Of a DNA stretch of 64,000 nt, positions 1 through 64,000 are shown one piece after another. The stretch spans positions 1,364,001-1,428,000 of the forward strand of contig QBKD01000001.1 in assembly GCA_003053925.1 (NCBI GenBank), in the 5' to 3' direction. The stretch's first letter is position 1, and each line of letters begins with the position of its first letter. This DNA comes from Microbacteriaceae bacterium MWH-Ta3. GTDB taxonomy: Bacteria > Actinomycetota > Actinomycetes > Actinomycetales > Microbacteriaceae. The notes below the pieces were generated by a model. The model was not told the origin of the DNA. It was given only the letters and a program-made list of their open reading frames with translations, and did no database searches. A program made the position numbers and the translations under genes.

Positions 1-623
1 ATTACTTGGAAAAAAACACGCGCATCACTGATGTCCAGGCGATCTCGTGCGGACTGAACGTCCGTGCATACAACCCAGTGCTGGGCACGCGCGAGCAGCC
101 TGTAGCGGTGTTTGTGGGCCGTCTTGAATTGGAAAAGCACGTCGACGATTTTCTCCGTGCGCTCGTTGTGCTCAACGACCTTCCGCTCACTGCAACCATT
201 GTTGGATTGGGCGACGACAAGCCGCGGTTGATGAAACTGACCGAAACGTTGGGGCTTACTGATCGAGTCACTTACAAAGGTCATGTGACGGATCAGGACA
301 TCATCGACACCCTGAGTTCTGCGGCCGTCTTTGTGATGCCGTCGACCGCCGAGCTGCAGTCGATTGCCACGATGGAGGCAATGGCCAGTGGGCTGCCCGT
401 GGTGGCGGCCGATGCAATGGCGTTGCCGCATCTCGTGCACGATGGCGAGAACGGCTATTTGTTTGAGCCACGCAATGTTGATCAACTGGCCGCGCGCATC
501 CGGGATGTTGTGACCTGTGCCGGCGCGGACTATGTCGCATTGCAGAAGGAATCACTTGCCATCGTCCAGGATCACGACATCGAGACGACGCTGACGACGT
601 TTGAGGGCCTCTACCGCGGCTAA
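1..623 (+). CDS. Glycosyltransferase, GT4/GT-B family, C-terminal part (5' end outside window)
   Basis: The reading frame is open to the left edge, so the gene begins upstream; the TTG at 6 is not a convincing start. The visible 205 residues form the nucleotide-sugar-binding half of a GT-B fold: a VFVGRLELEKH strand-loop near the start, the ATIVGLGDD segment, then the E-x7-E region (ELQSIATMEAMASGLPVV) that contacts the donor sugar nucleotide in GT4 enzymes. The family transfers a hexose from an NDP- or GDP-sugar to a lipid or glycan acceptor at the cytoplasmic face of the membrane. The acceptor cannot be told from this fragment; actinobacterial relatives include mannosyltransferases for glycolipids. 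A second GT4 gene lies at 2699-3874, but the two are not in one operon because a divergent tRNA and regulator intervene. Confidence 0.85.
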   Translation, partial: YLEKNTRITDVQAISCGLNVRAYNPVLGTREQPVAVFVGRLELEKHVDDFLRALVVLNDLPLTATIVGLGDDKPRLMKLTETLGLTDRVTYKGHVTDQDIIDTLSSAAVFVMPSTAELQSIATMEAMASGLPVVAADAMALPHLVHDGENGYLFEPRNVDQLAARIRDVVTCAGADYVALQKESLAIVQDHDIETTLTTFEGLYRG

Positions 624-689
624 CACCGTGGGCGAGTCGCCGGCCAACTGCCACTTCGACGCGCGGCACGTGTGCCGACCTGCGGCGAG

Positions 690-766
690 TGGTAGGGCGG
701 GCGGGGCTTGAACCCGCGACCGACGGATTATGAGTCCGCTGCTCTAACCGGCTGAGCTACCGCCCC
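690..766 (-). tRNA. tRNA with CAT anticodon (Ile2 or elongator Met)
   Basis: The minus strand folds as a full cloverleaf of 77 nt including an encoded CCA at 692-690. The acceptor stem GGGGCGG pairs with CCGCCCT (a G-U pair at 1-72), the anticodon stem GCGGA/TCCGT encloses the loop CTCATAA, and the T-loop is TTCAAGC. Anticodon CAT is shared by elongator Met, initiator Met and lysidine-modified Ile2. The initiator can be excluded because position 1-72 pairs and the three G-C pairs of the initiator anticodon stem are absent. Sequence alone does not separate Ile2 from Met. Confidence 0.93.
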
Positions 767-767
767 A

Positions 768-792
768 CGTCGGACCAGTTTATCGTCCGACG
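768..792 (-). terminator. Hairpin between the TetR gene and the tRNA
   Basis: A perfect 8-bp inverted repeat, CGTCGGAC at 768-775 and GTCCGACG at 785-792, with a 9-nt loop. It sits 9 bases beyond the stop codon of the minus-strand TetR gene and one base before the tRNA 5' end. No T tract follows, so it could be a terminator for the TetR gene or a processing stem ahead of the tRNA. Confidence 0.4.
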
Positions 793-801
793 ATGATGAC
801 A

Positions 802-1407
802 TTACCGTGAGTGGAACTTGGGGTCGTCCAGTGCGCTGAACGCCGTGCGAAGGATTTCCTTGAGCGATCGGGGATCGTCGTGCGTGGCCCACCATTCCGA
901 GGCATTGTGCCCTGCCGCATACATCGCTGACACCAGGGTGGTGACTTCGAGAGAATCCCGCGCGATACCGGTGCGCTTTTCGATGTTCTCGGCCAAAATC
1001 GATAGCGTCTCTTCCATTTCGGCAAGTCCCCACGCATACGCTTCGTGCGACTGGGCGACCAATTTCAGTCGGAGTTTCGTGACGTCCATGGAAATGTCCA
1101 GGCCCTCCAGGGAATTCACCCACGCCGACACCAGGGCCTCCGCCGGGTCCGACGGCAAGTCTTCGCGTTGCAGTTCGGTGCGCAATCTGTTGGTCCAGGG
1201 CTTCATCCCACCCCACACCAACGCCGCTTTCGACGGGTACAGGCGGAACACGGTTCGACGTGACACGCCCGCGGCGACAGCAATGTCGTCCATGGTGACG
1301 TTGTCGATGCCGCGTTCATGAAAAAGATGCATAGCGGTCAGAGCGACCTCGCCCGGGTCGATGCTTACGGGGCGGCCGGGGGAGCGGCGGGGAGATGTCG
1401 TACTCAT
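802..1407 (-). CDS. TetR-family transcriptional regulator
   Basis: A 201-residue protein. The N-terminus has an Arg/Pro-rich tail (RRSPGRP) followed by the TetR helix-turn-helix, residues about 17-63, with GVSRRTVFRLYPSKAAL as recognition helix and following helix. This form, with RRTVFR and PSK, resembles the MftR-like subgroup, but no mycofactocin genes are in the window. The C-terminal helical ligand domain (residues about 75-195) gives no ligand clue. The ATG at 1407 is preferred over an in-frame GTG at 1428 because the homology begins just after it. It is divergent from the BlaI-type gene at 1511 and shares a 103-base promoter region with it, so autoregulation and regulation of the neighbour are both possible. 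Confidence 0.85.
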   Translation of the reverse strand: MSTTSPRRSPGRPVSIDPGEVALTAMHLFHERGIDNVTMDDIAVAAGVSRRTVFRLYPSKAALVWGGMKPWTNRLRTELQREDLPSDPAEALVSAWVNSLEGLDISMDVTKLRLKLVAQSHEAYAWGLAEMEETLSILAENIEKRTGIARDSLEVTTLVSAMYAAGHNASEWWATHDDPRSLKEILRTAFSALDDPKFHSR

Positions 1408-1430
1408 GATGTTTCTAGTATGGAGCACGG

Positions 1431-1474
1431 GAGTGCACTAATTCGGAATTATGGCACTCTTGGCGAGTGAGTGC
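1431..1474. promoter_or_regulatory. Cluster of GAGTGC half-sites in the tetR/blaI intergenic region
   Basis: GAGTGC occurs at 1431-1436 and 1469-1474 and in inverted form (GCACTC) at 1454-1459. The sites bracket and overlap the proposed -35 element of the BlaI-type gene. The arrangement suggests an operator for the TetR or BlaI protein encoded on either side; which one binds is unknown. Confidence 0.4.
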
Positions 1475-1489
1475 GCTATTCTGCATAAT
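1460..1489 (+). promoter_or_regulatory. Promoter for the BlaI-type regulator
   Basis: TTGGCG at 1460-1465 and CATAAT at 1484-1489 are separated by 18 bases. A purine-rich ribosome binding site (AAAAGGGGGG) follows at 1495-1504, ahead of the GTG at 1511. Confidence 0.45.
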
Positions 1490-1510
1490 GTAGAGAAAAG
1501 GGGGGCGCCC

Positions 1511-1882
1511 GTGACGAACACTCGGAGTCGGGGACATGGCGAACTGGAGTCGCTGGTTTTGCGCATTGTCCGCGAGGCGGATCGACCGCTTACCGCTGCG
1601 GAAATTCGTCTGTGCTGCACCGAACCTTTACCCGCGCACACCACGGTCTTGACGGCGCTCGAGAGGCTGCGCGTAAAGGGTGACATTGTGCGAGTGGGCG
1701 ATGCCTCGCGTAGTATCACGTTCACGGCGACCCGGAGTACCGATGAATCCGCCGTGGACACAATCTTGGAGGCACTGGATTCCTCACAGAGTCGCGGCGA
1801 TGTTCTGATGAAATTCGCGGGATCACTGTCGGCCGACGATGTTGAACTGCTGCGCATAGCCATGGGAAAAATTAGCTACTAA
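1511..1882 (+). CDS. BlaI/MecI-family winged-helix repressor
   Basis: A 123-residue protein with the BlaI/MecI (penicillinase repressor) winged helix: GELESLVLRIVREADRPLTAAEI, then the recognition region HTTVLTALERLRVKGDI. Members bind DNA as dimers and are released when a membrane metalloprotease cleaves them or activates their cleavage. The GTG at 1511 is chosen because a strong AG-rich Shine-Dalgarno sequence ends 6 bases before it; an upstream in-frame ATG at 1451 lies inside the promoter. The stop codon overlaps the start of the next gene (TAATG), an M56-type peptidase, which is the usual partner. The C-terminal dimer region is short but present. No beta-lactamase gene is nearby, so the signal sensed is unknown. 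Confidence 0.8.
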   Translation: MTNTRSRGHGELESLVLRIVREADRPLTAAEIRLCCTEPLPAHTTVLTALERLRVKGDIVRVGDASRSITFTATRSTDESAVDTILEALDSSQSRGDVLMKFAGSLSADDVELLRIAMGKISY

Positions 1883-2670
1883 TGGGTGACGTCGTGACAT
1901 TGGTGATGGTGGCCGTTGTCACGATTGTGATTGCGCCACTCATTGTGCGACACGGTCGCTGGCAATCACGCGCTCCGCGGTTCGCGCTGTGGGCGTGGCT
2001 TCTGCTCTTCACGACCGGGTTGGTCAGTGTGGGCGGGGCTGTGCTCATTGCCGTCGGGACGACGGCGGGTCTGATTCCTCATCTCGAGGATGGGCACACG
2101 GTCTTCGACCACACCGTTTTGGCGGTCGTAGCCTGGGGCTCTCTCGCGATTCTTGGCGGTCTTGCCGTCGTCGTTGCCGTTCGATTGGAACGACTCGAAG
2201 GTTCGGCGCACGCCATTCGCGACGCGGCCGAGCGGTGCCGGCGCGTTGCCGCGACGCCCAGTGGATTGGCGCCCGATGTCACCATCACCGAAACCGACCG
2301 AGTATTTGCGTTGGCAGTTCCTGGCCCTAATCCGCACATCCTGGTGTCGCGTGGCCTGGTCACCGCCCTCACCGCCGACGAACTTGCCGCTGTGATCGAA
2401 CACGAGCGATCGCATCTCGTGAATCGCCATTCGATGATTGTCACGCTGGCCGAAATTAATCAGGCGTGTGTGCCGCGTCTTGCGGCCGCTCGAGCGTTTG
2501 GTTCGGCGCTCACCGTAATTGTTGAACTGGTGGCGGATGACGCCGCCGTACGTCGCTGTGGCGCATCTGCCCTCAGCGCGGCCCTGCGGGTGTTGGACGC
2601 AGCAGGGGAGTCAAGCTCCGCGGCACTTCGCGCCGACCGCATAGATCGCCGACGTGCACTATCCCGGTAA
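1882..2670 (+). CDS. M56/M48-type membrane zinc metallopeptidase (BlaR1-like, no sensor domain)
   Basis: A 262-residue protein with three N-terminal membrane segments (residues about 4-23, 33-60 and 75-100), then a cytoplasmic zinc protease domain with HERSH (HExxH) near residue 174 and a downstream ELVADDAAV segment that would carry the third ligand. Compared with BlaR1/MecR1 it lacks the extracellular penicillin-binding sensor domain, as is common for actinobacterial homologues. It overlaps the BlaI-type gene by one base, so the two are translated together and the peptidase probably inactivates that repressor. The inducing signal is not evident. Confidence 0.78.
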   Translation: MGDVVTLVMVAVVTIVIAPLIVRHGRWQSRAPRFALWAWLLLFTTGLVSVGGAVLIAVGTTAGLIPHLEDGHTVFDHTVLAVVAWGSLAILGGLAVVVAVRLERLEGSAHAIRDAAERCRRVAATPSGLAPDVTITETDRVFALAVPGPNPHILVSRGLVTALTADELAAVIEHERSHLVNRHSMIVTLAEINQACVPRLAAARAFGSALTVIVELVADDAAVRRCGASALSAALRVLDAAGESSSAALRADRIDRRRALSR

Positions 2671-2698
2671 CCTGCGGGACTCGACGCACTAGTCTGAA

Positions 2699-3874
2699 AT
2701 GACCATGCATGTCCTGTACTTTTGCGACCAACACACCTCGTCACTCGGCGGCGCCCAAGTATCGGTGCGCCTGCAGGGCGAATATCTGGAAGCCGCGGGC
2801 GGAATAGCGACCTGGGTGGCGCCTGCGCCACGAACAGGTCCCACATCCGACAGCCGCTGCATCGATCTTCCATCGCATGCATTGTCGCCGTTCGAGAAAT
2901 ACACCTGGCTGTGGCCCGCCACGCGCCACCTCGACGCGATCGACGCCGCATTGCGGGCGCGGCCACCCGTCGATGTTGTGCACGTGCAGGCCGACTTCTG
3001 GGGTGCGGCACTGGGGTACGCGTTCGCTCGGCGCCACGCTCTGCCTGTCGTTCACACCATGCACAACCGCGTGGACGTGGGAATTGACGCCGTTATTCCG
3101 TTCCCCGGGCTGCTCTATGCGGTTCTCGGGCGTTGGCAGCGCTGGGCATTGGGTGAGGCCGTGCCACGCGTCGCGGACGGTTGGTCGTACCTCGCACACT
3201 TTGCGCGCCGCGCCGCACGGATCACGGCACCGTCTCGCCACTTCTCGCGACGACTCGAATCTCACGGAGTCGTGTCACCGATTGCACCAGATGTGGTGAC
3301 CATTCCCAACGGCATCGATGACACGGTGCTCGAGCGCGTGGGCAGAAGCGTCACGCACACCCACACGGTTCCTACCGTGGTGTGGCTCGGCCGTTTCTCT
3401 GCGGAAAAACGACTCCTCGAATTCCTTCGTGCCGTTACGTTGCTGAACGTCCCGTGCTCGGTTCGCATCGTTGGCAGCGGCATGTTGGAGTCACCCGCTC
3501 GGCGTGTTGCGCCTTCTCACGTGACATTTGTCGGTGCCGTCAGTTACGACGAGGCACTCACCGAGATTGCCTCCGCGCATGTCCTGGTACAAACCTCGAA
3601 TGGTTTTGAAACCCAGGGCATGACCGTGATGGAGGCGGTGGCGTTGGGGACCCATGCCGTTGTGATTGATTCCGATATCGCGGCCGAGCTTCCCGCGGGA
3701 TCGTGCACGGTTGTTGACTCCTTGTCCGACCAAGATCTTGCCGACGCGATATCCCGTGCCCTCCAGGCTCATAAACCGGGACCGCGCAAGCAGTCGTATC
3801 GCTCGGATTTTGCGCAATCTGCCCGAACTGCCCAGATGCTGGAGCTTTACCGTTCGGTCATATCGGCCGGCTGA
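2699..3874 (+). CDS. Glycosyltransferase, GT4 family
   Basis: A complete 391-residue GT-B glycosyltransferase. The N-terminal acceptor domain starts HVLYFCDQHTSSLGGAQVSV, with the glycine-rich loop of GT4 enzymes and a VDVVHVQADFWG segment. The C-terminal donor domain has VVWLGRFSAEKRL at about residue 225 and an E-x7-E motif in GFETQGMTVMEAVALGT. The family resembles glycosyltransferases that modify membrane lipids or cell-surface glycans. The start at 2699 precedes a second ATG at 2705; neither has a clear ribosome binding site. Its 3' end overlaps the convergent YhhN-family gene by 28 bases. Confidence 0.87.
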   Translation: MTMHVLYFCDQHTSSLGGAQVSVRLQGEYLEAAGGIATWVAPAPRTGPTSDSRCIDLPSHALSPFEKYTWLWPATRHLDAIDAALRARPPVDVVHVQADFWGAALGYAFARRHALPVVHTMHNRVDVGIDAVIPFPGLLYAVLGRWQRWALGEAVPRVADGWSYLAHFARRAARITAPSRHFSRRLESHGVVSPIAPDVVTIPNGIDDTVLERVGRSVTHTHTVPTVVWLGRFSAEKRLLEFLRAVTLLNVPCSVRIVGSGMLESPARRVAPSHVTFVGAVSYDEALTEIASAHVLVQTSNGFETQGMTVMEAVALGTHAVVIDSDIAAELPAGSCTVVDSLSDQDLADAISRALQAHKPGPRKQSYRSDFAQSARTAQMLELYRSVISAG

Positions 3875-4503
3875 CGAATCGCCACCAGGACAAGACACAA
3901 TTGTGCGGCCAGATACGTCGTCATAATTAGGAAGCTGGGTCGCCACAGGCCTGGATCGGGAATGAATCGGTTGATCGCAAGCAACGAGTCAGAGGCCACG
4001 AACAGTGCACCACCTACTGCAGCAATCCATCCCGCACCGCTCGCATACGCGGCCATGGTTCCAAGAATCGCACCGTACACAACCACCGGAATCAATAGGG
4101 AATCCAAGTGCGGCAGCAGGATTACCACGAGGCTGGCGAACCACACGGCATACAGCGACGACAGTCGCGTGGGACGAACCGCGAGTGCGCGTGAAAAGAG
4201 CGCGATGTATGCCAGGTGCGCGCACAGAAAGGCCACGAGCCCGATGACGAAGGACTGCTCGCCCGGCAGATTGAGGATGATGTCACCTGCCCAGGAGAAA
4301 GCCAGACCCAGAGCAAGAAACACCTGGACTCGTCGTGGTTGGGCACGACCCACACCCACCGCCACGAGAGCCAACGTAGGAATCAGCGCGATTTTCGTAG
4401 AATTTGCGACGTCAACTAGGCAGAAGAATTGGGCAATGAGGTGGACCGCACTCACGAATGCAAAGGGAATCGCCCACAACAGGGTCTCGCGGGGGATTCT
4501 CAT
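3847..4503 (-). CDS. YhhN-family membrane protein (lysoplasmalogenase-like)
   Basis: A 218-residue integral membrane protein with about eight hydrophobic segments. The family signature is visible as FSWAGDIILNLP, ending in a D of the conserved aspartates, and as GGALFVASDSLLAINRF. Eukaryotic TMEM86 members hydrolyse the vinyl ether bond of lysoplasmalogens; the substrate of bacterial members is generally not established. The gene is divergent from the DUF1684 gene, and a 10-bp palindrome, CACAATTGTG at 4506-4515, lies just before its ATG and may hold the promoter or an operator. Confidence 0.8.
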   Translation of the reverse strand: MRIPRETLLWAIPFAFVSAVHLIAQFFCLVDVANSTKIALIPTLALVAVGVGRAQPRRVQVFLALGLAFSWAGDIILNLPGEQSFVIGLVAFLCAHLAYIALFSRALAVRPTRLSSLYAVWFASLVVILLPHLDSLLIPVVVYGAILGTMAAYASGAGWIAAVGGALFVASDSLLAINRFIPDPGLWRPSFLIMTTYLAAQLCLVLVAIRQPADMTER

Positions 4504-4561
4504 CCCACAATTGTGACATGTCGTGAGCGGTCACCCGTGAAACGATGGGCAGAATAGAACT

Positions 4562-5380
4562 ATGTCTGACACTGCTGCCGAGCGCTTCGCTCATTTCCAT
4601 TCCCGTCGAGAATCGATGGCTGCAGAGCCCATGGGCAGTCTGGCACTGGTCCTCACACAGTGGGTTGACGCGGAGCAAACGGTATGGGGCGTGCCAGGTC
4701 TGTGGGCACCCACCTCCGATGGTCAGGTGGGGCTTGTCCTGACCGCGACTGCAGCTGACAACGTCACTGTTGATGGTGTTCTCGTCGACGGCAGCGTAAC
4801 GGTGCGACCGAAGGGTGCCGACAGTGGCACGGATATCGTGTTCAGCGACACGCAACGCGGCAGCATTATTGTCGACCCCAGTGGGCTGTGTGCGCTTCGA
4901 GTGTGGGATGCGCAGAGCGAGTGGATCCAGAATTACGGGGGAATTTCGAATTTTCCCTATGACCCCAACTGGGTCATCACCGCACGCTGGCGACCCGCCG
5001 AGGCGGGCACCACACTGGCTGTCGACAAGGTAAAATCCGGCGCTGCATCGGCGACCGAGGAAATCCCAGGACACATTGTGTTTTCGCACGAGGGTCATGA
5101 TGTAGAGCTCGTCGCATTTCGCTCAGGACGTGCCCTTCAGGTCGTCTTTGCCGATGACACGAATGGCACCGAAACATACAGTGTGGGACGGTTCCTCTTC
5201 GTTGTGCCTAATCCTGACGGCACGATCACACTGGACTTCAATCTGGCGCACTTGCCCCCGTGCGCATTTTCATACAACTTCAACTGCCCCATTCCGCCCA
5301 AACAAAACCGCCTGCCGTTCCGGGTTGACGCGGGCGAACAGCACGTGCTGGCGAAAGACGGCACGCACCTACACGCATAA
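4562..5380 (+). CDS. DUF1684 family protein
   Basis: A 272-residue soluble protein without a signal peptide. It matches the DUF1684 pattern: an N-terminal helix with FHSRRES, a beta-rich middle, RFLFVVPNPDGTITLDFNLAHLP, and the C-terminal signature PPCAFSYNFNCPIPPKQNRLP, with two cysteines and the family PPxENRLP-like ending. No enzymatic role is established for the family. It stands alone, divergent from the YhhN gene and about 110 bases before the DUF3145 gene. Confidence 0.82.
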   Translation: MSDTAAERFAHFHSRRESMAAEPMGSLALVLTQWVDAEQTVWGVPGLWAPTSDGQVGLVLTATAADNVTVDGVLVDGSVTVRPKGADSGTDIVFSDTQRGSIIVDPSGLCALRVWDAQSEWIQNYGGISNFPYDPNWVITARWRPAEAGTTLAVDKVKSGAASATEEIPGHIVFSHEGHDVELVAFRSGRALQVVFADDTNGTETYSVGRFLFVVPNPDGTITLDFNLAHLPPCAFSYNFNCPIPPKQNRLPFRVDAGEQHVLAKDGTHLHA

Positions 5381-5404
5381 GTCGAGGGGTGCTGCACGAG
5401 AAAT

Positions 5405-5433
5405 TTGACCATCGCGCAGAGTCGCCGCATACT
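5405..5433 (+). promoter_or_regulatory. Promoter for the DUF3145 gene
   Basis: TTGACC at 5405-5410 and CATACT at 5428-5433 with a 17-base spacer predict transcription from about 5440. The 5' leader of about 53 bases contains the inverted repeat described at 5437-5491. Confidence 0.45.
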
Positions 5434-5436
5434 GTA

Positions 5437-5491
5437 GTTACCTCTGTTAGTCCATCGATGGGGAAGTCGTATGGAACACAGTGGAGGTAAC
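5437..5491 (+). promoter_or_regulatory. Inverted repeat covering the DUF3145 ribosome binding site
   Basis: GTTACCTC (5437-5444) is the exact reverse complement of GAGGTAAC (5484-5491), which includes the Shine-Dalgarno GGAGG just before the ATG at 5493. TGTT (5445-5448) can extend the stem by pairing with AACA (5475-5478) across a bulge. Folding would hide the ribosome binding site. Confidence 0.4.
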
Positions 5492-5492
5492 G

Positions 5493-5987
5493 ATGGATGC
5501 TCGAGGCGTGTTGATTGTGCACTCGGCCCCGTTGGTGTTGCGCCCGCACATCGAATGGGCCATGTCGCATGTGCTGGGTGTTGCCTACCGTCTGACGTGG
5601 CAGGACCAGCCCGCCGCGCCGGGGACCTGCCGTGCGGAATGCGCGTGGGACGGTCCTGCGGGTAGCGCCGCTCGCCTTGCAAGCGCGCTTCGTGGATGGT
5701 CGGACCTGCGCTTCGAGGTCACCGAGGAAGTTGCGCACGGGCGCGATGGAGCGCGTTACATGCAGACGCCGTCGCTGGGAATCTTCTATTCGATGATTGA
5801 TTCCGCAGGAAACGCACTCGTGACAGAGGACCGAATTCGTTATGCGCTCGACGTCGCGGGATCCGATAGTGACGCAATTCATCGCGAAATCGCGCGTGCT
5901 CTGGGACAGGCGTGGGATGACGAGTTGGAACCCTTCCGCAGCATGACACCCGCGGGACACACGGGGATGCGCATCGTCACCGCTTAA
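5493..5987 (+). CDS. DUF3145 family protein
   Basis: A 164-residue protein matching actinobacterial DUF3145: it opens MDARGVLIVHSAP, has QPAAPGTCRAE and SALRGWSDLRFEVTEE in the middle, and LGQAWDDELEPFR near the end. The family has no assigned function, but its gene is regularly found next to the FAS II cluster in Actinobacteria, as here, where it converges on fabF. The ATG at 5493 is chosen over one at 5481 because GGAGG sits at the right distance. A hairpin at 6000-6014 separates it from fabF. Confidence 0.85.
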   Translation: MDARGVLIVHSAPLVLRPHIEWAMSHVLGVAYRLTWQDQPAAPGTCRAECAWDGPAGSAARLASALRGWSDLRFEVTEEVAHGRDGARYMQTPSLGIFYSMIDSAGNALVTEDRIRYALDVAGSDSDAIHREIARALGQAWDDELEPFRSMTPAGHTGMRIVTA

Positions 5988-5999
5988 CGACGTGCAGCC

Positions 6000-6014
6000 C
6001 GCGACCGTGTCGCG
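6000..6014. terminator. Hairpin between DUF3145 and fabF
   Basis: CGCGAC-CGT-GTCGCG is a perfect 6-bp stem with a 3-nt loop in the convergent gap, without a T tract. It is the same stem as in the hairpin at 49899-49915, which also lies between convergent genes. Confidence 0.35.
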
Positions 6015-6038
6015 AGCCGCATCGGCGGGAGTGTCGCT

Positions 6039-7277
6039 CTAGTCGATCGACTTGATGACGATAACCGAGTTGTGTCCGCCGAAACCGAACGAATTCGAGA
6101 TCGCGACGAGTGGGCCATCGCCCAGAGGAAGCGGAGCGGTGACGACGTTCAACGGAATGCGCTCGTCCTGGTTCTCGAGATTCAGGGTAGGTGGCGCAAT
6201 GCGTTCGTTCACCGCGAGAACGGTGAATACCGCCTCGAGTGCTCCGGTTCCGCCCAGAAGGTGACCAGTCGCGGACTTTGTAGCCGAAACGGGAATCTCG
6301 CGAATGCGATCGCCAAAAACTCGTTCGAGCGCCTGGTATTCGGCCACGTCACCAACGGGAGTTGAGGTTGCGTGGGCATTGATGTGGTTCACCTGGTCGG
6401 GAGTGACACCCGCCTGCTGAAGGGCCAGAATCACGGCACGTGCCGCACCCGATCCCTCAGGGTCCGGAGCTGTGATGTGGTACGAATCGCTGGTGACACT
6501 GCCGCCAGCAATCTCGGCATAAATCCTGGCGCCACGCGCCAGAGCGTGTTCTTTGGTTTCCAGCACGAGCGCAGCTGCGCCCTCGCCCAGCACGAAACCG
6601 TCGCGGTCTACGTCATAGGGGCGCGACGCACGGGCAGGTTCATCATTTCGCTTCGACAGCGCGTGCATCGACGCAAACGCGGCGATGGGAAGTGGGTGGA
6701 CAACAGCTTCGGTTCCGCCGCAGATGACAACGTCGGCGATTCCCGCACGCAGGTGGTCGATAGCGTTCGCAATTGATTCTGTGCCCGATGCGCACGCCGA
6801 AACGGCGGTCCGTGCGCCGCCCCGAGCAGTGAGGTCCATCGAGATCGCGGCCGCAGCAGCGTTGGGCATCAGCATGGGAATGGTCATGGGCGGCACACGG
6901 CGCACGCCCTTTTCTTTGATGGTGTCCCATGCGTCCAGAAGTGTCCAGAGTCCACCAATACCGGTGGCGTAATCCACGAGCACACGTTCGTGCGCGTCGG
7001 TGGGGGAACCCGCATCGGCCCACGCTTCACGGGCTGCGATGAGGGCAAGTTGAGCAGAGGGGTCGAGGCGCTTCGCCTCGATACGGTCCAGAACCTCGAC
7101 TGCGGGTACCTTGACCTGACCCGCAAAGGTCACGGGCAGGTCGTGTTCCGCCACCCAGGGGGCGTCGATGCTGCGAATGCCGCTTTCGCCACGAAGAAGT
7201 GCGTCCCAGCTTTCACGGGCGGTGCCGCCCAACGGCGAGGTTGCGCCGATACCGGTTACAACAATTGTGGTGGTCAT
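6039..7277 (-). CDS. fabF: 3-oxoacyl-ACP synthase II
   Basis: A 412-residue condensing enzyme that elongates acyl-ACP with malonyl-ACP in type II fatty-acid synthesis. The Cys-His-His triad is C162 in AVSACASG, H302 in NAHATSTPVGD and H339 in SATGHLLGG. It is the last gene of fabD-fabH-acpP-fabF, with 65 bases between it and acpP. Length and motifs are typical of KAS II. Confidence 0.96.
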   Translation of the reverse strand: MTTTIVVTGIGATSPLGGTARESWDALLRGESGIRSIDAPWVAEHDLPVTFAGQVKVPAVEVLDRIEAKRLDPSAQLALIAAREAWADAGSPTDAHERVLVDYATGIGGLWTLLDAWDTIKEKGVRRVPPMTIPMLMPNAAAAAISMDLTARGGARTAVSACASGTESIANAIDHLRAGIADVVICGGTEAVVHPLPIAAFASMHALSKRNDEPARASRPYDVDRDGFVLGEGAAALVLETKEHALARGARIYAEIAGGSVTSDSYHITAPDPEGSGAARAVILALQQAGVTPDQVNHINAHATSTPVGDVAEYQALERVFGDRIREIPVSATKSATGHLLGGTGALEAVFTVLAVNERIAPPTLNLENQDERIPLNVVTAPLPLGDGPLVAISNSFGFGGHNSVIVIKSID

Positions 7278-7342
7278 CTCGTGAATCCTTCGTGGTTGTT
7301 AAGAACACTGCGGCGGGACCGATGTCCCGCCGCACGAGCGTC

Positions 7343-7591
7343 TTAGGCCTGAGCCGAAACGATGAAGTTGACGGCGTCGCCAACGGTCTTGAGGTCCGAA
7401 ACGGCCTCGTCGGGGATCTTCACGCCGAAGGTGTCTTCTGCGTTCTGAACGATGGTGATCATCGAGATCGAGTCGACGTCGAGGTCGTCCGAGAACGACT
7501 TGTCAAGCTGAACGCTTTCGGTGGGGATGCCGGTCTCGTCGTTCACGAGTTCTGCGAGGCCCGCGAGGACCTCATCCTGGGACAGTGCCAT
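7343..7591 (-). CDS. acpP: Acyl carrier protein
   Basis: An 82-residue acidic protein with the 4'-phosphopantetheine attachment site at S41 in DLDVDSIS. It carries the growing acyl chain through the FAS II cycle. Its position between fabH and fabF is the conserved actinobacterial order, and a clear purine-rich ribosome binding site precedes the ATG. Confidence 0.96.
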   Translation of the reverse strand: MALSQDEVLAGLAELVNDETGIPTESVQLDKSFSDDLDVDSISMITIVQNAEDTFGVKIPDEAVSDLKTVGDAVNFIVSAQA

Positions 7592-7647
7592 TTTTTCTCC
7601 TTTTTATGGGGTTACCGCCACCATTTTACGGCGCGGGAGTGTGAATA

Positions 7648-8655
7648 TTAGGGAAGGCGGACGATTTGTGCGGCGAAGACCAAGCCCGCTCCGAATCCAA
7701 TGGTCAGCGCGTATCCGCCGCTCAATTCGGGATGTTCTTCGAGCACGCGGTGCATCGCCAGGGGGATAGATGCCGCCGAGGTGTTTCCGGTTGTTTCGAT
7801 GTCACGGGCAATGACGACGGATTCGGGCACATTCAGCTGCTTAGCGAATTCGTTGATGATCCGCATGTTGGCCTGGTGGGGGATAAAGGCTGCGAGGTCT
7901 GCGGAGGTGATTCCCGCCTCATCGAGTGCGCGTTGCGCGACCTTGGCCATTTCCCAGACGGCCCAGCGGAAGACGGTCTGACCGTCCTGGCGCAGGTAAG
8001 GATGTCCCTCCTCGGGGTTCTCCCAGTGTTCCTTGATGGTTCGATCCATGCCCACCGCATCCCACTTCGAGCCGTCGCTTCCCCATACCGTGGGAGAAAT
8101 TCCCGGCTCGGTCGCAGGACCAACCACAACAGCACCCGCGCCATCGCCCAAGAGGAATGAAATCGTGCGGTCGTCGGGCTTGGCGAAATCGCTGAGCTTC
8201 TCCGCGCCAACCACCACGACATATTGGGCAACACCCGCACGAATCATGGCATCCGCCTGAGCGATTCCATAACAAAAGCCTGCACACGCGGCCGAGATGT
8301 CGTAGGCGGCCGCGGGAGTTGCACCCACACGTTCTGCGACCAACGCCGCCAAGGACGGCGTCTGCACCGTGTTTGAAATCGTTGCGGCAATGACGACGCC
8401 CACCTGTGACGGGTCGATTCCCGCTTTCGATATGGCCTCGGTTACAGCCGAGGTCGCGAGGTCGACGGCCTCGATGCCGTCGCTCGCGCGGCGACGGGTG
8501 ATGACGCCGGTACGTTGACGAATCCACTCGTCACTGGAATCAATCGGACCAACAATGTCATCGTTCGGTACGACCAGGTCTCCGCGTGCCGCACCGACGG
8601 CGTAGATGCGTGTGAACGGCGTGCCTACGGTCTGGTGAAGTGTGGGCTGGGTCAT
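7648..8655 (-). CDS. fabH: 3-oxoacyl-ACP synthase III
   Basis: A 335-residue initiating condensing enzyme that joins an acyl-CoA primer to malonyl-ACP. The triad is C124 in AACAGFCYG, H260 in FIPHQANMRI and N291 in TTGNTSAAS. Actinobacterial FabH usually prefers branched-chain primers, but the preference cannot be read here. Its ATG overlaps the fabD stop (ATGA), so the two are translationally coupled. Confidence 0.96.
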   Translation of the reverse strand: MTQPTLHQTVGTPFTRIYAVGAARGDLVVPNDDIVGPIDSSDEWIRQRTGVITRRRASDGIEAVDLATSAVTEAISKAGIDPSQVGVVIAATISNTVQTPSLAALVAERVGATPAAAYDISAACAGFCYGIAQADAMIRAGVAQYVVVVGAEKLSDFAKPDDRTISFLLGDGAGAVVVGPATEPGISPTVWGSDGSKWDAVGMDRTIKEHWENPEEGHPYLRQDGQTVFRWAVWEMAKVAQRALDEAGITSADLAAFIPHQANMRIINEFAKQLNVPESVVIARDIETTGNTSAASIPLAMHRVLEEHPELSGGYALTIGFGAGLVFAAQIVRLP

Positions 8656-9566
8656 GATGCCTCCAAGAGTTCGATGGCGGCCGCGAGGTCGTCGGGGGTT
8701 TTAATTGCAACGGTGGGTGTTCCCTTAAGCGCACGGCGTGCGAGACCGACGAGCGCGCCGGCGGGAGCCAATTCGATAATTCCCGTAACGCCGTCGCGGG
8801 CAAAAGACTCCATGCACAGGTCCCAACGCACCGGGTTGGCTACCTGTCCGATAAGCAAGTCCCGATATTCGACACCGCTCGCAACCCGTGAACCATCGCG
8901 GTTCGTGTACAGGGGCAGTGACGGGTCGGTAACAGTGACGGAGGTGGCCGCGTCGCGCAGAACGTCAACGGCACCCTGCATAAATCGCGTGTGAAACGCA
9001 CCGGCCACAGCGAGGGAGATCACGCGAATACCGGCGGGTGGGGTTGCCGAGAATTCCGCCAGAGCGTTCGATTCCCCAGCAATGACGATCTGACCGCCAC
9101 CGTTCATGTTGGCGGCATACAGGCCGTGAGACTCCAGAATCGGTAGCAGCTCGGCGAGCTCACCACCCAGAACAGCGGCCATACCCGTGTGAATCTTCGC
9201 TGCTTCGTCGGCCATCGCACGACCGCGAATTCCCACGAGTCGCATCGCGTCCTCGGGCGAAAGAACACCAGCGATGGCGGCGGCGGCAAATTCACCGACC
9301 GAGTGGCCGGCGGTGGCGCCGAAGGGCTTCGCATGGGCCGAGGCCAGAGCCGAGGCGGTGGCAATCGATGCAGCGACGATCAGCGGCTGGGCAACCTTGG
9401 TGTCCTTGATGGTGGCCTCATCGCTTGTCGTGCCGTGGGCAATGAGGTCAATACCTGCGGCCTCACCCAATTGGCCCAGCTGCTCGCGAAGTCCGTCGAC
9501 TTCAAGCCAGGGGGACAGGAAGCCGGGAGTCTGAGATCCCTGGCCAGGTGCAACGACAACAATCAT
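8652..9566 (-). CDS. fabD: Malonyl-CoA:ACP transacylase
   Basis: A 304-residue enzyme that moves malonyl from CoA to ACP. The nucleophile S89 lies in the GHSVGE elbow and H192 in AGAFHTRF completes the dyad; the N-terminal GQGSQ loop is present. A 79-base gap separates it from the upstream fasR gene and could hold a promoter (TATTCT on the minus strand near 9622-9627) and a FasR site. Confidence 0.95.
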   Translation of the reverse strand: MIVVVAPGQGSQTPGFLSPWLEVDGLREQLGQLGEAAGIDLIAHGTTSDEATIKDTKVAQPLIVAASIATASALASAHAKPFGATAGHSVGEFAAAAIAGVLSPEDAMRLVGIRGRAMADEAAKIHTGMAAVLGGELAELLPILESHGLYAANMNGGGQIVIAGESNALAEFSATPPAGIRVISLAVAGAFHTRFMQGAVDVLRDAATSVTVTDPSLPLYTNRDGSRVASGVEYRDLLIGQVANPVRWDLCMESFARDGVTGIIELAPAGALVGLARRALKGTPTVAIKTPDDLAAAIELLEAS

Positions 9567-9645
9567 GGTTCTAGTGTCCTTTGCAAGTCAGGCGCGAACG
9601 GTTGTCGCATTCCACAAAGAATATCGCGAAAGCCTGTGTTGGGCA

Positions 9646-10827
9646 CTATGACGGGCGGCGTGCGCGCGCGGATTCGGGTTCCGCGAGTGCACCCACCATT
9701 AGCGCAGTGTGCACGATCAACGCATCGCGCGGGTTCGCTGGATCCCAGCCCAGAATCTCGCTCATGCGCTTCAACCGGTATCGAACCGTGTTGGGGTGAA
9801 CAAACAATTCTCGAGCCGTTACTTCGAGGCTGCGCCCGCTGTCCAGATATGCCCACAGTGTCGCCAGCATGTCATCGCTGTACTCACGAATGGGCCGATA
9901 CACGCGGTCCAGCAGTGTTGCCCGAGCGAGTTTGTCGCCGGCCAGCGCGCGTTCGGGAAGTAAATCGTCGGCCAGAACGGGCCGTGGCGCGTGTCGCCAC
10001 ACGTGCGCGACGGCGAAACCTGCGAGAGCCGCACGGGCACTGTCCACGGCTTCAACAACGCTGGGGACGGTGGGTCCCAGCACAAGGCTGCCATTTCCGA
10101 AATATTCTGAAAGAACGGCCGCGATCTCGGGGAACGAGGTCGGTGGCGTAATCACGGAGTCATCAATGTGACGACCGATGACGACCACCAAACGATTTCC
10201 CTGTACACCGATGAGCACATCGGAATTCGTGTGGCGTGCGACTCGGCGAATGTGGTCAACGTCAACCCACGTGGGGGTCGTGCCGACGAGGACGGCAACT
10301 TCACCGTGACCGTTCCACCCCAACGCGGCAATGCGCGAGGGAAGTTCCGCCTCATACTCGCCGGACAAGATCGAATCCACGACAAGTGCTTCGAGTCGCG
10401 CATCCCAGAGGCCGCGATCCTCGGCCGCCCGCGCATAAACATCTGCAGCGCTAAAAGCGACCTCGCGTGAGTATCGAAGGATCGCCTCGCGCAGATCATG
10501 ATCACCCTCGGCGACATACTCTTCGACGACCTCGACCGTTACCCGAATCAACTGCAGCGTTTGCTGGAGACTGACGGATCGCAGTAGTTCACGCGGTGCC
10601 GCACCAAAAACATCCGAGGCCGCCCACGGCAGCGATTCGGGGTTCTCGTACCAACGCACAAACGAGGAAATTCCCGCCTGTGCCACAACTCCCACCGCAC
10701 TGCGCCGGCTGGGCGGCATTGCCGAGTACCACGGAAGCGTATCGACCAAACGCCGTGCGACGGCCGTGGACAAATCACCCGACAGCGACTTGAGCCAGGC
10801 CAGCGCCTGATCCTTGGTCAGAGACAT
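9646..10827 (-). CDS. fasR: PucR-family transcriptional regulator of fatty-acid synthesis (FasR-like)
   Basis: A 393-residue protein. Its C-terminus has the PucR-type helix-turn-helix, LFVHPNTVRYRLKRMSEILGW at about residues 330-350, preceded by a GGDEF-like/CdaR-type middle domain. This architecture directly upstream of fabD-fabH-acpP-fabF matches FasR of Streptomyces, an activator of the FAS II operon. It is separated from aceE by only seven bases, so it may also be transcribed from the aceE promoter, linking acetyl-CoA supply with lipid synthesis. The identification rests on context plus domain type. Confidence 0.85.
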   Translation of the reverse strand: MSLTKDQALAWLKSLSGDLSTAVARRLVDTLPWYSAMPPSRRSAVGVVAQAGISSFVRWYENPESLPWAASDVFGAAPRELLRSVSLQQTLQLIRVTVEVVEEYVAEGDHDLREAILRYSREVAFSAADVYARAAEDRGLWDARLEALVVDSILSGEYEAELPSRIAALGWNGHGEVAVLVGTTPTWVDVDHIRRVARHTNSDVLIGVQGNRLVVVIGRHIDDSVITPPTSFPEIAAVLSEYFGNGSLVLGPTVPSVVEAVDSARAALAGFAVAHVWRHAPRPVLADDLLPERALAGDKLARATLLDRVYRPIREYSDDMLATLWAYLDSGRSLEVTARELFVHPNTVRYRLKRMSEILGWDPANPRDALIVHTALMVGALAEPESARARRPS

Positions 10828-10834
10828 CGAAGTC

Positions 10835-13561
10835 CTAGGCGTCGCCGCCCGTGTTACCGGTTGTGCCGGCGTTCACGTTGTTCAGGTCGTACCGCGCAAA
10901 GGCCTCGCCCACGACATCCTGACCAATTCGTCCCTCACGGGCCAATTGCTGCAGAACACGAACCACAATCGACTGCGTGTCAATGAGGAAGTGGCGTCGT
11001 GCCGCTGCACGCGTGTCACTGAAACCGAATCCATCGCCACCAAGGGTCGCAAAGGTTCGGGGAACGAACGGACGAATCTGGTCGACTACCGAGTGCATGA
11101 AGTCACTGACGGCAACGATCGGACCCTCGGTGTTGTTGAGGCGTTCGGTCACGTACGGCACACGAGGCGCTTCCCAGGGGTGTGTGAACGAGTGGCGGTC
11201 CGCGGCAAGGCCGTCGCGACGCAGTTCGTTCCACGAGGTGACCGACCACACGTCGGCAGCAACACCCCATTCCTCGGCAAGGATGCGTTGTGCATCGAAT
11301 GCCCACGGGACGGACACACCACTGGCAAGAATTTGCGCGGGAATTCCCGCGTTCTCGGCCTTGCGCGCCACGTACATTCCGCGCAGTAGTCCGTCGACAT
11401 CGAGGTTTTCGGGTTCTGCAGGCTGCGAAATGGGCTCGTTGTACACCGTCAGGTAGTAGTACACGTTGGGGTTCTCGTGAGTTCCGCCGTACATGCGCTC
11501 CATGCCCGCCTTGACAATGTGGGCAATTTCGTAGGCGAATGCCGGGTCATACGCGATGACGGCATCGTTTGTCGACGCCAGCAGGTGCGAATGTCCGTCG
11601 GCGTGCTGAAGGCCTTCGCCGGTCAGTGTGGTCTTGCCTGCTGTCGCGCCCAAAATGAATCCGCGGACCATTTGGTCTCCCGCGAGCCACATCGAGTCGC
11701 CCGTGCGCTGGAATCCGAACATCGAGTACAAGACGTACACGGGAATCAGCGGCTCGCCGTGTGTTGCATACGACGATCCGATAGCCGTGAACCCGGCCAT
11801 GGCGCCGGCCTCGTTAATGCCGGTGTGCAGAATCTGTCCCTGAGCGCTCTCCTTGTATGCCAGCAGCAGTTCGCGGTCGACGGAGGTGTAGTTCTGCCCG
11901 TTGGGGTTGTAGATCTTTGCGGTCGGGAAGTACGCGTCCATTCCGAAGGTTCGTGCCTCGTCGGGAATGATGGGGACGATGCGATTGCCGCAGTTCGGAT
12001 CACGCAGCAGGTCCTTCAGCAGACGGGCAAACGCCATCGTGGTGGCAATTTCCTGCTTGCCCGAACCCTTCGTGGCGCCGTCGAAAACCTTTGCATCGGG
12101 CATGACGACGGGCGTGTGAGTCGATCGACGCTGGGGGAGTGCTCCGCCCAGTTCACGGCGACGGTCCAACAGGTACTGAATGGCGGGATCGCCCGCTCCG
12201 GGGTTGTAATACGGAGGCTGGTAGGGGTTGGCCTCGAGAACCTCGTCGCTGATTGGAATACGCAGGTTGTCACGCAGCGTCTTGAGGTTCTCCAGCGTGA
12301 GCTTCTTCATCTGGTGAACCGCGTTGCGACCCTCGAAGGTCTTGCCCAGTGCATAGCCCTTCACGGTCTTCGCAAGAATCACCGTGGGCTGACCCTTGTG
12401 CTCGAGAGCTGCCTTGTAGGCGGCATACAGCTTGCGATAGTCGTGGCCACCGCGCTTGAGGCTCCAAATCTTGTCGTCGCTCCAGTCGGCAACCATTGCG
12501 GCGGTGCGCGGGTCGCGTCCAAAGAAGTTTTCGCGGATGTACGCGCCAGATTCAGCCTTGTACGTCTGGAAGTCACCGTCGGGTGTGCTGTTCATCAGTT
12601 CGAGGAGGGCACCATCGGTGTCCTTTTCCAGAAGCTCATCCCATTCACGGCCCCAGATGACCTTGATGACGTTCCAACCGGCACCGCGGAAGAACGACTC
12701 CAATTCCTGCACAATCTTGCCGTTACCGCGCACAGGGCCATCAAGGCGCTGCAGGTTGCAGTTCACCACGAAGGTGAGGTTGTCCAGCTTGTCGTTCGCC
12801 GCGAGTTGCAATGCGCCGCGCGACTCTACCTCGTCCATCTCGCCGTCACCGAGGAACGCCCACACATGCTGGTCCGAGCAGTCCTTGATACCGCGGTTGG
12901 TCAGGTAGTTATTGGTCTGCGCCTGGTAGATCGCGTTCAACGGACCGAGGCCCATCGATACCGTGGGGAACTGCCAGAAGTCCGGCATCAGGCGAGGGTG
13001 AGGGTACGACGACAAACCGCCCGCGTGGTGCGACTTTTCTTGACGGAAACCATCCATCTGGTCCTCGGTCAGACGACCTTCCAGGTATGCGCGTGCATAC
13101 ATTCCGGGTGAGGCGTGGCCTTGGTAGAAGATCTGGTCGCCACCGCCCGGGTGGTCAGGTCCGCGGAAGAAATGGTTGTGTCCTACTTCATACAGTGATG
13201 CGCTCGACGCGTACGATCCGATGTGACCGCCGACCCCAACACCCGGTCGCTGGGCGCGGTGCACCATGACGGCAGCATTCCAGCGAATCCACGATCGGTA
13301 TCGTCGCTCGACCTCTTCATCACCAGGGAAATCGGGCTCATTCGCTGTTGCAATGGTGTTGATGTAGTCCGTGGTGGGAACCATGGGGACACCGAGGTGA
13401 AGTTTGTTAGACCGCTTCAGCAACGACATCATCAGTTCGCGACCGCGCTGCGGTCCCTCGATGTCGACAACCGCGTCGAGGGACTCGGTCCACTCCGCGG
13501 TTTCTTCCGGGTTGCTGTCGAAGTTTTCCGACGAATACGGGTCTTGAGTGTTGACGCCCAT
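10835..13561 (-). CDS. aceE: Pyruvate dehydrogenase E1 component, homodimeric
   Basis: A 908-residue thiamine-diphosphate enzyme that decarboxylates pyruvate and acetylates the E2 lipoyl group. The TPP motif is GDGEMDE followed by the NLTFVVNCN segment; the N-terminus starts [13 protein letters not shown], as in actinobacterial AceE. Length is close to the usual 900-920. E2 and E3 for the complex are encoded at 31.6-34.4 kb. The ATG at 13561 is followed immediately by family-conserved sequence. Confidence 0.96.
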
Positions 13562-13691
13562 GGTGTGCGCTCTTCCTGTGATGGTGGTGAGGAGAGTACG
13601 AGGCCCTCGTGGGGGACTCGGCGACTCAATCCTAGACCCGTGTCGTTCCCAGTTTGTTGCACCTCACATCATCCGCTACGATATTAAACAC

Positions 13692-13769
<78 letters not shown>

Positions 13770-13875
13770 CTCCGGTAAATATTTCATCAGCGTGGATGCA
13801 GAATTCAGTCTTTTCCTGAACAATAGGCATAACGACGCGTCGTCGTTGCTTCTCACAGAAAGCAAGGAATCCACC

Positions 13876-14142
13876 ATGGCAGAACGCACCGCGACCATTC
13901 AGTCGGCACACGGTCTTCACGCTCGCCCCGCAGCACTGTTCGTTCAGGCTGTCAATGACTCGGGCTTTGCAGTGACCATCGAGAAGGACGGCCGCGAGTT
14001 TCCCGCTGGCAGCATTCTCGGCGTTATCTCCTTGGCAATCAACCAGGGCGACACAGTCATTATTCGTGGCGAGGGCGACGGTATTGACGCTGTCCTCGAC
14101 TCGCTCGTGGTGTTCCTCGAGACCGACCACGACGCCGCCTAA
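13876..14142 (+). CDS. ptsH: Phosphocarrier protein HPr
   Basis: An 88-residue protein of the phosphoenolpyruvate:sugar phosphotransferase system. H15 in HGLHARPA accepts phosphate from enzyme I. S46 in AGSILGVIS is the position phosphorylated by HPr kinase in Firmicutes, though no such kinase gene is in view. The ATG at 13876 follows AAGGAA. The stop codon abuts the start of ptsI. No enzyme II gene is in this window. Confidence 0.96.
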   Translation: MAERTATIQSAHGLHARPAALFVQAVNDSGFAVTIEKDGREFPAGSILGVISLAINQGDTVIIRGEGDGIDAVLDSLVVFLETDHDAA

Positions 14143-15795
14143 ATGCAGGAGCGCGTGCTGACCGGCGTAGGAGTCGGTCGTGGAATTGTCGTCGGCGATG
14201 TTCGCCGAATGCCCGATCCTCTTCCGGAACCCGCCCAGGTTAACAGCACTTTGGGACCCGACGCCGAGTTGGCGCGCGCAACAAGCGCACTCGGTGAAAC
14301 CGCGCAGGATCTGCGCGAGCGCGGCGCTATCGCAGGTGGCCTTGCCCAAGAGGTCCTCGACGCGTTGGCCATGATGGCTGACGATCAGATGTTGGTCTCG
14401 GACGTGAAGAATCGCATCGACCGTGGCGCCACTGCAGAACGCGCCGTATTTGATGCCTTCGCGGGCTTTGCCGCCATTCTCACTATGGCGGGCGGATACA
14501 TGGCGGAGCGCGCCGGTGACCTTGGCGATGTGGCGAACCGTGTCATCGCGAAAATCATGGGCGTGCCGGCGCCGGGTGTGCCTCAGTCGGACGTTCCATT
14601 CATCCTCGTCGCGCGCGACCTGGCTCCCGCCGACACAGCGCTGTTGAATTTTGACATTGTTCGCGCACTCATCACGACCGACGGCGGCCCGACGTCTCAC
14701 ACGGCAATTCTGGCGCGAGAAAAGGGACTTCCGGCGATTGTCGGCGCGAAGTCCGCCGAGGTTTTGGTGGATGGCGATCTTGTTCTCGTGGATGCCGCTG
14801 CGGGTGAAATCATCCTGCACCCTTCGGCCGTCCGCATCGAAGCTGGTTTGGCCGAAGCGGAGGCTCGTAAGGCCGCACGCGACAGCGCGACCGGACCGGG
14901 CCGTTTGGCCGATGGTCACGAGGTGCAACTGTTGGCGAATGTGGGTTCGGCAAAGTCTGCGGCCGCAGCGGTCGAGGCACAGGCAGAGGGCGTGGGACTT
15001 TTCCGCACCGAATTCCTGTTCCTCGATAGCGATACGGCACCGTCAATTGCGGAGCAGGCCGAGCAATACGAGGCTGTCTTCGCACAATTCCCCGGCAAAA
15101 AGGTCGTCGTGCGTGTATTGGATGCCGGCGCTGACAAGCCGCTGTCGTTCCTCACCGATGCGGGCGAAGAAAACCCCGCCCTCGGACGCCGCGGTATTCG
15201 TGCGCTTTTCGCCCACGAAGAGATTCTGCGCGACCAGCTGACGGCAATCGCACAGGCGGCCTCGAAGACTCAAGCGCATGTCTGGGTGATGGCTCCCATG
15301 ATTGCAAACGCTGAAGAAACGAAGAAGTTTGTTGCACTGTGCACCGAACTCGGGATCTCGGTCTCGGGTGCCATGATCGAAATCCCATCGGCAGCGCTCT
15401 TGGCCGACCACATCCTGGCTGAAGCGGCCTTTGTGTCCATCGGTACCAACGACCTCACGCAGTACACCGTTGCTGCCGACCGTCTGCTGGGTACCGTAGC
15501 CGATTTGCAGGACGCCTGGAACCCCGCAGTGCTGAAGCTCATTCGTGAGGTCGGTCGTGCGGGTGTTGCGACGTCGAAGCCCGTCGGTGTGTGTGGTGAG
15601 GCCGCCGCAGATCCGCAGCTCGCTGTCGTTCTCATTGGCCTGGGTGTTACCTCGCTGTCGATGTCGCCCGTTGCGTTGGGCGATGTTCGTGCCGAATTGG
15701 GGCGTTACACGCTCGCCGAGGCTCAGGCGTTGGCCGAGAAGGTGCTGACAGCGCGCAATGCCGTCGAAGCGCGTGCCATCGTCGCGGGTCGCTAG
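14143..15795 (+). CDS. ptsI: Phosphoenolpyruvate-protein phosphotransferase (enzyme I)
   Basis: A 550-residue enzyme that phosphorylates HPr from PEP. The phospho-histidine is H186 in GGPTSHTAIL; the C-terminal PEP-binding barrel has LFRTEFLFL, a GRRGIRALF-type loop and IGTNDLTQYT. It is slightly shorter than the 570-575 of enteric enzyme I, mostly at the N-terminus. It starts directly after the ptsH stop with no spacer. Confidence 0.95.
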   Translation: MQERVLTGVGVGRGIVVGDVRRMPDPLPEPAQVNSTLGPDAELARATSALGETAQDLRERGAIAGGLAQEVLDALAMMADDQMLVSDVKNRIDRGATAERAVFDAFAGFAAILTMAGGYMAERAGDLGDVANRVIAKIMGVPAPGVPQSDVPFILVARDLAPADTALLNFDIVRALITTDGGPTSHTAILAREKGLPAIVGAKSAEVLVDGDLVLVDAAAGEIILHPSAVRIEAGLAEAEARKAARDSATGPGRLADGHEVQLLANVGSAKSAAAAVEAQAEGVGLFRTEFLFLDSDTAPSIAEQAEQYEAVFAQFPGKKVVVRVLDAGADKPLSFLTDAGEENPALGRRGIRALFAHEEILRDQLTAIAQAASKTQAHVWVMAPMIANAEETKKFVALCTELGISVSGAMIEIPSAALLADHILAEAAFVSIGTNDLTQYTVAADRLLGTVADLQDAWNPAVLKLIREVGRAGVATSKPVGVCGEAAADPQLAVVLIGLGVTSLSMSPVALGDVRAELGRYTLAEAQALAEKVLTARNAVEARAIVAGR

Positions 15796-15804
15796 ACAGT
15801 TCCT

Positions 15805-16698
15805 ATGAATAAGCTCGCCATCGGTGCGCTCGTACTGTCGTGCCTCATGTGGGGGACGACGGGCACCGTGGCGGCGTTCATGTCTGCCGATGTGTCGCCG
15901 TTAGCGGTCGGCGCCTTCACCATGGGTGTGGGCGGTCTGCTGCTGGGCATGATTACCTGGCGCCATGTACGCGCGACCTGGGTGATTCAGGGTGCGCGCC
16001 GCTGGATTCTTGTGGGTGGCCTTGGTGTGTTGGTGTACCCCTTGGCGTTCTATGTCGGAATGGACCTGGTGGGCGTCGCAGTCGGAAACGCCATCGCCTT
16101 GGGTTCAGGGCCGCTCTTCGCCGCAGGACTGGAATGGTCCATAACGAAGGCCAAGCCGTCCGGTCGGTGGTTTCTGGCGCTGTCGTTAGCCGTCGTGGGC
16201 CTGGGACTGATTTCGGTGGCACGTGATGATGCCGGCATTGACCATATCGGTGGTATCGGCGTAGCGCTGCTTGCCGGATTGGCGTACGCCACCTACACCG
16301 TCGCGGGCGGTCGCTTGATTGCGGCGGGAACCACATCCCGAGGGTCGATGGGGGCAGTGTTTAGCGCCGGCGCCTTGCCCCTGCTTGTCGTGTTGGTTCC
16401 GCTAATCCAACCCATACTCTCGTCAATGGACAACCTTGCCCGCGCGGGATACCTCGCTCTGGGCCCGACCGTTGTGGGCTATTTGCTCTTTGGATACGCG
16501 CTCATCAAGTTGCCGGCTCGGGACGTCACCGTCATCACACTGCTGGAGCCCGTTGCGACGGTGGTGATCGCTGTGGCGGTGCTGCACGAGACCCTGCCCG
16601 TGTGGGGTTGGCTGGGTGTCGCCACCCTGATTGGCGGGGTTGCTGTTGTGTCCATTGGCTATTCCGCCACGCCTCGGCAGACCCCGACTGAACAGTAG
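15805..16698 (+). CDS. EamA/DMT-family transporter
   Basis: A 297-residue protein with ten predicted membrane segments arranged as two EamA repeats, the second starting near residue 150 (GGIGVALLAGLAYATYTVAGG). Proteins of this drug/metabolite transporter superfamily export amino acids or other small metabolites; the substrate is not predictable. It starts 9 bases after ptsI and may be cotranscribed. Confidence 0.88.
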   Translation: MNKLAIGALVLSCLMWGTTGTVAAFMSADVSPLAVGAFTMGVGGLLLGMITWRHVRATWVIQGARRWILVGGLGVLVYPLAFYVGMDLVGVAVGNAIALGSGPLFAAGLEWSITKAKPSGRWFLALSLAVVGLGLISVARDDAGIDHIGGIGVALLAGLAYATYTVAGGRLIAAGTTSRGSMGAVFSAGALPLLVVLVPLIQPILSSMDNLARAGYLALGPTVVGYLLFGYALIKLPARDVTVITLLEPVATVVIAVAVLHETLPVWGWLGVATLIGGVAVVSIGYSATPRQTPTEQ

Positions 16699-16719
16699 CG
16701 CCGCTCTATAGTTGAGGCT

Positions 16720-18753
16720 ATGGAAAACGAGCGCGAAGACGAGTCAGAGGTACGGCCCGGTGCGCGTCGGTCGTCGTATATTCCGCCAGCAGAGGACTCG
16801 GATTTTGTCCCGCGTTTGCCCGATATTTCGGAATTGTCAGTGAACCTGACCTCGACACAACGAGAACCGGCGGTATCCGAGAGTGGCATTCAGCACGCAG
16901 GTTTTGTTGTTGATGGATCGACGGCCGCCGGTTCCCTGCGCGCACCCGTCCGCACATCGTTGACCGACGTCGCTTTGTCCGATTTGATGTCCGAGCATTC
17001 GGGAATCCCGCTGGACGAACGCATGCTCCTCCTGGAAGATCAAATGATCAAACGCGACGCCGACGTCCGCGCCTACACACAGTTCTTAAATGCCGTTCGG
17101 GCAGACGGAAGTTCGAGTGCACTGGAACTTTTCGAACGGGTGAAGGTCGAGTTCCGTGACGTGATTGCGGGTACGGGTGATATTCGGTTTAGGCCCGCCG
17201 TGACTGATATGGGTGATGTTTCTGACGCTTCCAACACCGTGCCTGCGGGATTGCCCGACATTCCTCGAGGATCTCGCGACGATGCGGCAGAACCCCATGC
17301 CTGGACTCTGGGCATCAATCACTCCGTACCGGAGCCCGAGCACCGCGTGCATGATACCCCCAGTCGGTGGGGTGCTGTCGTGTTGTGGCTGGGACTGGGT
17401 GCCGCACCCGTACTCGCCGCGCTCGGATATGCCTCAGCAGACGCGACAGCGCCCGCCGTCGCCGCCGTGGTTGGCGTCATCGCGGGAATTCTCGCGGTGT
17501 TTGCTTTGGGATCACGCGTGTCTCGCCACACCAACCGGGGTGGAACTCCACTCAGCGTCGTGATCGGTCGAGCCTTTGGCCCTCGACTTGGTCGCGCTAT
17601 TGTGCGTCTCGTCGCATTGTTCGGTCTTGTCGCCGTTGTCTGGTTCGGTTCACATTCCACCGCATCGTTGGCGCAGGCGCTCATCGATTCCCGACTGGTT
17701 TTCGATGGGTATGCGGCCGTGGTCCCCGTAATCGCGACGACATCGGTCGTCGTTTTCGGCACTGTGTTCGCACTATTGCCGCGCCGCGCGTCACGCGTTC
17801 TGCTGATTGCGCTTGGAGCTTTTTCCGCCACCGCGGGATTGGGCGTGGCTCTTTTGGGCGCCGTGCGTCTGATGATGTCGGATTCGGTTCCCGAATTGGG
17901 TGGTGCATTTGCCGACACAGTCGTGACGTCGGTCAACGGGGGACTGTTGAGTGCAGTGGCTGTCATGATGTTGGCTGGGCCCACCCTGTCCGGTCTCGCT
18001 CACCGAAATGGCAGGCCAGGTGCGGTGATTGCCGCAAGCATTGGTGGTGGGCTTGGTGTGATGACCTTCGTGGGCATGATTGCGTCGTTGTCAATGACAC
18101 CCACCTACTATTCCGCGGCAGGTAATGCCGTCGTGCTGTGGGGCGACAACGTGGGCATCCTGGGGGCAACGATTCTGTCCGCAGTGATCATCGCGATTCC
18201 CGCCGAATTTGCGATTGCCGTAGCCGTGCGCACCATCGTTGGCATCAACACGACTCACCGTGACACGGTGGCACCGTCACGTCGATCCATCGGAGGCGTT
18301 GTGGCCTCGGTAGCGATTCTGCTGGTGCTGGCCGCTGTAATCACGCTGGTGCCTGCGGTTCTCGGCGCGGTCGTCTATGCGGTGCTGGGGGGAGCGGTGG
18401 GCATCGTGCTTGCCGCCGTGCTCGGCGCGCTCGCCGTGGATACACTCGTGCGCCGTCCCGTTGGGATAGTTTCGTCGCCCGCAGCGCAGCACCGAATCGT
18501 TCCATTCATCAGTATGGTTCTAGGCGCTCTCGCAGGCATAGCGGTGCTTCCCATTTTCCCAGCGGATGAATCCGCAACACTGCCGACGGTAAGCATTCTT
18601 GATCGTGTTGCTGCTGACCTGGGATACACAATCCTGTACGTGTCCGAGATGCCCATTGCCGTGGCATTAATCGTGAGCGCGTGTTTCAGTGCGCTAGGCC
18701 TGCGAACCGTTGTGCGCAGTCGCCTGGTGCCAGCCAGCGAGGTTCACGCATGA
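16720..18753 (+). CDS. Multispanning membrane protein with long cytoplasmic N-terminus, permease-like
   Basis: A 677-residue protein. Residues 1-205 are hydrophilic and acidic and contain no recognisable domain apart from a LLEDQMIKRDADVRAYTQFL helix. Residues about 210-670 hold roughly twelve membrane segments. The membrane half, with LGRAIVRLVALFGLVAVVWFGS and a late PAEFAIAVAVRTI helix, recalls nucleobase:cation symporter (NCS1, cytosine-permease-like) folds, but I cannot confirm the family. The stop overlaps the next start (ATGA). A TATAGT hexamer at 16707-16712, seven bases before the ATG, suggests a leaderless transcript. Confidence 0.7.
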   Translation: MENEREDESEVRPGARRSSYIPPAEDSDFVPRLPDISELSVNLTSTQREPAVSESGIQHAGFVVDGSTAAGSLRAPVRTSLTDVALSDLMSEHSGIPLDERMLLLEDQMIKRDADVRAYTQFLNAVRADGSSSALELFERVKVEFRDVIAGTGDIRFRPAVTDMGDVSDASNTVPAGLPDIPRGSRDDAAEPHAWTLGINHSVPEPEHRVHDTPSRWGAVVLWLGLGAAPVLAALGYASADATAPAVAAVVGVIAGILAVFALGSRVSRHTNRGGTPLSVVIGRAFGPRLGRAIVRLVALFGLVAVVWFGSHSTASLAQALIDSRLVFDGYAAVVPVIATTSVVVFGTVFALLPRRASRVLLIALGAFSATAGLGVALLGAVRLMMSDSVPELGGAFADTVVTSVNGGLLSAVAVMMLAGPTLSGLAHRNGRPGAVIAASIGGGLGVMTFVGMIASLSMTPTYYSAAGNAVVLWGDNVGILGATILSAVIIAIPAEFAIAVAVRTIVGINTTHRDTVAPSRRSIGGVVASVAILLVLAAVITLVPAVLGAVVYAVLGGAVGIVLAAVLGALAVDTLVRRPVGIVSSPAAQHRIVPFISMVLGALAGIAVLPIFPADESATLPTVSILDRVAADLGYTILYVSEMPIAVALIVSACFSALGLRTVVRSRLVPASEVHA

Positions 18754-19559
18754 GCACCGTCGCCGACATTCGAGTAGCGATCGAGTCACTCTGGCCACAG
18801 GCCGGAGCAGAGTCCTGGGATGCCCCCGGGCTGGTGTGTGGAAATCCGAGCGCATCGGTGTCCCGTGTCATGTTCATGGTGGATGCCACCGAGAGCTCCA
18901 TACGGGATGCACTGGAATGGGGCGCGGATCTCATTGTGACCCATCACCCCCTGCTCATGCGCGGCGTCACGACGGTTGCAGAGGACCTGTATAAGGGATC
19001 ATTGCTGACGCAGCTTATCCGCGCAAATTGCGCATTAATCGCTGTTCATACCAACGGCGATTCGGTGTCCACGGGGACCAGTGTGGTTCTCGCCCGCACA
19101 ATTGGTGTCGAACCACGAGCGACCATCACACAAAACGCGCTCGGCGGTGGAATGGGAATTATCGGTGATACCGCACCCGTGTCCTTGGGAGACTTCGCGC
19201 GGCGCATTGCCTCGGCACTGCCGAATACCGCCGGTGGAGTTCGTGTATCGGGTGAATTCTCGCGCACCATATCCTCGGTATCCTTATGTGCAGGGGCGGG
19301 AGATTCGCTATTGTCCGACCCGGCGGTAGCTCAGACCGACGTCTATGTGACCAGTGATTTACGCCATCATCCGGCCTCGGAGTTCCGGGAGCAGGCTGCT
19401 CACGGGCGTGACACGGCGCTCATTGATATCTCCCATTGGGCAGCAGAGTGGCTGTGGCTGGACACTGCCGCTCGTGAACTGGGCGGCATCCTGCCATCCC
19501 TCGAGATTTCGGTCAGTGAAATTCGCACGGACCCCTGGGATTTCGCCGTCATCAACTAA
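18750..19559 (+). CDS. NIF3-family dinuclear metal protein
   Basis: A 269-residue Nif3/YqfO-type protein. Metal ligands of the family are present: HH in IVTHHPLLMRG near residue 65, H and D in AVHTNGDS near residue 100, and the C-terminal H-x3-E in ISHWAAEW. The family is widely conserved; a role as GTP cyclohydrolase I type 2 has been suggested for some members, but function here is not assigned. The ATG at 18750 overlaps the previous stop. It is followed at 15 bases by a coiled-coil protein, the usual actinobacterial order with an RNase H gene. Confidence 0.9.
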   Translation: MSTVADIRVAIESLWPQAGAESWDAPGLVCGNPSASVSRVMFMVDATESSIRDALEWGADLIVTHHPLLMRGVTTVAEDLYKGSLLTQLIRANCALIAVHTNGDSVSTGTSVVLARTIGVEPRATITQNALGGGMGIIGDTAPVSLGDFARRIASALPNTAGGVRVSGEFSRTISSVSLCAGAGDSLLSDPAVAQTDVYVTSDLRHHPASEFREQAAHGRDTALIDISHWAAEWLWLDTAARELGGILPSLEISVSEIRTDPWDFAVIN

Positions 19560-19574
19560 CACGCAAGGAACACC

Positions 19575-20315
19575 ATGGGATTGAAGGCCACCGCACTCGA
19601 ACAGGCGAAACTGCTGGAGCTTGTACGCATTGACAACGCTTTGGCGGGAGTCGCACGTCGTCGACGCGAAGCGCAGGATGCTGCAAACGTGCGCGACTCG
19701 GATGCGACCTATATCGATCTGATGCGCGCAGCAGAATCGGCTGCCGATCGCGTAGACGATCTCACACGTGAATCCGAGCATGTGGCGCATGACATCGCCG
19801 TCGCGATGGCGCGCATTGAGCGCGACCGTTCGCTGGAATCCGCCGAGCAATCGGCAAAGGATGTGCAAGCACTGGAGCACGAAATCGCATCGTTGGAAAT
19901 CCGCGTCAGTCTTCTGACCGACCAACAGGCCGTCATTCTTGCGAATCTTGAAGACGCGACGAGGGAACTTCTGGATGCGCGAATCGCCCGCGACGGCTAT
20001 CACGCCGAACAGGAATTCGGCCGGGCAGATGCCCGTGCAACGGTGACCAGTCTGGATGGAATAGAGGCGGAATTGCGCGCGGAGCGCCGTCAGGTCATTT
20101 CCTCAATTCCCGCTGACCTTGCAGCTCTGTACGAACGCCAATTCGAGCGCTACGGATACGGTGCCAGCCACCTGCAGGGGTATGTCACTTCGGCGACTGG
20201 AGTGACATTGACCGAAGCGGACCTTGACCGCATTCGCCGGGCGTCATCGGACGACGTCCTCATGTGTCCCGACTCGAACGCGATCCTCGTACGAACGAAG
20301 GACAGCGGACTGTGA
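19575..20315 (+). CDS. Coiled-coil protein of the C4-zinc-ribbon family, ribbon degenerate
   Basis: A 246-residue protein. Residues about 10-170 form a long, charged coiled coil (heptads rich in Glu, Arg and Leu). The C-terminal part aligns with the zf-RING_7 ribbon seen in relatives, which carry two CxxC pairs. Here the first pair is replaced by VTSATGVTLT and the second is reduced to MCPDSNAILVR, so one cysteine remains and zinc binding is unlikely. Function is unknown; relatives sit between nif3 and rnhA as here, and one in Helicobacter is thought to bind nucleic acid or flagellar proteins. The stop overlaps the next start (GTGA). Confidence 0.8.
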   Translation: MGLKATALEQAKLLELVRIDNALAGVARRRREAQDAANVRDSDATYIDLMRAAESAADRVDDLTRESEHVAHDIAVAMARIERDRSLESAEQSAKDVQALEHEIASLEIRVSLLTDQQAVILANLEDATRELLDARIARDGYHAEQEFGRADARATVTSLDGIEAELRAERRQVISSIPADLAALYERQFERYGYGASHLQGYVTSATGVTLTEADLDRIRRASSDDVLMCPDSNAILVRTKDSGL

Positions 20316-20725
20316 CTCGGTTGATTGTCGAGGCGGATGGCGGTTCGCGCGGCAACCCCGGGGTCGCTGCTGGCGGCGCCGTTATCATCGATGCGTCGAC
20401 GGGCGAAGTCTTGGCCGAGGTAGGCGTTTTTGTGGGGATTGCGACGAATAACGTTGCCGAGTACAACGGTCTGATTGCTGGTCTGACACGGGCTCTGGAC
20501 ATCGATCCTGCAGCCGATATTCATGTTCGGATGGATTCAAAACTTGTTGTCGAACAGATGTCGGGGCGATGGAAAATCAAGCACCCGGACATGGCGGTGC
20601 TGGCATCTCGTGCGCGCACGCTCATCGGTTCGAATCGTGTGACGTTCGAATGGATTCCGCGCGCCGACAATTCGCGCGCCGATGCTGCCGCCAACAAATC
20701 AATGGACGCGCGTCAGTCGTTCTAG
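20312..20725 (+). CDS. rnhA: Ribonuclease HI
   Basis: A 137-residue RNase HI-type protein that degrades RNA in RNA-DNA hybrids. The acidic metal site is D in VEADGGSRGNPG, E in NVAEYNGL, D in RMDSKLVVEQM and D in the late RADNSRADAAAN. Many actinobacterial homologues carry a C-terminal phosphatase (CobC-like) domain; this one is the RNase domain only. The GTG start at 20312 overlaps the preceding stop codon. Confidence 0.9.
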   Translation: MTRLIVEADGGSRGNPGVAAGGAVIIDASTGEVLAEVGVFVGIATNNVAEYNGLIAGLTRALDIDPAADIHVRMDSKLVVEQMSGRWKIKHPDMAVLASRARTLIGSNRVTFEWIPRADNSRADAAANKSMDARQSF

Positions 20726-20732
20726 GTGTCGC

Positions 20733-20738
20733 TAGGCT
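20733..20738 (+). promoter_or_regulatory. Probable -10 element of rnpB
   Basis: TAGGCT at 20733-20738 predicts a transcript start near 20745, seven bases before helix P1 of the RNase P RNA. It begins eight bases after the rnhA stop codon. Confidence 0.45.
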
Positions 20739-20744
20739 GTCCAT

Positions 20745-21085
20745 GTGAATGGGTCGGCCAGGCGGTCGCGTCACCGAAAGGTGCCGAGGAACGTCCGGGC
20801 TCCACAGAGCAGGGTGGTGGGTAACGCCCACCCGGAGTAATCCGCGAGACAGTGCCACAGAAAACAGACCGCCCGAAAGGGTAAGGGTGAAACGGTGGTG
20901 TAAGAGACCACCAGGGATTCGGGTGACCGAATTCGCTCGGTAAACCTCGCCCGGAGCAAGACCAGACAGATGCCGTTGACGCTGCTCGCCGAGGCATCGG
21001 GTAGGTTGCATGAGCGTTGCGGCAACGTAACGCCGAGAGAGATGACCGTCCAACGACAGAACCCGGCGTATCGGCCGGCCTATTC
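20745..21085 (+). ncRNA. rnpB: RNase P RNA, class A
   Basis: The catalytic RNA that matures tRNA 5' ends. Helix P1 is formed by GGTCGGCC at 20752-20759 and GGCCGGCC at 21073-21080. Conserved elements in order are GAGGAACGTCCGGGCTCCA (P4 5' strand), AGAGCAGGGTGGTGGGTAAC, GGTAAGGGTGAAACGGTG, GGTAAACC, the AGCAAGACC region and ACAGAACCCGGCGTA (P4 3' strand). The ends are inferred from P1 and are accurate to a few bases. It fills the 404-base space between rnhA and ppgK. Confidence 0.96.
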
Positions 21086-21103
21086 ACCTCAGGCGTGACA
21101 CGG

Positions 21104-21131
21104 CACTCGAGGTCGCGGAGTGAGTGGTTTT
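21104..21131 (+). terminator. Weak hairpin plus T run after rnpB
   Basis: CACTC at 21104-21108 pairs with GAGTG at 21118-21122 and TTTT follows at 21128-21131. The stem is short, and the T run overlaps the end of convergent ppgK. Confidence 0.3.
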
Positions 21132-21894
21132 ACGCCTCGTCGTGGTGAAAGGGTGCCAATGCGGCGGCACCGAGTATTCCCGCGTTATTGAAGTGTTGCG
21201 CCGGCACAATGGGCGTATTCACGGAAATCAGGTGCAGGAATTCGGCATGCTGTTTGGAGACACCACCGCCCACGACAAAGAGCTGCGGCGAAAACAGTGC
21301 CTCCAATGTCCGGTAGAACTTGGTGAGGCGCTTCGCCCATCGTTCGAAACTCAGGGCTTTGCGTTCACGAACCGAATTCGCGGCATATTCTTCCGCGGAA
21401 CGACCGTTGGTGCCGGTCAAAGGAATGTGACCCAACTCGGCGTTCGGAATCAGAACACCGTTGTAGATGAGAGCCGAACCGATACCGGTTCCCAACGTTG
21501 TGACCATAACGAGTCCACCGACGCCGTGTGCAGCGCCAAATTGTGATTCGGCATATCCTGCAGCGTCGGCGTCATTCACGACGTGCACTGCCCGTCCCGT
21601 GGCCTTTTCCAGAAGATCACCCACGTGCAGGTCGATCCATTCGTGGGATACATTCGCCGCACTGCGTGCAACCTCGTCGATGATAATCGCGGGAAAGCAC
21701 ACGCCCAGGGGAAGTGTTCCCTCGGGGTCCAATTGAGCGACGAGTGCTGCAACGACCGCAGCAACGTCGTCGGGTCGGGCGCCCGCTGGAGTAGCCATCT
21801 TGAGGCGCTCCGACACCAACGCGCCGGCGTCGATGTCGACGATTGCGCCCTTGATTCCCGTTCCACCAATGTCAATACCAATGGTTCTCCGCAC
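21130..21894 (-). CDS. ppgK: Polyphosphate glucokinase (ROK family)
   Basis: A 254-residue ROK-fold kinase that phosphorylates glucose with polyphosphate or ATP. It opens RRTIGIDIGGTGIKGAIV (phosphate-binding loop), has the catalytic D in VVNDADAAGYAE and the LGTGIGSALI loop, and lacks the CxCGxxGC zinc motif of other ROK proteins, all typical of actinobacterial PpgK. The GTG at 21894 is chosen because GGAAAGG lies at ribosome-binding distance and the family N-terminus starts here; longer frames upstream lack homology. Confidence 0.9.
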   Translation of the reverse strand: MRRTIGIDIGGTGIKGAIVDIDAGALVSERLKMATPAGARPDDVAAVVAALVAQLDPEGTLPLGVCFPAIIIDEVARSAANVSHEWIDLHVGDLLEKATGRAVHVVNDADAAGYAESQFGAAHGVGGLVMVTTLGTGIGSALIYNGVLIPNAELGHIPLTGTNGRSAEEYAANSVRERKALSFERWAKRLTKFYRTLEALFSPQLFVVGGGVSKQHAEFLHLISVNTPIVPAQHFNNAGILGAAALAPFHHDEA

Positions 21895-21966
21895 GAAGGG
21901 GCCTTTCCTGAAAACGAATCTGCCGCGCAGTGCGAGGCATACTAGAAGTCTACCGAGGAGGTCCTG

Positions 21967-22134
21967 ATGGCATGGTGGTACAACCATCGAACGGGTGAGG
22001 TCGAAGAGGGCATGCTCTCGCCATCCATCGATCGCGACGGTCCGTATGACACATACGAGGACGCACGTCGGGCACCAGAGATTGCACGTGAGCGCGCCGC
22101 ACGGTGGGCGGAAGAAGACGCCGCGAACGACTAG
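21967..22134 (+). CDS. Small conserved actinobacterial protein, 55 residues
   Basis: A short gene with a strong ribosome binding site (GAGGAGG at 21955-21961) before the ATG at 21967. The protein starts [15 protein letters not shown], has [20 protein letters not shown] and ends EEDAAND. This is recognisable as a small SPOR-like protein common in Actinobacteria, often found near panB, map or glutamine synthetase genes. It has no membrane segment or signal peptide. Its stop overlaps that of convergent panB by three to four bases. Function unknown. Confidence 0.8.
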
Positions 22135-22952
22135 GAATCGTCGCTGAAGGAATGTGCGGCGTCGGGATAGGCGCGCGATTGCACGTCATCTCGCCATGCC
22201 ACCGTTGCGGACATCAGGGTGTCGCGTAGGTTTGCGTATTGCTTCACAAACGAGGGAACACGACCGCTTCCGAGTCCCGCCATATCGGTCCACACCAGAA
22301 TCTGTCCATCGGTACCGTTGCCGGCGCCGATGCCGATCGTGGGAATCGTGAGTTCCGCCGAGATCTGACCGGCCAATTCGGTGGGAACCATTTCCAACAC
22401 GACGGCAAAGGCGCCTGCCTGTTCGACGGCACGGGCGTCGGCCAGGAGAGCCTCGGCTGAGGCGCCTCGACCCTGAATGACGTGACCGCCCAGACCGTGT
22501 TCGCTCTGTGGCGTGAAGCCGATGTGTGCCATCACAGGTATTCCCGACTGCGTGATGCGCGTGATTTGGTCGACGCTGCGCACGCCGCCCTCAATCTTCA
22601 CGGCGTGGGCACCCGCCTCTTTCATGAAGCGAACGGCCGTTGCCAGGGCAATGTCGGCGTTCGATTCGTACGAACCGAACGGCAGATCGGCAACAACCAA
22701 TGCGCGACGAACGCCGCGGACGACGCCGCGGCACAGGGGAATGAGTTCGTCCACAGTGACGGGTACTGTCGTGTCATAGCCGAAGACCGTGTTTGCTGCG
22801 CTGTCGCCCACCAACAGAAAATCGATTCCTGCCGCGTCGAAAATTTGGGCTGTCAAGAAGTCGTAGGACGTCAGTCCCGTAATGACATGACCCGAGGCCT
22901 TCGCCTGGGCGAAATGGCGTGTGCGTACGCGCTTGAGAGTGTCGTCGGACAT
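22131..22952 (-). CDS. panB: 3-methyl-2-oxobutanoate hydroxymethyltransferase
   Basis: A 273-residue TIM-barrel enzyme that makes ketopantoate from 2-oxoisovalerate and methylene-tetrahydrofolate for pantothenate and CoA synthesis. Family segments include [48 protein letters not shown] and [10 protein letters not shown]. It lies four bases after nadE on the same strand but has its own promoter-like hexamer TAGGCT six bases before the ATG (see 22959-22964). Confidence 0.94.
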
Positions 22953-22956
22953 TGGG

Positions 22957-24645
22957 TCAGCCTATCGTGGTGAGTCGCGCGGTCAGTGGCAGACGTCGTT
23001 CACGTCCGAAGGCCATGGTCGTAATGCGCGGCCCGATGGCACCTTGGCGGCGTTTCCATTCCGACCGTGCGACGAGTCCCGCGATTCGTTCCACCAGAGC
23101 ACGGTCAAAGCCTGCCGCTACAGCCGCGTCAATAGACGCCCGTTCGTCCACGAGAAGCTGCAGCAGGGCATCGAGGACGTCATAGGGTGGCAACGAGTCC
23201 TGGTCGACCTGGCCGGGGCGTAGCTCGGCGCTGGGCGGCTTCGAGATGCTGTTTTCGGGGATCGCACCGGGGAGCCCCGCCTCGCGCGCCAGCGAATTGC
23301 GATAACGAGCGAGCTCCCACACCACTGTCTTCGGAACATCCTTGAGGGGCGCAAACCCACCAACCGTGTCTCCATACATCGTGCAATACCCAACGGCAAC
23401 CTCGGATTTGTTTCCCGTTGTCAACACAAGGTGCCCGTCCATGTTGGAGAGCGCCATAAGAATCATTCCTCGCACGCGGGCCTGGATGTTCTCGGCGCCG
23501 AGGCCCGTTAAGTGAAGCTGTTCGTCGAATGGAGCGACGAGGCCGGCGATGGGCTCCACGCGATAGTGGCAACCCAGCAATTCGGCGAGGTCCCGTGCAT
23601 CGTCCTGGGAGTGCTCGCTGGACCATTGGCTGGGCATCGAGACACCATAAACGCGGTCCGCACCGATTGCATCACACGCGATAGCGGCGACCACCGCGCT
23701 GTCGATGCCCCCCGAAAGCCCCAGGGCAACCGAGGCGAACCCATTCTTTTCGATGTAGTCACGCGTGCCCAGCACCAGGGCGTTCCACACGGACTCAACG
23801 TCCGATTGCGGTGTCGCCACGACGCCGGTTACGGTATCGGGACGGGACGGAACGTCAATATCAACGGGGGAGTCAGCGTGGCCCTCGATATCAATGACGA
23901 GCAGGTCTTCCGAAAATTGCGGAGCACGGGCCACGACGGCGCCGCCGGGTGTAACGACCATCGAATCACCGTCGAATACCAGGTCGTCCTGGCCGCCGAC
24001 CAGATTGACGTACATCACGGTCGCGCCCATTTCGGCTGCGCGGCGCGTGACCAAGGGCAAACGCACATCGTCCTTTGTGCGGTCAAAGGGCGACGCATTA
24101 ATCACGACAACGGCATCAAGGTTACGAGTGGAAAGTTCCGCCACCGGTCCCTCGTCACGCCACAGGTCCTCACAAATCAAGAGGCCCGTATGTACACCGC
24201 CGACGTTCAGCGACAGCACGGCGTTACCCGGCACGAAGACTCGTTCTTCGTCGAACACCGAGTAGGTCGGCAGGTGGTGCTTGGCGTACGTCGCGCGCAC
24301 CGCACCACGGTGAATAACGGAGAGGGAATTATGGGCCCGAGCGCCGCCCATTTCCTGTTGAGCAGCAGGTGAGAGTCCGCCGACGATCACCACGATGTCG
24401 CCCAGTCCAGCATTCGCAAGATTCCGCGCAACGGCATCGTAGGCACGGTGGGCTGCTGCCACGAAATCATCGTGTGCGGCAAGGTCTTCGACGGGGTAGC
24501 CCGTCAGGACCATCTCGGGAAAGGCCACGACGGCCGCTCCGCGCGCTCCTGCCTGCCGCACGCGATCGATCACGAGCGCGGAATTGCCGGCAAGGTCACC
24601 CACAATCGGGTTGACTTGGGCGAGGGCGAAGCGAATTCTCGACAT
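22957..24645 (-). CDS. nadE: Glutamine-dependent NAD+ synthetase
   Basis: A 562-residue two-domain enzyme that amidates nicotinic acid adenine dinucleotide to NAD+. The N-terminal nitrilase-type glutaminase has E in [13 protein letters not shown] in YAKHHLPTY and C in LLICEDLW. The C-terminal synthetase has the P-loop [13 protein letters not shown] and [10 protein letters not shown]. It is the glutamine-using form, shorter than the approximately 680-residue mycobacterial enzyme. The ATG at 24645 is preceded by TAGGCT at a distance of seven bases. Confidence 0.94.
22959..22964 (-). promoter_or_regulatory. -10 element for a leaderless panB transcript
   Basis: The minus strand reads TAGGCT, six bases, ATG. 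A -10 hexamer at this distance places transcription start at the start codon. The site overlaps the nadE stop region. Confidence 0.5.
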
Positions 24646-24652
24646 ACCAAGT

Positions 24653-24658
24653 AGCCTA
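24653..24658 (-). promoter_or_regulatory. -10 element for nadE
   Basis: The minus strand reads TAGGCT, seven bases, ATG, consistent with a leaderless nadE mRNA. It overlaps by two bases the opposite-strand TAGTAT at 24657-24662 that could serve glnA2. Confidence 0.5.
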
Positions 24659-24662
24659 GTAT
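24657..24662 (+). promoter_or_regulatory. Probable -10 element for glnA2
   Basis: TAGTAT predicts transcription from about 24669, giving a short leader with GAAGGAG before the ATG at 24688. It shares two bases with the divergent nadE -10. Confidence 0.35.
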
Positions 24663-24687
24663 CAGCGAATTAGCCGAAGGAGTTCCC

Positions 24688-26019
24688 ATGGACAAGCAAC
24701 AAGAGTTTGTGCTGCGCACCATCGAGGAACGAGGCGTTAAATTCGTTCGACTGTGGTTCACCGATGTCAGCGGAACCCTCAAGAACGTTGCGTTGGCGCC
24801 CGCCGAGGTCGAAGGCGCGTTTGCTGAAGGTTTGGGAGTTGACGGGTCTTCCGTCGAGGGCTTGACGCGAGTCTACGAGGCCGATGTGCTGTTGCACCCG
24901 GACCCCACCACGTTCCAGGTTCTTCCCTGGCGCGGATCGGTCGATCCGACGGCTCGCATGTTTTGCGACATCACCACTCCAGACGGTCAACCCGCGTCAG
25001 CCGACCCTCGTCACGTGTTGCGCCGTGTGCTGGCAAAGGCCGCAGACATGGGTTTCACCTTCTACACGCACCCCGAAATTGAGTTCTATCTCTTTCAGAC
25101 GAACAACGTGGACGACCTGGTTCCCGTCGATAACGCGGGGTACTTCGATAATGTTCCCGGAGGGACCGCGCACGATTTCCGCCGCAATGCGGTGCGCCAC
25201 CTCGAAGACCTCGGAATTTCGGTGGAATTCAGCCATCACGAGGCCGGCCCCGGGCAAAATGAAATTGACCTGCGATATGCCGATGCGTTGACGACGGCAG
25301 ACAACATTCAGACGTTCCGTACCGTCATCAAAGAGGTCGCAATCGAACAGGGTGTGTACGCCACGTTCATGCCCAAGCCTCTGCAACAGCACCCGGGAAG
25401 TGGCATGCACACGCACATGTCGCTCTTCGAGGGGGATTCGAACGCATTCTTCGATCCCAGTGCGCCCTACAACCTGTCAAAGACCGCGCGCCAGTTCATG
25501 GCGGGAATTCTTACGCACGCCCACGAAATCACTGCGGTCACCAACCAGTTCGTGAACTCGTACAAGCGTTTGTGGGGCGGAGCCGAGGCGCCGTCGTACG
25601 TGACGTGGGGTCACAACAACACGTCGGCGTTGCTCCGCGTGCCCATGTACAAGCCGGGCAAGGAACAGTCCGTTCGAATTGAGTACCGCGGAATCGACTC
25701 GGCCGCAAATCCGTACCTGGCCTATGCCCTGCTGTTGGCTGCGGGCCTCAAGGGAATCGAAGAGGGGTACGAACTTCCGCCCGAGGCCGAGGGAGACATC
25801 GCGTCGATGTCCTCGCTCGAACGTCGCGCTGCGGGCTACCGTCCGCTTCCCGAGAGCCTGAACCGCGCGCTCGGTGCCATGGAAGAGAGCGAGCTCGTTG
25901 CCGAGACTCTGGGCGAAAAGGTGTTCAACTACGTTCTGCGCAATAAGCGCCGTGAGTGGGCTGCGTATCGTTCGCAGGTGACGCAGTGGGAACTGGAATC
26001 CAACCTGCGCCAGCTGTAA
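24688..26019 (+). CDS. glnA2: Glutamine synthetase, type I (GlnA2-like)
   Basis: A 443-residue type I glutamine synthetase, or synthetase-like enzyme, of the short subgroup. It contains FVRLWFTDVSGTLKNVAL, GVDGSSVEGL, the ATP-loop KPLQQHPGSGMHTHMSL and the NYVLRNKRREWAAYRSQVT tail. Its position directly before glnE, with glnA facing it, is the actinobacterial glnA2-glnE-glnA locus. Some actinobacterial paralogues act on polyamines or other amines rather than ammonia plus glutamate; this one groups with GlnA2 of that locus. A clear ribosome binding site (GAAGGAG) precedes the ATG. Confidence 0.9.
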   Translation: MDKQQEFVLRTIEERGVKFVRLWFTDVSGTLKNVALAPAEVEGAFAEGLGVDGSSVEGLTRVYEADVLLHPDPTTFQVLPWRGSVDPTARMFCDITTPDGQPASADPRHVLRRVLAKAADMGFTFYTHPEIEFYLFQTNNVDDLVPVDNAGYFDNVPGGTAHDFRRNAVRHLEDLGISVEFSHHEAGPGQNEIDLRYADALTTADNIQTFRTVIKEVAIEQGVYATFMPKPLQQHPGSGMHTHMSLFEGDSNAFFDPSAPYNLSKTARQFMAGILTHAHEITAVTNQFVNSYKRLWGGAEAPSYVTWGHNNTSALLRVPMYKPGKEQSVRIEYRGIDSAANPYLAYALLLAAGLKGIEEGYELPPEAEGDIASMSSLERRAAGYRPLPESLNRALGAMEESELVAETLGEKVFNYVLRNKRREWAAYRSQVTQWELESNLRQL

Positions 26020-26021
26020 CG

Positions 26022-28922
26022 ATGTCGTCTGCACCGACGCTGTCGTCGCTCGCGCGTATCGGCTTTGCGAATCTCTCGGACTCGCGCGAAAGCCTGATGC
26101 GTGAGGGATTCGACGCCGAGATGTTCGCTGTTGCGGCGAGCCCCGATCGCGCGCTGCGATGGCTGGTGCGGCTGCGTGACTCAGCCCCAGAAGTTATGGC
26201 GCGTGTTCTGGCCGACGAAACGTGGCGGGAGCGCCTCGTTCGAGTCGTCGGTATCAGTGATGGAATCGGCGAATTCTTTGCCCGCCGGCCGCATGATGTC
26301 GAATGTTTGCGCGACGCAATTTTGGAACCTCCGTCTGCCGCGCACTACATTGATGACCTGGTTGGTATTGCGGCAGCTTCAGCGGACCCCGATCGAGATA
26401 TTCGTGCGGGCTATCGCCGCCATCTGGCACGTTTAATTGAGTGGGATACCTGTACGGATACACCGACGTCGCGTGTTGCGCCGGTGGCTGCCGCTCTGGC
26501 AGATCTTGCCGGTGCCGCTCTTGATGCAGCGGTGGTGGTGGCACGTTCGCGTGCGACCTATCCACCGAATGAGGTGGCGGCGACACGTCTGGCCATCATT
26601 GGCATGGGTAAAGCGGGCGCACGAGAACTGAACTACATCTCGGATGTCGATGTCATCTTTGTCGGTGCGGGGGACGAAGCCATTCTGGAGCCACACCGTG
26701 CGCTCGAAATCGCCACCCACCTTGCACAATCGGCCACACGTGTGCTGTCGGACAGCAGCTTTGAACCACCGCTGTGGGAAATCGACGCAAATTTGCGACC
26801 CGAAGGGCAAAAGGGCGCACTCGTGCGCACCGTCGAATCGCACGTGGCGTACTACGAGCGGTGGGCACAAAACTGGGAGTTCCAGGCGCTGCTCAAGGCA
26901 CGACCGCTCGCGGGTGATCGAGAATTGGGCGAGCAGTATCACACCGCGGTGTCGCCCTTCGTATGGAGCGGGTCCTCACGTGCGGGATTCGTCGAATCTG
27001 TTCAGCAGATGCGTGAGCGGGTCACGGCTCATATTCCCGCGGCCGAAGTCGATGTGCAGATAAAGTTGGGGCCTGGCGGGCTGCGCGACGTGGAATTCAC
27101 GGTTCAGCTCTTGCAAATGGTGCATGGCAAGGACGACGACAGTGTGCGCGTGCTCGACACCTTGTCGGCCATTGATCGTTTGGCGGCGGCGGGGTACATT
27201 GGCCGCACCGAGGCCTCGACGTTCTCGGAGTCCTATCGATATTTGCGCGTACTCGAACATAGGGTTCAGCTCGCGGCACTGCGTCGTACGCACCTGATGC
27301 CACGAGACCCCGAGGCGTTGCGTGTTCTGGCGCGGGCAAGTAAGCGCGGCGAATCGGGTGAATCCCTGATGGCCGAATGGAATGGCGTCAAATCCACCGT
27401 GCGATCGCTGCACGAAAGGTTGTTCTACCGGCCGCTGCTTGCGACCGTTGCGGCGCTGGGCGACGACACATTGGCTCTGACGACAGAACAGGCCGAGGCG
27501 CGCTTGGCGGCCAGTGGCTTCCGCGACCCAGCGGGCGCTCTGCGGCACATCGCGGCGTTGACCGCTGGTGTGGCGCGGCGCGCGACAATTCAACGCAACC
27601 TTCTGCCCGTGCTGTTGCATTGGATGACCGAGGGCACAGACCCCGACGCGGGACTTGCCGCGTTCCGGTCGATCAGCGACAGCCTGGGCGACACCCCGTG
27701 GTATTTGCGAATGTTGCGCGATAGCGCAGGTGCCGCTCAACGCCTGAGTCGTGTCGTGACGATGTCGCGGTTTGTCAGCTTACTGATGGAGCGCGTACCC
27801 GAGTCCGTTGCCTGGTTGGACGACGATAGCCTGCTTGTTCCCAAGAGCCCAGCAGTGGTGGATGACGAAATTCTTGCCATCATTGCTCGGCATGAGAACG
27901 CCACCGACGCAGCAAAGGCTTTGCGTGGCATTCGCCGTCGTGAACTTCTGCGTGTCGCGTTGGCATCGACCCTCGACCTGATCTCGATCGAAGAGCTGGG
28001 CGAGGCGCTTACCTCGATCACGATTGCCACTCTGCGTGGCGCACTTGCCCTCGCACGTCGGGATATCGCGGGAATCGAGTTCGCCGTCATTGGAATGGGG
28101 CGGTTCGGCGGATCGGAACTCGGTTTCTCGTCGGATACCGACGTGATGTGGGTCTTCCGCGACGTGGGGCTGGGCGACGACGCTCACCGAGCGGCCGAAC
28201 GCATTGTGCGCCTGATTGGTGAGTACACCGAAGACCTGCGTTTCCCCCTCGATATCGATGCCAACCTTCGTCCCGAGGGAAAGAACGGTCCGATTGTTCG
28301 GTCCCTGGATGCGTATGCGGCGTACTACGAACGCTGGAGTGACACCTGGGAGACGCAGGCGCTGGTGCGCAGCCGACCCGTCGCAGGAGACGAGTCGTTG
28401 CAGCACGACTTCGAGGCGATGGCGACCGGTCTGCGATATTCCCAGCCGCTCAGTGCTGCAGGATTACGAGAAATTCGTCGGATCAAGGCGCGTGTCGAGA
28501 CGGAACGTTTGCCTCACGGCGAGGACGCGAACCGCAACCTTAAGTTGGGACGCGGTTCTCTGAGCGATGTCGAGTGGCTCGTGCAGGTTATTCAACTGCA
28601 ACACGGAACCGATGTTCCCGAGTTGCGTACGACGTCGACCCTACGCGCGTTGCGCGCGGCCACCGAGGCGCATCTGATTTCGACCTCTGACGCACAGGCG
28701 CTCACGGACGCATGGATCTTGGCGTCGCGCGTACGATCGGCAATCACGCTCTGGTCCGCCAAGAGCACAGATACGATTTCCGCCAATCCCCGAGAGCTCG
28801 AGGGCATCGCACGAATGTTGGCGTACCCGCCGGGCCAAGGGCGACGGTTTGAAGATGACTACCTGCGAATCACGCGACGTGCGCGTCAGGTGTTCGAACG
28901 CCTGTTTTACCCGGTCGATTAA
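26022..28922 (+). CDS. glnE: Bifunctional glutamine synthetase adenylyltransferase/deadenylase
   Basis: A 966-residue two-headed enzyme that attaches AMP to, and removes it from, a tyrosine of glutamine synthetase in response to nitrogen status. Each half has a nucleotidyltransferase site: IGMGKAGARELNYISDVDVIF in the N-terminal half and IGMGRFGGSELGFSSDTDVMWVF in the C-terminal half, each followed by a DANLRPEG-type strand. The ATG at 26022, two bases after the glnA2 stop, is chosen over a longer frame that runs back into glnA2. Adjacent glnA carries the target tyrosine. Confidence 0.96.
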   Translation: MSSAPTLSSLARIGFANLSDSRESLMREGFDAEMFAVAASPDRALRWLVRLRDSAPEVMARVLADETWRERLVRVVGISDGIGEFFARRPHDVECLRDAILEPPSAAHYIDDLVGIAAASADPDRDIRAGYRRHLARLIEWDTCTDTPTSRVAPVAAALADLAGAALDAAVVVARSRATYPPNEVAATRLAIIGMGKAGARELNYISDVDVIFVGAGDEAILEPHRALEIATHLAQSATRVLSDSSFEPPLWEIDANLRPEGQKGALVRTVESHVAYYERWAQNWEFQALLKARPLAGDRELGEQYHTAVSPFVWSGSSRAGFVESVQQMRERVTAHIPAAEVDVQIKLGPGGLRDVEFTVQLLQMVHGKDDDSVRVLDTLSAIDRLAAAGYIGRTEASTFSESYRYLRVLEHRVQLAALRRTHLMPRDPEALRVLARASKRGESGESLMAEWNGVKSTVRSLHERLFYRPLLATVAALGDDTLALTTEQAEARLAASGFRDPAGALRHIAALTAGVARRATIQRNLLPVLLHWMTEGTDPDAGLAAFRSISDSLGDTPWYLRMLRDSAGAAQRLSRVVTMSRFVSLLMERVPESVAWLDDDSLLVPKSPAVVDDEILAIIARHENATDAAKALRGIRRRELLRVALASTLDLISIEELGEALTSITIATLRGALALARRDIAGIEFAVIGMGRFGGSELGFSSDTDVMWVFRDVGLGDDAHRAAERIVRLIGEYTEDLRFPLDIDANLRPEGKNGPIVRSLDAYAAYYERWSDTWETQALVRSRPVAGDESLQHDFEAMATGLRYSQPLSAAGLREIRRIKARVETERLPHGEDANRNLKLGRGSLSDVEWLVQVIQLQHGTDVPELRTTSTLRALRAATEAHLISTSDAQALTDAWILASRVRSAITLWSAKSTDTISANPRELEGIARMLAYPPGQGRRFEDDYLRITRRARQVFERLFYPVD

Positions 28923-28963
28923 CGCACGAACGGGGCCGCCAGATGGCGACCCCGTTCGTGCGT
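28922..28963. terminator. Strong bidirectional terminator hairpin between glnE and glnA
   Basis: CGCACGAACGGGG (28923-28935) and CCCCGTTCGTGCG (28950-28962) form a perfect 13-bp stem, extended by A-T at 28922/28963 and with an inner CGCC/GGCG helix. It separates the convergent glnE and glnA genes. There is no long T tract on either side. Confidence 0.75.
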
Positions 28964-28973
28964 ACGAGACTCC

Positions 28974-30407
28974 TTAGCAGGAGAAGGTGGTCTCGTATTC
29001 GAAGGGGTGAGGGCGCTGGGCCGACGGCAGAACCTCGGTACGACGCTTCAGCGATACCCACTCGTCGATCAGGTCCTTGGTGAACACGTTGCCCTGCAGC
29101 AGGAACTCGTGGTCGTTCTCGAGGGCAATGAGTGCCTCGTCCAACGATCCGGGAACCTGGGGGATGAGCTTCGCTTCCTCGGGAGGAAGTTCGTAGAGGT
29201 CCTTGTCGACGGGTACGTGGGGCTCAATCTTGTTGAGGATTCCGTCCAGACCAGCCATCATCTGTACCGCGAACGCGAGGTAGGGGTTTGACGAGGCGTC
29301 GGGAGCGCGGAACTCAATGCGCTTTGCCTTGGGGTTCGTGCCCGTGATGGGGATACGGATTGCTGCCGAGCGGTTTCCGGCCGAGTAGACCAGGTTGACG
29401 GGAGCCTCGAAGCCCTTGACCAAACGACGGTACGAGTTCATGGTGGGGTTAGTGAACGCGAGGATCGCGCCGGCGTGCTTCAACACACCACCGATGTACC
29501 AGCGGGCCAGGTCCGATAGGCCGGCATAACCGGTCTCGTCGTAGAAGAGGGGCTTGCCATTCGACCACAGCGACTGGTGGGTGTGCATGCCCGAGCCGTT
29601 GTCGCCGAAGAGGGGCTTGGGCATGAAGGTCGCGACCTTGCCGTGAGCATCCGCTTCGTTCTTGACGATGTACTTGAACTTCAGGATGTCATCAGCCGAG
29701 CGCACCATGGTGTCGAACTTGTAGTTGATCTCACACTGACCGGCGGTTCCCACCTCGTGGTGGCTGCGCTCGACCTCGAGGCCTACCGCAGCAAGCTGCA
29801 GGCAAATCTGGTCGCGCAGGTCGGCCAACTTGTCAACGGGGCTGACGGGGAAGTAGCCACCCTTGTAGGGGGTCTTGTTTCCGAGGTTGGGAGCGCCGTC
29901 CATTTCGGTCTTGCGGCCGGTGTTCCAGGCTGCCTCATCCGAATCAACTTCGTAGAACGACTTGCCCGCGGTGATGTCGTAGCGAACCGAGTCGAAAATG
30001 AAGAACTCGGCCTCGGGTGCAAAGAACGCGGTGTCCGCAATGCCCGTCGACGCGAGGTACTTCTCGGCCTTCTTGGCAACCTGACGGGGGTCGCGGTGGT
30101 AAATCTCGCCGTTGCGGGGATTGTAGATGTCGAAGACCATGATGAGGGTCTTTTCGACGCGGTAGGGGTCAACGTACGCGGTGGTGACGTCGGGGATGAG
30201 CTGCAGGTCGCTTTCGGCGATGCCCTGGAAACCGGTGATCGACGAGCCGTCGAAGAGCTGGCCGACGTTGAAGAAATCGAGGTCGACGGTCGATGCGGGA
30301 ATGTTGAAGTGCTGCTGCACACCGGGAAGGTCGGTGAAGCGGATGTCGAGGAACTTGACGTCCTCGTCCTTGATGTATGCAAGGACCTCTTCAGGGGTCT
30401 TAAACAT
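28974..30407 (-). CDS. glnA: Glutamine synthetase, type I, adenylylation-regulated
   Basis: A 477-residue dodecameric glutamine synthetase, the main ammonia-assimilating enzyme. It has [27 protein letters not shown], the ATP-binding [16 protein letters not shown] and NRSAAIRIP, and the adenylylation tyrosine in DLYELPPEE. It is the expected substrate of GlnE encoded next to it. Upstream lies a near-complete two-box GlnR operator (30469-30506), so transcription should rise under nitrogen limitation if a GlnR regulator exists in this genome. Confidence 0.97.
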
Positions 30408-30468
30408 GCGTATCTCCTGCTGTTGTGGGTGGATTTGCTACTGCAATGCTTCCAGAGTACCCACGAAG

Positions 30469-30506
30469 GTAAACCACGAGTCACCGTAATGTTTCAGGCA
30501 TGTTAC
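30469..30506 (-). promoter_or_regulatory. Two-box GlnR operator upstream of glnA
   Basis: The minus strand reads GTAAC-N6-GAAAC-N6-GTGAC-N6-TTTAC over 38 bases. This is the a1-b1-a2-b2 geometry of the actinobacterial GlnR site (gTnAC-N6-GaAAc twice). The first three half-sites match; the fourth is degenerate. It lies 62-99 bases upstream of the glnA ATG and overlaps the probable -35 zone of the divergent RDD gene. Confidence 0.7.
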
Positions 30507-30512
30507 AAACGG

Positions 30513-30518
30513 TAGGCT
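30513..30518 (+). promoter_or_regulatory. -10 element for a leaderless RDD-protein transcript
   Basis: TAGGCT, six bases, ATG (30525). The -10 position places transcription start at the start codon, and no ribosome binding site is present. Confidence 0.5.
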
Positions 30519-30524
30519 CCAAGT

Positions 30525-30917
30525 ATGAATGAGTGGCCAGGTCAGGATTTAGGGTGTCCGCGTGAGGGTTCCGGCTCGCTTGCACCGCTGTCGAAGCGGG
30601 CGTACGCCCTGATTATTGACTGGGTGGCTGCAACGCTCATCGTCAAGGCCGTGGGTGGCCTCGAGCTGGGAGCTGAATCGTTGGCGATTCTCGGCGTTTT
30701 CGTGGTCGAGATGTCGATTCTGGGTATGACACTGGGTGGCAGTTTCGGCCACCTGGTGTTGGGGCTTCGGGTACGAGGGCTGGCCGGACCCGTGGTGTGG
30801 TGGAAGCACATTGTGCGATCGGTCTTGATCGCCCTCGTGATTCCCGCGATTTTTATGGATGACAACAATCGAGGGCTGCACGATCGCGTGATCGTGACAG
30901 CCCTCGTTCGTCAATAG
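30525..30917 (+). CDS. RDD-family membrane protein
   Basis: A 130-residue membrane protein with the RDD pattern: R in SKRAYALIIDWVAATLI with the family aspartate, three membrane segments (about 27-45, 50-70 and 85-110), and NNRGLHDRVI near the end, where D and R belong to the family motif. The function of most RDD proteins is unknown; a gene next to glnA is common in Actinobacteria. It converges with the DUF4191 gene six bases downstream. Confidence 0.85.
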   Translation: MNEWPGQDLGCPREGSGSLAPLSKRAYALIIDWVAATLIVKAVGGLELGAESLAILGVFVVEMSILGMTLGGSFGHLVLGLRVRGLAGPVVWWKHIVRSVLIALVIPAIFMDDNNRGLHDRVIVTALVRQ

Positions 30918-30923
30918 TGCATT

Positions 30924-31616
30924 TTAGCGAGGCTTTGGTGCTCGCATCTTCGTGGGGTCGATGCCCTTCGGAACCGAGGCCATCGGGCCCTTGGTCAGCG
31001 ACGCAAGACGATTGGCAATTGCACTCTGTTCTGCACGGTTCACCGAACGCTTGAGCTTGTACATTGCCTTGGTCATGTCGTGGATGCGCAGTCCATCCGC
31101 ACCAACGTGCAGCAGGTGCACGGGCACGTTGGGAACAATGCGCTGAGCTTCCTTGCGCGCCTCTTCGGCGAGTGTCGAGACTCGTCCTTGCTGTCCCTCG
31201 CTGATGATAACGACACCGGGACGACCAATGGCGCGGTACACGGCGTCCTGGTTCTTGTTGATGCGAATCGGCATCTCACTGGCGACCCATGAACGACGAA
31301 TCGAATTTTTCAGAATCGCGCCAACGGCACCGGGCTGCCCGTTCAGCTGGTTGTAGACCATCTTTTGAGCCAGTCGACCCAGCACGATCAGGACGGCGAG
31401 GACACCCGACACGAGACCGAGCGTCACCCACAGAACCGAGCTGATCGGATCGGCCAACAGGACGGCGACAACGATGCCGGCTCCCAGCGGTGCGATGAAC
31501 GACAGAATCAACAGCGGAATCGCTGTGGAATCCGACCGACGGACCAAGGTGAAAACGTCGAGCAGCTGGCGGAAGGTGCCGTTTCCCTTGCTCTTGGGCT
31601 TGCGTTCGCGTGCCAT
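30924..31616 (-). CDS. DUF4191 family membrane protein
   Basis: A 230-residue protein with a basic N-terminus (MARERKPKSKGNG), two membrane segments around residues 32-55 and 60-85, and a soluble C-terminal domain containing GRPGVVIISEG and IVPNVPVHLLHVG. This is the actinobacterial DUF4191 family, usually encoded after the E2 and E3 dehydrogenase genes, as here (9 bases after sucB). Function unknown. Confidence 0.87.
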   Translation of the reverse strand: MARERKPKSKGNGTFRQLLDVFTLVRRSDSTAIPLLILSFIAPLGAGIVVAVLLADPISSVLWVTLGLVSGVLAVLIVLGRLAQKMVYNQLNGQPGAVGAILKNSIRRSWVASEMPIRINKNQDAVYRAIGRPGVVIISEGQQGRVSTLAEEARKEAQRIVPNVPVHLLHVGADGLRIHDMTKAMYKLKRSVNRAEQSAIANRLASLTKGPMASVPKGIDPTKMRAPKPR

Positions 31617-31625
31617 ATTCAGTCC

Positions 31626-32999
31626 TTAGTAACCGAGGTCCTGTGCCGTGAACACGCCTTCTTCAAGACGCGCCTTGACGGTGCTCAGGAAGCGGGCGGC
31701 GTCGGCGCCATCAATGATGCGGTGGTCATAGGACAGGGCCAGATACACCATCGAACGGATGGCGATCGATTCCTGACCGTCCTCTGTGGCAACAACGACC
31801 GGACGCTTGACGACGGCACCGAGACCCAGAATTGCGGACTGGGGGAGGAACACCACGGGGGTGTCGAACAGTGCGCCACGCGAACCCGTGTTCGTCAGGG
31901 TGAAGGTTCCGCCTGCAAGCTCGTCGGGGCTCAGCTTGTTGTCGCGCGTGCGTGCGGCAAGGTCGGCGATTTCGGCTGCAAACTGTGCGACAGACTTACC
32001 GCCCGCGTTCTTCACCACAGGAGTCAGTAGTCCACGTTCGGTGTCCACCGCAATCGAAATGTTTTCCGTCGCGGGGTAGACGATTTCGTCGCCTTCGACG
32101 GTGCAGTTGATGATCGGGAACGCCTGCAGCGCTTCAACTGTCGCCTTTGCGAAGAAGGGCAGGAAGGTCAGCTTGTTGCCCGTCTTGGTCTGGAAGTCCG
32201 CCTTGATTACGTCACGCAGACGCGCAACTGCGGTGACGTCGACCTCGACAACGGTCGTCAACTGGGCGGTCGACACCATCGATGCCACGGCGCGCTCGGC
32301 CACAACCTTGCGCAAACGGGTCATGGGCACTCGCGTTCCACGAAGTGCCGAAACGGGCAGAATCGTGGACGCAGCAATCGCAGCCGACGGTGTTGCCGTC
32401 GAAGCGCCACCCGCATGCGCTGCAGCCTGGACATCTTCACGACGAATGCGTCCGCCCACGCCAGTTCCCACAACAGTTGCGAGGTTCACACCGAGGTCGT
32501 TCGCGAACTTGCGGACGATCGGAGTTACGTACGGGGCGCCCGCGCGCGACACAACGGGCGCGGCAGCAGGTGCAGACATGCTGGGTGCCGAGACGACGGG
32601 GGCTGATGCGACAGGTGCCGAAACAACAGGCGCAGCGACAACGGGTGCAGCGACGACAGGCTCAGCGACGACAGGCGTTGCTGCGACGGGCTCGGCCGTC
32701 ACAACGGGTGCAGCAGCGGGTTCGGCAGCGACGGGCGCAGCGGCAGGTGCCGCGGCTCCACTACCGTCACCAATACGCACCAACGGCGATCCCACGGGAA
32801 CAACGTCGTCTTCCTGTGCAAAAATCTCTTCAATTACGCCAGCGATGGGCGACGGGATTTCGGTGTCTACCTTGTCGGTCGAGACCTCGACGATGGGCTC
32901 ATCGACGGCAACGGTGTCGCCAACGTTCTTCAACCAACGGGTGATGGTACCTTCGGTCACACTCTCGCCGAGTGCGGGGAGATTGACGATTTCGGCCAT
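31626..32999 (-). CDS. sucB: Dihydrolipoamide acyltransferase (E2)
   Basis: A 457-residue E2 of a 2-oxoacid dehydrogenase complex. One lipoyl domain (residues 2-75, lipoyl K43 in VSTDKVDTEI) is followed by a linker of about 80 residues made almost entirely of Ala, Pro and Val, an E3-binding domain (VRKFANDLGVNLATVVGTG) and the acyltransferase core with SYDHRIIDGAD. Many actinobacterial E2 proteins have two or three lipoyl domains; this has one. With no separate E2 in the window it may serve both AceE and the 2-oxoglutarate complex. The ATG at 32999 is chosen because the lipoyl domain starts there; the frame runs on into lpd. Confidence 0.93.
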   Translation of the reverse strand: MAEIVNLPALGESVTEGTITRWLKNVGDTVAVDEPIVEVSTDKVDTEIPSPIAGVIEEIFAQEDDVVPVGSPLVRIGDGSGAAAPAAAPVAAEPAAAPVVTAEPVAATPVVAEPVVAAPVVAAPVVSAPVASAPVVSAPSMSAPAAAPVVSRAGAPYVTPIVRKFANDLGVNLATVVGTGVGGRIRREDVQAAAHAGGASTATPSAAIAASTILPVSALRGTRVPMTRLRKVVAERAVASMVSTAQLTTVVEVDVTAVARLRDVIKADFQTKTGNKLTFLPFFAKATVEALQAFPIINCTVEGDEIVYPATENISIAVDTERGLLTPVVKNAGGKSVAQFAAEIADLAARTRDNKLSPDELAGGTFTLTNTGSRGALFDTPVVFLPQSAILGLGAVVKRPVVVATEDGQESIAIRSMVYLALSYDHRIIDGADAARFLSTVKARLEEGVFTAQDLGY

Positions 33000-33028
33000 G
33001 ATGTTCTTTCTTGTCGAGCGTGGTGGAT

Positions 33029-34408
33029 TTACAGAGCGTGAAGGGGCTTGCCCGCCAGTGCGAGGAAGGCTTCGCCGAGTGCCTCGTTCTGGGTGGGGTG
33101 TGCGTGGAGGTGAGGCGCGATGTCCTCGGGGTGCGCCTCCCAATTGACAATCATCTGAGCTTCGCCAATGAGCTCACCAACGCGGGCGCCAATCATGTGA
33201 ACACCGACGACCGGTCCGTTCGTGACGCGCACGACCTTAATCGATCCTGCGGTTTCCAAAATGTGGCTCTTACCGTTGCCCGCAAGGTTGTAATCGTAAG
33301 TTTCGACGTTGGCATCGCCGTGCACGGCCTTGGCCTTTGCTTCCGAAAGTCCGACCGAGGCAACTTCGGGGTCGGAATAGGTGACCTTCGGGATGTTCAT
33401 GTCGCTGACGACCATGGGGGACAGGCCCGCGATCTCTTCGGCGACGAAAATACCGTGCTGGTAACCGCGGTGAGCAAGCTGCAAGCCGGGAACAATGTCA
33501 CCCACGGCGTACACACCGGGGACGTTCGTAGCCAGGCGCTCGTTGGTCAAGACAAAGCCACGGTCCATCGTGATTCCAACGTTCTCAAAGCCATTGTTTG
33601 CTGTCGCGGGGCCACGTCCGACGGCAACGAGCAGCACGTCGCCTTCGATAACCTCGCCGTTTTCCAGCGTTACAGTTACACCCACGTCGGACTGCGTCAC
33701 GCTCTGGAAACGCACTCCGAGCTTGAACTCGATGCCACGCTTACGGAAGGCACGCTCAAACTGCTTGGACACGGATTCGTCCTCATTGGGGACGAGGTGG
33801 GGAAGACCCTCGATGATCGTCACTTCAGAACCCCACGAACGCCAGACGCTTGAGAACTCAACGCCGATCACGCCACCGCCCAGCACGATGGCCTTGCGGG
33901 GCACATATTCCAGAGTCAGTGCCTGCTCCGAGGTGATAATTCGGCCGCCAATTTCGAGGCCGGGAAGAGTGCGAGAGTATGACCCGGTCGCCAAGACGAC
34001 ATTCTTTCCGCGAACGACGGTGTCGCCCACCTGAACGGTTGTGGGCGAGGTCAGCACTCCGTGGCCATCGACCATCTGGACACCGCGCGCCTTAAGAAGT
34101 CCCTGGAGACCCTTGAATTTGGACGAAATGATGCCTTCGCGATATGCCGCAACGCCTGCCAGATCGATGCCCGAAAATTGTGCGTTCACGCCGAACTTCG
34201 CTGCGTCACGAGTGTTGTCCGCGACCTCGGCGGAGTGCAGGAGCGCCTTGGTTGGGATGCAACCAACGTGCAAACACGTGCCGCCGACCTTGTCCTTCTC
34301 AATCAGAGCAACGGTCATTCCCAATTGCGTGGCACGCAACGCAGCGGAATAACCGCCACTTCCGCCACCGAGAACTACAAGGTCAACAACGATTTCGGAC
34401 ACCGACAC
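33029..34408 (-). CDS. lpdA: Dihydrolipoamide dehydrogenase (E3)
   Basis: A 459-residue FAD disulfide oxidoreductase that reoxidises the lipoyl group of E2 using NAD+. It has the FAD-binding GGGSGGYSAA, the redox pair C45/C50 in GGTCLHVGCIPTK, the NAD-binding GGGVIGVEF and the C-terminal His-Glu pair in HAHPTQNEALGEA. It lies 29 bases upstream of sucB on the same strand, and a GAAGGAG ribosome binding site precedes the ATG. Confidence 0.96.
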   Translation of the reverse strand: MSVSEIVVDLVVLGGGSGGYSAALRATQLGMTVALIEKDKVGGTCLHVGCIPTKALLHSAEVADNTRDAAKFGVNAQFSGIDLAGVAAYREGIISSKFKGLQGLLKARGVQMVDGHGVLTSPTTVQVGDTVVRGKNVVLATGSYSRTLPGLEIGGRIITSEQALTLEYVPRKAIVLGGGVIGVEFSSVWRSWGSEVTIIEGLPHLVPNEDESVSKQFERAFRKRGIEFKLGVRFQSVTQSDVGVTVTLENGEVIEGDVLLVAVGRGPATANNGFENVGITMDRGFVLTNERLATNVPGVYAVGDIVPGLQLAHRGYQHGIFVAEEIAGLSPMVVSDMNIPKVTYSDPEVASVGLSEAKAKAVHGDANVETYDYNLAGNGKSHILETAGSIKVVRVTNGPVVGVHMIGARVGELIGEAQMIVNWEAHPEDIAPHLHAHPTQNEALGEAFLALAGKPLHAL

Positions 34409-34480
34409 TCCTTCGTAAGTAGTGGTAAATGAGAACGCGCCACGTGTAATGGCACGGCCGTCAGTGGACCGTGTACGAGC

Positions 34481-35953
34481 CTACTCCTTATGAGGAACGG
34501 AATCGCACAGGTTTTCGAGTGTCGCCAACAGTGTGCGCACCATCGTCCCCGTCGCTCCCTTGGGTGTCACGCCATACGGTGCACCCGCGTTATTCGCCGG
34601 TCCCGCAATATCGAGGTGCGCCCACGGGATCACGGTGCCCTCTGCGGTGGTGCCCACAAACTGTTGAAGGAAATACCCACCTACGAGCATTCCCGCCGCC
34701 GTATTACCCGGTTTGGCATTCGCCAGGTCCGCAACATCGCTCGCGAGGATTGACTTGAGGTAAGAGGGAAGGGGCATTGCCCACACTTCTTCGCCAGCCT
34801 CGACCGCGCCACGCTGAATTTCGTCCACAATGAACCCGTGCCCCATCAGGCCGGCGATCCGATCACCGAGTGCAATGCGGGCTGCACCGGTAAGCGTTGC
34901 GATGTCGATAATCGCATCCGGCATGGTGCGGCTTGCGGCCACCAACCCATCAGCAAGGACAAGTCGGCCCTCGGCATCGGTATTGGTGATTTCGACTGTT
35001 GTGCCGTCCAACATGGTGATGACGTCGTTTGGTCGTGCAGCCGTCCCGGATGGCATATTTTCTGCGATGCACAGGCGTGCGGTCACGGCGATGGGCAGTC
35101 GGAGCTCAGCGGCAGCCACAACAACGGCCAACACCGTCGCCGCGCCGGTCATGTCATATTTCATACCCACCATCGATGCGGCGGGTTTCAGCGACAGGCC
35201 ACCGGAATCGAAGGTGATCCCCTTGCCCACCAGTTCAATGCGCCGTTCCGCGCACTCAGGCGAGTACGTGATTTCCACGTAGCGTGGGGGATTTACCGAA
35301 CCCGCGCCGACCGCACTGATTCCACCGAAGCCACCTGAACGCAACGCGTCCTCGTCCAGGACGGTCACGGTCAGTCCTGCAGCCTCAGCGATGTCCCGTG
35401 CGGTCGAAGCGAGATGTGCCGGAGTCTGCGTGTTGGGTGCCTCGGCAACGAGGTCGCGCACGCGCGTCACAGCCTGAGCAATCGACGTTGCACGGTCACA
35501 ATCGCGAGCGTTGGCGCCGACGACGGCGATTGTCTCGATGCGTGGTGCCGGTGCCGATGTCTTACGATGAGGCAGACTGTGGGCGCCAAGAAGTGCACCT
35601 TCACCGGCGGCCTGTGCGGCGCCATCTTGCAGGAGCGGGAAACGTACATCAACACTGGTCGCATCCGTTACTGCGCGCAGTGCAGTGGCGACCGCAGTGC
35701 GCACGCCATCGTTTTGCGTCGACGCGTCGAACCCCACGATATACACAACTGAAGCCGTGGCATTGGCAGGTGCGGGAATTCTCAGGATGGACTCGGATGC
35801 CGCGTCAAATGCCAGCGCTTCGAGTGCGTGGCTAATCACGTCATCGTATTCGGAATCCGACTCCCACACGTGGGCACCATCGGCGGAATAAACTCCCACG
35901 ACAAGCGCTTCGGATTGTGTTGACGTGGATGACGGGCGCAGAGTGGGAACCAT
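34481..35953 (-). CDS. pepA: Leucyl aminopeptidase (M17 family)
   Basis: A 490-residue M17 aminopeptidase. The catalytic domain carries the family signature NTDAEGRLVLADGL and metal-binding K and D residues in LVGKGITFDSGGLS. It acts in peptide turnover as a hexamer with two metals. The ATG at 35953 is chosen because TACGCT lies exactly six bases upstream, the leaderless arrangement; an earlier in-frame start at 35986 lies in the promoter. Confidence 0.94.
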   Translation of the reverse strand: MVPTLRPSSTSTQSEALVVGVYSADGAHVWESDSEYDDVISHALEALAFDAASESILRIPAPANATASVVYIVGFDASTQNDGVRTAVATALRAVTDATSVDVRFPLLQDGAAQAAGEGALLGAHSLPHRKTSAPAPRIETIAVVGANARDCDRATSIAQAVTRVRDLVAEAPNTQTPAHLASTARDIAEAAGLTVTVLDEDALRSGGFGGISAVGAGSVNPPRYVEITYSPECAERRIELVGKGITFDSGGLSLKPAASMVGMKYDMTGAATVLAVVVAAAELRLPIAVTARLCIAENMPSGTAARPNDVITMLDGTTVEITNTDAEGRLVLADGLVAASRTMPDAIIDIATLTGAARIALGDRIAGLMGHGFIVDEIQRGAVEAGEEVWAMPLPSYLKSILASDVADLANAKPGNTAAGMLVGGYFLQQFVGTTAEGTVIPWAHLDIAGPANNAGAPYGVTPKGATGTMVRTLLATLENLCDSVPHKE

Positions 35954-35959
35954 ACTCCC

Positions 35960-35965
35960 AGCGTA
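35960..35965 (-). promoter_or_regulatory. -10 element for a leaderless pepA transcript
   Basis: The minus strand reads TACGCT, six bases, ATG, with no ribosome binding site. The same hexamer at the same distance precedes dut (50375-50380). Confidence 0.5.
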
Positions 35966-36006
35966 AACGAGCCACAGCACGGGCAAAGTACGATGAGGAG
36001 GTGACC

Positions 36007-36909
36007 ATGTCCAACAATTTGTACACAGACCACGGTGTCGAAGTTCCGCCGGGGCTTCCGCTCGTGGTGATGTTGACGGGTTTTATCGATTCGGGAAATT
36101 CTGTTCGCAGCGCGTCGCGACACATTTTGGATCATTTGGTGCACGAACGTGTGTGTACCTTCGACAACGATGCGCTCCTCGACTACCGTGCACGGCGCCC
36201 AACTTTTGTATTTGAGCAAACCCGGTTGACGGAGTATCGGCCACCACAACTGATTGTGTCGCTGGTCACCGACGACATGGGCAACCAAATTCTGTTGTTG
36301 TCCGGATACGAACCCGACTTCCGTTGGGACGCCGTGACCGAATGTGTCGTGGAACTCGTAGAGCGCTATGGCGTCGTTCACACGACATGGGTGCACGCGA
36401 TTCCTATGCCGGTTCCGCACACTCGACCCATCTCGATGACGGTAAGCGGCAATCGTGATGACATGATCGAGTCCTATTCGCTCTGGAAACCCACGACAGA
36501 GATTCCGGGAACCTTTCCCCATTTGGTGGAATACACGCTGTGCAATTTGGGACTGCCCGTTGTGGGTTTCGTCATCCTCATTCCCCATTATCTCGCGGAC
36601 TCCGACTTCCCGCTGGGTGCGCTTGCGGTGTTCGATGCGATAACGACCGCCACTGGCTTCATCCTTCCGACCGATGAGTTTCGCGAGGCGGGTCGTGAAT
36701 TTGTCGCCGGAGTCGCTGAACAACTGTCCGAAAACGAGGAACTTCAACGTCTTATTTCGACACTTGAGGAACGACACGATTCCTTTGTTGTCGATAATCC
36801 AATCCCGTCACCGCTGATGAATGCCGAGGGCGAAGTGCCGACAGCAGATGTCATTGCCGCCGAACTCGAGCGCTTTCTGCGCACGCGCCCTGGCGATAGT
36901 TCCGCATAA
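36007..36909 (+). CDS. PAC2-family protein (proteasome assembly chaperone-like)
   Basis: A 300-residue protein of the bacterial PAC2 (DUF75) family. It starts with LVVMLTGFIDSGNSV, the family's first strand and loop, and has the YGVVHTTWVHAIPMPVPHTRP and GLPVVGFVILIPHYLADSDFP segments. Archaeal and eukaryotic relatives help assemble proteasomes; the bacterial role is unknown. The ATG at 36007 follows GAGGAG. The gene regularly neighbours sigA in Actinobacteria, as here. Confidence 0.88.
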   Translation: MSNNLYTDHGVEVPPGLPLVVMLTGFIDSGNSVRSASRHILDHLVHERVCTFDNDALLDYRARRPTFVFEQTRLTEYRPPQLIVSLVTDDMGNQILLLSGYEPDFRWDAVTECVVELVERYGVVHTTWVHAIPMPVPHTRPISMTVSGNRDDMIESYSLWKPTTEIPGTFPHLVEYTLCNLGLPVVGFVILIPHYLADSDFPLGALAVFDAITTATGFILPTDEFREAGREFVAGVAEQLSENEELQRLISTLEERHDSFVVDNPIPSPLMNAEGEVPTADVIAAELERFLRTRPGDSSA

Positions 36910-36988
36910 TCCATGGCATACTGAGTTATCTGCCCCTGTGTCGGTTTAACTTGACATGGGGCTTCCTAGTGTCCGAAAAGAGGATCGC

Positions 36989-38674
36989 ATGGCTGGGTTT
37001 TTCAACAAATTATTTGGCAAAACCGACGCACTTCCCGCGGAAGTGCCTGCCGCTGCGACGGACTCGGCACCCGCCCGAACCTCTACTACATCCACTCCCG
37101 CAACATCCCAGGAGAAGCCCGTGACTTCAGCCCGTTCCTCGTCAGATTCACAGCCCGCGACCAAGGCGCCCGCCAAGGCAGCGACGGCAAAGGCGACGGC
37201 GGCGAAGGCTCCCGCGAAGGCAACGGCTGCGAAGACCACGACGGCGAAGGCTCCCGCGAAGGCAACGGCTGCGAAGACCACGACGACAAAGGCGACCGCA
37301 ACAAAGGCGGCTGCCGCCACAACAGAGTCAAAAGCCACTGCGGCTGCCACAGCTCCCGCGAAGTCGGCGGCAGCGAAGACTCCTGCCAAGGCTCCGGCGA
37401 AGTCAGCAGCAACGAAGGCTCCCGCGAAGGCTCCGACCAAGGCTGCCCTCGCAAAAGCCGCTCTGGCAGCAGCATCGGCTGCCGACGTTCCCCCCGCTAA
37501 GAAGGCACCTGCCAAGCGCGCCTCAAAGAAGGTTGTCGCGGATGATGCGATCGACGAGGCAGATATTGATGATGTCGTTGTCGTCGTCGACGAGATCGCT
37601 GTTGTCGCCGATGAGGCCATTGCGGACGAAGAAATCACGCTGACCGACGAAGAGGCCGAAGACGTCAAGAAGGCATTGGGCGACCAGTTGCCCGTCGATG
37701 CCATTGTGATTTCAGCCTCGGATGACGAAATCCAGAGCGTCTCGACCACCATCACAGGGGCCACCGCAGACCCGGTCAAGGACTACCTGAAGCAAATCGG
37801 CAAGGTCTCGCTGCTCAACGCCGAACAAGAAGTTGAATTGGCGATGCGTATCGAAGCGGGTCTCTTCGCCGAAGAGAAGTACAACTCGTTGTCACCCTCG
37901 AAGCAGAAAACGAAGGACGGCCGCGAACTGTCGTGGGTTGCCCGAGATGGAAAGCGCGCCAAAGAGCATCTGCTGAGTGCCAACCTGCGTCTGGTCGTGT
38001 CGCTCGCGAAGCGTTACACGGGCCGCGGAATGCAGTTCCTGGACCTCATCCAGGAAGGAAACCTGGGTCTCATCCGTGCGGTAGAGAAATTCGACTACAC
38101 CAAGGGCTTCAAATTCTCGACTTATGCAACCTGGTGGATTCGCCAGGCTATTACTCGCGCCATGGCCGACCAAGCCCGCACCATTCGAATCCCCGTGCAC
38201 ATGGTCGAGGTCATTAATAAGCTTGCCCGTGTTCAGCGTCAGTTGCTGCAGGACTTGGGACGCGAACCTACGCCCGAAGAGCTCGCCGCCGAGCTGGACA
38301 TGACGCCGGAAAAGGTTGTCGAGGTTCAGAAGTATGGTCGCGAGCCCATTTCGTTGCATACGCCTCTGGGTGAAGACGGCGACAGCGAGTTCGGAGACCT
38401 CATCGAGGACACCGAAGCCGTCGTACCCCTGGATGCTGTGGCCAACGCCATGCTGCTCAGCACTCTGGAAAGCGTGTTGGACTCGTTGTCCGAGCGCGAG
38501 GCCGGCGTCATCCGCATGCGATACGGCCTGGGTGACGGTATTGCGAAGACACTGGATCAGATTGGCGAGACGTTTGGCGTGACGCGCGAGCGCATTCGTC
38601 AGATCGAGCAGAAGACCATGGCGAAGTTGCGCCACCCCGCGCGTGCCCAGCAGTTGCGCGAGTTCCTCGAGTAA
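36989..38674 (+). CDS. sigA: Primary RNA polymerase sigma factor
   Basis: A 561-residue group 1 sigma factor. Residues about 30-170 are a low-complexity Ala/Lys/Thr/Pro region with a perfect 42-bp tandem duplication, then an acidic stretch (about 185-245). Region 1.2 starts near residue 260 ([16 protein letters not shown]), region 2.4 is at about 380 ([17 protein letters not shown]) and region 4.2 near 520-545 ([19 protein letters not shown]). The ATG at 36989 has AAGAGG upstream. The conserved core is complete; the basic N-terminal tail is typical of actinobacterial SigA but variable in length. Confidence 0.96.
37202..37285 (+). repeat. Perfect 42-bp tandem duplication inside sigA
   Basis: The unit at 37202-37243 is repeated without a mismatch at 37244-37285. 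Each encodes fourteen residues of the Ala/Lys/Thr/Pro-rich tail, so copy-number changes keep the frame. Confidence 0.9.
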
Positions 38675-38679
38675 CAGCG

Positions 38680-39951
38680 GTGCGTACCGTTCTCGCCGTC
38701 GTACTCGGGCGAATTGTCCGAGTACTCACTCGCCTTCGTGGGGGCGGTTCTGCGCTGCCGGGTTGGGTTGCACTCCGCGTCGCGCCGAATTTTTTGTCGA
38801 CGGTTTTTGATACGTTCGCGAGTCGTGGCGAGGCTCCCATCATCGTCGTGACGGGTTCGAACGGTAAATCGACGACAACCGCCATGATTGTGGCCGCGCT
38901 CGAGGCGAATGGGCACATCGTTTTTTCCAATCCATCCGGAGGCAATTTGCCGCAGGGCGTGGCATCTGCAGTGCTTGCCTCGGTGTCACTCAGGGGCTCG
39001 CTGAAGGCCTCGGCAATTGTGCTCGAACTCGACGAGGCCTATGGACCCAAACTGGTGGCCACAATCAAGCCGACTCATGCCGTGCTTCTGAATATTCAGG
39101 TCGACCAGCTCAACCGATTCTTTGAACCCGAGCGCGTCATCGAAATGGTGCATCAGATTGGTGCGTCGGCACAGACGATTATTGTCAACGATGCCGATGC
39201 AAACACCCGCGCCATCGGAAATATTTTGGCCATGCAAAGTCATGCTGTCTATGGCTTCGATGTTGACCCCGCTGCAGCACCACGGGGCGTATATGACGCG
39301 CACGTTGGAATACAAACCCGGGCAGATCGTCGTGCTCCTCGCGCGCTCGTTACTGCGCAGTCTGCGCGAGTGACGGGCATTGAGGTTGATGGTGAGACGG
39401 TGTCCGTCCACCTGCCCGCTGCTGGTCTGCATTACGCGCTCGACGCGGCAGCGGCCATCGCGACCGTTGCCGTGGTTATGGGCTCGCGCCATGATGCCTC
39501 GGTCTCGGCACGGGCGATTTCCGACCTCAATCCGGTCTATGGGCGCGGTGAGGAGGTCCAGGCCTTCGCGGCCCCCTTGACGATTGTCATGATGAAAAAC
39601 CACCCCAGCTTGCAGATGAATCTCGATGCGCTACAGGAGGCGCCTGAATCGCTCTACATGGCGGTCGATGAGGGAACGCCCGATCCCAGTTGGATCTATG
39701 ACATTGATGTGAGCGCACTCGACCACGTTGATGTCCTGTCTGGCACCAAGGCATGGCAGTGGGAAACACGTTTGGCGTATGCCGAGATTCCCGTAGGTCT
39801 CGTCGAGGAGAACACTTCCCGCGCTTTTGCCCATTTTGGAGTTGCGACGACGCCGTCCCGTCAAGAATTTCGCACCGCGATTGTGAACTACGAGCAGATG
39901 ATGGATCTGCGTCGCGAATTGGGATACAAGGAAATCGAGGGTCAGCAATGA
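38680..39951 (+). CDS. murT: MurT-like Mur ligase (lipid II isoglutaminyl synthase subunit), cysteine-free
   Basis: A 423-residue Mur-ligase fold protein with C-terminal DUF1727. The ATP P-loop is VVTGSNGKSTTTAM (about residue 57) and ELDEAYGPK carries the Mur-type acidic residue. The C-terminal domain has MMKNHPSLQMNLD and DEGTPDPSWIYDID with the conserved Asp. In the classical enzyme MurT activates the alpha-carboxyl of D-Glu in lipid II and receives ammonia from GatD. Classical MurT has a four-cysteine zinc ribbon in its middle domain; this protein contains no cysteine, so the ribbon is gone. It starts at GTG 38680, five bases after sigA, and overlaps gatD (ATGA). Confidence 0.88.
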   Translation: MRTVLAVVLGRIVRVLTRLRGGGSALPGWVALRVAPNFLSTVFDTFASRGEAPIIVVTGSNGKSTTTAMIVAALEANGHIVFSNPSGGNLPQGVASAVLASVSLRGSLKASAIVLELDEAYGPKLVATIKPTHAVLLNIQVDQLNRFFEPERVIEMVHQIGASAQTIIVNDADANTRAIGNILAMQSHAVYGFDVDPAAAPRGVYDAHVGIQTRADRRAPRALVTAQSARVTGIEVDGETVSVHLPAAGLHYALDAAAAIATVAVVMGSRHDASVSARAISDLNPVYGRGEEVQAFAAPLTIVMMKNHPSLQMNLDALQEAPESLYMAVDEGTPDPSWIYDIDVSALDHVDVLSGTKAWQWETRLAYAEIPVGLVEENTSRAFAHFGVATTPSRQEFRTAIVNYEQMMDLRRELGYKEIEGQQ

Positions 39952-40643
39952 TTCGCATCGTCCACGTGTATCCCGAAGTGCTCGGACTCTTTGGTGATTC
40001 AGGTAACGTGTTGGCGCTCCGTAAGCGTGCCGAGTGGCGGGGAATCCGCGTAGCGGTCACAGAGGTAGAGCTAGGCCAGAAGATTCCCTCGAATGGCGAT
40101 ATTTACCTCATCGGGTCAGGTTCATCCAGTGCGGTGAAGCGCGCGGCTGAACACGCTCGCGCGCTCGCTGATTCTGTAGGAAGTGCCGTCGCACAATCCG
40201 CACAGGTGCTGGCAATCGGCGGGGGAATGCATCTGCTGACTCGGCGCGTTGATTGGTCGGACGGCACCTCGGTTGTGGGCGCCGGGCTCATTGATGGCGT
40301 TTCCGTACCGCGCTCCCAGCGGCTTGTGGGCGAGTTCATTGGGTCGACGGACGGTCTTGACGTGGCGGGGTTCATCAACTCGGGGCACGACGTTGTCACC
40401 AACCTCGCCCCGCACATTCGTGACATTCACGGGCTCTCAATTGCGTCCGATGGCGTCGTTGCGGGGACCATCATCGGTACCCATTCCCACGGAGCATATT
40501 TACCCATGAATCCTGCGGTAGCAGACCGCATGTTGGTTTCTGCGCTGGGTGATGAACTTCCGGACGGAAACGAGGCACTTCGCCGTGCCACTCATGCGGC
40601 AAACGAGTCTCGTCGCGCTATTCGTCAACGAATCGGTCGATAA
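39948..40643 (+). CDS. gatD: GatD-like glutamine amidotransferase homologue lacking the catalytic cysteine
   Basis: A 231-residue CobB/CobQ-type class I amidotransferase domain paired with MurT. The nucleophile elbow, normally AxCAGxQLL, reads LAIGGGMHLL: Gly91 (codon GGC, 40218-40220) replaces the cysteine. The later histidine is kept in GTHSHGAYLP (His181). There is no cysteine anywhere in the protein, so glutamine hydrolysis by the usual thioester route is impossible. It overlaps murT by four bases and must be co-translated, which argues for a retained structural or altered catalytic role. The homology to GatD is clear from the N-terminal VYPEVLGLFGDSGNVLAL segment. Confidence 0.87.
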   Translation: MIRIVHVYPEVLGLFGDSGNVLALRKRAEWRGIRVAVTEVELGQKIPSNGDIYLIGSGSSSAVKRAAEHARALADSVGSAVAQSAQVLAIGGGMHLLTRRVDWSDGTSVVGAGLIDGVSVPRSQRLVGEFIGSTDGLDVAGFINSGHDVVTNLAPHIRDIHGLSIASDGVVAGTIIGTHSHGAYLPMNPAVADRMLVSALGDELPDGNEALRRATHAANESRRAIRQRIGR

Positions 40644-40677
40644 TCCGACAGGAATCCTTCTGAGCGAGTCGCGGGTG

Positions 40678-41700
40678 CTAGGCGTACACGCGACGGACTG
40701 ACGAGGGCACAGACGTCACAATTTCGTCGCCAATCGTGCCCATCCAGGCGGCCCATTCTTCGGCGGTTGCGCCTCCCTCGCCAAAGATGATGCACGACAT
40801 TCCCACACGAACATCTGTCGTGTCGAGCTCAATTTCCGTGGTCCGTGCATGAACCGCCCGAACGGCATAGCGAGTCTGCGAAATGGTGATTTCACCACCG
40901 TTGTCGCCGCCGACCGGCACACCGTCCGCCCACCCTGCACCGATGATCGCACCATCGTGTCGAACCTCGATGACCTCGCTCGTCAGAGTCATGACGGGTC
41001 GCAAACCCAGCGCACGCCCATCTCTATCATCGAACGGCGAAATGCCGTATGCGGCGATACCAACCCTGACGCCGTCGTGACGCGATTCGGGTTCACTCAG
41101 TGCCGCAGAACTTGCGGCAATATGGCACATGTCGGGCGACAATCCTGCGGCACGAGCAGAATCGATGGCACGATCAAAATTTACGAGCGCACGACGATCG
41201 TGTTCCGGACCGGCATCCGCGAGGTGCGACCACACGCCAACCACACGAATCGAACCACGACGCTCGAGCTCGGCGGCGATGTCACACAATGATTGCCAGT
41301 CTGCTTCCGAGAAACCATTTCGGTGCAGACCTGTATCGATTTTGAGATGCACGCGCGCGACACCGGGAACCGCTGCAACTCGATCGAGCTGTTCGCGGGT
41401 GGAAATCCCTAAATCGATGTCCTGTGCCACCGCATCCGCGAATCGCGAGTGTGCACCGTGCAACCAGGCAAAAAGAGGAGCCGCGACTCCCGCCGATCGA
41501 AGTGTCAACGCACTCTCAATATCCAGCACCGCACAACCGTGTGCTCCTGCATCAAGTGCATTGTCGACAAGTTCGCTCATTCCGTGACCATAGGCATTCG
41601 CCTTCACCGCAATCCAGGTTGCGGCAGGTTTCACCGACGACACAATGGACCGAACGTTGTGTTCAAACGCCGCAAGGTCAATATGAGCGATTGCGCTCAC
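40678..41700 (-). CDS. alr: Alanine-racemase-like PLP barrel subunit lacking C-domain catalytic residues
   Basis: A 340-residue alanine racemase homologue. The barrel is intact: PLP lysine K33 in AVKANAYGHG with Y37, K120 and R127 in HLKIDTGLHRNGF, H159 in VWSHLA and R212 in VRVGIAAYG. In the C-terminal domain about 18 residues are missing after EVIEVRH, removing the SYGxTW segment with the catalytic tyrosine (Tyr265 in the Geobacillus enzyme). The RxxMDQ segment is replaced by AVHARTT, and the tyrosine of GTIxYE is D325. GTG at 41700 is chosen because it overlaps the stop of the upstream paralogue (GTGA). It probably works with that paralogue; the substrate may be alanine or another amino acid. 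Confidence 0.88.
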   Translation of the reverse strand: MSAIAHIDLAAFEHNVRSIVSSVKPAATWIAVKANAYGHGMSELVDNALDAGAHGCAVLDIESALTLRSAGVAAPLFAWLHGAHSRFADAVAQDIDLGISTREQLDRVAAVPGVARVHLKIDTGLHRNGFSEADWQSLCDIAAELERRGSIRVVGVWSHLADAGPEHDRRALVNFDRAIDSARAAGLSPDMCHIAASSAALSEPESRHDGVRVGIAAYGISPFDDRDGRALGLRPVMTLTSEVIEVRHDGAIIGAGWADGVPVGGDNGGEITISQTRYAVRAVHARTTEIELDTTDVRVGMSCIIFGEGGATAEEWAAWMGTIGDEIVTSVPSSVRRVYA

Positions 41701-42323
41701 GACACCCACCGCCGCTCTATACGCCACCCAAGGTTATGTATGACAATCAGCGGGTCCCGTGCACCATTCGCCGTCCAGGTACTGATGGGGGCGTCGGTCG
41801 TCCACAGCGTCGCGAGATCTCCAACCGAGGCATGTCCATCGGTGATGTCCACGACGAACTGATCCATTGCGATTCGGCCTACAGTGGGCAGAATGACGTG
41901 ATTAATAACTGTGAGCCCCTGATTCGAGGCGCCACGGGGGATACCGTCGGCAAAGCCCAAGGCCACGAGAGCCAGGGTTGAATCTCTTTCGGCGGTCCAG
42001 GTGTATCCATACGACACCGACTCGGCTTTGGGGATTGCCTTGACCGCGACCACCTCGCCCGCAACCGTTGCCACAGGCGACCCGCCGCTTAATCCGTAAA
42101 GCTGGCGCGATGTAGCCGGAATGGGGTCGTCGGAATCGTTTTCCCAGAACTGGTGAAATCCGAAGCTGTGTGCGATGTCACGAACCCATGATTGCCCGTG
42201 CCCATAGGCATCGTTGCGCAGATCCAGCGGCTCGTCTACGCCGACGGCGTTCCGAAGCAGCGCCACATTCTGCGCGAGAGCTGTCGCCGAAAATTCAACG
42301 GCTCTGTAGGGGGAGTTAGACAC
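41697..42323 (-). CDS. Truncated alanine-racemase paralogue: C-terminal domain with catalytic tyrosine, barrel mostly deleted
   Basis: A 208-residue protein. Residues 1-60 resemble the start of alanine racemase, including DAYGHG, but the PLP lysine is R36 and about 150 residues of barrel are absent. From about residue 75 the C-terminal domain is well conserved: the catalytic tyrosine Y105 in SVSYGYTW, RDSTLALVALGFADGIPR, and M153-D154 in GRIAMDQFVVD. These are exactly the elements missing in the adjacent gene, with which it overlaps by four bases. Because each racemase active site joins one subunit's barrel with the other's C-domain, this looks like a dedicated partner subunit. It starts at GTG 42323, overlapping the upstream gene by eight bases. 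Pseudogene decay is the alternative. Confidence 0.85.
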   Translation of the reverse strand: MSNSPYRAVEFSATALAQNVALLRNAVGVDEPLDLRNDAYGHGQSWVRDIAHSFGFHQFWENDSDDPIPATSRQLYGLSGGSPVATVAGEVVAVKAIPKAESVSYGYTWTAERDSTLALVALGFADGIPRGASNQGLTVINHVILPTVGRIAMDQFVVDITDGHASVGDLATLWTTDAPISTWTANGARDPLIVIHNLGWRIERRWVS

Positions 42324-42543
42324 CGTGTCCGGTTCGCAGTCGCGCAGTTTCGTCCAACCATTCGAGCGCGGTAGGCATCAGACGGTCGCGAACCTCGTCT
42401 GCATGGTGGCCACAAAACATTAATTCGCCATGCTTGAGCGTCACTCGGACGTAGGCTTGTGCGCCACACGAATCGCAGCGGTCGAGTGCCGTCAGCTGCG
42501 GCACAACAGCGGTCGAGGTGTCGAGTGATGCATTCGTTGTCAT
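42316..42543 (-). CDS. Small zinc-binding protein, DUF7455-like
   Basis: A 75-residue protein with C-x2-C in LDRCDSCGAQAYVRV and a second ligand set in MFCGHHADEVRDRL, forming a likely zinc ribbon. Such proteins commonly flank parE in Actinobacteria and have no assigned function. AAGGAGA precedes the ATG at 42543. Its end overlaps the start of the truncated racemase gene by eight bases, making it the first gene of a three-gene minus-strand operon. It is divergent from parE across 167 bases; that space shows no feature I can name beyond candidate promoter hexamers such as TAGCCT at 42675-42680. Confidence 0.82.
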   Translation of the reverse strand: MTTNASLDTSTAVVPQLTALDRCDSCGAQAYVRVTLKHGELMFCGHHADEVRDRLMPTALEWLDETARLRTGHGV

Positions 42544-42710
42544 GGTGTTCTCCTTGTTGACTCTCTATTTCACCATGCGCCACTGACATTCCGTGTCGCC
42601 ATCAGGGCCTTTTCGCCCGTGGCGTAATTTCTCGTTAACGCGGAGTGCCGTCGGCCGAACGTTACTGCGCTCGGTAGCCTAGAGATTCACCGAAAGGTTC
42701 AGGTTTACAC

Positions 42711-44789
42711 GTGGCATCTTCTGAATATTCCGCTCGTCATCTCAGTGTCCTTGAGGGCCTCGAGGCGGTCCGCAAGCGTCCCGGAATGTATATCGGTTCA
42801 ACCGATGAACGCGGATTGATGCACTGCATCTGGGAAATCATTGACAATTCGGTAGACGAGGTCCTCGCGGGTCATGGTTCAACAATCGGCATTCGTCTGC
42901 ACAACGATGGAAGTATCGAAGTCCACGACACCGGCCGTGGAATTCCCGTCGATATCGAGCCTCGAACAGGCTTGTCCGGTGTCGAGGTGGTGTTCACCAA
43001 ATTGCACGCGGGTGGAAAGTTTGGTTCGGGTTCGTACACAGCATCGGGCGGTCTGCACGGTGTCGGTGCGTCGGTCGTGAATGCGTTGTCCGAGCGCCTT
43101 GATGTATTCGTGGATCGCGACGGGAAGACGCATGCGATGTCATTCCACCGCGGTGAACCGGGCGTGTTTGATGACTCCGACGAACCGTCGCCACGGAACG
43201 CCTTCACTCCATTTGTCGCCCAGAGCGAACTGCGGATTGTAGGAAAGACCGCGAAGGGAGTGACCGGGACACGGGTGCGATGGTGGCCCGACCGCGAGAT
43301 TTTTGGTTCCGCATCGGATATTTCCCTAGACAACTTGTTAGCCCGCGCCCGACAGACGGCCTTCCTGGTCAGTGGCTTGTCGATGACGGTAGACGATAAC
43401 CGCAAGGGTGCGAACGATCACTATTCCTTCGCGTTTGACGGGGGCATTTCGGAATTCACCGAATTTTTAGCACCCGACGAGGCGCTCACGTCGGTATGGC
43501 GACTCGATGGGGAAGGAACCTTCGTCGAGACCGTTCCCGTTCTCAACGACGACGGGCATATGGTGTCCACCGAGATAGAACGCACGTGTCACGTTGACAT
43601 CGCACTGCGCTGGGGAACGGGTTACGATGTCGTCCAGAAGAGCTTTGTCAACATCATCGCAACGCCCAAGGGCGGTACACATATCGCAGGTTTCGAGCAG
43701 GCGATGCTTAAGACAATCCGCGCCGAGGTGGACAAAAATTCTCGGCGGCTCAAGGTGGGCAACGACAAAATCGAAAAGGATGACATTCTCAACGGCATGA
43801 CGTCGGTCGTAACGGTCCGTCTTGCCGAGCCTCAATTCGAGGGTCAGACCAAGGAAATCCTCGGCACCCCCGCAGTGCGACAGGTCGTGTCACAGGTGGT
43901 AACGCGTGCGCTGGACGCAAAGTTTGCATCGACCAAACGCGAAGACAAAGCCCAGACGTCCCTCGTGTTGGACAAGGTTGTCGCCGAGATGAAGAGCCGC
44001 ATTTCGGCTCGCACACACAAGGAAAACCAACGGCGCAAGAACGCACTGGAATCCTCGACCCTTCCCGCCAAGCTGGTGGATTGCCGCAGCAATGAATTTG
44101 AGAGATCCGAACTATTTATCGTCGAGGGCGATTCGGCGCTCGGCACCGCAAAATTGGCGCGTGATTCAGAATTTCAGGCGTTGTTGCCCATTCGAGGCAA
44201 GATTCTGAACGTCCAGAAGGCGTCCGTTAGTGACATGCTGTCGAACTCGGAATGTGCGGCGATTATTCAGGTGATTGGTGCGGGTAGCGGACGAACCTTT
44301 GACATTGAACAGGCACGCTACGGCAAGGTCATCATCATGAGCGACGCGGATGTAGATGGCGCCCATATTCGCACCCTGTTGCTCACACTGTTTTTCAAGT
44401 ACATGCGGCCTTTGGTCGAGGCGGGGCGTGTGTATGCGGCAGTTCCACCGCTTCACCGCATCGTTGCTATCAATGCGGGTTCCAAGCCCAACGACGTGGT
44501 GTACACCTATTCCGAGGCAGAATTGCACTCCACGTTGGAGGCATTGCGTAAGGCGGGCAAGAAGTGGCAAGAGCCCATTCAGCGGTACAAGGGCTTGGGC
44601 GAAATGGATGCTGACCAGCTTGCCGACACCACGATGAGCCTCGCGCATCGTACGCTGCGCCGGGTGACGGTCACCGACCTCGAGGCCGCATCTCATGTTT
44701 TTGAGCTGCTGATGGGCAATGAGGTTGCGCCTCGACGCGATTTCATCGTGGCGGGGGATGGCCTCGACCGCGATCGAATCGACGTCTAG
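42711..44789 (+). CDS. parE: Type IIA DNA topoisomerase subunit B (ParE/GyrB-like)
   Basis: A 692-residue ATPase subunit of a type IIA topoisomerase. The GHKL motifs are present: EIIDNSVDEVLAGHG, DTGRGIPVDIE and GGLHGVGASVVNALS. The TOPRIM motif is FIVEGDSALGTA with MSDADVDGAHIRTLLLTL. Start is GTG at 42711 with GAAAGG upstream. Pairing with the convergent ParC-like gene downstream and the location beside sigA support the topoisomerase IV-like assignment over GyrB, although Microbacteriaceae also have gyrB elsewhere. Confidence 0.93.
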   Translation: MASSEYSARHLSVLEGLEAVRKRPGMYIGSTDERGLMHCIWEIIDNSVDEVLAGHGSTIGIRLHNDGSIEVHDTGRGIPVDIEPRTGLSGVEVVFTKLHAGGKFGSGSYTASGGLHGVGASVVNALSERLDVFVDRDGKTHAMSFHRGEPGVFDDSDEPSPRNAFTPFVAQSELRIVGKTAKGVTGTRVRWWPDREIFGSASDISLDNLLARARQTAFLVSGLSMTVDDNRKGANDHYSFAFDGGISEFTEFLAPDEALTSVWRLDGEGTFVETVPVLNDDGHMVSTEIERTCHVDIALRWGTGYDVVQKSFVNIIATPKGGTHIAGFEQAMLKTIRAEVDKNSRRLKVGNDKIEKDDILNGMTSVVTVRLAEPQFEGQTKEILGTPAVRQVVSQVVTRALDAKFASTKREDKAQTSLVLDKVVAEMKSRISARTHKENQRRKNALESSTLPAKLVDCRSNEFERSELFIVEGDSALGTAKLARDSEFQALLPIRGKILNVQKASVSDMLSNSECAAIIQVIGAGSGRTFDIEQARYGKVIIMSDADVDGAHIRTLLLTLFFKYMRPLVEAGRVYAAVPPLHRIVAINAGSKPNDVVYTYSEAELHSTLEALRKAGKKWQEPIQRYKGLGEMDADQLADTTMSLAHRTLRRVTVTDLEAASHVFELLMGNEVAPRRDFIVAGDGLDRDRIDV

Positions 44790-44798
44790 GCCGCTGCG

Positions 44799-44841
44799 AC
44801 CGGTGGGTGGTGCGGCATCGCGTACACCACACCCGACCGGT
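44799..44841. terminator. Imperfect hairpin between convergent parE and parC
   Basis: ACCGGTGGGTGGTG at 44799-44812 pairs, with two small bulges, with CACCACACCCGACCGGT at 44825-44841. It occupies most of the 54-base gap and could terminate both transcripts. Confidence 0.5.
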
Positions 44842-44843
44842 TG

Positions 44844-47294
44844 TTACAGCGTCGTCGTCGAGTTAAACGTCGCGGCGGACTCGCCAATCGTGGCGATGAC
44901 GTCGGCCAAGGGCGAGCCGCTGCCGTCACGCTTGCCCAGATCGACGGGAAGTTCACGAGGGCTGCCATCCGCCGCCACCGCAAGCGGAGAGACTCCCACC
45001 CACGCCAGAGACAGACCAATTTCGCCCTTCAGGAGCGCGTGTGCTCGCACACCGCCCGTCCCTCGTCCCTTCCCGGGGAACTCAGAAAATAGTGTTACCT
45101 TTGCACGGCCGGGGTCTGCTCCGGCCAGGGTTGCTTCGGCGGCTGTCACTGTTACAACATGCGCGGTGCCGGGTTCGACGGAGGCGAATGTAATGGCAAC
45201 GTCGCCATCGCTCAAATTGATTCCCGCCACTCCCGAAGCGCCAATTCCCTGCGGCCTCACCTGAGACGCGGGGAAGTGAAGTAATTGGGTCTTATGGCTG
45301 ACGAAGACTAGTTCGTGGGTATCGGGCGCGACGGCTGCACCAATTACTTCGTCCTTGTCATCGATGGTAAATATTCCAAATTCCGATTTGTTGGGGAACG
45401 TCGAGGGATCCACGCGCTTAACCACACCACGACGAGTGCCCATGCCGATCGGATCGGTACCGAACGGTACGACCGCAACGATGCGCTCGCCACGCTCCAC
45501 ACCAATCACGTAATCCGAAAGTCGCGAGCCGGCCGCCAGGGAAACAGACGTCATCGGAGCGGATGGAAGGTCAACGGGCGAGAATCGAATGAGTCGACCG
45601 CGCGAGGTCACGGCGGCAATATCGCCACGAACCGTTGTGGGAACAACGGTCAGAAGCGCATCATGCTTGGTGCGTTGCGTGGCAACCGGGATGTCGCCCT
45701 CTGCATCTATCCGCACAGCACGGCCCGTGGTTGACACAAGTACGCGGCACGGCAAATCTTCAATTTCCAGGTTCGTGCCACCCGAGTTGCTGGTGCGGGC
45801 CGATACCGCTTCACCGGCGGATTCCATCAGTGAGGTGCGTCGCGCTGTGCCAAATCGTGTCGCGGTGTCTGATAATTCCTGGCTCACGGTTGCGCGAATG
45901 AGACGTGGCGATGCGAGGAGTTCGGTTAATGACGCAATCTCGGCGCGCAAGGCATCGCGTTCCGATTCCAATTCAACACGCGAAAACTTCGTCAATCGGC
46001 GCAAGCGCAGTTCCAGGATGTATTCGGCCTGAATTTGCGACAGATCAAAAACCGTTTGCAACTTCGTGCGTGCCGCATCCACATCATCCGATGTGCGGAT
46101 GACCTGAATCACGTCATCAATATCGAGAATCGCGATCAACAGGCCGTCGACAAGGTGAAGTCGTTCCTGACGTCGTGCCAATCGATACGCGGATCGTCGG
46201 CTCACGACCTCGATACGGTGTTCCACGAACACCCGCAACATGTCCTTTAGCCCGAGTGTCTGGGGCCGGCCGTCAACAAGCGCAACATTGTTGATCGAGA
46301 AACCATCCTCGATCGGTGTCAGTTTATAGAGCTGCTCGAGGACAGCTTCCGGCGAGAATCCCGTCTTCACTTCGATGACAAGGCGTAGGCCATTTTTCCG
46401 GTCAGTGAGGTCAGTCACATTGCTGATGCCGATGATTTTCTTCTTTGCAACACCGTCCTTGATGCGTTCAATCACACGTTCGGGACCCACCAGGTAGGGG
46501 AGTTCGGTGATGACGATTCCCTGTTTTCGGGCCGAGATGTGTTCAATCGTGGAACGCGCTCGCGTACGGAAGGAACCCTTTCCTGTCGCGTAGGCCTCGC
46601 GAATGCCATCAAGGCCCACGATCACGCCGCCGGTGGGCAGGTCCGGTCCTGGCACAAACTCCATGAGTTCATCCAGGGTGGCATCGGGGTTTTCAATGAG
46701 GTGCCGAGCTGCCGCGATGACCTCGGTGAGATTGTGCGGCGCCATGTTCGTCGCCATGCCCACCGCAATGCCGCTCGCGCCGTTGACCAGCAGGCTGGGG
46801 AACGCCGACGGCAGCACCGATGGTTGCATGATGGAACCGTCATAGTTCGGGACGAAATCAACGACATCCTCGTCGAGGCCGTCCACCATTGCCATGGCCT
46901 CGGGTCGAAGTTTGGCTTCGGTGTATCGCGAGGCGGCGGGGCCGTCATCCAGCGAACCAAAGTTGCCGTGGCCGTCCACAAAGGGGACTCGCAATGTGAA
47001 CGACTGAGAGAGTCGCACCAGGGCATCGTAGATTGCGCTATCGCCGTGAGGGTGCAGCTTGCCCATCACCTCGCCGACCACGCGTGCACTCTTAACGTAC
47101 CCGCGCTCGGGACGCAGACCCATCTCTGCCATTTGGTACAAAATTCTGCGCTGAACGGGCTTCATTCCATCGCGTGCGTCGGGAAGCGCGCGAGAATAGA
47201 TAACGGAGTACGCATATTCCAGGAACGACCCCTGCATTTCATGCGAAAGGTCAACGTCGTCAATACGTTCGGAAACAGAAGGAGAGGTGCTCAC
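44844..47294 (-). CDS. parC: Type IIA DNA topoisomerase subunit A (ParC/GyrA-like)
   Basis: An 816-residue breakage-reunion subunit. The N-terminus reads [22 protein letters not shown], followed by [10 protein letters not shown], and the catalytic tyrosine near residue 123 in [10 protein letters not shown]. The C-terminal third is a beta-pinwheel DNA-wrapping domain ([17 protein letters not shown]). GTG at 47294 is chosen since the family N-terminus begins there; the frame continues upstream through the divergent gene without homology. The start codons of the two divergent genes are only one base apart. Confidence 0.92.
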
Positions 47295-47295
47295 A

Positions 47296-48411
47296 ATGTC
47301 CGTAATGTTACCCGCGCTAACGGCCAAGGACCGTAGCCTCGCCGCTGTGCTGCAAAGTTGCTTTCGTGCGGTGTCCGGAGAGCGAAATAATCTGAATCTT
47401 AAGCCCGTTCGACACGCCATCATCGTGCTCGTGGACGGCCTCGGAGAGACAAATCTTTTGGCGCGCAAGGCACATGCGCGCACACTCACGGCGGCAACGG
47501 GCCCCTCAATCTCCGCCGGCTTTCCCACCACCACTGCCTCGATGTTGACGTCACTCATGACGGGCGTCGATCCCGGTGTCCACGGACTCGTGGGGTATTC
47601 GGTCCGCAATCCTGCGACGGGACTCATCGTCAATCAGCTCAGTGGTCTGGATTCACTGCACGTGGAATCGTGGCAACCCGTGCCCACCATTTGGGAAACA
47701 GAGTCCCAGATCCCGTCGTGGGTTATCGCGTCGGCTCGTTACGCGCACTCAGGTCTTACCAGAGCGACACTTCGAGGAGCGGAATATCACGCAGCACAGA
47801 CCTATCCTGAACGCCTCGATGCGGTCAACCGCTTTCTGAAAACCACACCGCGCGGCGTGGCCTATGTGTATGTTCCAGAACTTGACATGACTGCTCATGC
47901 ATCGGGCGTAGGAAGCGATCAGTGGATTCGGCGGCTAGAAGACCTCGACGGCTTCGTCGCTGACCTGACCACAATTCTGGGATCGAAAGATGGAATGGTG
48001 GTCACGGCCGACCACGGGGTTATCGACATTGCCGAACACAATCGTGTCATCGTACCCGCCGATTCGCCGCTACTTCAGGGTGTTCTCACGGGAGGTGAGC
48101 CTCGATGCGTGCACCTTTATGTCGACGATGCAGAACGAGTAGGTGACGTTGTGTCGTTGTGGCATGACGCCGAATCATCGCGCGCCATTATCGCGACGCG
48201 AGACGTGGCAATCGAGCGCGGTTGGTTCGGTGAAGTCAGTGACGAGCATTACGCCCGCATCGGGGACGTCATTGTGTTACCGAAGGGGGAGCGGGTGTAT
48301 TTCGACGCACGAGTTGCAAGCGCGAGCGCATTGTCAATGGTGGGTCACCACGGGGGAATGACACCGGCCGAGATGGTCGTTCCTCTGAAGAGGTTCGGAG
48401 CCTTCGCCTAG
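47296..48411 (+). CDS. Alkaline-phosphatase-superfamily phosphodiesterase/nucleotide pyrophosphatase
   Basis: A 371-residue metal-dependent enzyme of the type I phosphodiesterase fold. Metal and nucleophile positions are visible: D in IVLVDGLG, T in FPTTTASM (nucleophile), D and H in PELDMTAHASG, DH in VTADHGVID and H in VGHHGGMTPAEM. No signal peptide is present, so it acts in the cytoplasm. The substrate is unknown. The gene between parC and sepH is conserved in this order in related Actinobacteria. Alternative ATG codons occur at 47296 and 47305. It overlaps sepH by four bases at the 3' end. Confidence 0.85.
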   Translation: MSVMLPALTAKDRSLAAVLQSCFRAVSGERNNLNLKPVRHAIIVLVDGLGETNLLARKAHARTLTAATGPSISAGFPTTTASMLTSLMTGVDPGVHGLVGYSVRNPATGLIVNQLSGLDSLHVESWQPVPTIWETESQIPSWVIASARYAHSGLTRATLRGAEYHAAQTYPERLDAVNRFLKTTPRGVAYVYVPELDMTAHASGVGSDQWIRRLEDLDGFVADLTTILGSKDGMVVTADHGVIDIAEHNRVIVPADSPLLQGVLTGGEPRCVHLYVDDAERVGDVVSLWHDAESSRAIIATRDVAIERGWFGEVSDEHYARIGDVIVLPKGERVYFDARVASASALSMVGHHGGMTPAEMVVPLKRFGAFA

Positions 48412-49412
48412 TCGTCTTCGGGACGTGTGCCGAAGACGATTTCATCCCACGACGGCATATTGGGCCGAGTTCGCTTGTGCGATCGCGAGGGAGTCGAATC
48501 TGTGAATGAATCGTCGCTCTCGCGAGCGGCGTGTGGAGCGGTGGGCGTCGGATCAATGGGGTTCCCCGCGTCGTCTAGAGCGATGATGGGAATCGAACCC
48601 GTAGAGGGATGCGAAGACATCGCATTCGCACGTTCGCCGCGGCGGCGCTGTAATTCTTCCAGCAAGTCGGCGGGTGCGGTGAGTTCGGGGTCGACGAACG
48701 GTAGTTCGGCGGCTTCGGCGGTAGTGCCCGAAGTGTGAATGACCGTTGTGCCCGTGTCGGACGGTGCGGTCACCGGCGACACAGCGCTCAGGTGTGCTGG
48801 TAGCGGCTCGAATTGTCCGCTGTCGAATCGAATGGGTTCCGTTTCCGCAACCACACGTAATGGCGGGAATAACGACGAATCCGATGCATTCGCCTTTGAC
48901 AGGCGCACTGCTGCGGTATTCGTCGGGTGCAGCGTCAATTTGCGTGAATCGAAGGTCCACGTCGCTTCATCCGCAACATCTCCCACGAGTACCGAGATTG
49001 CGATGACCCATTCGTCATCCAGACGATATGACTGCCAGCGGACAATTTCGCCGCCCTGTTCGGCGAGCTTGTGTTCGAGGGCTTCCCGGAACGTCATTCC
49101 GTCGGCCATCCCTTGCACGGTCACCGCCTGCGCGCGCTCGAGCACAAATCCCAACTCAGCGAGCACGGGGCCTTCGTACCGTTCGACATGGGCAACCGAT
49201 TCACCCGTTCGTTCTGCGACCTCGGCAACGCTCAGGCCAGAGCGCAATAAGGCCTGCAGTTCGCGCGGTGAGACGGAACTTGTGGCGGGGGCAATCCGTG
49301 GCTTGAGCGCGGCCCGCACGTCATCGGTGAGTTCCATCGTGTACAGCTGACCACTATCGGAAACGGCGCTAATCACACCGGCATCGATGCCGATAATCGT
49401 GAGCTTCTCCAC
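48408..49412 (-). CDS. sepH: Septation protein SepH (DUF3071)
   Basis: A 334-residue protein of the actinobacterial SepH family, which binds FtsZ and promotes its assembly at division. The N-terminal DUF3071 domain has LTIIGIDAGVISAVSDSGQLY and a helix-turn-helix-like segment LLRSGLSVAEVAERTGESVAHVERYEGPVL. The C-terminal half is Ser/Thr/Pro-rich and disordered, ending in PSWDEIVFGTRPEDD, the conserved SepH tail. GTG at 49412 has a strong GGGAAGGGAA ribosome binding site. A 16-bp palindrome lies 18 bases upstream. Confidence 0.92.
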   Translation of the reverse strand: MEKLTIIGIDAGVISAVSDSGQLYTMELTDDVRAALKPRIAPATSSVSPRELQALLRSGLSVAEVAERTGESVAHVERYEGPVLAELGFVLERAQAVTVQGMADGMTFREALEHKLAEQGGEIVRWQSYRLDDEWVIAISVLVGDVADEATWTFDSRKLTLHPTNTAAVRLSKANASDSSLFPPLRVVAETEPIRFDSGQFEPLPAHLSAVSPVTAPSDTGTTVIHTSGTTAEAAELPFVDPELTAPADLLEELQRRRGERANAMSSHPSTGSIPIIALDDAGNPIDPTPTAPHAARESDDSFTDSTPSRSHKRTRPNMPSWDEIVFGTRPEDD

Positions 49413-49429
49413 GTCGGTTCCCTTCCCTT

Positions 49430-49445
49430 GCACAAGTACTTGTGC
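49430..49445. promoter_or_regulatory. 16-bp palindrome upstream of sepH
   Basis: GCACAAGTACTTGTGC is perfectly self-complementary, centred 26 bases before the sepH start, in the 149-base space shared with the divergent DUF4193 gene. The rest of that space is T/A-rich on the DUF4193 side, with several TTTTG repeats (49470-49504). Confidence 0.5.
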
Positions 49446-49561
49446 CGAGAATACCGCGCTTTGGCGCGCAGTTTTTGCACAATTTTGAGCCGTTTTGCAT
49501 TTTGGCGGAATGTGTCGCAAACTATCCCCGCAGATACGCACAACGAAAGGTTGTAATCGAC

Positions 49562-49855
49562 ATGGCGGAACGTGACCCGGACCAGCGCAAGGGCGATGAA
49601 GACGTAGAGTCGCTTCAAGCTCTCCAGGAGCGAGTTCCCGTAGTGCGCGGAATGTCCGACTTCGATGATGCGGACAATCCCGACAGTTTAGAGATGGGCG
49701 GCCAGGATCTGGCCAACATTGAACTGGACGTTGTTGTATTGCCCCCGCAGGCAGACGAATTCACGTGCATGGAGTGCTTCCTTGTGAAGCACCGTTCGCA
49801 GATTCATCACGAGTCCCCTGCATCAGGCCCCGTGTGCACGGAGTGCGCTGCCTAG
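49562..49855 (+). CDS. DUF4193 family zinc-binding protein
   Basis: A 97-residue acidic protein with two CxxC-type pairs at the C-terminus, FTCMECFLVKHRSQ and PVCTECAA, forming a likely zinc ribbon. This is the actinobacterial DUF4193 family, highly conserved and of unknown function. GAAAGG precedes the ATG at 49562. The location between sepH and dut is the conserved actinobacterial order. Confidence 0.9.
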   Translation: MAERDPDQRKGDEDVESLQALQERVPVVRGMSDFDDADNPDSLEMGGQDLANIELDVVVLPPQADEFTCMECFLVKHRSQIHHESPASGPVCTECAA

Positions 49856-49898
49856 AAGGTATCGATGTCTGCCAATTTGTGCAGCGATGCTCTGGCCA

Positions 49899-49915
49899 CG
49901 CGACTGTAAGTCGCG
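49899..49915. terminator. Hairpin between DUF4193 and DUF3093
   Basis: CGCGACT-GTA-AGTCGCG is a perfect 7-bp stem with a 3-nt loop in the convergent gap, with short T runs downstream on the plus side (GGCTTTGG, CGTTT). It would serve both genes. Confidence 0.55.
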
Positions 49916-49928
49916 GGCTTTGGCACGT

Positions 49929-50354
49929 TTAGCGGGCGTTCAGTATCTCGGCGACTCGCTCGGGGCGCCGAGTCGACACGAACCAAAATGGAGTGGGGTC
50001 TTCGGGATCGGTGATGTCAATGGTGACCGCTGTGGGGATCCAGGCTCGTAACAGTTTCCATGACCGTGCGTCATGAAGCGCAGCGCGGCGTTCGGTCCGT
50101 GCAATCGGTGTTACGGCGCCAATTATCGAACGGCTAATCGTCGCGCGTCCGGCACGCACCTCTGATTCTGTAATTACGAGAAGCGGCGCCCACACGAAAA
50201 GCCACAACTCTGCGGCGACCAAAAGCACAATGGCCCAGGCGATTCCGAAAATAACCGAGATGGGCGCAAACATCCCGTAACCCAGCGGCAATAACAGCGC
50301 AAGTGCCAGGTGGAAGGTCATGGGTGGAGTCAGTCGCTCGCGGTACACAATCAT
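49929..50354 (-). CDS. DUF3093 family membrane protein
   Basis: A 141-residue protein with two membrane segments (about residues 12-30 and 36-58), then a soluble part containing SEVRAGRATI and the C-terminal STRRPERVAEIL. It matches the actinobacterial DUF3093 family, normally encoded next to dut. The ATG at 50354 is chosen because YRERLTPP is the usual family N-terminus. Function unknown. Confidence 0.87.
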   Translation of the reverse strand: MIVYRERLTPPMTFHLALALLLPLGYGMFAPISVIFGIAWAIVLLVAAELWLFVWAPLLVITESEVRAGRATISRSIIGAVTPIARTERRAALHDARSWKLLRAWIPTAVTIDITDPEDPTPFWFVSTRRPERVAEILNAR

Positions 50355-50374
50355 GTATCTATTCGACCATGTAA

Positions 50375-50380
50375 TACGCT
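50375..50380 (+). promoter_or_regulatory. -10 element for a leaderless dut transcript
   Basis: TACGCT, six bases, GTG at 50387. It is the same hexamer and spacing as before pepA. Confidence 0.45.
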
Positions 50381-50386
50381 GTGCTG

Positions 50387-50836
50387 GTGACCGTTTCCCC
50401 AATGGTGTTGATTACTGGCGCTTCTGCCCCGACATATGCCCATGCCGGCGATGCGGGAGCCGATTTGTGCTCCACTGTGAACATTACGCTGGCTCCCGGC
50501 GAGCGTGCCGCGATCCCCACAGGTCTGTCCATTGCGCTTCCGTCCGGTTTTGCCGCATTTGTTATGCCGCGCAGTGGGCTGGCGTTGAAACACGGTATTG
50601 CACTCGTTAATTCCCCGGGGACTATTGATGCGGGGTATCGCGGTGAAATCGCCGTGATAATAATGAACACCGATCGTACTGAGCCCTTCACCGTCTCAGT
50701 GGGTGATCGCATTGCGCAATTGGTGATAATGCCGGTTGTGCGTGCAGAATTTGTTCCCGTGGCAGAACTGCCCGGGACGGAACGTGGCGAGGGTGGGTTT
50801 GGTTCCACCGGTGTCACCCGAAAGGACAACTCATGA
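50387..50836 (+). CDS. dut: dUTP diphosphatase
   Basis: A 149-residue trimeric dUTPase that hydrolyses dUTP to dUMP, keeping uracil out of DNA. The five motifs are present, including [29 protein letters not shown] and the C-terminal [11 protein letters not shown] that closes the active site. GTG at 50387 is preferred for its position relative to TACGCT; an ATG at 50402 is possible. The stop overlaps the DUF3710 start (ATGA). Confidence 0.94.
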
Positions 50837-51405
50837 GCGAATCGACAATGGCCGTAAAAAGTGCACCCGCGGACAGAGCTGTCGCCGGTCCGCTCGATGT
50901 GTCGGAGTCGAACCCCGCGCAGCCATTCATCGACTTGGGCGCGCTGAAGATTCCGCCGCGCGAAACGATGCAAATGCGCCTCGAGATTGAAGAATCGACG
51001 AAGCGCGTTGTCGCCGTCACGCTCGAATTAGCGGGTTCCACGGTTCAGTGTCAGGTATTTGCGGCCCCCCGCAGCACCGGGCTGTGGGCCGAAATTCGCG
51101 GCCAGGTAGCCGAACAGCTGTCGAAACAGGGCGGAACGTCGACCGAAATTGATGGTCCCTTCGGGCCGGAACTCGCGGCGATGGTTCCTGTCGCGGATGG
51201 TGCCCCGCGTCCCGTCCGCTTTGTGGGAGTTGATGGCCCCAAGTGGTTCCTGCGCGGAGTCATTTCGGGGCCTGCTGCGGAAGGTGGCGTAGCAGCCACT
51301 GACATCGAATCTGTGTATCGCTCGCTGGTGGTGAACCGCGGAACGGAACCGTTGCCTCCGCGCGAACTTCTGCCGATGCGCGTGCCTCAGCAGCCGGGAG
51401 CATAA
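50833..51405 (+). CDS. DUF3710 family protein
   Basis: A 190-residue soluble protein of the actinobacterial DUF3710 family: [18 protein letters not shown] near residue 36, [27 protein letters not shown] and the [11 protein letters not shown] ending. Function is unknown. It overlaps dut by four bases and is followed four bases later by the DUF3159 gene, the standard dut operon of Actinobacteria. Confidence 0.9.
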
Positions 51406-51409
51406 CGCA

Positions 51410-52123
51410 GTGACAGGTCCCGAGCCCGTGAAGCCGGGAGTGGCTGACATCGCGGCGAAGTCCGGTTGGGCCGTCGTAACACCGGGCGAAAACCCCACGG
51501 CTTCCCAGCTTTTTGCTGCAATTGGGGGAGTCCGCGGGCTCATCGAATCGATTGCACCCGGTCTTTTGTTTCTGGTGGTCTACACTGCCACAGCAAGTGT
51601 GGTTCCCTCCGTCCTTGCTCCCGTAGCCGTGTCGGTGATTCTCATCCTGGTACGCATCATTCGACGTGAACCCGTCATGCCTGCGGTGTCGGGTGCGATT
51701 GGATTAGCCCTGTCCGCGGGAATTGCGTTGTTCTCGGGGCGTGCGGAGGACAACTTCATACCGGGGTTCATCACTAACGGCGTAAGTATTGCGGTATTGC
51801 TGCTGTCGTTGCTTATACGCCGACCCCTTATCGGCGTTTTCGCCGCCGCATTGACGGCGGATCACGGATGGCGCGAATCTCGACCGAAGTATTACCGGGC
51901 CCTGATTGCGACTGTGGGATGGATGGGTGTGTTTTCGCTGCGCCTCATCGTGGAGCTACCGCTGTACTTTGCGCAGGCAACCGGTGCATTGGCGGCGGCA
52001 AAGCTCATTCTGGGTGTACCCCTGTATGCCGCGATGTTGTGGGTGACCTGGTTGCTCATGCGCGGAATCTTTGGCGGCGCGGGTGAATCGCAACCGAAAA
52101 ACGCCGCGCAGACGGCAGAATAG
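51410..52123 (+). CDS. DUF3159 family membrane protein
   Basis: A 237-residue membrane protein with about six hydrophobic segments, of the DUF3159 family. Visible family features are IGGVRGLIESIAPGLLFLVVYT at about residue 40 and the late DHGWRESRPKYYRALIATVGW loop. Function unknown. It starts at GTG 51410, four bases after DUF3710, and is the last gene of the dut block before acn. Confidence 0.88.
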   Translation: MTGPEPVKPGVADIAAKSGWAVVTPGENPTASQLFAAIGGVRGLIESIAPGLLFLVVYTATASVVPSVLAPVAVSVILILVRIIRREPVMPAVSGAIGLALSAGIALFSGRAEDNFIPGFITNGVSIAVLLLSLLIRRPLIGVFAAALTADHGWRESRPKYYRALIATVGWMGVFSLRLIVELPLYFAQATGALAAAKLILGVPLYAAMLWVTWLLMRGIFGGAGESQPKNAAQTAE

Positions 52124-52151
52124 AATCATAGAAAAAGACTGAGGAGTACCT

Positions 52152-54839
52152 GTGGCTAGCATCAATACTTTTGGTTCCGAGAGCGTGTTGTCTGTTGGAG
52201 ACAACGACTACCGCTACTACCGCATTGACGCGGTTGACGGCCACGAGACCCTTCCGTTCAGCCTCAAGGTCCTGCTTGAGAACCTGTTACGTACCGAGGA
52301 CGGTGCGAACATTACGGCCGCACAGATTTCTGCCCTGGGTCATTGGGACCACAACGCCCAGCCCGACACCGAGATCCAGTTCACCCCTGCCCGCGTTGTG
52401 ATGCAGGACTTCACGGGTGTTCCCTGCATCGTCGACCTCGCCACCATGCGTGAGGCCATGAGCGACCTCGGCGGAGACCCTACCAAAATCAATCCTTTGG
52501 CCCCGGCCGAATTGGTCATTGACCACTCGGTTATCGCCGATCTGTTCGGTCGCGAAGACGCGTTTGAGCGCAACGTTGAAATCGAATACGAGCGCAACGG
52601 CGAGCGCTACCAGTTCCTTCGTTGGGGTCAAACCGCGTTCGACAACTTCAAGGTGGTACCCCCGGGAACGGGAATTGTGCACCAGGTGAACATGGAGAAC
52701 CTGGCCAAGGTTGTGTACACACGCGACGTCGACGGAGCCGTTGTGGCGTTCCCCGACACGTGTGTGGGCACGGACTCACACACCACCATGGTTAATGGTC
52801 TTGGTGTGTTGGGCTGGGGCGTCGGCGGTATCGAAGCCGAGGCGGCCATGTTGGGTCAGCCCGTCTCCATGTTGATTCCTCGTGTCGTGGGCTTCAAGCT
52901 CACGGGCGCAATTCCCTCCGCTGTAACGGCGACCGACGTCGTCCTCACCATCACGGACATGCTGCGTAAGCACGGTGTCGTGGGCAAGTTCGTCGAATTC
53001 TACGGCGCGGGCGTTTCGCAGGTGCCTCTGGCAAACCGCGCCACCATCGGCAACATGAGCCCGGAATTCGGTTCCACCGCTGCGATGTTCCCTGTGGACG
53101 ATGTCACCGTTGACTACTTGCGTCTGACCGGTCGTCCGGCAGAAACCATCGCGTTGGTCGAGGCATACGCGAAGGCTCAGGGACTGTGGCACAACCCGGA
53201 CATCGAGCCTCGCTTCAGCGAGTACCTTGAACTCGATCTCTCGACCGTCGTTCCGTCGATTGCTGGACCCAAGCGTCCGCAGGACCGCATCGAATTGACC
53301 GCGTCGAAGGCGCAGTTCGAAAAGGATCTTGCCACATACGTGGCAGGTCCCGCTTCGGCGCCCGTCGCTGTGTCGGTTGACGGTAAGGAATTCACCGTAG
53401 ATAACGGACACGTGGCCATCGCAGCAATCACGTCGTGCACCAACACGTCAAACCCGTCGGTGATGTTGGCCGCCGGTTTGTTGGCGCGTAATGCGGTTGC
53501 GCGCGGTCTTTCGGCAAAGCCGTGGGTCAAGACCACCCTTGCACCCGGTTCCAAGGTTGTCACCGATTACTACGAGAAGGCCGGCCTGATGGACGACCTC
53601 GAGGCCCTAGGTTTCTATCTCGTGGGCTACGGCTGCACCACGTGTATCGGCAACTCGGGACCGCTTCATGAACACATCTCGGAAGCCATTCAGGACAACG
53701 ACCTGGCCGTCACGGCAGTGTTGTCGGGTAACCGTAACTTTGAGGGACGCATCAACCCCGATGTGAAGATGAACTACTTAGCGTCGCCGCCTCTCGTCAT
53801 TGCCTACTCGCTGGCCGGCACAATGGACTTCGACTTCGATGCACAGCCTCTGGGCCAGGATGCCGATGGCACGGACGTCTTCCTCGCCGACATTTGGCCA
53901 TCAGCGGCCGAAGTTCAGGCCACGATTGATTCGTCGATAGACACCGAGATGTTCAACCGCCAGTACGCAAGTGTGTTCGAAGGCGACGAACGTTGGCGTT
54001 CGATTCCCACCCCCGTGGGCGACGTATTCGAGTGGGATGCACAGTCCACCTATGTTCGTAAGCCTCCGTACTTCGAGGGTATGCAATTGGAGCCGTCACC
54101 TGTCGTGAACATCTCAGGCGCTCGCGTCCTGGCGAAGCTTGGCGACTCTGTGACAACCGACCACATTTCGCCGGCCGGTTCGATCAAGGCCGACAGCCCT
54201 GCGGGACAGTACCTTGCTGCACACGGTGTCGACCGCGCTGACTTCAACTCGTACGGATCGCGACGCGGCAACCACGAGATCATGATTCGTGGCACTTTTG
54301 CAAACATTCGATTGAAGAACCAGCTTCTGGACGGCGTCGAGGGCGGGTACACACGTGACTTCACGACCGCTGATGGCGCGCAGTCGTTCATCTTCGACGC
54401 ATCGGAACACTACGTAAACGCGGGAACGCCGTTGGTGATCCTGGCGGGCAAGGAATACGGTTCGGGCTCGAGCCGTGACTGGGCGGCAAAGGGAACGCGT
54501 CTGCTGGGTGTTCGTGCGGTCATCGCCGAGACCTACGAGCGCATCCACCGCTCTAACCTCATCGGCATGGGTGTCATTCCGCTGCAGTTCCCTGCGGGCC
54601 AGAACGCGGATTCCCTGGGCCTTGATGGCACCGAAGAATTCACGTTCACCGGTATCGATGAATTGAACAACGGAATTACGCCCTCGACCGTTCACGTGAT
54701 GGCAACACCGACGGCGCATTCGCCCGCCGGAAAGTCGGTCGTCGAGTTTGATGCCGTCGTTCGTATCGACACACCGGGCGAGGCTGATTACTACCGAAAC
54801 GGTGGCATCCTGCAGTACGTTCTCCGGTCGTTGGTCTAG
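52152..54839 (+). CDS. acn: Aconitate hydratase
   Basis: An 895-residue aconitase A-type enzyme that interconverts citrate and isocitrate in the TCA cycle. Cluster-ligating cysteines lie in [13 protein letters not shown] and [13 protein letters not shown]. Substrate-binding [19 protein letters not shown] and the domain 4 segment [17 protein letters not shown] are present. GTG at 52152 follows a GAGGAG ribosome binding site, and TAGAAT at 52121-52126 may be the -10 of its own promoter. Confidence 0.96.
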
Positions 54840-54841
54840 TT

Positions 54842-56737
54842 ATGTCACTTGACTCCATTCACTCACCCGAGGACCTTCGTGGACTCGGGTGGGAGGAATT
54901 GGAGAGCCTTGCCGCGGATATTCGCACGAAGCTGATCGAGTCGGTCGCATTGACCGGGGGACACCTTGGTCCAAACCTCGGTGTAGTGGAACTCACATTG
55001 GGTCTCCATAAGGTTTTTGCGTCACCCCACGACCCCATCATCTGGGATACGGGACATCAGTCATACGTACATAAGCTTGTGACGGGCCGACAGGACTTCA
55101 CGAAGTTGCGTGAAGCGGGTGGTTTGGCCGGTTATCCGCAGCGATCGGAGTCGGTGCATGACATCGTCGAAAGCTCGCACGCATCAAGTTCGCTCTCGTG
55201 GGCTGACGGTATCTCGAAAGCATTCGAGATGACGGGTCAGAACGATCGCACGGTTGTCGCCGTGGTAGGCGATGGTGCGCTGACGGGCGGAATGACGTGG
55301 GAGGCACTGAACAACATCTCGCACGACAATTCCAGACGCCTTGTTATCGTGGTGAACGATAACGGACGTTCCTATGCGCCAACAATTGGAGGCATTTCTC
55401 GATTCCTCAGCCAGGTTCGCACGCGTCCAACCTACAAAAATCTGCATCACGCCTCGTGGGCATTTGCGCGTCGATTGGGTGGACCCGCTCGTGCGCTGTA
55501 TCGCGGTTTGCGCGGAGGTTTGCGCGGGTTTCTCGCGCGCTTCAGCAATAACGAGGCGCTGTATTCGAACCTCGATATCAAGTACATTGGTCCCGTCGAT
55601 GGTCACAACATCAAAGACGTGGTACGTGCATTCGAACAGGCCAAGGATTACGGTTCGCCCGTTATCGTGCATGTCATTACCGAGAAAGGGCGGGGATACA
55701 AGCCCGCCCGAGAAAATGATGACGATCAGTTCCACGCCATCGGCGTGTTTGATCCGGCAACGGGCAAGGCCAAAGAAGGTTCCGGCCAATCGTGGACGGG
55801 CGTATTTGCCGAGGAAATGGTGTCGGTCGGTGAAAGTCACCCTTCTGTCATCGCGATGACGGCGGCAATGTTACGACCGACCGGTCTTGGGCCATTTGCG
55901 GAACGTTTCCCCGAACGAGTCGTCGATGTGGGCATTGCGGAACAGCACGCGGTGACGAGTGCTGCTGGGCTCGCGTATGGCGGTTTGCATCCCGTTGTCG
56001 CGTTGTACGCAACGTTCATGGGCCGCGCCTTGGATCAGACGATGATGGATGTTGCGTTGCATAAGGCAGGCGTGACATTCGTTCTGGATCGTGCCGGCGT
56101 AACGGGACCGGATGGCGCAAGTCACCACGGAATGTGGGACCTGGCCATGTTGCAAATTGTGCCTGGAATTCGTATTGCCGCTCCGCGCGACGCGCGTACG
56201 CTCCGTGAGGAATTGCGCGAGGCTGTCGATATAGACGACGCACCCACCGTGCTGAGATTCCCCAAGGGTGGTGTGCCATCAGACATCGCTGCGCTTCGTC
56301 GTACCGACGATGGTGTCGATGTTCTTCGAGAAGAAACCGACGCCGATGTCCTTCTTGTGGGGATTGGTGCAATGGTTCCGACAGCGCTGAAGGTTGCGGC
56401 CATCCTTCAGGAATCCGGTGTTACAAGCACCGTAATTGACCCGCGATGGGTGGTTCCTGTGCCGCCATCGGTGTTGACGCTTGCGGCATCACACCGAATC
56501 GTTGTATCGATCGAGGACGGTATTCGAGTGGGCGGTGTGGGGACACGAATCCGCCAGGATCTGCGCGCCGCCGGCATCGATACCGCTGTGGACGAGCTGG
56601 GGCTTCCCGACGAATTCCTCGAACACGATACTCGCGATAACATCCTGCGACGCGTGGGACTTACGCCTGAACACATTGCGGAGAACATCGTGGCGCAGCT
56701 TCGTGGCGACAAAGTTCCCCGCGCCCGCACCGAATAG
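54842..56737 (+). CDS. dxs: 1-deoxy-D-xylulose-5-phosphate synthase
   Basis: A 631-residue thiamine-diphosphate enzyme that condenses pyruvate and glyceraldehyde 3-phosphate, the first step of the MEP isoprenoid pathway. Motifs: DTGHQSYVHKLVTGR, SHASSSLSWADG, the TPP site VGDGALTGGMTWEALNN and EQHAVTSAAGLAYGG. The gene starts two bases after the acn stop and may be cotranscribed. It converges with the beta-oxidation gene 30 bases downstream; the gap shows no convincing terminator. Confidence 0.95.
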   Translation: MSLDSIHSPEDLRGLGWEELESLAADIRTKLIESVALTGGHLGPNLGVVELTLGLHKVFASPHDPIIWDTGHQSYVHKLVTGRQDFTKLREAGGLAGYPQRSESVHDIVESSHASSSLSWADGISKAFEMTGQNDRTVVAVVGDGALTGGMTWEALNNISHDNSRRLVIVVNDNGRSYAPTIGGISRFLSQVRTRPTYKNLHHASWAFARRLGGPARALYRGLRGGLRGFLARFSNNEALYSNLDIKYIGPVDGHNIKDVVRAFEQAKDYGSPVIVHVITEKGRGYKPARENDDDQFHAIGVFDPATGKAKEGSGQSWTGVFAEEMVSVGESHPSVIAMTAAMLRPTGLGPFAERFPERVVDVGIAEQHAVTSAAGLAYGGLHPVVALYATFMGRALDQTMMDVALHKAGVTFVLDRAGVTGPDGASHHGMWDLAMLQIVPGIRIAAPRDARTLREELREAVDIDDAPTVLRFPKGGVPSDIAALRRTDDGVDVLREETDADVLLVGIGAMVPTALKVAAILQESGVTSTVIDPRWVVPVPPSVLTLAASHRIVVSIEDGIRVGGVGTRIRQDLRAAGIDTAVDELGLPDEFLEHDTRDNILRRVGLTPEHIAENIVAQLRGDKVPRARTE

Positions 56738-56767
56738 CGCGGTGTCCCTCAGCGGGTATGCGTGACC

Positions 56768-58882
56768 TTACGCTCCGCAAATGGGTGGCGAATGGAAGGT
56801 TGCCCCAAACGCCCGCTCTGATGCGCCACAACGATCCAAGTATGGTGTCAGGCCCCCGAGATGCAGCGGCCAACGGGCGCCCAACAGCATTGCGAGGTCA
56901 ATTTCTTCGACCCCGTGCACGACTTTCTCTTCCATCATGATGTGGGTTTCGTTCGCCAGCGACGCCGTCACCGCCACATAGATGTCGGCGACAGTGGGGG
57001 CGTCGGCACGAGTGGGGAAGAGCGCCCGAGAATGCTCAGTGAACTGGCGTGCAGTGCCGGGTTCCGATTTTCCAAAACCACCGTGCTGAGCAAGTTCGTG
57101 CAGACGTGAACTTGCGTGCATGCGTGTTGGCGCAAAGGCGTGAAGCGAGTCCAAAAGATGTGCACTCACCGTGATTCCGATGAGGTCCATCAGCGCAAAA
57201 GGGTCCATGGGTAAACCCAGCGGCGCGACAGCTGCGATTACATCTTCAAACGAAGCGCCGGCTTCAGCCGCCTTCAGAGCCTCGCCGAGGTAGACCGCAA
57301 GAATCCGGTTGACGACGAAACCCGCAACATCGCGGCACACGATCGGCGACTTGCCCAATTTCTGGGCGACGGTGATTGCCGTGGCCACACTGGACTCGTC
57401 CGTTGCGGCACCACGGACAACCTCCACAAGGGGCATGACGGCCACGGGGTTGAAGAAATGTATCCCGACGAGCCGCTCGGGGTGTGCCAGCCCCTCGGCC
57501 ATGTCATCAAGCGACAGCGACGAGGTATTGGTCGCCAGAATTGCCTGAGATGACACGACACCCTCTACCCGGCGAAAAACGTCTCGTTTGACGGACAACT
57601 CCTCGAACACCGCTTCGATAACAAGATCACACGGCGCAAAATGTGCAATATCAATTGTTGCCGAAAGGTTCCGGGCGCACCGGGCGCGCTCGTCAGCCGT
57701 TAGCGCACCCTTGGCCACAAGACGATTCAATTGCTCGTGAATGTAGGCGATTCCAGATTCGAGGCGCTCGGCTGATACATCGGTGATCATGACGGGAACC
57801 TGCATTTTCTGCAGGAACAGCAATGCGAATTGACTGGCCATGAGGCCCGCACCGACGATACCGACGCGTGAAATTGAACGCGCGAGTGCGCGGTCAGGCG
57901 CACCACTCACCTGCTTGGAATGCTTGGTCAACAACGTGAAGCCGTACATCGACGCTCGGAATTGGTCGCTCATAATGTGATCCGCAAGCGCGTCGTCTTC
58001 GCGTCGAAATGCGTCGTCAGCGTTGTCATCGTGCGCAGCAGACACCAAATCCAGTGCACGAAGCGCGGCGGTGGGCGGAGTACTGCCCTTGGACATCAGA
58101 GCAGTACGGGCAAGCGCGATGGGTGCCTCCCACGTAATGGTGCGCTCCACGCGTCCGGGACGATGGGGTCTGGCCACGCTCGCGCCGCCGATGACCGCGT
58201 CAGCCCACGCCAGCGAATCTTCGAGGAACCGAACCGTGGGGAACGAGACATCCACGATGCCCAACTCGCACGCGTCATGCGCCGACAGCATGGTGTTGTT
58301 ACGGGCGGGATTGGTCACGATGACCTTTACCGCGCGTTCCACGCCAATCAGATTTGGCAAGAGAAATGCGCCGCCCCAGCCCGGAATGAGGCCGAGGTAT
58401 GTCTCGGGGAGCGCAATCTGGCGGACACCATCTCGAACAGTGCGATAGTGCGCGTGAAGCGCTACCTCGAGGCCACCGCCCAACGCCGTTCCGTTGATAA
58501 ATGCGAAGCTCGGAACGGGAAGAGCGCCCAGTCGTGACAAGGCCGCGTGACCCAAACGCGAGATTTCGAGCGCGCGGTCGCGAGAGGTTAGCGACGACAG
58601 AAGCCCTAGATCGGCTCCTGCCGCAAAGACGTCATCGGTTCCGATGACGGCGACACCACTAATTTCGCGGGCTTCAGCGCGACGCGCCACCGTGTCCAGA
58701 GCCTCAGCAAATTCCAGCAGTCCGCGAGGCCCTAGTGTGTTCGGGCGGCGCTGCTGCCCATTGTCGAGGGTTATTAGTGCCAGAATTCGACCGCTGGGTA
58801 GCGTGACATCCCGCACCCATGACCGAGTGACAACCTCGTTGACCGTGGCCTCGATAAGCGCCGTGTAATCGTAATCCTGCAC
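56768..58882 (-). CDS. fadB: Fatty-acid oxidation multifunctional protein (enoyl-CoA hydratase/3-hydroxyacyl-CoA dehydrogenase)
   Basis: A 704-residue two-enzyme protein. The N-terminal crotonase domain (residues about 30-280) has IGTDDVFAAGADLGLL and INGTALGGGLEVALHAHYR. The C-terminal dehydrogenase domain starts near residue 330 with the NAD-binding VGIVGAGLMASQFA and contains VGIHFFNPVAVMPLVEVV and VCRDVAGFVVNRIL with the catalytic His/Asn region. It performs the second and third steps of beta-oxidation. GTG at 58882 lies one base after the thiolase stop, so the two genes form an operon. Confidence 0.92.
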   Translation of the reverse strand: MQDYDYTALIEATVNEVVTRSWVRDVTLPSGRILALITLDNGQQRRPNTLGPRGLLEFAEALDTVARRAEAREISGVAVIGTDDVFAAGADLGLLSSLTSRDRALEISRLGHAALSRLGALPVPSFAFINGTALGGGLEVALHAHYRTVRDGVRQIALPETYLGLIPGWGGAFLLPNLIGVERAVKVIVTNPARNNTMLSAHDACELGIVDVSFPTVRFLEDSLAWADAVIGGASVARPHRPGRVERTITWEAPIALARTALMSKGSTPPTAALRALDLVSAAHDDNADDAFRREDDALADHIMSDQFRASMYGFTLLTKHSKQVSGAPDRALARSISRVGIVGAGLMASQFALLFLQKMQVPVMITDVSAERLESGIAYIHEQLNRLVAKGALTADERARCARNLSATIDIAHFAPCDLVIEAVFEELSVKRDVFRRVEGVVSSQAILATNTSSLSLDDMAEGLAHPERLVGIHFFNPVAVMPLVEVVRGAATDESSVATAITVAQKLGKSPIVCRDVAGFVVNRILAVYLGEALKAAEAGASFEDVIAAVAPLGLPMDPFALMDLIGITVSAHLLDSLHAFAPTRMHASSRLHELAQHGGFGKSEPGTARQFTEHSRALFPTRADAPTVADIYVAVTASLANETHIMMEEKVVHGVEEIDLAMLLGARWPLHLGGLTPYLDRCGASERAFGATFHSPPICGA

Positions 58883-58883
58883 C

Positions 58884-60071
58884 TTAGTTCCCGCCTGCGT
58901 AATGAGGGTTCTCCCATACGACCGTGCCGCCCTGTCCCAACCCCACGCACATTGTCGTGATTCCGTACCGCACATCGCGTCGCTGCGCAAACTGTGCCGC
59001 GAGCTGAATCATCAGGCGCACTCCACTCGAGGCCAGCGGGTGACCGTAGGCAATGGCGCCGCCCCAGGGATTGACGCGCGCATCGTCGTCGGCGATTCCA
59101 TAAAAGTCGAGCAACGTAAGGACCTGAATGGCAAAGGCCTCATTCGCCTCAATCAGGCCGATGTCATCAATCGTCAGTCCAGCCTTTGCAAGTGCCTTCT
59201 GAGTTGCGGGCACAGGCCCCAGACCCATCACATCCGGATCGACACCTGCGTACGCGAACGACACCATGCGCATCGCGGGAGAGAGATTGTGCCGTGACAC
59301 CGCATCAGCACCAGCGAGTAATGCGACGGTGGCACCGTCGGTCAGTGGCGAGGCATTACCGGGGGTGACGCTTCCATTGTCGCGGAACGGCGTCTTGAGT
59401 GTGGCGAGCCCCTCCAGAGTCGTCTGCGGCCTCAGCTGCTCGTCACGCGTCACGGACACCCAGCCCTCCGGACCTGCAGCGGCAACGGGAACGAGGTCGG
59501 GTTGGATGTGACCGGCGTCGTACGCTGCCGCAGCCTTCCGCTGGGAATTCAGAGCATAAGCATCGGCGCGCTCCTTTGTGAGGTGCGGAAAGCGATCATG
59601 CAGAATTTCCGCAGTACACCCCATGTTCAGCGCATCCGAACTGAGCAATCGTTCTGCGGCAAACCGCGGATTGGCATGGGCACCGAAGTCCATTGGGTGG
59701 TGACCCATGTGCTCGACGCCACCAGCAAGCGCAACGTCGTATGCACCATAGCCAATGGCGGATCCCATCGATGTCACCGCGGTCATTGCTCCCGCGCACA
59801 TGCGGTCGATCGCATAGCCGGGCACAGAGGTGGGCAGGCCAGCCAGCAAACCGACCGTGCGACCCAGCGTGAGTCCCTGGTCACCCTGCTGCGTTGTCGC
59901 GGCAATCGCGACATCGTCGATCGCATCCAGGGGGACAGAGGCGTTCCGTTGGACAAGTCCGACCGTTGCTTTGGCCATGAGGTCATCGGCACGCGTATTC
60001 CAGTAGGCACCTTTGGCACCAGCCCGTGCGAATGGTGTGCGGACTCCGTCAATGTAAAAGACGTCGGACAT
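58884..60071 (-). CDS. fadA: Acetyl-CoA acyltransferase (thiolase)
   Basis: A 395-residue thiolase that cleaves 3-ketoacyl-CoA in the last step of beta-oxidation. Catalytic C in DRMCAGAMTAVTS (about residue 90), H in YGHPLASSG and the second C in TTMCVGLGQGG are present, plus NEAFAIQ. The ATG at 60071 follows a perfect AAGGAGG. It precedes fadB by one base. Confidence 0.95.
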   Translation of the reverse strand: MSDVFYIDGVRTPFARAGAKGAYWNTRADDLMAKATVGLVQRNASVPLDAIDDVAIAATTQQGDQGLTLGRTVGLLAGLPTSVPGYAIDRMCAGAMTAVTSMGSAIGYGAYDVALAGGVEHMGHHPMDFGAHANPRFAAERLLSSDALNMGCTAEILHDRFPHLTKERADAYALNSQRKAAAAYDAGHIQPDLVPVAAAGPEGWVSVTRDEQLRPQTTLEGLATLKTPFRDNGSVTPGNASPLTDGATVALLAGADAVSRHNLSPAMRMVSFAYAGVDPDVMGLGPVPATQKALAKAGLTIDDIGLIEANEAFAIQVLTLLDFYGIADDDARVNPWGGAIAYGHPLASSGVRLMIQLAAQFAQRRDVRYGITTMCVGLGQGGTVVWENPHYAGGN

Positions 60072-60129
60072 GGTGATGCCTCCTTGCATTCCTGTACGCG
60101 ACACATCAGACGCTGTGCAACGTTGCGCG

Positions 60130-61350
60130 TTATGCCTCAATCTTAGAGTTTTTAGAACCGACCGCGTTGAGTGCGTCAGAAATGAGAAACGCGGTCGCCT
60201 CAATCTGCCAAGCTCTCGCGCCGCTTGCGGCGAGTGCGCTAGCTACGGACAAAGTGTCCACGGGGTGCGGAGGTTCCCAGCACAGCTTCCGAATTGCATC
60301 GGGGGCGATCAGATTCTCCACGGGAATTTCGCGGGTTTCGGCCTCTGACATCAGGACTTCGCGGACCGCGCTGAACCGCGCAAACGCGTCGGGATGACGG
60401 TCCCGCCAGTTTCGGGGGTTGGGAAGCCCTGCGGATTGACCGCGCAATGTCGGCACGTCCTTCGCTACAACCCCATCCTGATACGCCTTCCACCAGCGCG
60501 GAAGTTCACGGCGTGAATAACGGCCATGGAATGCCTTGAGATTGGCGAGAGCATTCAATGTCGTCGGCTCGGCGGCAACGGCTGCGACAATCGATGCGTC
60601 GGGCAGAATGCGACCCGGGGCGATATCCGATTCGCGGCCAAATTCGTCGCGTGCACGCCACATCTCGCGGGCAATAGCCAATTGACGGGGAGTCCGTAAG
60701 GTTTGCAAATTTGTCAGACGGCGCCACGGTTCGGGCTTGGGCGCGGATGGCTTCCACGCCACGAGATTCTCAAACTCTTGTCGGGCAATATCCCACTTGC
60801 CCGCCTCGACAAGCCGTGAATACACGGCGTCGCGTAGTGCGGGAAGCACTTCCACGTCGAGTGCGGCGTAATACAACCAGTCTTCGGGCAGTGGTCGCGT
60901 TGACCAATCAGCGGCCGAGTGTTCTTTTGCCAAATGGAGTCCGAGTAGTTCGGCAACGACGGTACCCAACCCAACGCGAGGCAGGCCCAAGAGGCGACAT
61001 CCGAGTTCCGTGTCAAAGATACGAGTCGGTACCAGTCCCACCTCGGACAAACACGGCAGATCCTGTGTTGCGGCATGGAAAATCCACTCTTCGTCACCGA
61101 TGACGTCCATGAGCGGGGTCATGTCGGTAATTGCTGTCGGATCGAACAGATGCGTCCCGCCTCCGACACGACTGACCTGAATCAGGTAAGCGCGAGCCGA
61201 GTATCGGAATCCACTCGCACGCTCGGCATCGACCGCAACCGGACCAGATCCTCGCGACAGCAACTCAAGTGCGGCAAGAAACTCATCATCGTTGTCAATG
61301 ACGTGCGGGACAACGGCCAGAGTGGCGCTGGGCAGTGCGTCCTCTGTCAT
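60130..61350 (-). CDS. rnd: Ribonuclease D-like protein (DEDDy exonuclease plus HRDC)
   Basis: A 406-residue 3'-5' exoribonuclease of the RNase D type. The DEDDy residues appear as D and E in VAVDAERASGFRYSARAY, D in HAATQDLPCL and Y-D in YYAALDVEVLP. An HRDC-type helical domain follows (residues about 220-290, with TPRQLAIAREMWRARDE). It matures tRNA and other stable RNA 3' ends. The ATG at 61350 overlaps the DUF3000 stop (ATGA). Confidence 0.9.
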   Translation of the reverse strand: MTEDALPSATLAVVPHVIDNDDEFLAALELLSRGSGPVAVDAERASGFRYSARAYLIQVSRVGGGTHLFDPTAITDMTPLMDVIGDEEWIFHAATQDLPCLSEVGLVPTRIFDTELGCRLLGLPRVGLGTVVAELLGLHLAKEHSAADWSTRPLPEDWLYYAALDVEVLPALRDAVYSRLVEAGKWDIARQEFENLVAWKPSAPKPEPWRRLTNLQTLRTPRQLAIAREMWRARDEFGRESDIAPGRILPDASIVAAVAAEPTTLNALANLKAFHGRYSRRELPRWWKAYQDGVVAKDVPTLRGQSAGLPNPRNWRDRHPDAFARFSAVREVLMSEAETREIPVENLIAPDAIRKLCWEPPHPVDTLSVASALAASGARAWQIEATAFLISDALNAVGSKNSKIEA

Positions 61351-61904
61351 CGCCCGACCATCGGGACGACACCATCGGGAAGTGGTGGGAAGCCCGCCAG
61401 AGTGCAGACGAACTGAGCCCAAGCTTCAACATGTGCCTGGAAGTTGTCATCGAGCGGTGACCACGATGCGCGGATTTCTAACTGTGAGCCGCGGCCTTGT
61501 TCGCTCATCTCACCGAATCCGGTTGAGACAACCTTCGTGACGGTGCCTGACGCATGTGCGTAAGTGGCCCCATGGGCGGCGAGTGATTCCAGAAGCCATG
61601 CCCATGCGACATCGACGACGAGCATTTCATCACCGATATCCGTCTCCAGCGGGGCCTGCGCATACAAAATTGCCCGAGACCGGCCGTCCCACCCCGCAGG
61701 AAGATCGGGGTCGTCCAATAGCACCAGGCGGCCCGTGCCGCGGTCGAAGTTTCCGACACCGCCCGTGACATCGCCCATGAACGCAATGGCGTTCGGCGAC
61801 AGATTTGTGGGTGCCGCAATTTCATGAGCATTGAGGTCTTTCGGGACAACCGCTGCCCGTGCAGACTCTGCAGCCCGCGCAAAGAAATCCAATCCCACAT
61901 TCAC
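61347..61904 (-). CDS. DUF3000 family protein
   Basis: A 185-residue protein of the actinobacterial DUF3000 family: LAPNAIAF-like segment near residue 38, VLLDDPDLPAGWDGRSR, EMLVVDVAWAWLLESLAAHGA and SQLEIRASWSPLDD toward the end. Function unknown; it normally sits upstream of the RNase D gene, as here with a 4-base overlap. GTG at 61904 is chosen because TAATCT lies exactly six bases upstream. Confidence 0.87.
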   Translation of the reverse strand: MNVGLDFFARAAESARAAVVPKDLNAHEIAAPTNLSPNAIAFMGDVTGGVGNFDRGTGRLVLLDDPDLPAGWDGRSRAILYAQAPLETDIGDEMLVVDVAWAWLLESLAAHGATYAHASGTVTKVVSTGFGEMSEQGRGSQLEIRASWSPLDDNFQAHVEAWAQFVCTLAGFPPLPDGVVPMVGR

Positions 61905-61910
61905 TCGTTC

Positions 61911-61916
61911 AGATTA
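61911..61916 (-). promoter_or_regulatory. -10 element for a leaderless DUF3000-rnd transcript
   Basis: The minus strand reads TAATCT, six bases, GTG (61904). No ribosome binding site is present. Confidence 0.5.
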
Positions 61917-61951
61917 GAGTCCGCCGAGTGAAGCGAGTCCGAGGCGCGCCG

Positions 61952-62635
61952 CTACTCTGCGTAGAGAGACACGAGGTGGGCATCACGAATCTGAACGGCG
62001 CCGTATGTGTATCCCTCGTCATCGTGCGCTTGGAGTAACGGTGCACCGGATTCGGGGACGGGGCACACGACCGAATCTTCTAACGAGTCGGCCGGAGAAA
62101 CGGTCTGATACCACCGATCAATAAGGTTCGCGTTCAAGAGCAACGTCACCAAATCTGCTCCGCCTTCACACAGAATTCGGCGATAGCCCCGCTCGCGCAG
62201 TGCACCAATCACAAATTCGCCCGTAAAAAGGGGAATATGCGCCACTTCGTGGCCCGATATCTCGGATTCCGCGGTGTCTGTGGTGATGACAATCAGCCCG
62301 CCATCTGCGCGCTCGACGGCGCCAGCCGGAGGAGTTGCGGAGCGCGACACGATAGCAATCGGCATGTCCCGCGGAACACCGAGTGGCTCGTTGCGAACCG
62401 TCGCGGCACCCATGACTACGACGTCGGCCGAGGCGCGCAACAGTTTCACAATTCTGCGGTCAAAGCCACCCGTCAGGCCGTCACTCGAGCCATCGGCACC
62501 CGCCATGTGCCCGTCCTCGGTCGTGATGACGTTACTCCACACCCACTCACTGTCATCGGACTCAACCCACAGATCCGCGAAGTCCGCGAACGAGTCGACG
62601 GTTGCCGAGAACGGGTAGTCCATGTGTATCGTCAT
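61952..62635 (-). CDS. RibD-C/dihydrofolate-reductase-fold pyrimidine reductase family protein
   Basis: A 227-residue protein of the RibD C-terminal fold. It has NVITTEDGHMAG near residue 35, DVVVMGAATVRNEPLGVPRD in the middle and the NADPH-binding RRILCEGGADLVTLLL around residue 150. Relatives reduce pyrimidine or pterin-like compounds; this stand-alone actinobacterial form, divergent from zapE, has no defined substrate. An alternative start at ATG 62623 is possible. Confidence 0.82.
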   Translation of the reverse strand: MTIHMDYPFSATVDSFADFADLWVESDDSEWVWSNVITTEDGHMAGADGSSDGLTGGFDRRIVKLLRASADVVVMGAATVRNEPLGVPRDMPIAIVSRSATPPAGAVERADGGLIVITTDTAESEISGHEVAHIPLFTGEFVIGALRERGYRRILCEGGADLVTLLLNANLIDRWYQTVSPADSLEDSVVCPVPESGAPLLQAHDDEGYTYGAVQIRDAHLVSLYAE

Positions 62636-62685
62636 GTCGCCATTCTCTCGCGAGTAGGCTTAGGACGGATACAGAGGGGTGTGTG

Positions 62686-63672
62686 GTGTCGGTAATACAT
62701 TTGGTCGGTCGCGACCCGCAACTGACGACGGCGCAAATGTTGGCCCACCTCACGCCTCCGCCACAGTTTCAGTCGGCATCTTTTGAGTCGTACAGACCAG
62801 ACGATTCGTACCCGTCGCAGTCCGATGCGCGCGATCAGGTCTCGCATTTTTTTGATGCGGCCGCTCGTAAGGGTTTGTTCGGAAAGGCCCTCGTTCAACC
62901 ATCGGGGATTTATCTAGATGGTGGCTTTGGTGTGGGTAAAACACACCTATTGGCGGCCGCATGGCACACCGCTTCGGGGCGCAAATACTTTGGAACGTTT
63001 ATCGAGTACACCGCGCTTGTTGGCGCGCTGGGGTACGCCAACGCGGTGCAGGCGCTGAAGGGTGCATCGTTCATCGCCATCGACGAATTCGAGCTGGATG
63101 ATCCGGGCGACACGATGCTGATGACGCGCCTTCTGGGCGAACTCATGGAAACCGGTACGAAGGTGATGGCGACCTCAAACACGCCGCCCAACGCGCTGGG
63201 CGAGGGGCGCTTTGCCGCAGCAGATTTCTTGCGCGAAATCCATGCCCTCTCCGCGCGCTTCACCACTTTGCGCATCGACGGCGTCGACTACCGGCATCGT
63301 GAAAATTCGGGACATGCTGTTGTCTCGAGCGAAGCCGAAATCGAGGAGTACTGTGCAGGCGCGTCCGGTTCGATCGCGCACGACGCGTTCCGTGACGTTG
63401 TTCGGCACCTCGCACGCGTACACCCCAGCAAATATCACATGCTTATCGACGGTGTGGATGGCATTGCCTGGACACAGGTGACAGAATTCACCGACCAAAA
63501 TGACGCGTTGAGATTCGTGGCCCTGGTGGACCGCCTGTATGACGCGGATATTCCCATTCGCGCTGCGGGTGTTGCTGTGGATGAAATTTTTCCTGCCTCA
63601 ATGCTCGAGGGCGGATATCGCAAGAAGTATTTGCGCGCGATGTCGCGTCTTGTCGCGCTCACACACAAGTAG
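62686..63672 (+). CDS. zapE: Cell division ATPase ZapE (AFG1-like)
   Basis: A 328-residue AAA-type ATPase of the AFG1/ZapE family. Walker A is GGFGVGKTHLLAA (residues 79-91) and Walker B FIAIDEFELDDPGD; the sensor 1 segment is MATSNTPP. In E. coli ZapE associates with the division ring under stress; the actinobacterial role is inferred. GTG 62686 is chosen because AGAGGGG ends six bases before it; an in-frame GTG at 62683 is nearly equivalent. It is divergent from the reductase gene. Confidence 0.88.
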   Translation: MSVIHLVGRDPQLTTAQMLAHLTPPPQFQSASFESYRPDDSYPSQSDARDQVSHFFDAAARKGLFGKALVQPSGIYLDGGFGVGKTHLLAAAWHTASGRKYFGTFIEYTALVGALGYANAVQALKGASFIAIDEFELDDPGDTMLMTRLLGELMETGTKVMATSNTPPNALGEGRFAAADFLREIHALSARFTTLRIDGVDYRHRENSGHAVVSSEAEIEEYCAGASGSIAHDAFRDVVRHLARVHPSKYHMLIDGVDGIAWTQVTEFTDQNDALRFVALVDRLYDADIPIRAAGVAVDEIFPASMLEGGYRKKYLRAMSRLVALTHK

Positions 63673-63698
63673 TTCACGGCAGCGGTTCCTCGTGGTGC

Positions 63699-63766
63699 GA
63701 CACGCGCCTGAAACATTTGCCGCATTCGTTAACCTGCAGGAAACCTCACACACGATTCGCCGAAAC
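63699..63766 (+). promoter_or_regulatory. GlnR-type operator upstream of amtB
   Basis: The core reads TTAAC-N6-GAAAC-N6-CACGA-N6-GAAAC (63729-63766): both GaAAc half-sites are exact and 22 bases apart, the first partner is TTAAC (matches TnAC), the second is poor. A further partial box, GACAC-N6-GAAAC, lies at 63699-63714. It is 60-97 bases before the amtB ATG. Confidence 0.5.
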
Positions 63767-63825
63767 GCAACCCCCAGAACATAGAGGCAGGTCGAAAGAC
63801 CACCACACTATGAAAGGGAACTGTT

Positions 63826-64000
63826 ATGGAATCTGGAAACTTGACGTGGGCGGTTGTGGCCACAGCACTTGTGCTGTTCATGACGCCAGGCGTCGCATTC
63901 TTCTACGGTGGCCTCGTGAAGGCCAAGAGCGTTATCTCGATGATGATGATGAGCTTCGGCGCAATCGGACTCATCGGAGTCCTCTGGATTCTCGTGGGCT
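63826..64000 (+). CDS. amtB: Ammonium transporter, N-terminal part (continues beyond window)
   Basis: The first 58 residues of an Amt/MEP channel. After a short start (MESGNLTWAVV) comes the first membrane segment with LFMTPGVAFFYGGLVKAKSVISMMM, the family's conserved N-terminal motif, then the start of the second segment. It conducts ammonium across the membrane under nitrogen limitation. AAAGGGA precedes the ATG. The upstream GlnR-type sites suggest it is controlled with glnA. In Actinobacteria amtB is usually followed by glnK and glnD, which would lie outside the window. Confidence 0.95.
   Translation, partial: MESGNLTWAVVATALVLFMTPGVAFFYGGLVKAKSVISMMMMSFGAIGLIGVLWILVG

Follow-up and report, generated by a model that had tools for sequence, protein, structure and literature searches.

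The window analysed here, a stretch of 64,000 nucleotides from Microbacteriaceae bacterium MWH-Ta3, contains two overlapping genes, A and B, each of which retains a different half of an alanine racemase (Alr) active site. Alanine racemase is a head-to-tail dimer in which Tyr265 and Met312 of one subunit complete the active site of the other, and A and B very likely form a one-site, asymmetric heterodimer of this fold. The complementary residue pattern is directly observed, while the complex and its activity are inferred. The features of the locus are as follows, with positions given relative to the window.

38680..39951, plus strand: MurT-like Mur ligase, a neighbour in many relatives
39948..40643, plus strand: GatD-like glutamine amidotransferase adjoining A, its start inferred from an ATGA overlap with MurT
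40678..41700, minus strand: racemase gene encoding subunit A, 340 aa (ORF, Pfam and residue alignment)
40726..40728, minus strand: codon of A D325 at the Tyr354 position, Asp/Glu in 52/52 A proteins (alignment)
41602..41604, minus strand: codon of A K33, the PLP lysine, equivalent to Lys39 in G. stearothermophilus numbering
41697..41700, minus strand: GTGA overlap of the B stop and A start, 4 bases; translational coupling is inferred
41697..42323, minus strand: subunit B, a truncated barrel remnant plus an intact Alr C-domain, 208 aa (ORF, Pfam and alignment)
41865..41867, minus strand: codon of B M153, Met312 position (alignment)
42009..42011, minus strand: codon of B Y105, catalytic Tyr265' position (alignment)
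42216..42218, minus strand: codon of B R36, in place of the PLP lysine (alignment)
42316..42543, minus strand: DUF7455 small CxxC protein, overlapping the B start; almost all relatives have it close to the pair

The previously listed open reading frames, coordinates and minus-strand orientation of both genes were rechecked on the window and are correct. Alignment of A confirmed that K33, Y37, K120, R127, H159 and R212 are all present, that the SYGxTW loop and the RxxMDQ segment are deleted or replaced, and that the GTIxYE motif has become GTIGDE, the acid being D325. Pfam searches gave 183 bits to Ala_racemase_N and a weak 40 bits to Ala_racemase_C, and the TIGR00492 score of 174.8 bits lies above the cut-off of 168. 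As an alanine racemase, A qualifies by its N-terminal PLP barrel with the catalytic lysine (K33) and fails on the catalytic Tyr265 and RxxMD segment of the C-domain, absent from 52/52 A proteins, and on the alanine-gate Tyr354. Nor does it qualify as a VanT serine racemase, having Asp and not Asn at 354, scores against VanT models far below cut-off and, at 340 aa, no space for a membrane domain, or as a Lyr/Bar lysine racemase, with Asp and not Thr/Ala at 354. In a single-chain AlphaFold2 prediction A adopts the full Alr fold (pLDDT 94.3, pTM 0.91) with a TM-score of 0.96 to S. lavendulae Alr (1VFT/1VFH); in silico it folds well alone, complete with a small C-domain.

B has lost approximately 150 barrel residues and carries R36 at the position of the PLP lysine, and both SVSYGYTW (Y105) and GRIAMDQFVVD (M153, D154) are present. 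It scored 98 bits to Ala_racemase_C and 100.7 bits to TIGR00492, the latter below cut-off. Judged as an alanine racemase, B fails on the PLP lysine and Arg136/His166/Arg219, the barrel being mostly deleted, and meets the C-domain requirement with Tyr265, Arg309 and Met312, with which the fold match agrees. The AlphaFold2 model (pLDDT 80) has a good C-domain, with block means mostly >85 from residue 81, a loose remnant at residues 39-64 (pLDDT <50) and no formed PLP pocket; its best structural matches are Alr (TM by query 0.58). The C-domain of B is as similar to canonical Alr as to other B proteins. The initial annotation, made from sequence alone, had described the retained residues, the losses and the GTGA overlap, all of which held on rechecking the sequence. 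Its further claim, that A and B make up a composite site with neither complete alone, is supported by the 52/52 pairs, at least three origins, fusions and selection described below; the complex and activity remain inferences.

B precedes A on the minus strand and the overlap between them is out of frame; an overlap of four bases was found in 19/29 surveyed pairs. The recurring order at the loci of relatives is SigA, (MurT-GatD), B-A, DUF7455, ParE, ParC, with rearrangements, and the gene order at the window locus is common to named Microbacterium genomes. A link between DUF7455 and the function of the pair need not exist. The MurT-GatD genes (38680-40643) were observed to adjoin the racemase pair, and the peptidoglycan of this family is of type B, with the cross-link on the D-Glu alpha-carboxyl. 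This adjacency was considered as proof of substrate and rejected; the two genes lie beside the pair at many, not all, loci. The window, at G000:C1:1364001-1428000, belongs to a 1.56-Mb genome that contains one further intact canonical alr (G000:C1:923306-924358), and the pair is therefore not the sole alanine racemase candidate there.

To describe the pattern in relatives, 120 Microbacteriaceae genomes were searched with A and B, and loci with a short B-type ORF beside an A-type ORF were aligned. Pair counts refer to 52 A/B pairs that were aligned, drawn from over 20 genera of the Microbacteriaceae. A profile of the A C-domain separated A from Alr poorly, and counts were therefore taken from aligned loci; a scan of named genomes with the A profile returned mostly canonical Alr matches. 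Lys39, Lys129, Arg136, His166 and Arg219 are present in 52/52 A proteins and Tyr265 in 0/52, with position 354 occupied by Asp in 31 and Glu in 21. Conversely, Lys39 is found in 0/52 B proteins, 45 of which have Arg there, and Tyr265 and Met312 are kept in 52/52 each and Arg309 in 48/52. That the complementary pattern recurs in every pair points to more than chance. Intermediates were also found: A_L106 still has the loop, reading GWFGG instead of VSYGx, and B_L086 and B_L102 are nearly full length with the lysine already gone. Four close comparisons gave dN/dS of 0.10-0.26 for A and 0.13-0.27 for B, indicating purifying selection on both genes. Moreover, constraint is complementary by domain, identity being higher in the half that each subunit needs. 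Within-class identity of A is 45.1% in the barrel versus 36.5% in the C-domain, that of B is 42.3% in the C-domain versus 29.7% in the barrel remnant, and intact upstream tandem genes (Tup, see below) have 53.5% and 56.6% in the barrel and C-domain respectively.

B loci found solely via a codon pattern for the Lys-to-Arg change formed an independent test set. A adjoins B at all 16 true B loci of this set, with one A truncated by a contig end and one frameshifted. At L300 (4595-5811, genome G402) A is split over two frames, by a frameshift or a sequencing error, and B is intact. The examined loci yielded no A lacking a nearby B. The strict codon pattern has matches in 44/400 Microbacteriaceae genomes and 19/85 genera, which is a minimum for B, although a few of the matches are fusions. 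It misses the B of the window itself (motif RNDAYGHG) and also catches AGY (Ser) codons, three such matches being fusions. The same strict pattern, which would miss a B like that of the window, yielded no B-type motif in 19 other families of the order (362 genomes). Within the genus of the window, G145 has the pair at the same locus with a different A class (L311, G145:C30), and the pair was not found in G067 or G199. Cryobacterium sp. Y11 has two full-length Alr genes and no degenerate pair, showing that members of the family can lack the pair; some are missing both the pair and the Asp/Glu354 tandem described below.

A and B also occur naturally as single chains. Three matches of the codon pattern proved to be ORFs of 624-701 aa, each with two Alr halves. 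A search with one fused query identified fusion ORFs of 624-725 aa in 11 genomes (L314-L324, from G367, G393, G340, G020, G308, G100, G270, G150, G226, G175 and G405). The first half keeps Lys39, Arg136, His166, Arg219 and Tyr354 and has lost Tyr265 and RxxMD, while the second half, its barrel truncated, has Ser/Thr/Gly at Lys39 and retains VSYG and GRxAMDQ. In G020, G100, G226, G270, G308 and G150 the fused query matches nothing but the fusion, which in G020 and G100 is also the sole match to the A and B queries. Ordinary peptidoglycan requires D-Ala, and fusions that are the sole Alr-type gene are thus the best evidence that the complementary arrangement racemises. The presence of Tyr354 in the fusions as against Asp/Glu in A suggests that the substrate may vary by lineage.

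Full-length Alr tandems were found at another locus in several genomes without the degenerate pair, including Curtobacterium sp. PhB115. The downstream tandem gene (Tdn) has Asp or Glu at 354 in 12/12 cases, and the upstream gene (Tup) has Tyr, or Trp in two cases. A and Tdn group together in the barrel tree (SH-aLRT 99), and their clade has two parts, class I (Ile222, Asp354) and class II (mainly Ala222, Glu354); the first halves of the fusions form their own clade outside it (support 98). In the C-domain tree, built on 132 columns, B groups with Tup (support 88). Forcing all degenerate A into one clade was rejected (p-AU 0.0019 and 0.0014), which implies that the tyrosine segment was lost in A at least twice. 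The trees were quick searches, and the AU test was picked post hoc, once the tree had been seen. On these trees A derives from a Tdn-type tandem duplicate and B from the upstream Tup, and the split has three or more separate origins, comprising at least two A lineages and the fusion lineage. The tandem full-length pairs (Curtobacterium L216, G011, G026) share the gene order of A/B and Asp/Glu354 in the downstream gene but, unlike A/B, keep all catalytic residues in both genes, and are probably the ancestral form. Among the tandems L088-L098 and L216, one Tup class was seen to have Cys at the carbamylated-lysine position and MN replacing MD.

In the mechanism that we propose, A would contribute the barrel together with the Schiff-base lysine and the residues that bind PLP, and B, its own barrel given up, would donate its C-terminal domain across the interface, bringing the catalytic Y105 and the Met/Asp segment. 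A second site, made from the B lysine and A tyrosine positions, would be dead. That B Y105 would lie opposite A K33 is inferred by analogy, through homology and the natural fusions, since only single-chain models were made. The starting point would have been a normal Alr (Tup) with a tandem copy (Tdn) bearing Asp/Glu at the specificity position 354. Both partners would then have lost the residues of the redundant site; this would have happened in two or more lineages, and a further lineage would have joined the halves into one chain.

The head-to-tail logic is shared with alanine racemase (fold-type III, TIGR00492; 1VFH of S. lavendulae, 1XFC of M. tuberculosis, 1SFT of G. stearothermophilus), as are the PLP lysine, carbamylated-lysine position, Arg136, His166 and Arg219 in A and Tyr265, Arg309 and Met312 in B. 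However, known alanine racemases are homodimers with two identical sites, whereas A and B keep one half each and Tyr354 has become Asp/Glu. Lyr and Bar (PMC3485190) have the Alr fold and, like A, a changed Tyr354 position, in their case in enzymes acting on basic side chains; they are homodimers with Thr/Ala at 354, where A has Asp/Glu. Trypanosomatid deoxyhypusine synthase and AdoMetDC/prozyme (PMC3663545, PMC5201418) likewise combine an impaired subunit with a dead paralog, but these are unrelated eukaryotic folds for which allosteric activation has been described, whereas the A/B partner is predicted to donate catalytic residues. No description of a split racemase system was found in the open-access literature searched. 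As a homodimer alanine racemase is a textbook example, and it is also a drug target; in these genomes it is naturally divided, repeatedly and also in fused form, with the PLP in one half and the tyrosine in the other. The split racemase clearly illustrates, in bacteria, how two paralogs can come to need each other through complementary loss, and is a natural tool for asking which site matters in a shared-site dimer.

The substrate is inferred. The residue at position 354, Tyr in alanine racemase, forms part of the inner gate, touches the PLP phosphate and helps to set specificity, and is Thr/Ala in lysine and broad-specificity racemases and Asn in VanT (PMC3485190). Asp/Glu in every A and Tdn would, by inference, fit a basic side chain. 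The type-B walls of Microbacteriaceae contain D-Orn or Dab. D-Orn walls have been described in M. sufflavum, the M. testaceum clade (3/4 species) and the M. liquefaciens/oxydans clade (PMC10757982), and genomes of M. sufflavum and of both clades carry the A/B pair; Rhodoluna has a D-Ala-D-Dab peptide (PMC4156110). A limited literature search found no enzyme behind the D-Orn/D-Dab of type-B walls, for which the pair is a candidate racemase. A D-diamino acid (Orn/Dab/Lys) for type-B peptidoglycan is the leading option for the product of the window pair, with the case for it and against it nearly evenly balanced, and D-Ala is a possibility that ranks after it. A bolder reading, which we would not quite back, is that a repeatedly evolved one-site heterodimer makes the D-diamino acid of the type-B bridge, with Asp/Glu354 binding the side-chain amine, and that its single-chain version is the sole alanine racemase of another lineage.

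A different situation exists in the reduced genome G015 (927,303 bp; L082, L251, L253), which we take to be, probably, Tropheryma whipplei, and which has no Alr-type genes besides A and B. A D-Ala-D-Ala ligase (Ddl) is present, and neither of its two class IV aminotransferases is a D-Ala aminotransferase, these being aminodeoxychorismate lyase/PabC and IlvE by score. The A protein (A_L082) is very divergent, with Tyr43 replaced by Asn. The separate A/B pair may produce D-Ala there, and thus bears on D-Ala supply in this organism.

The plainest alternative is decay, in which the genes are pseudogenes of a redundant alr tandem and their complementarity is coincidental. In its favour are the canonical alr elsewhere in the window genome, the absence of the pair from some relatives and the frameshifted A of L300. 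Against it stand open frames and an identical residue pattern throughout the 52/52 pairs, which span over 20 genera, dN/dS of 0.10-0.27, the pair as the only Alr-type genes of the reduced 927-kb genome and the fusion alone in six genomes, and we regard decay as very unlikely and largely refuted. The initial annotation had likewise argued against simple decay, a claim supported by the 52/52 pairs, purifying selection and sole-gene fusions. It had suggested aligning relatives, where B proved always to be paired with an A without Tyr265 (52/52 aligned pairs), and searching for a third, canonical alr, of which one was found (C1:923306-924358). The combination that it named as refuting, a canonical alr elsewhere with B frameshifted or absent in close relatives, is half met: the canonical alr exists and the whole pair is missing in G067 and G199, but no A without B was seen at examined loci.

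It is also unlikely that A is an active homodimer with changed PLP chemistry (a one-base racemase, lyase or other enzyme) working without Tyr265, and B a regulator or stabiliser. The good folding of the A model alone with its complete small C-domain, and the change of Tyr354 to Asp/Glu in all A, would suit such an enzyme. However, B keeps Tyr265, Met312 and nearly always Arg309, precisely the partner-completing residues, having lost its own PLP site, and A-B fusions exist. Equally, the true partner of B might be the cell's canonical Alr and not A, which would make B a decoy or modulator; the B C-domain is indeed as close to canonical Alr as to other B. This is very unlikely, because A adjoins B at every locus examined, mostly overlapping, B is fused to an A-type half in a third lineage, and G015 has no canonical Alr. 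A milder alternative retains the heterodimer and makes alanine its substrate, as a second or backup alanine racemase. This remains possible: the G015 pair is the sole Alr-type enzyme alongside Ddl, and in six genomes the sole Alr-type match is a fusion, which keeps Tyr354. Weighing against it are the intact alr of the window genome, Asp/Glu without exception at the specificity-tied position 354 of A and Tdn, and the alteration of I222 in one A class. The substrate had been put forward initially as alanine or a diamino acid; the intact alr and Asp at 354 make the label 'alanine' doubtful for the window pair, and the diamino option stands.

Lastly, one of the two Alr proteins of Cryobacterium sp. 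Y11 (L215 / L121) groups with Micrococcaceae Alr in the trees, and horizontal transfer is a possible explanation. Microbacterium sufflavum (L208, L209) has two A/B pairs, one at the ParE locus and the other elsewhere.
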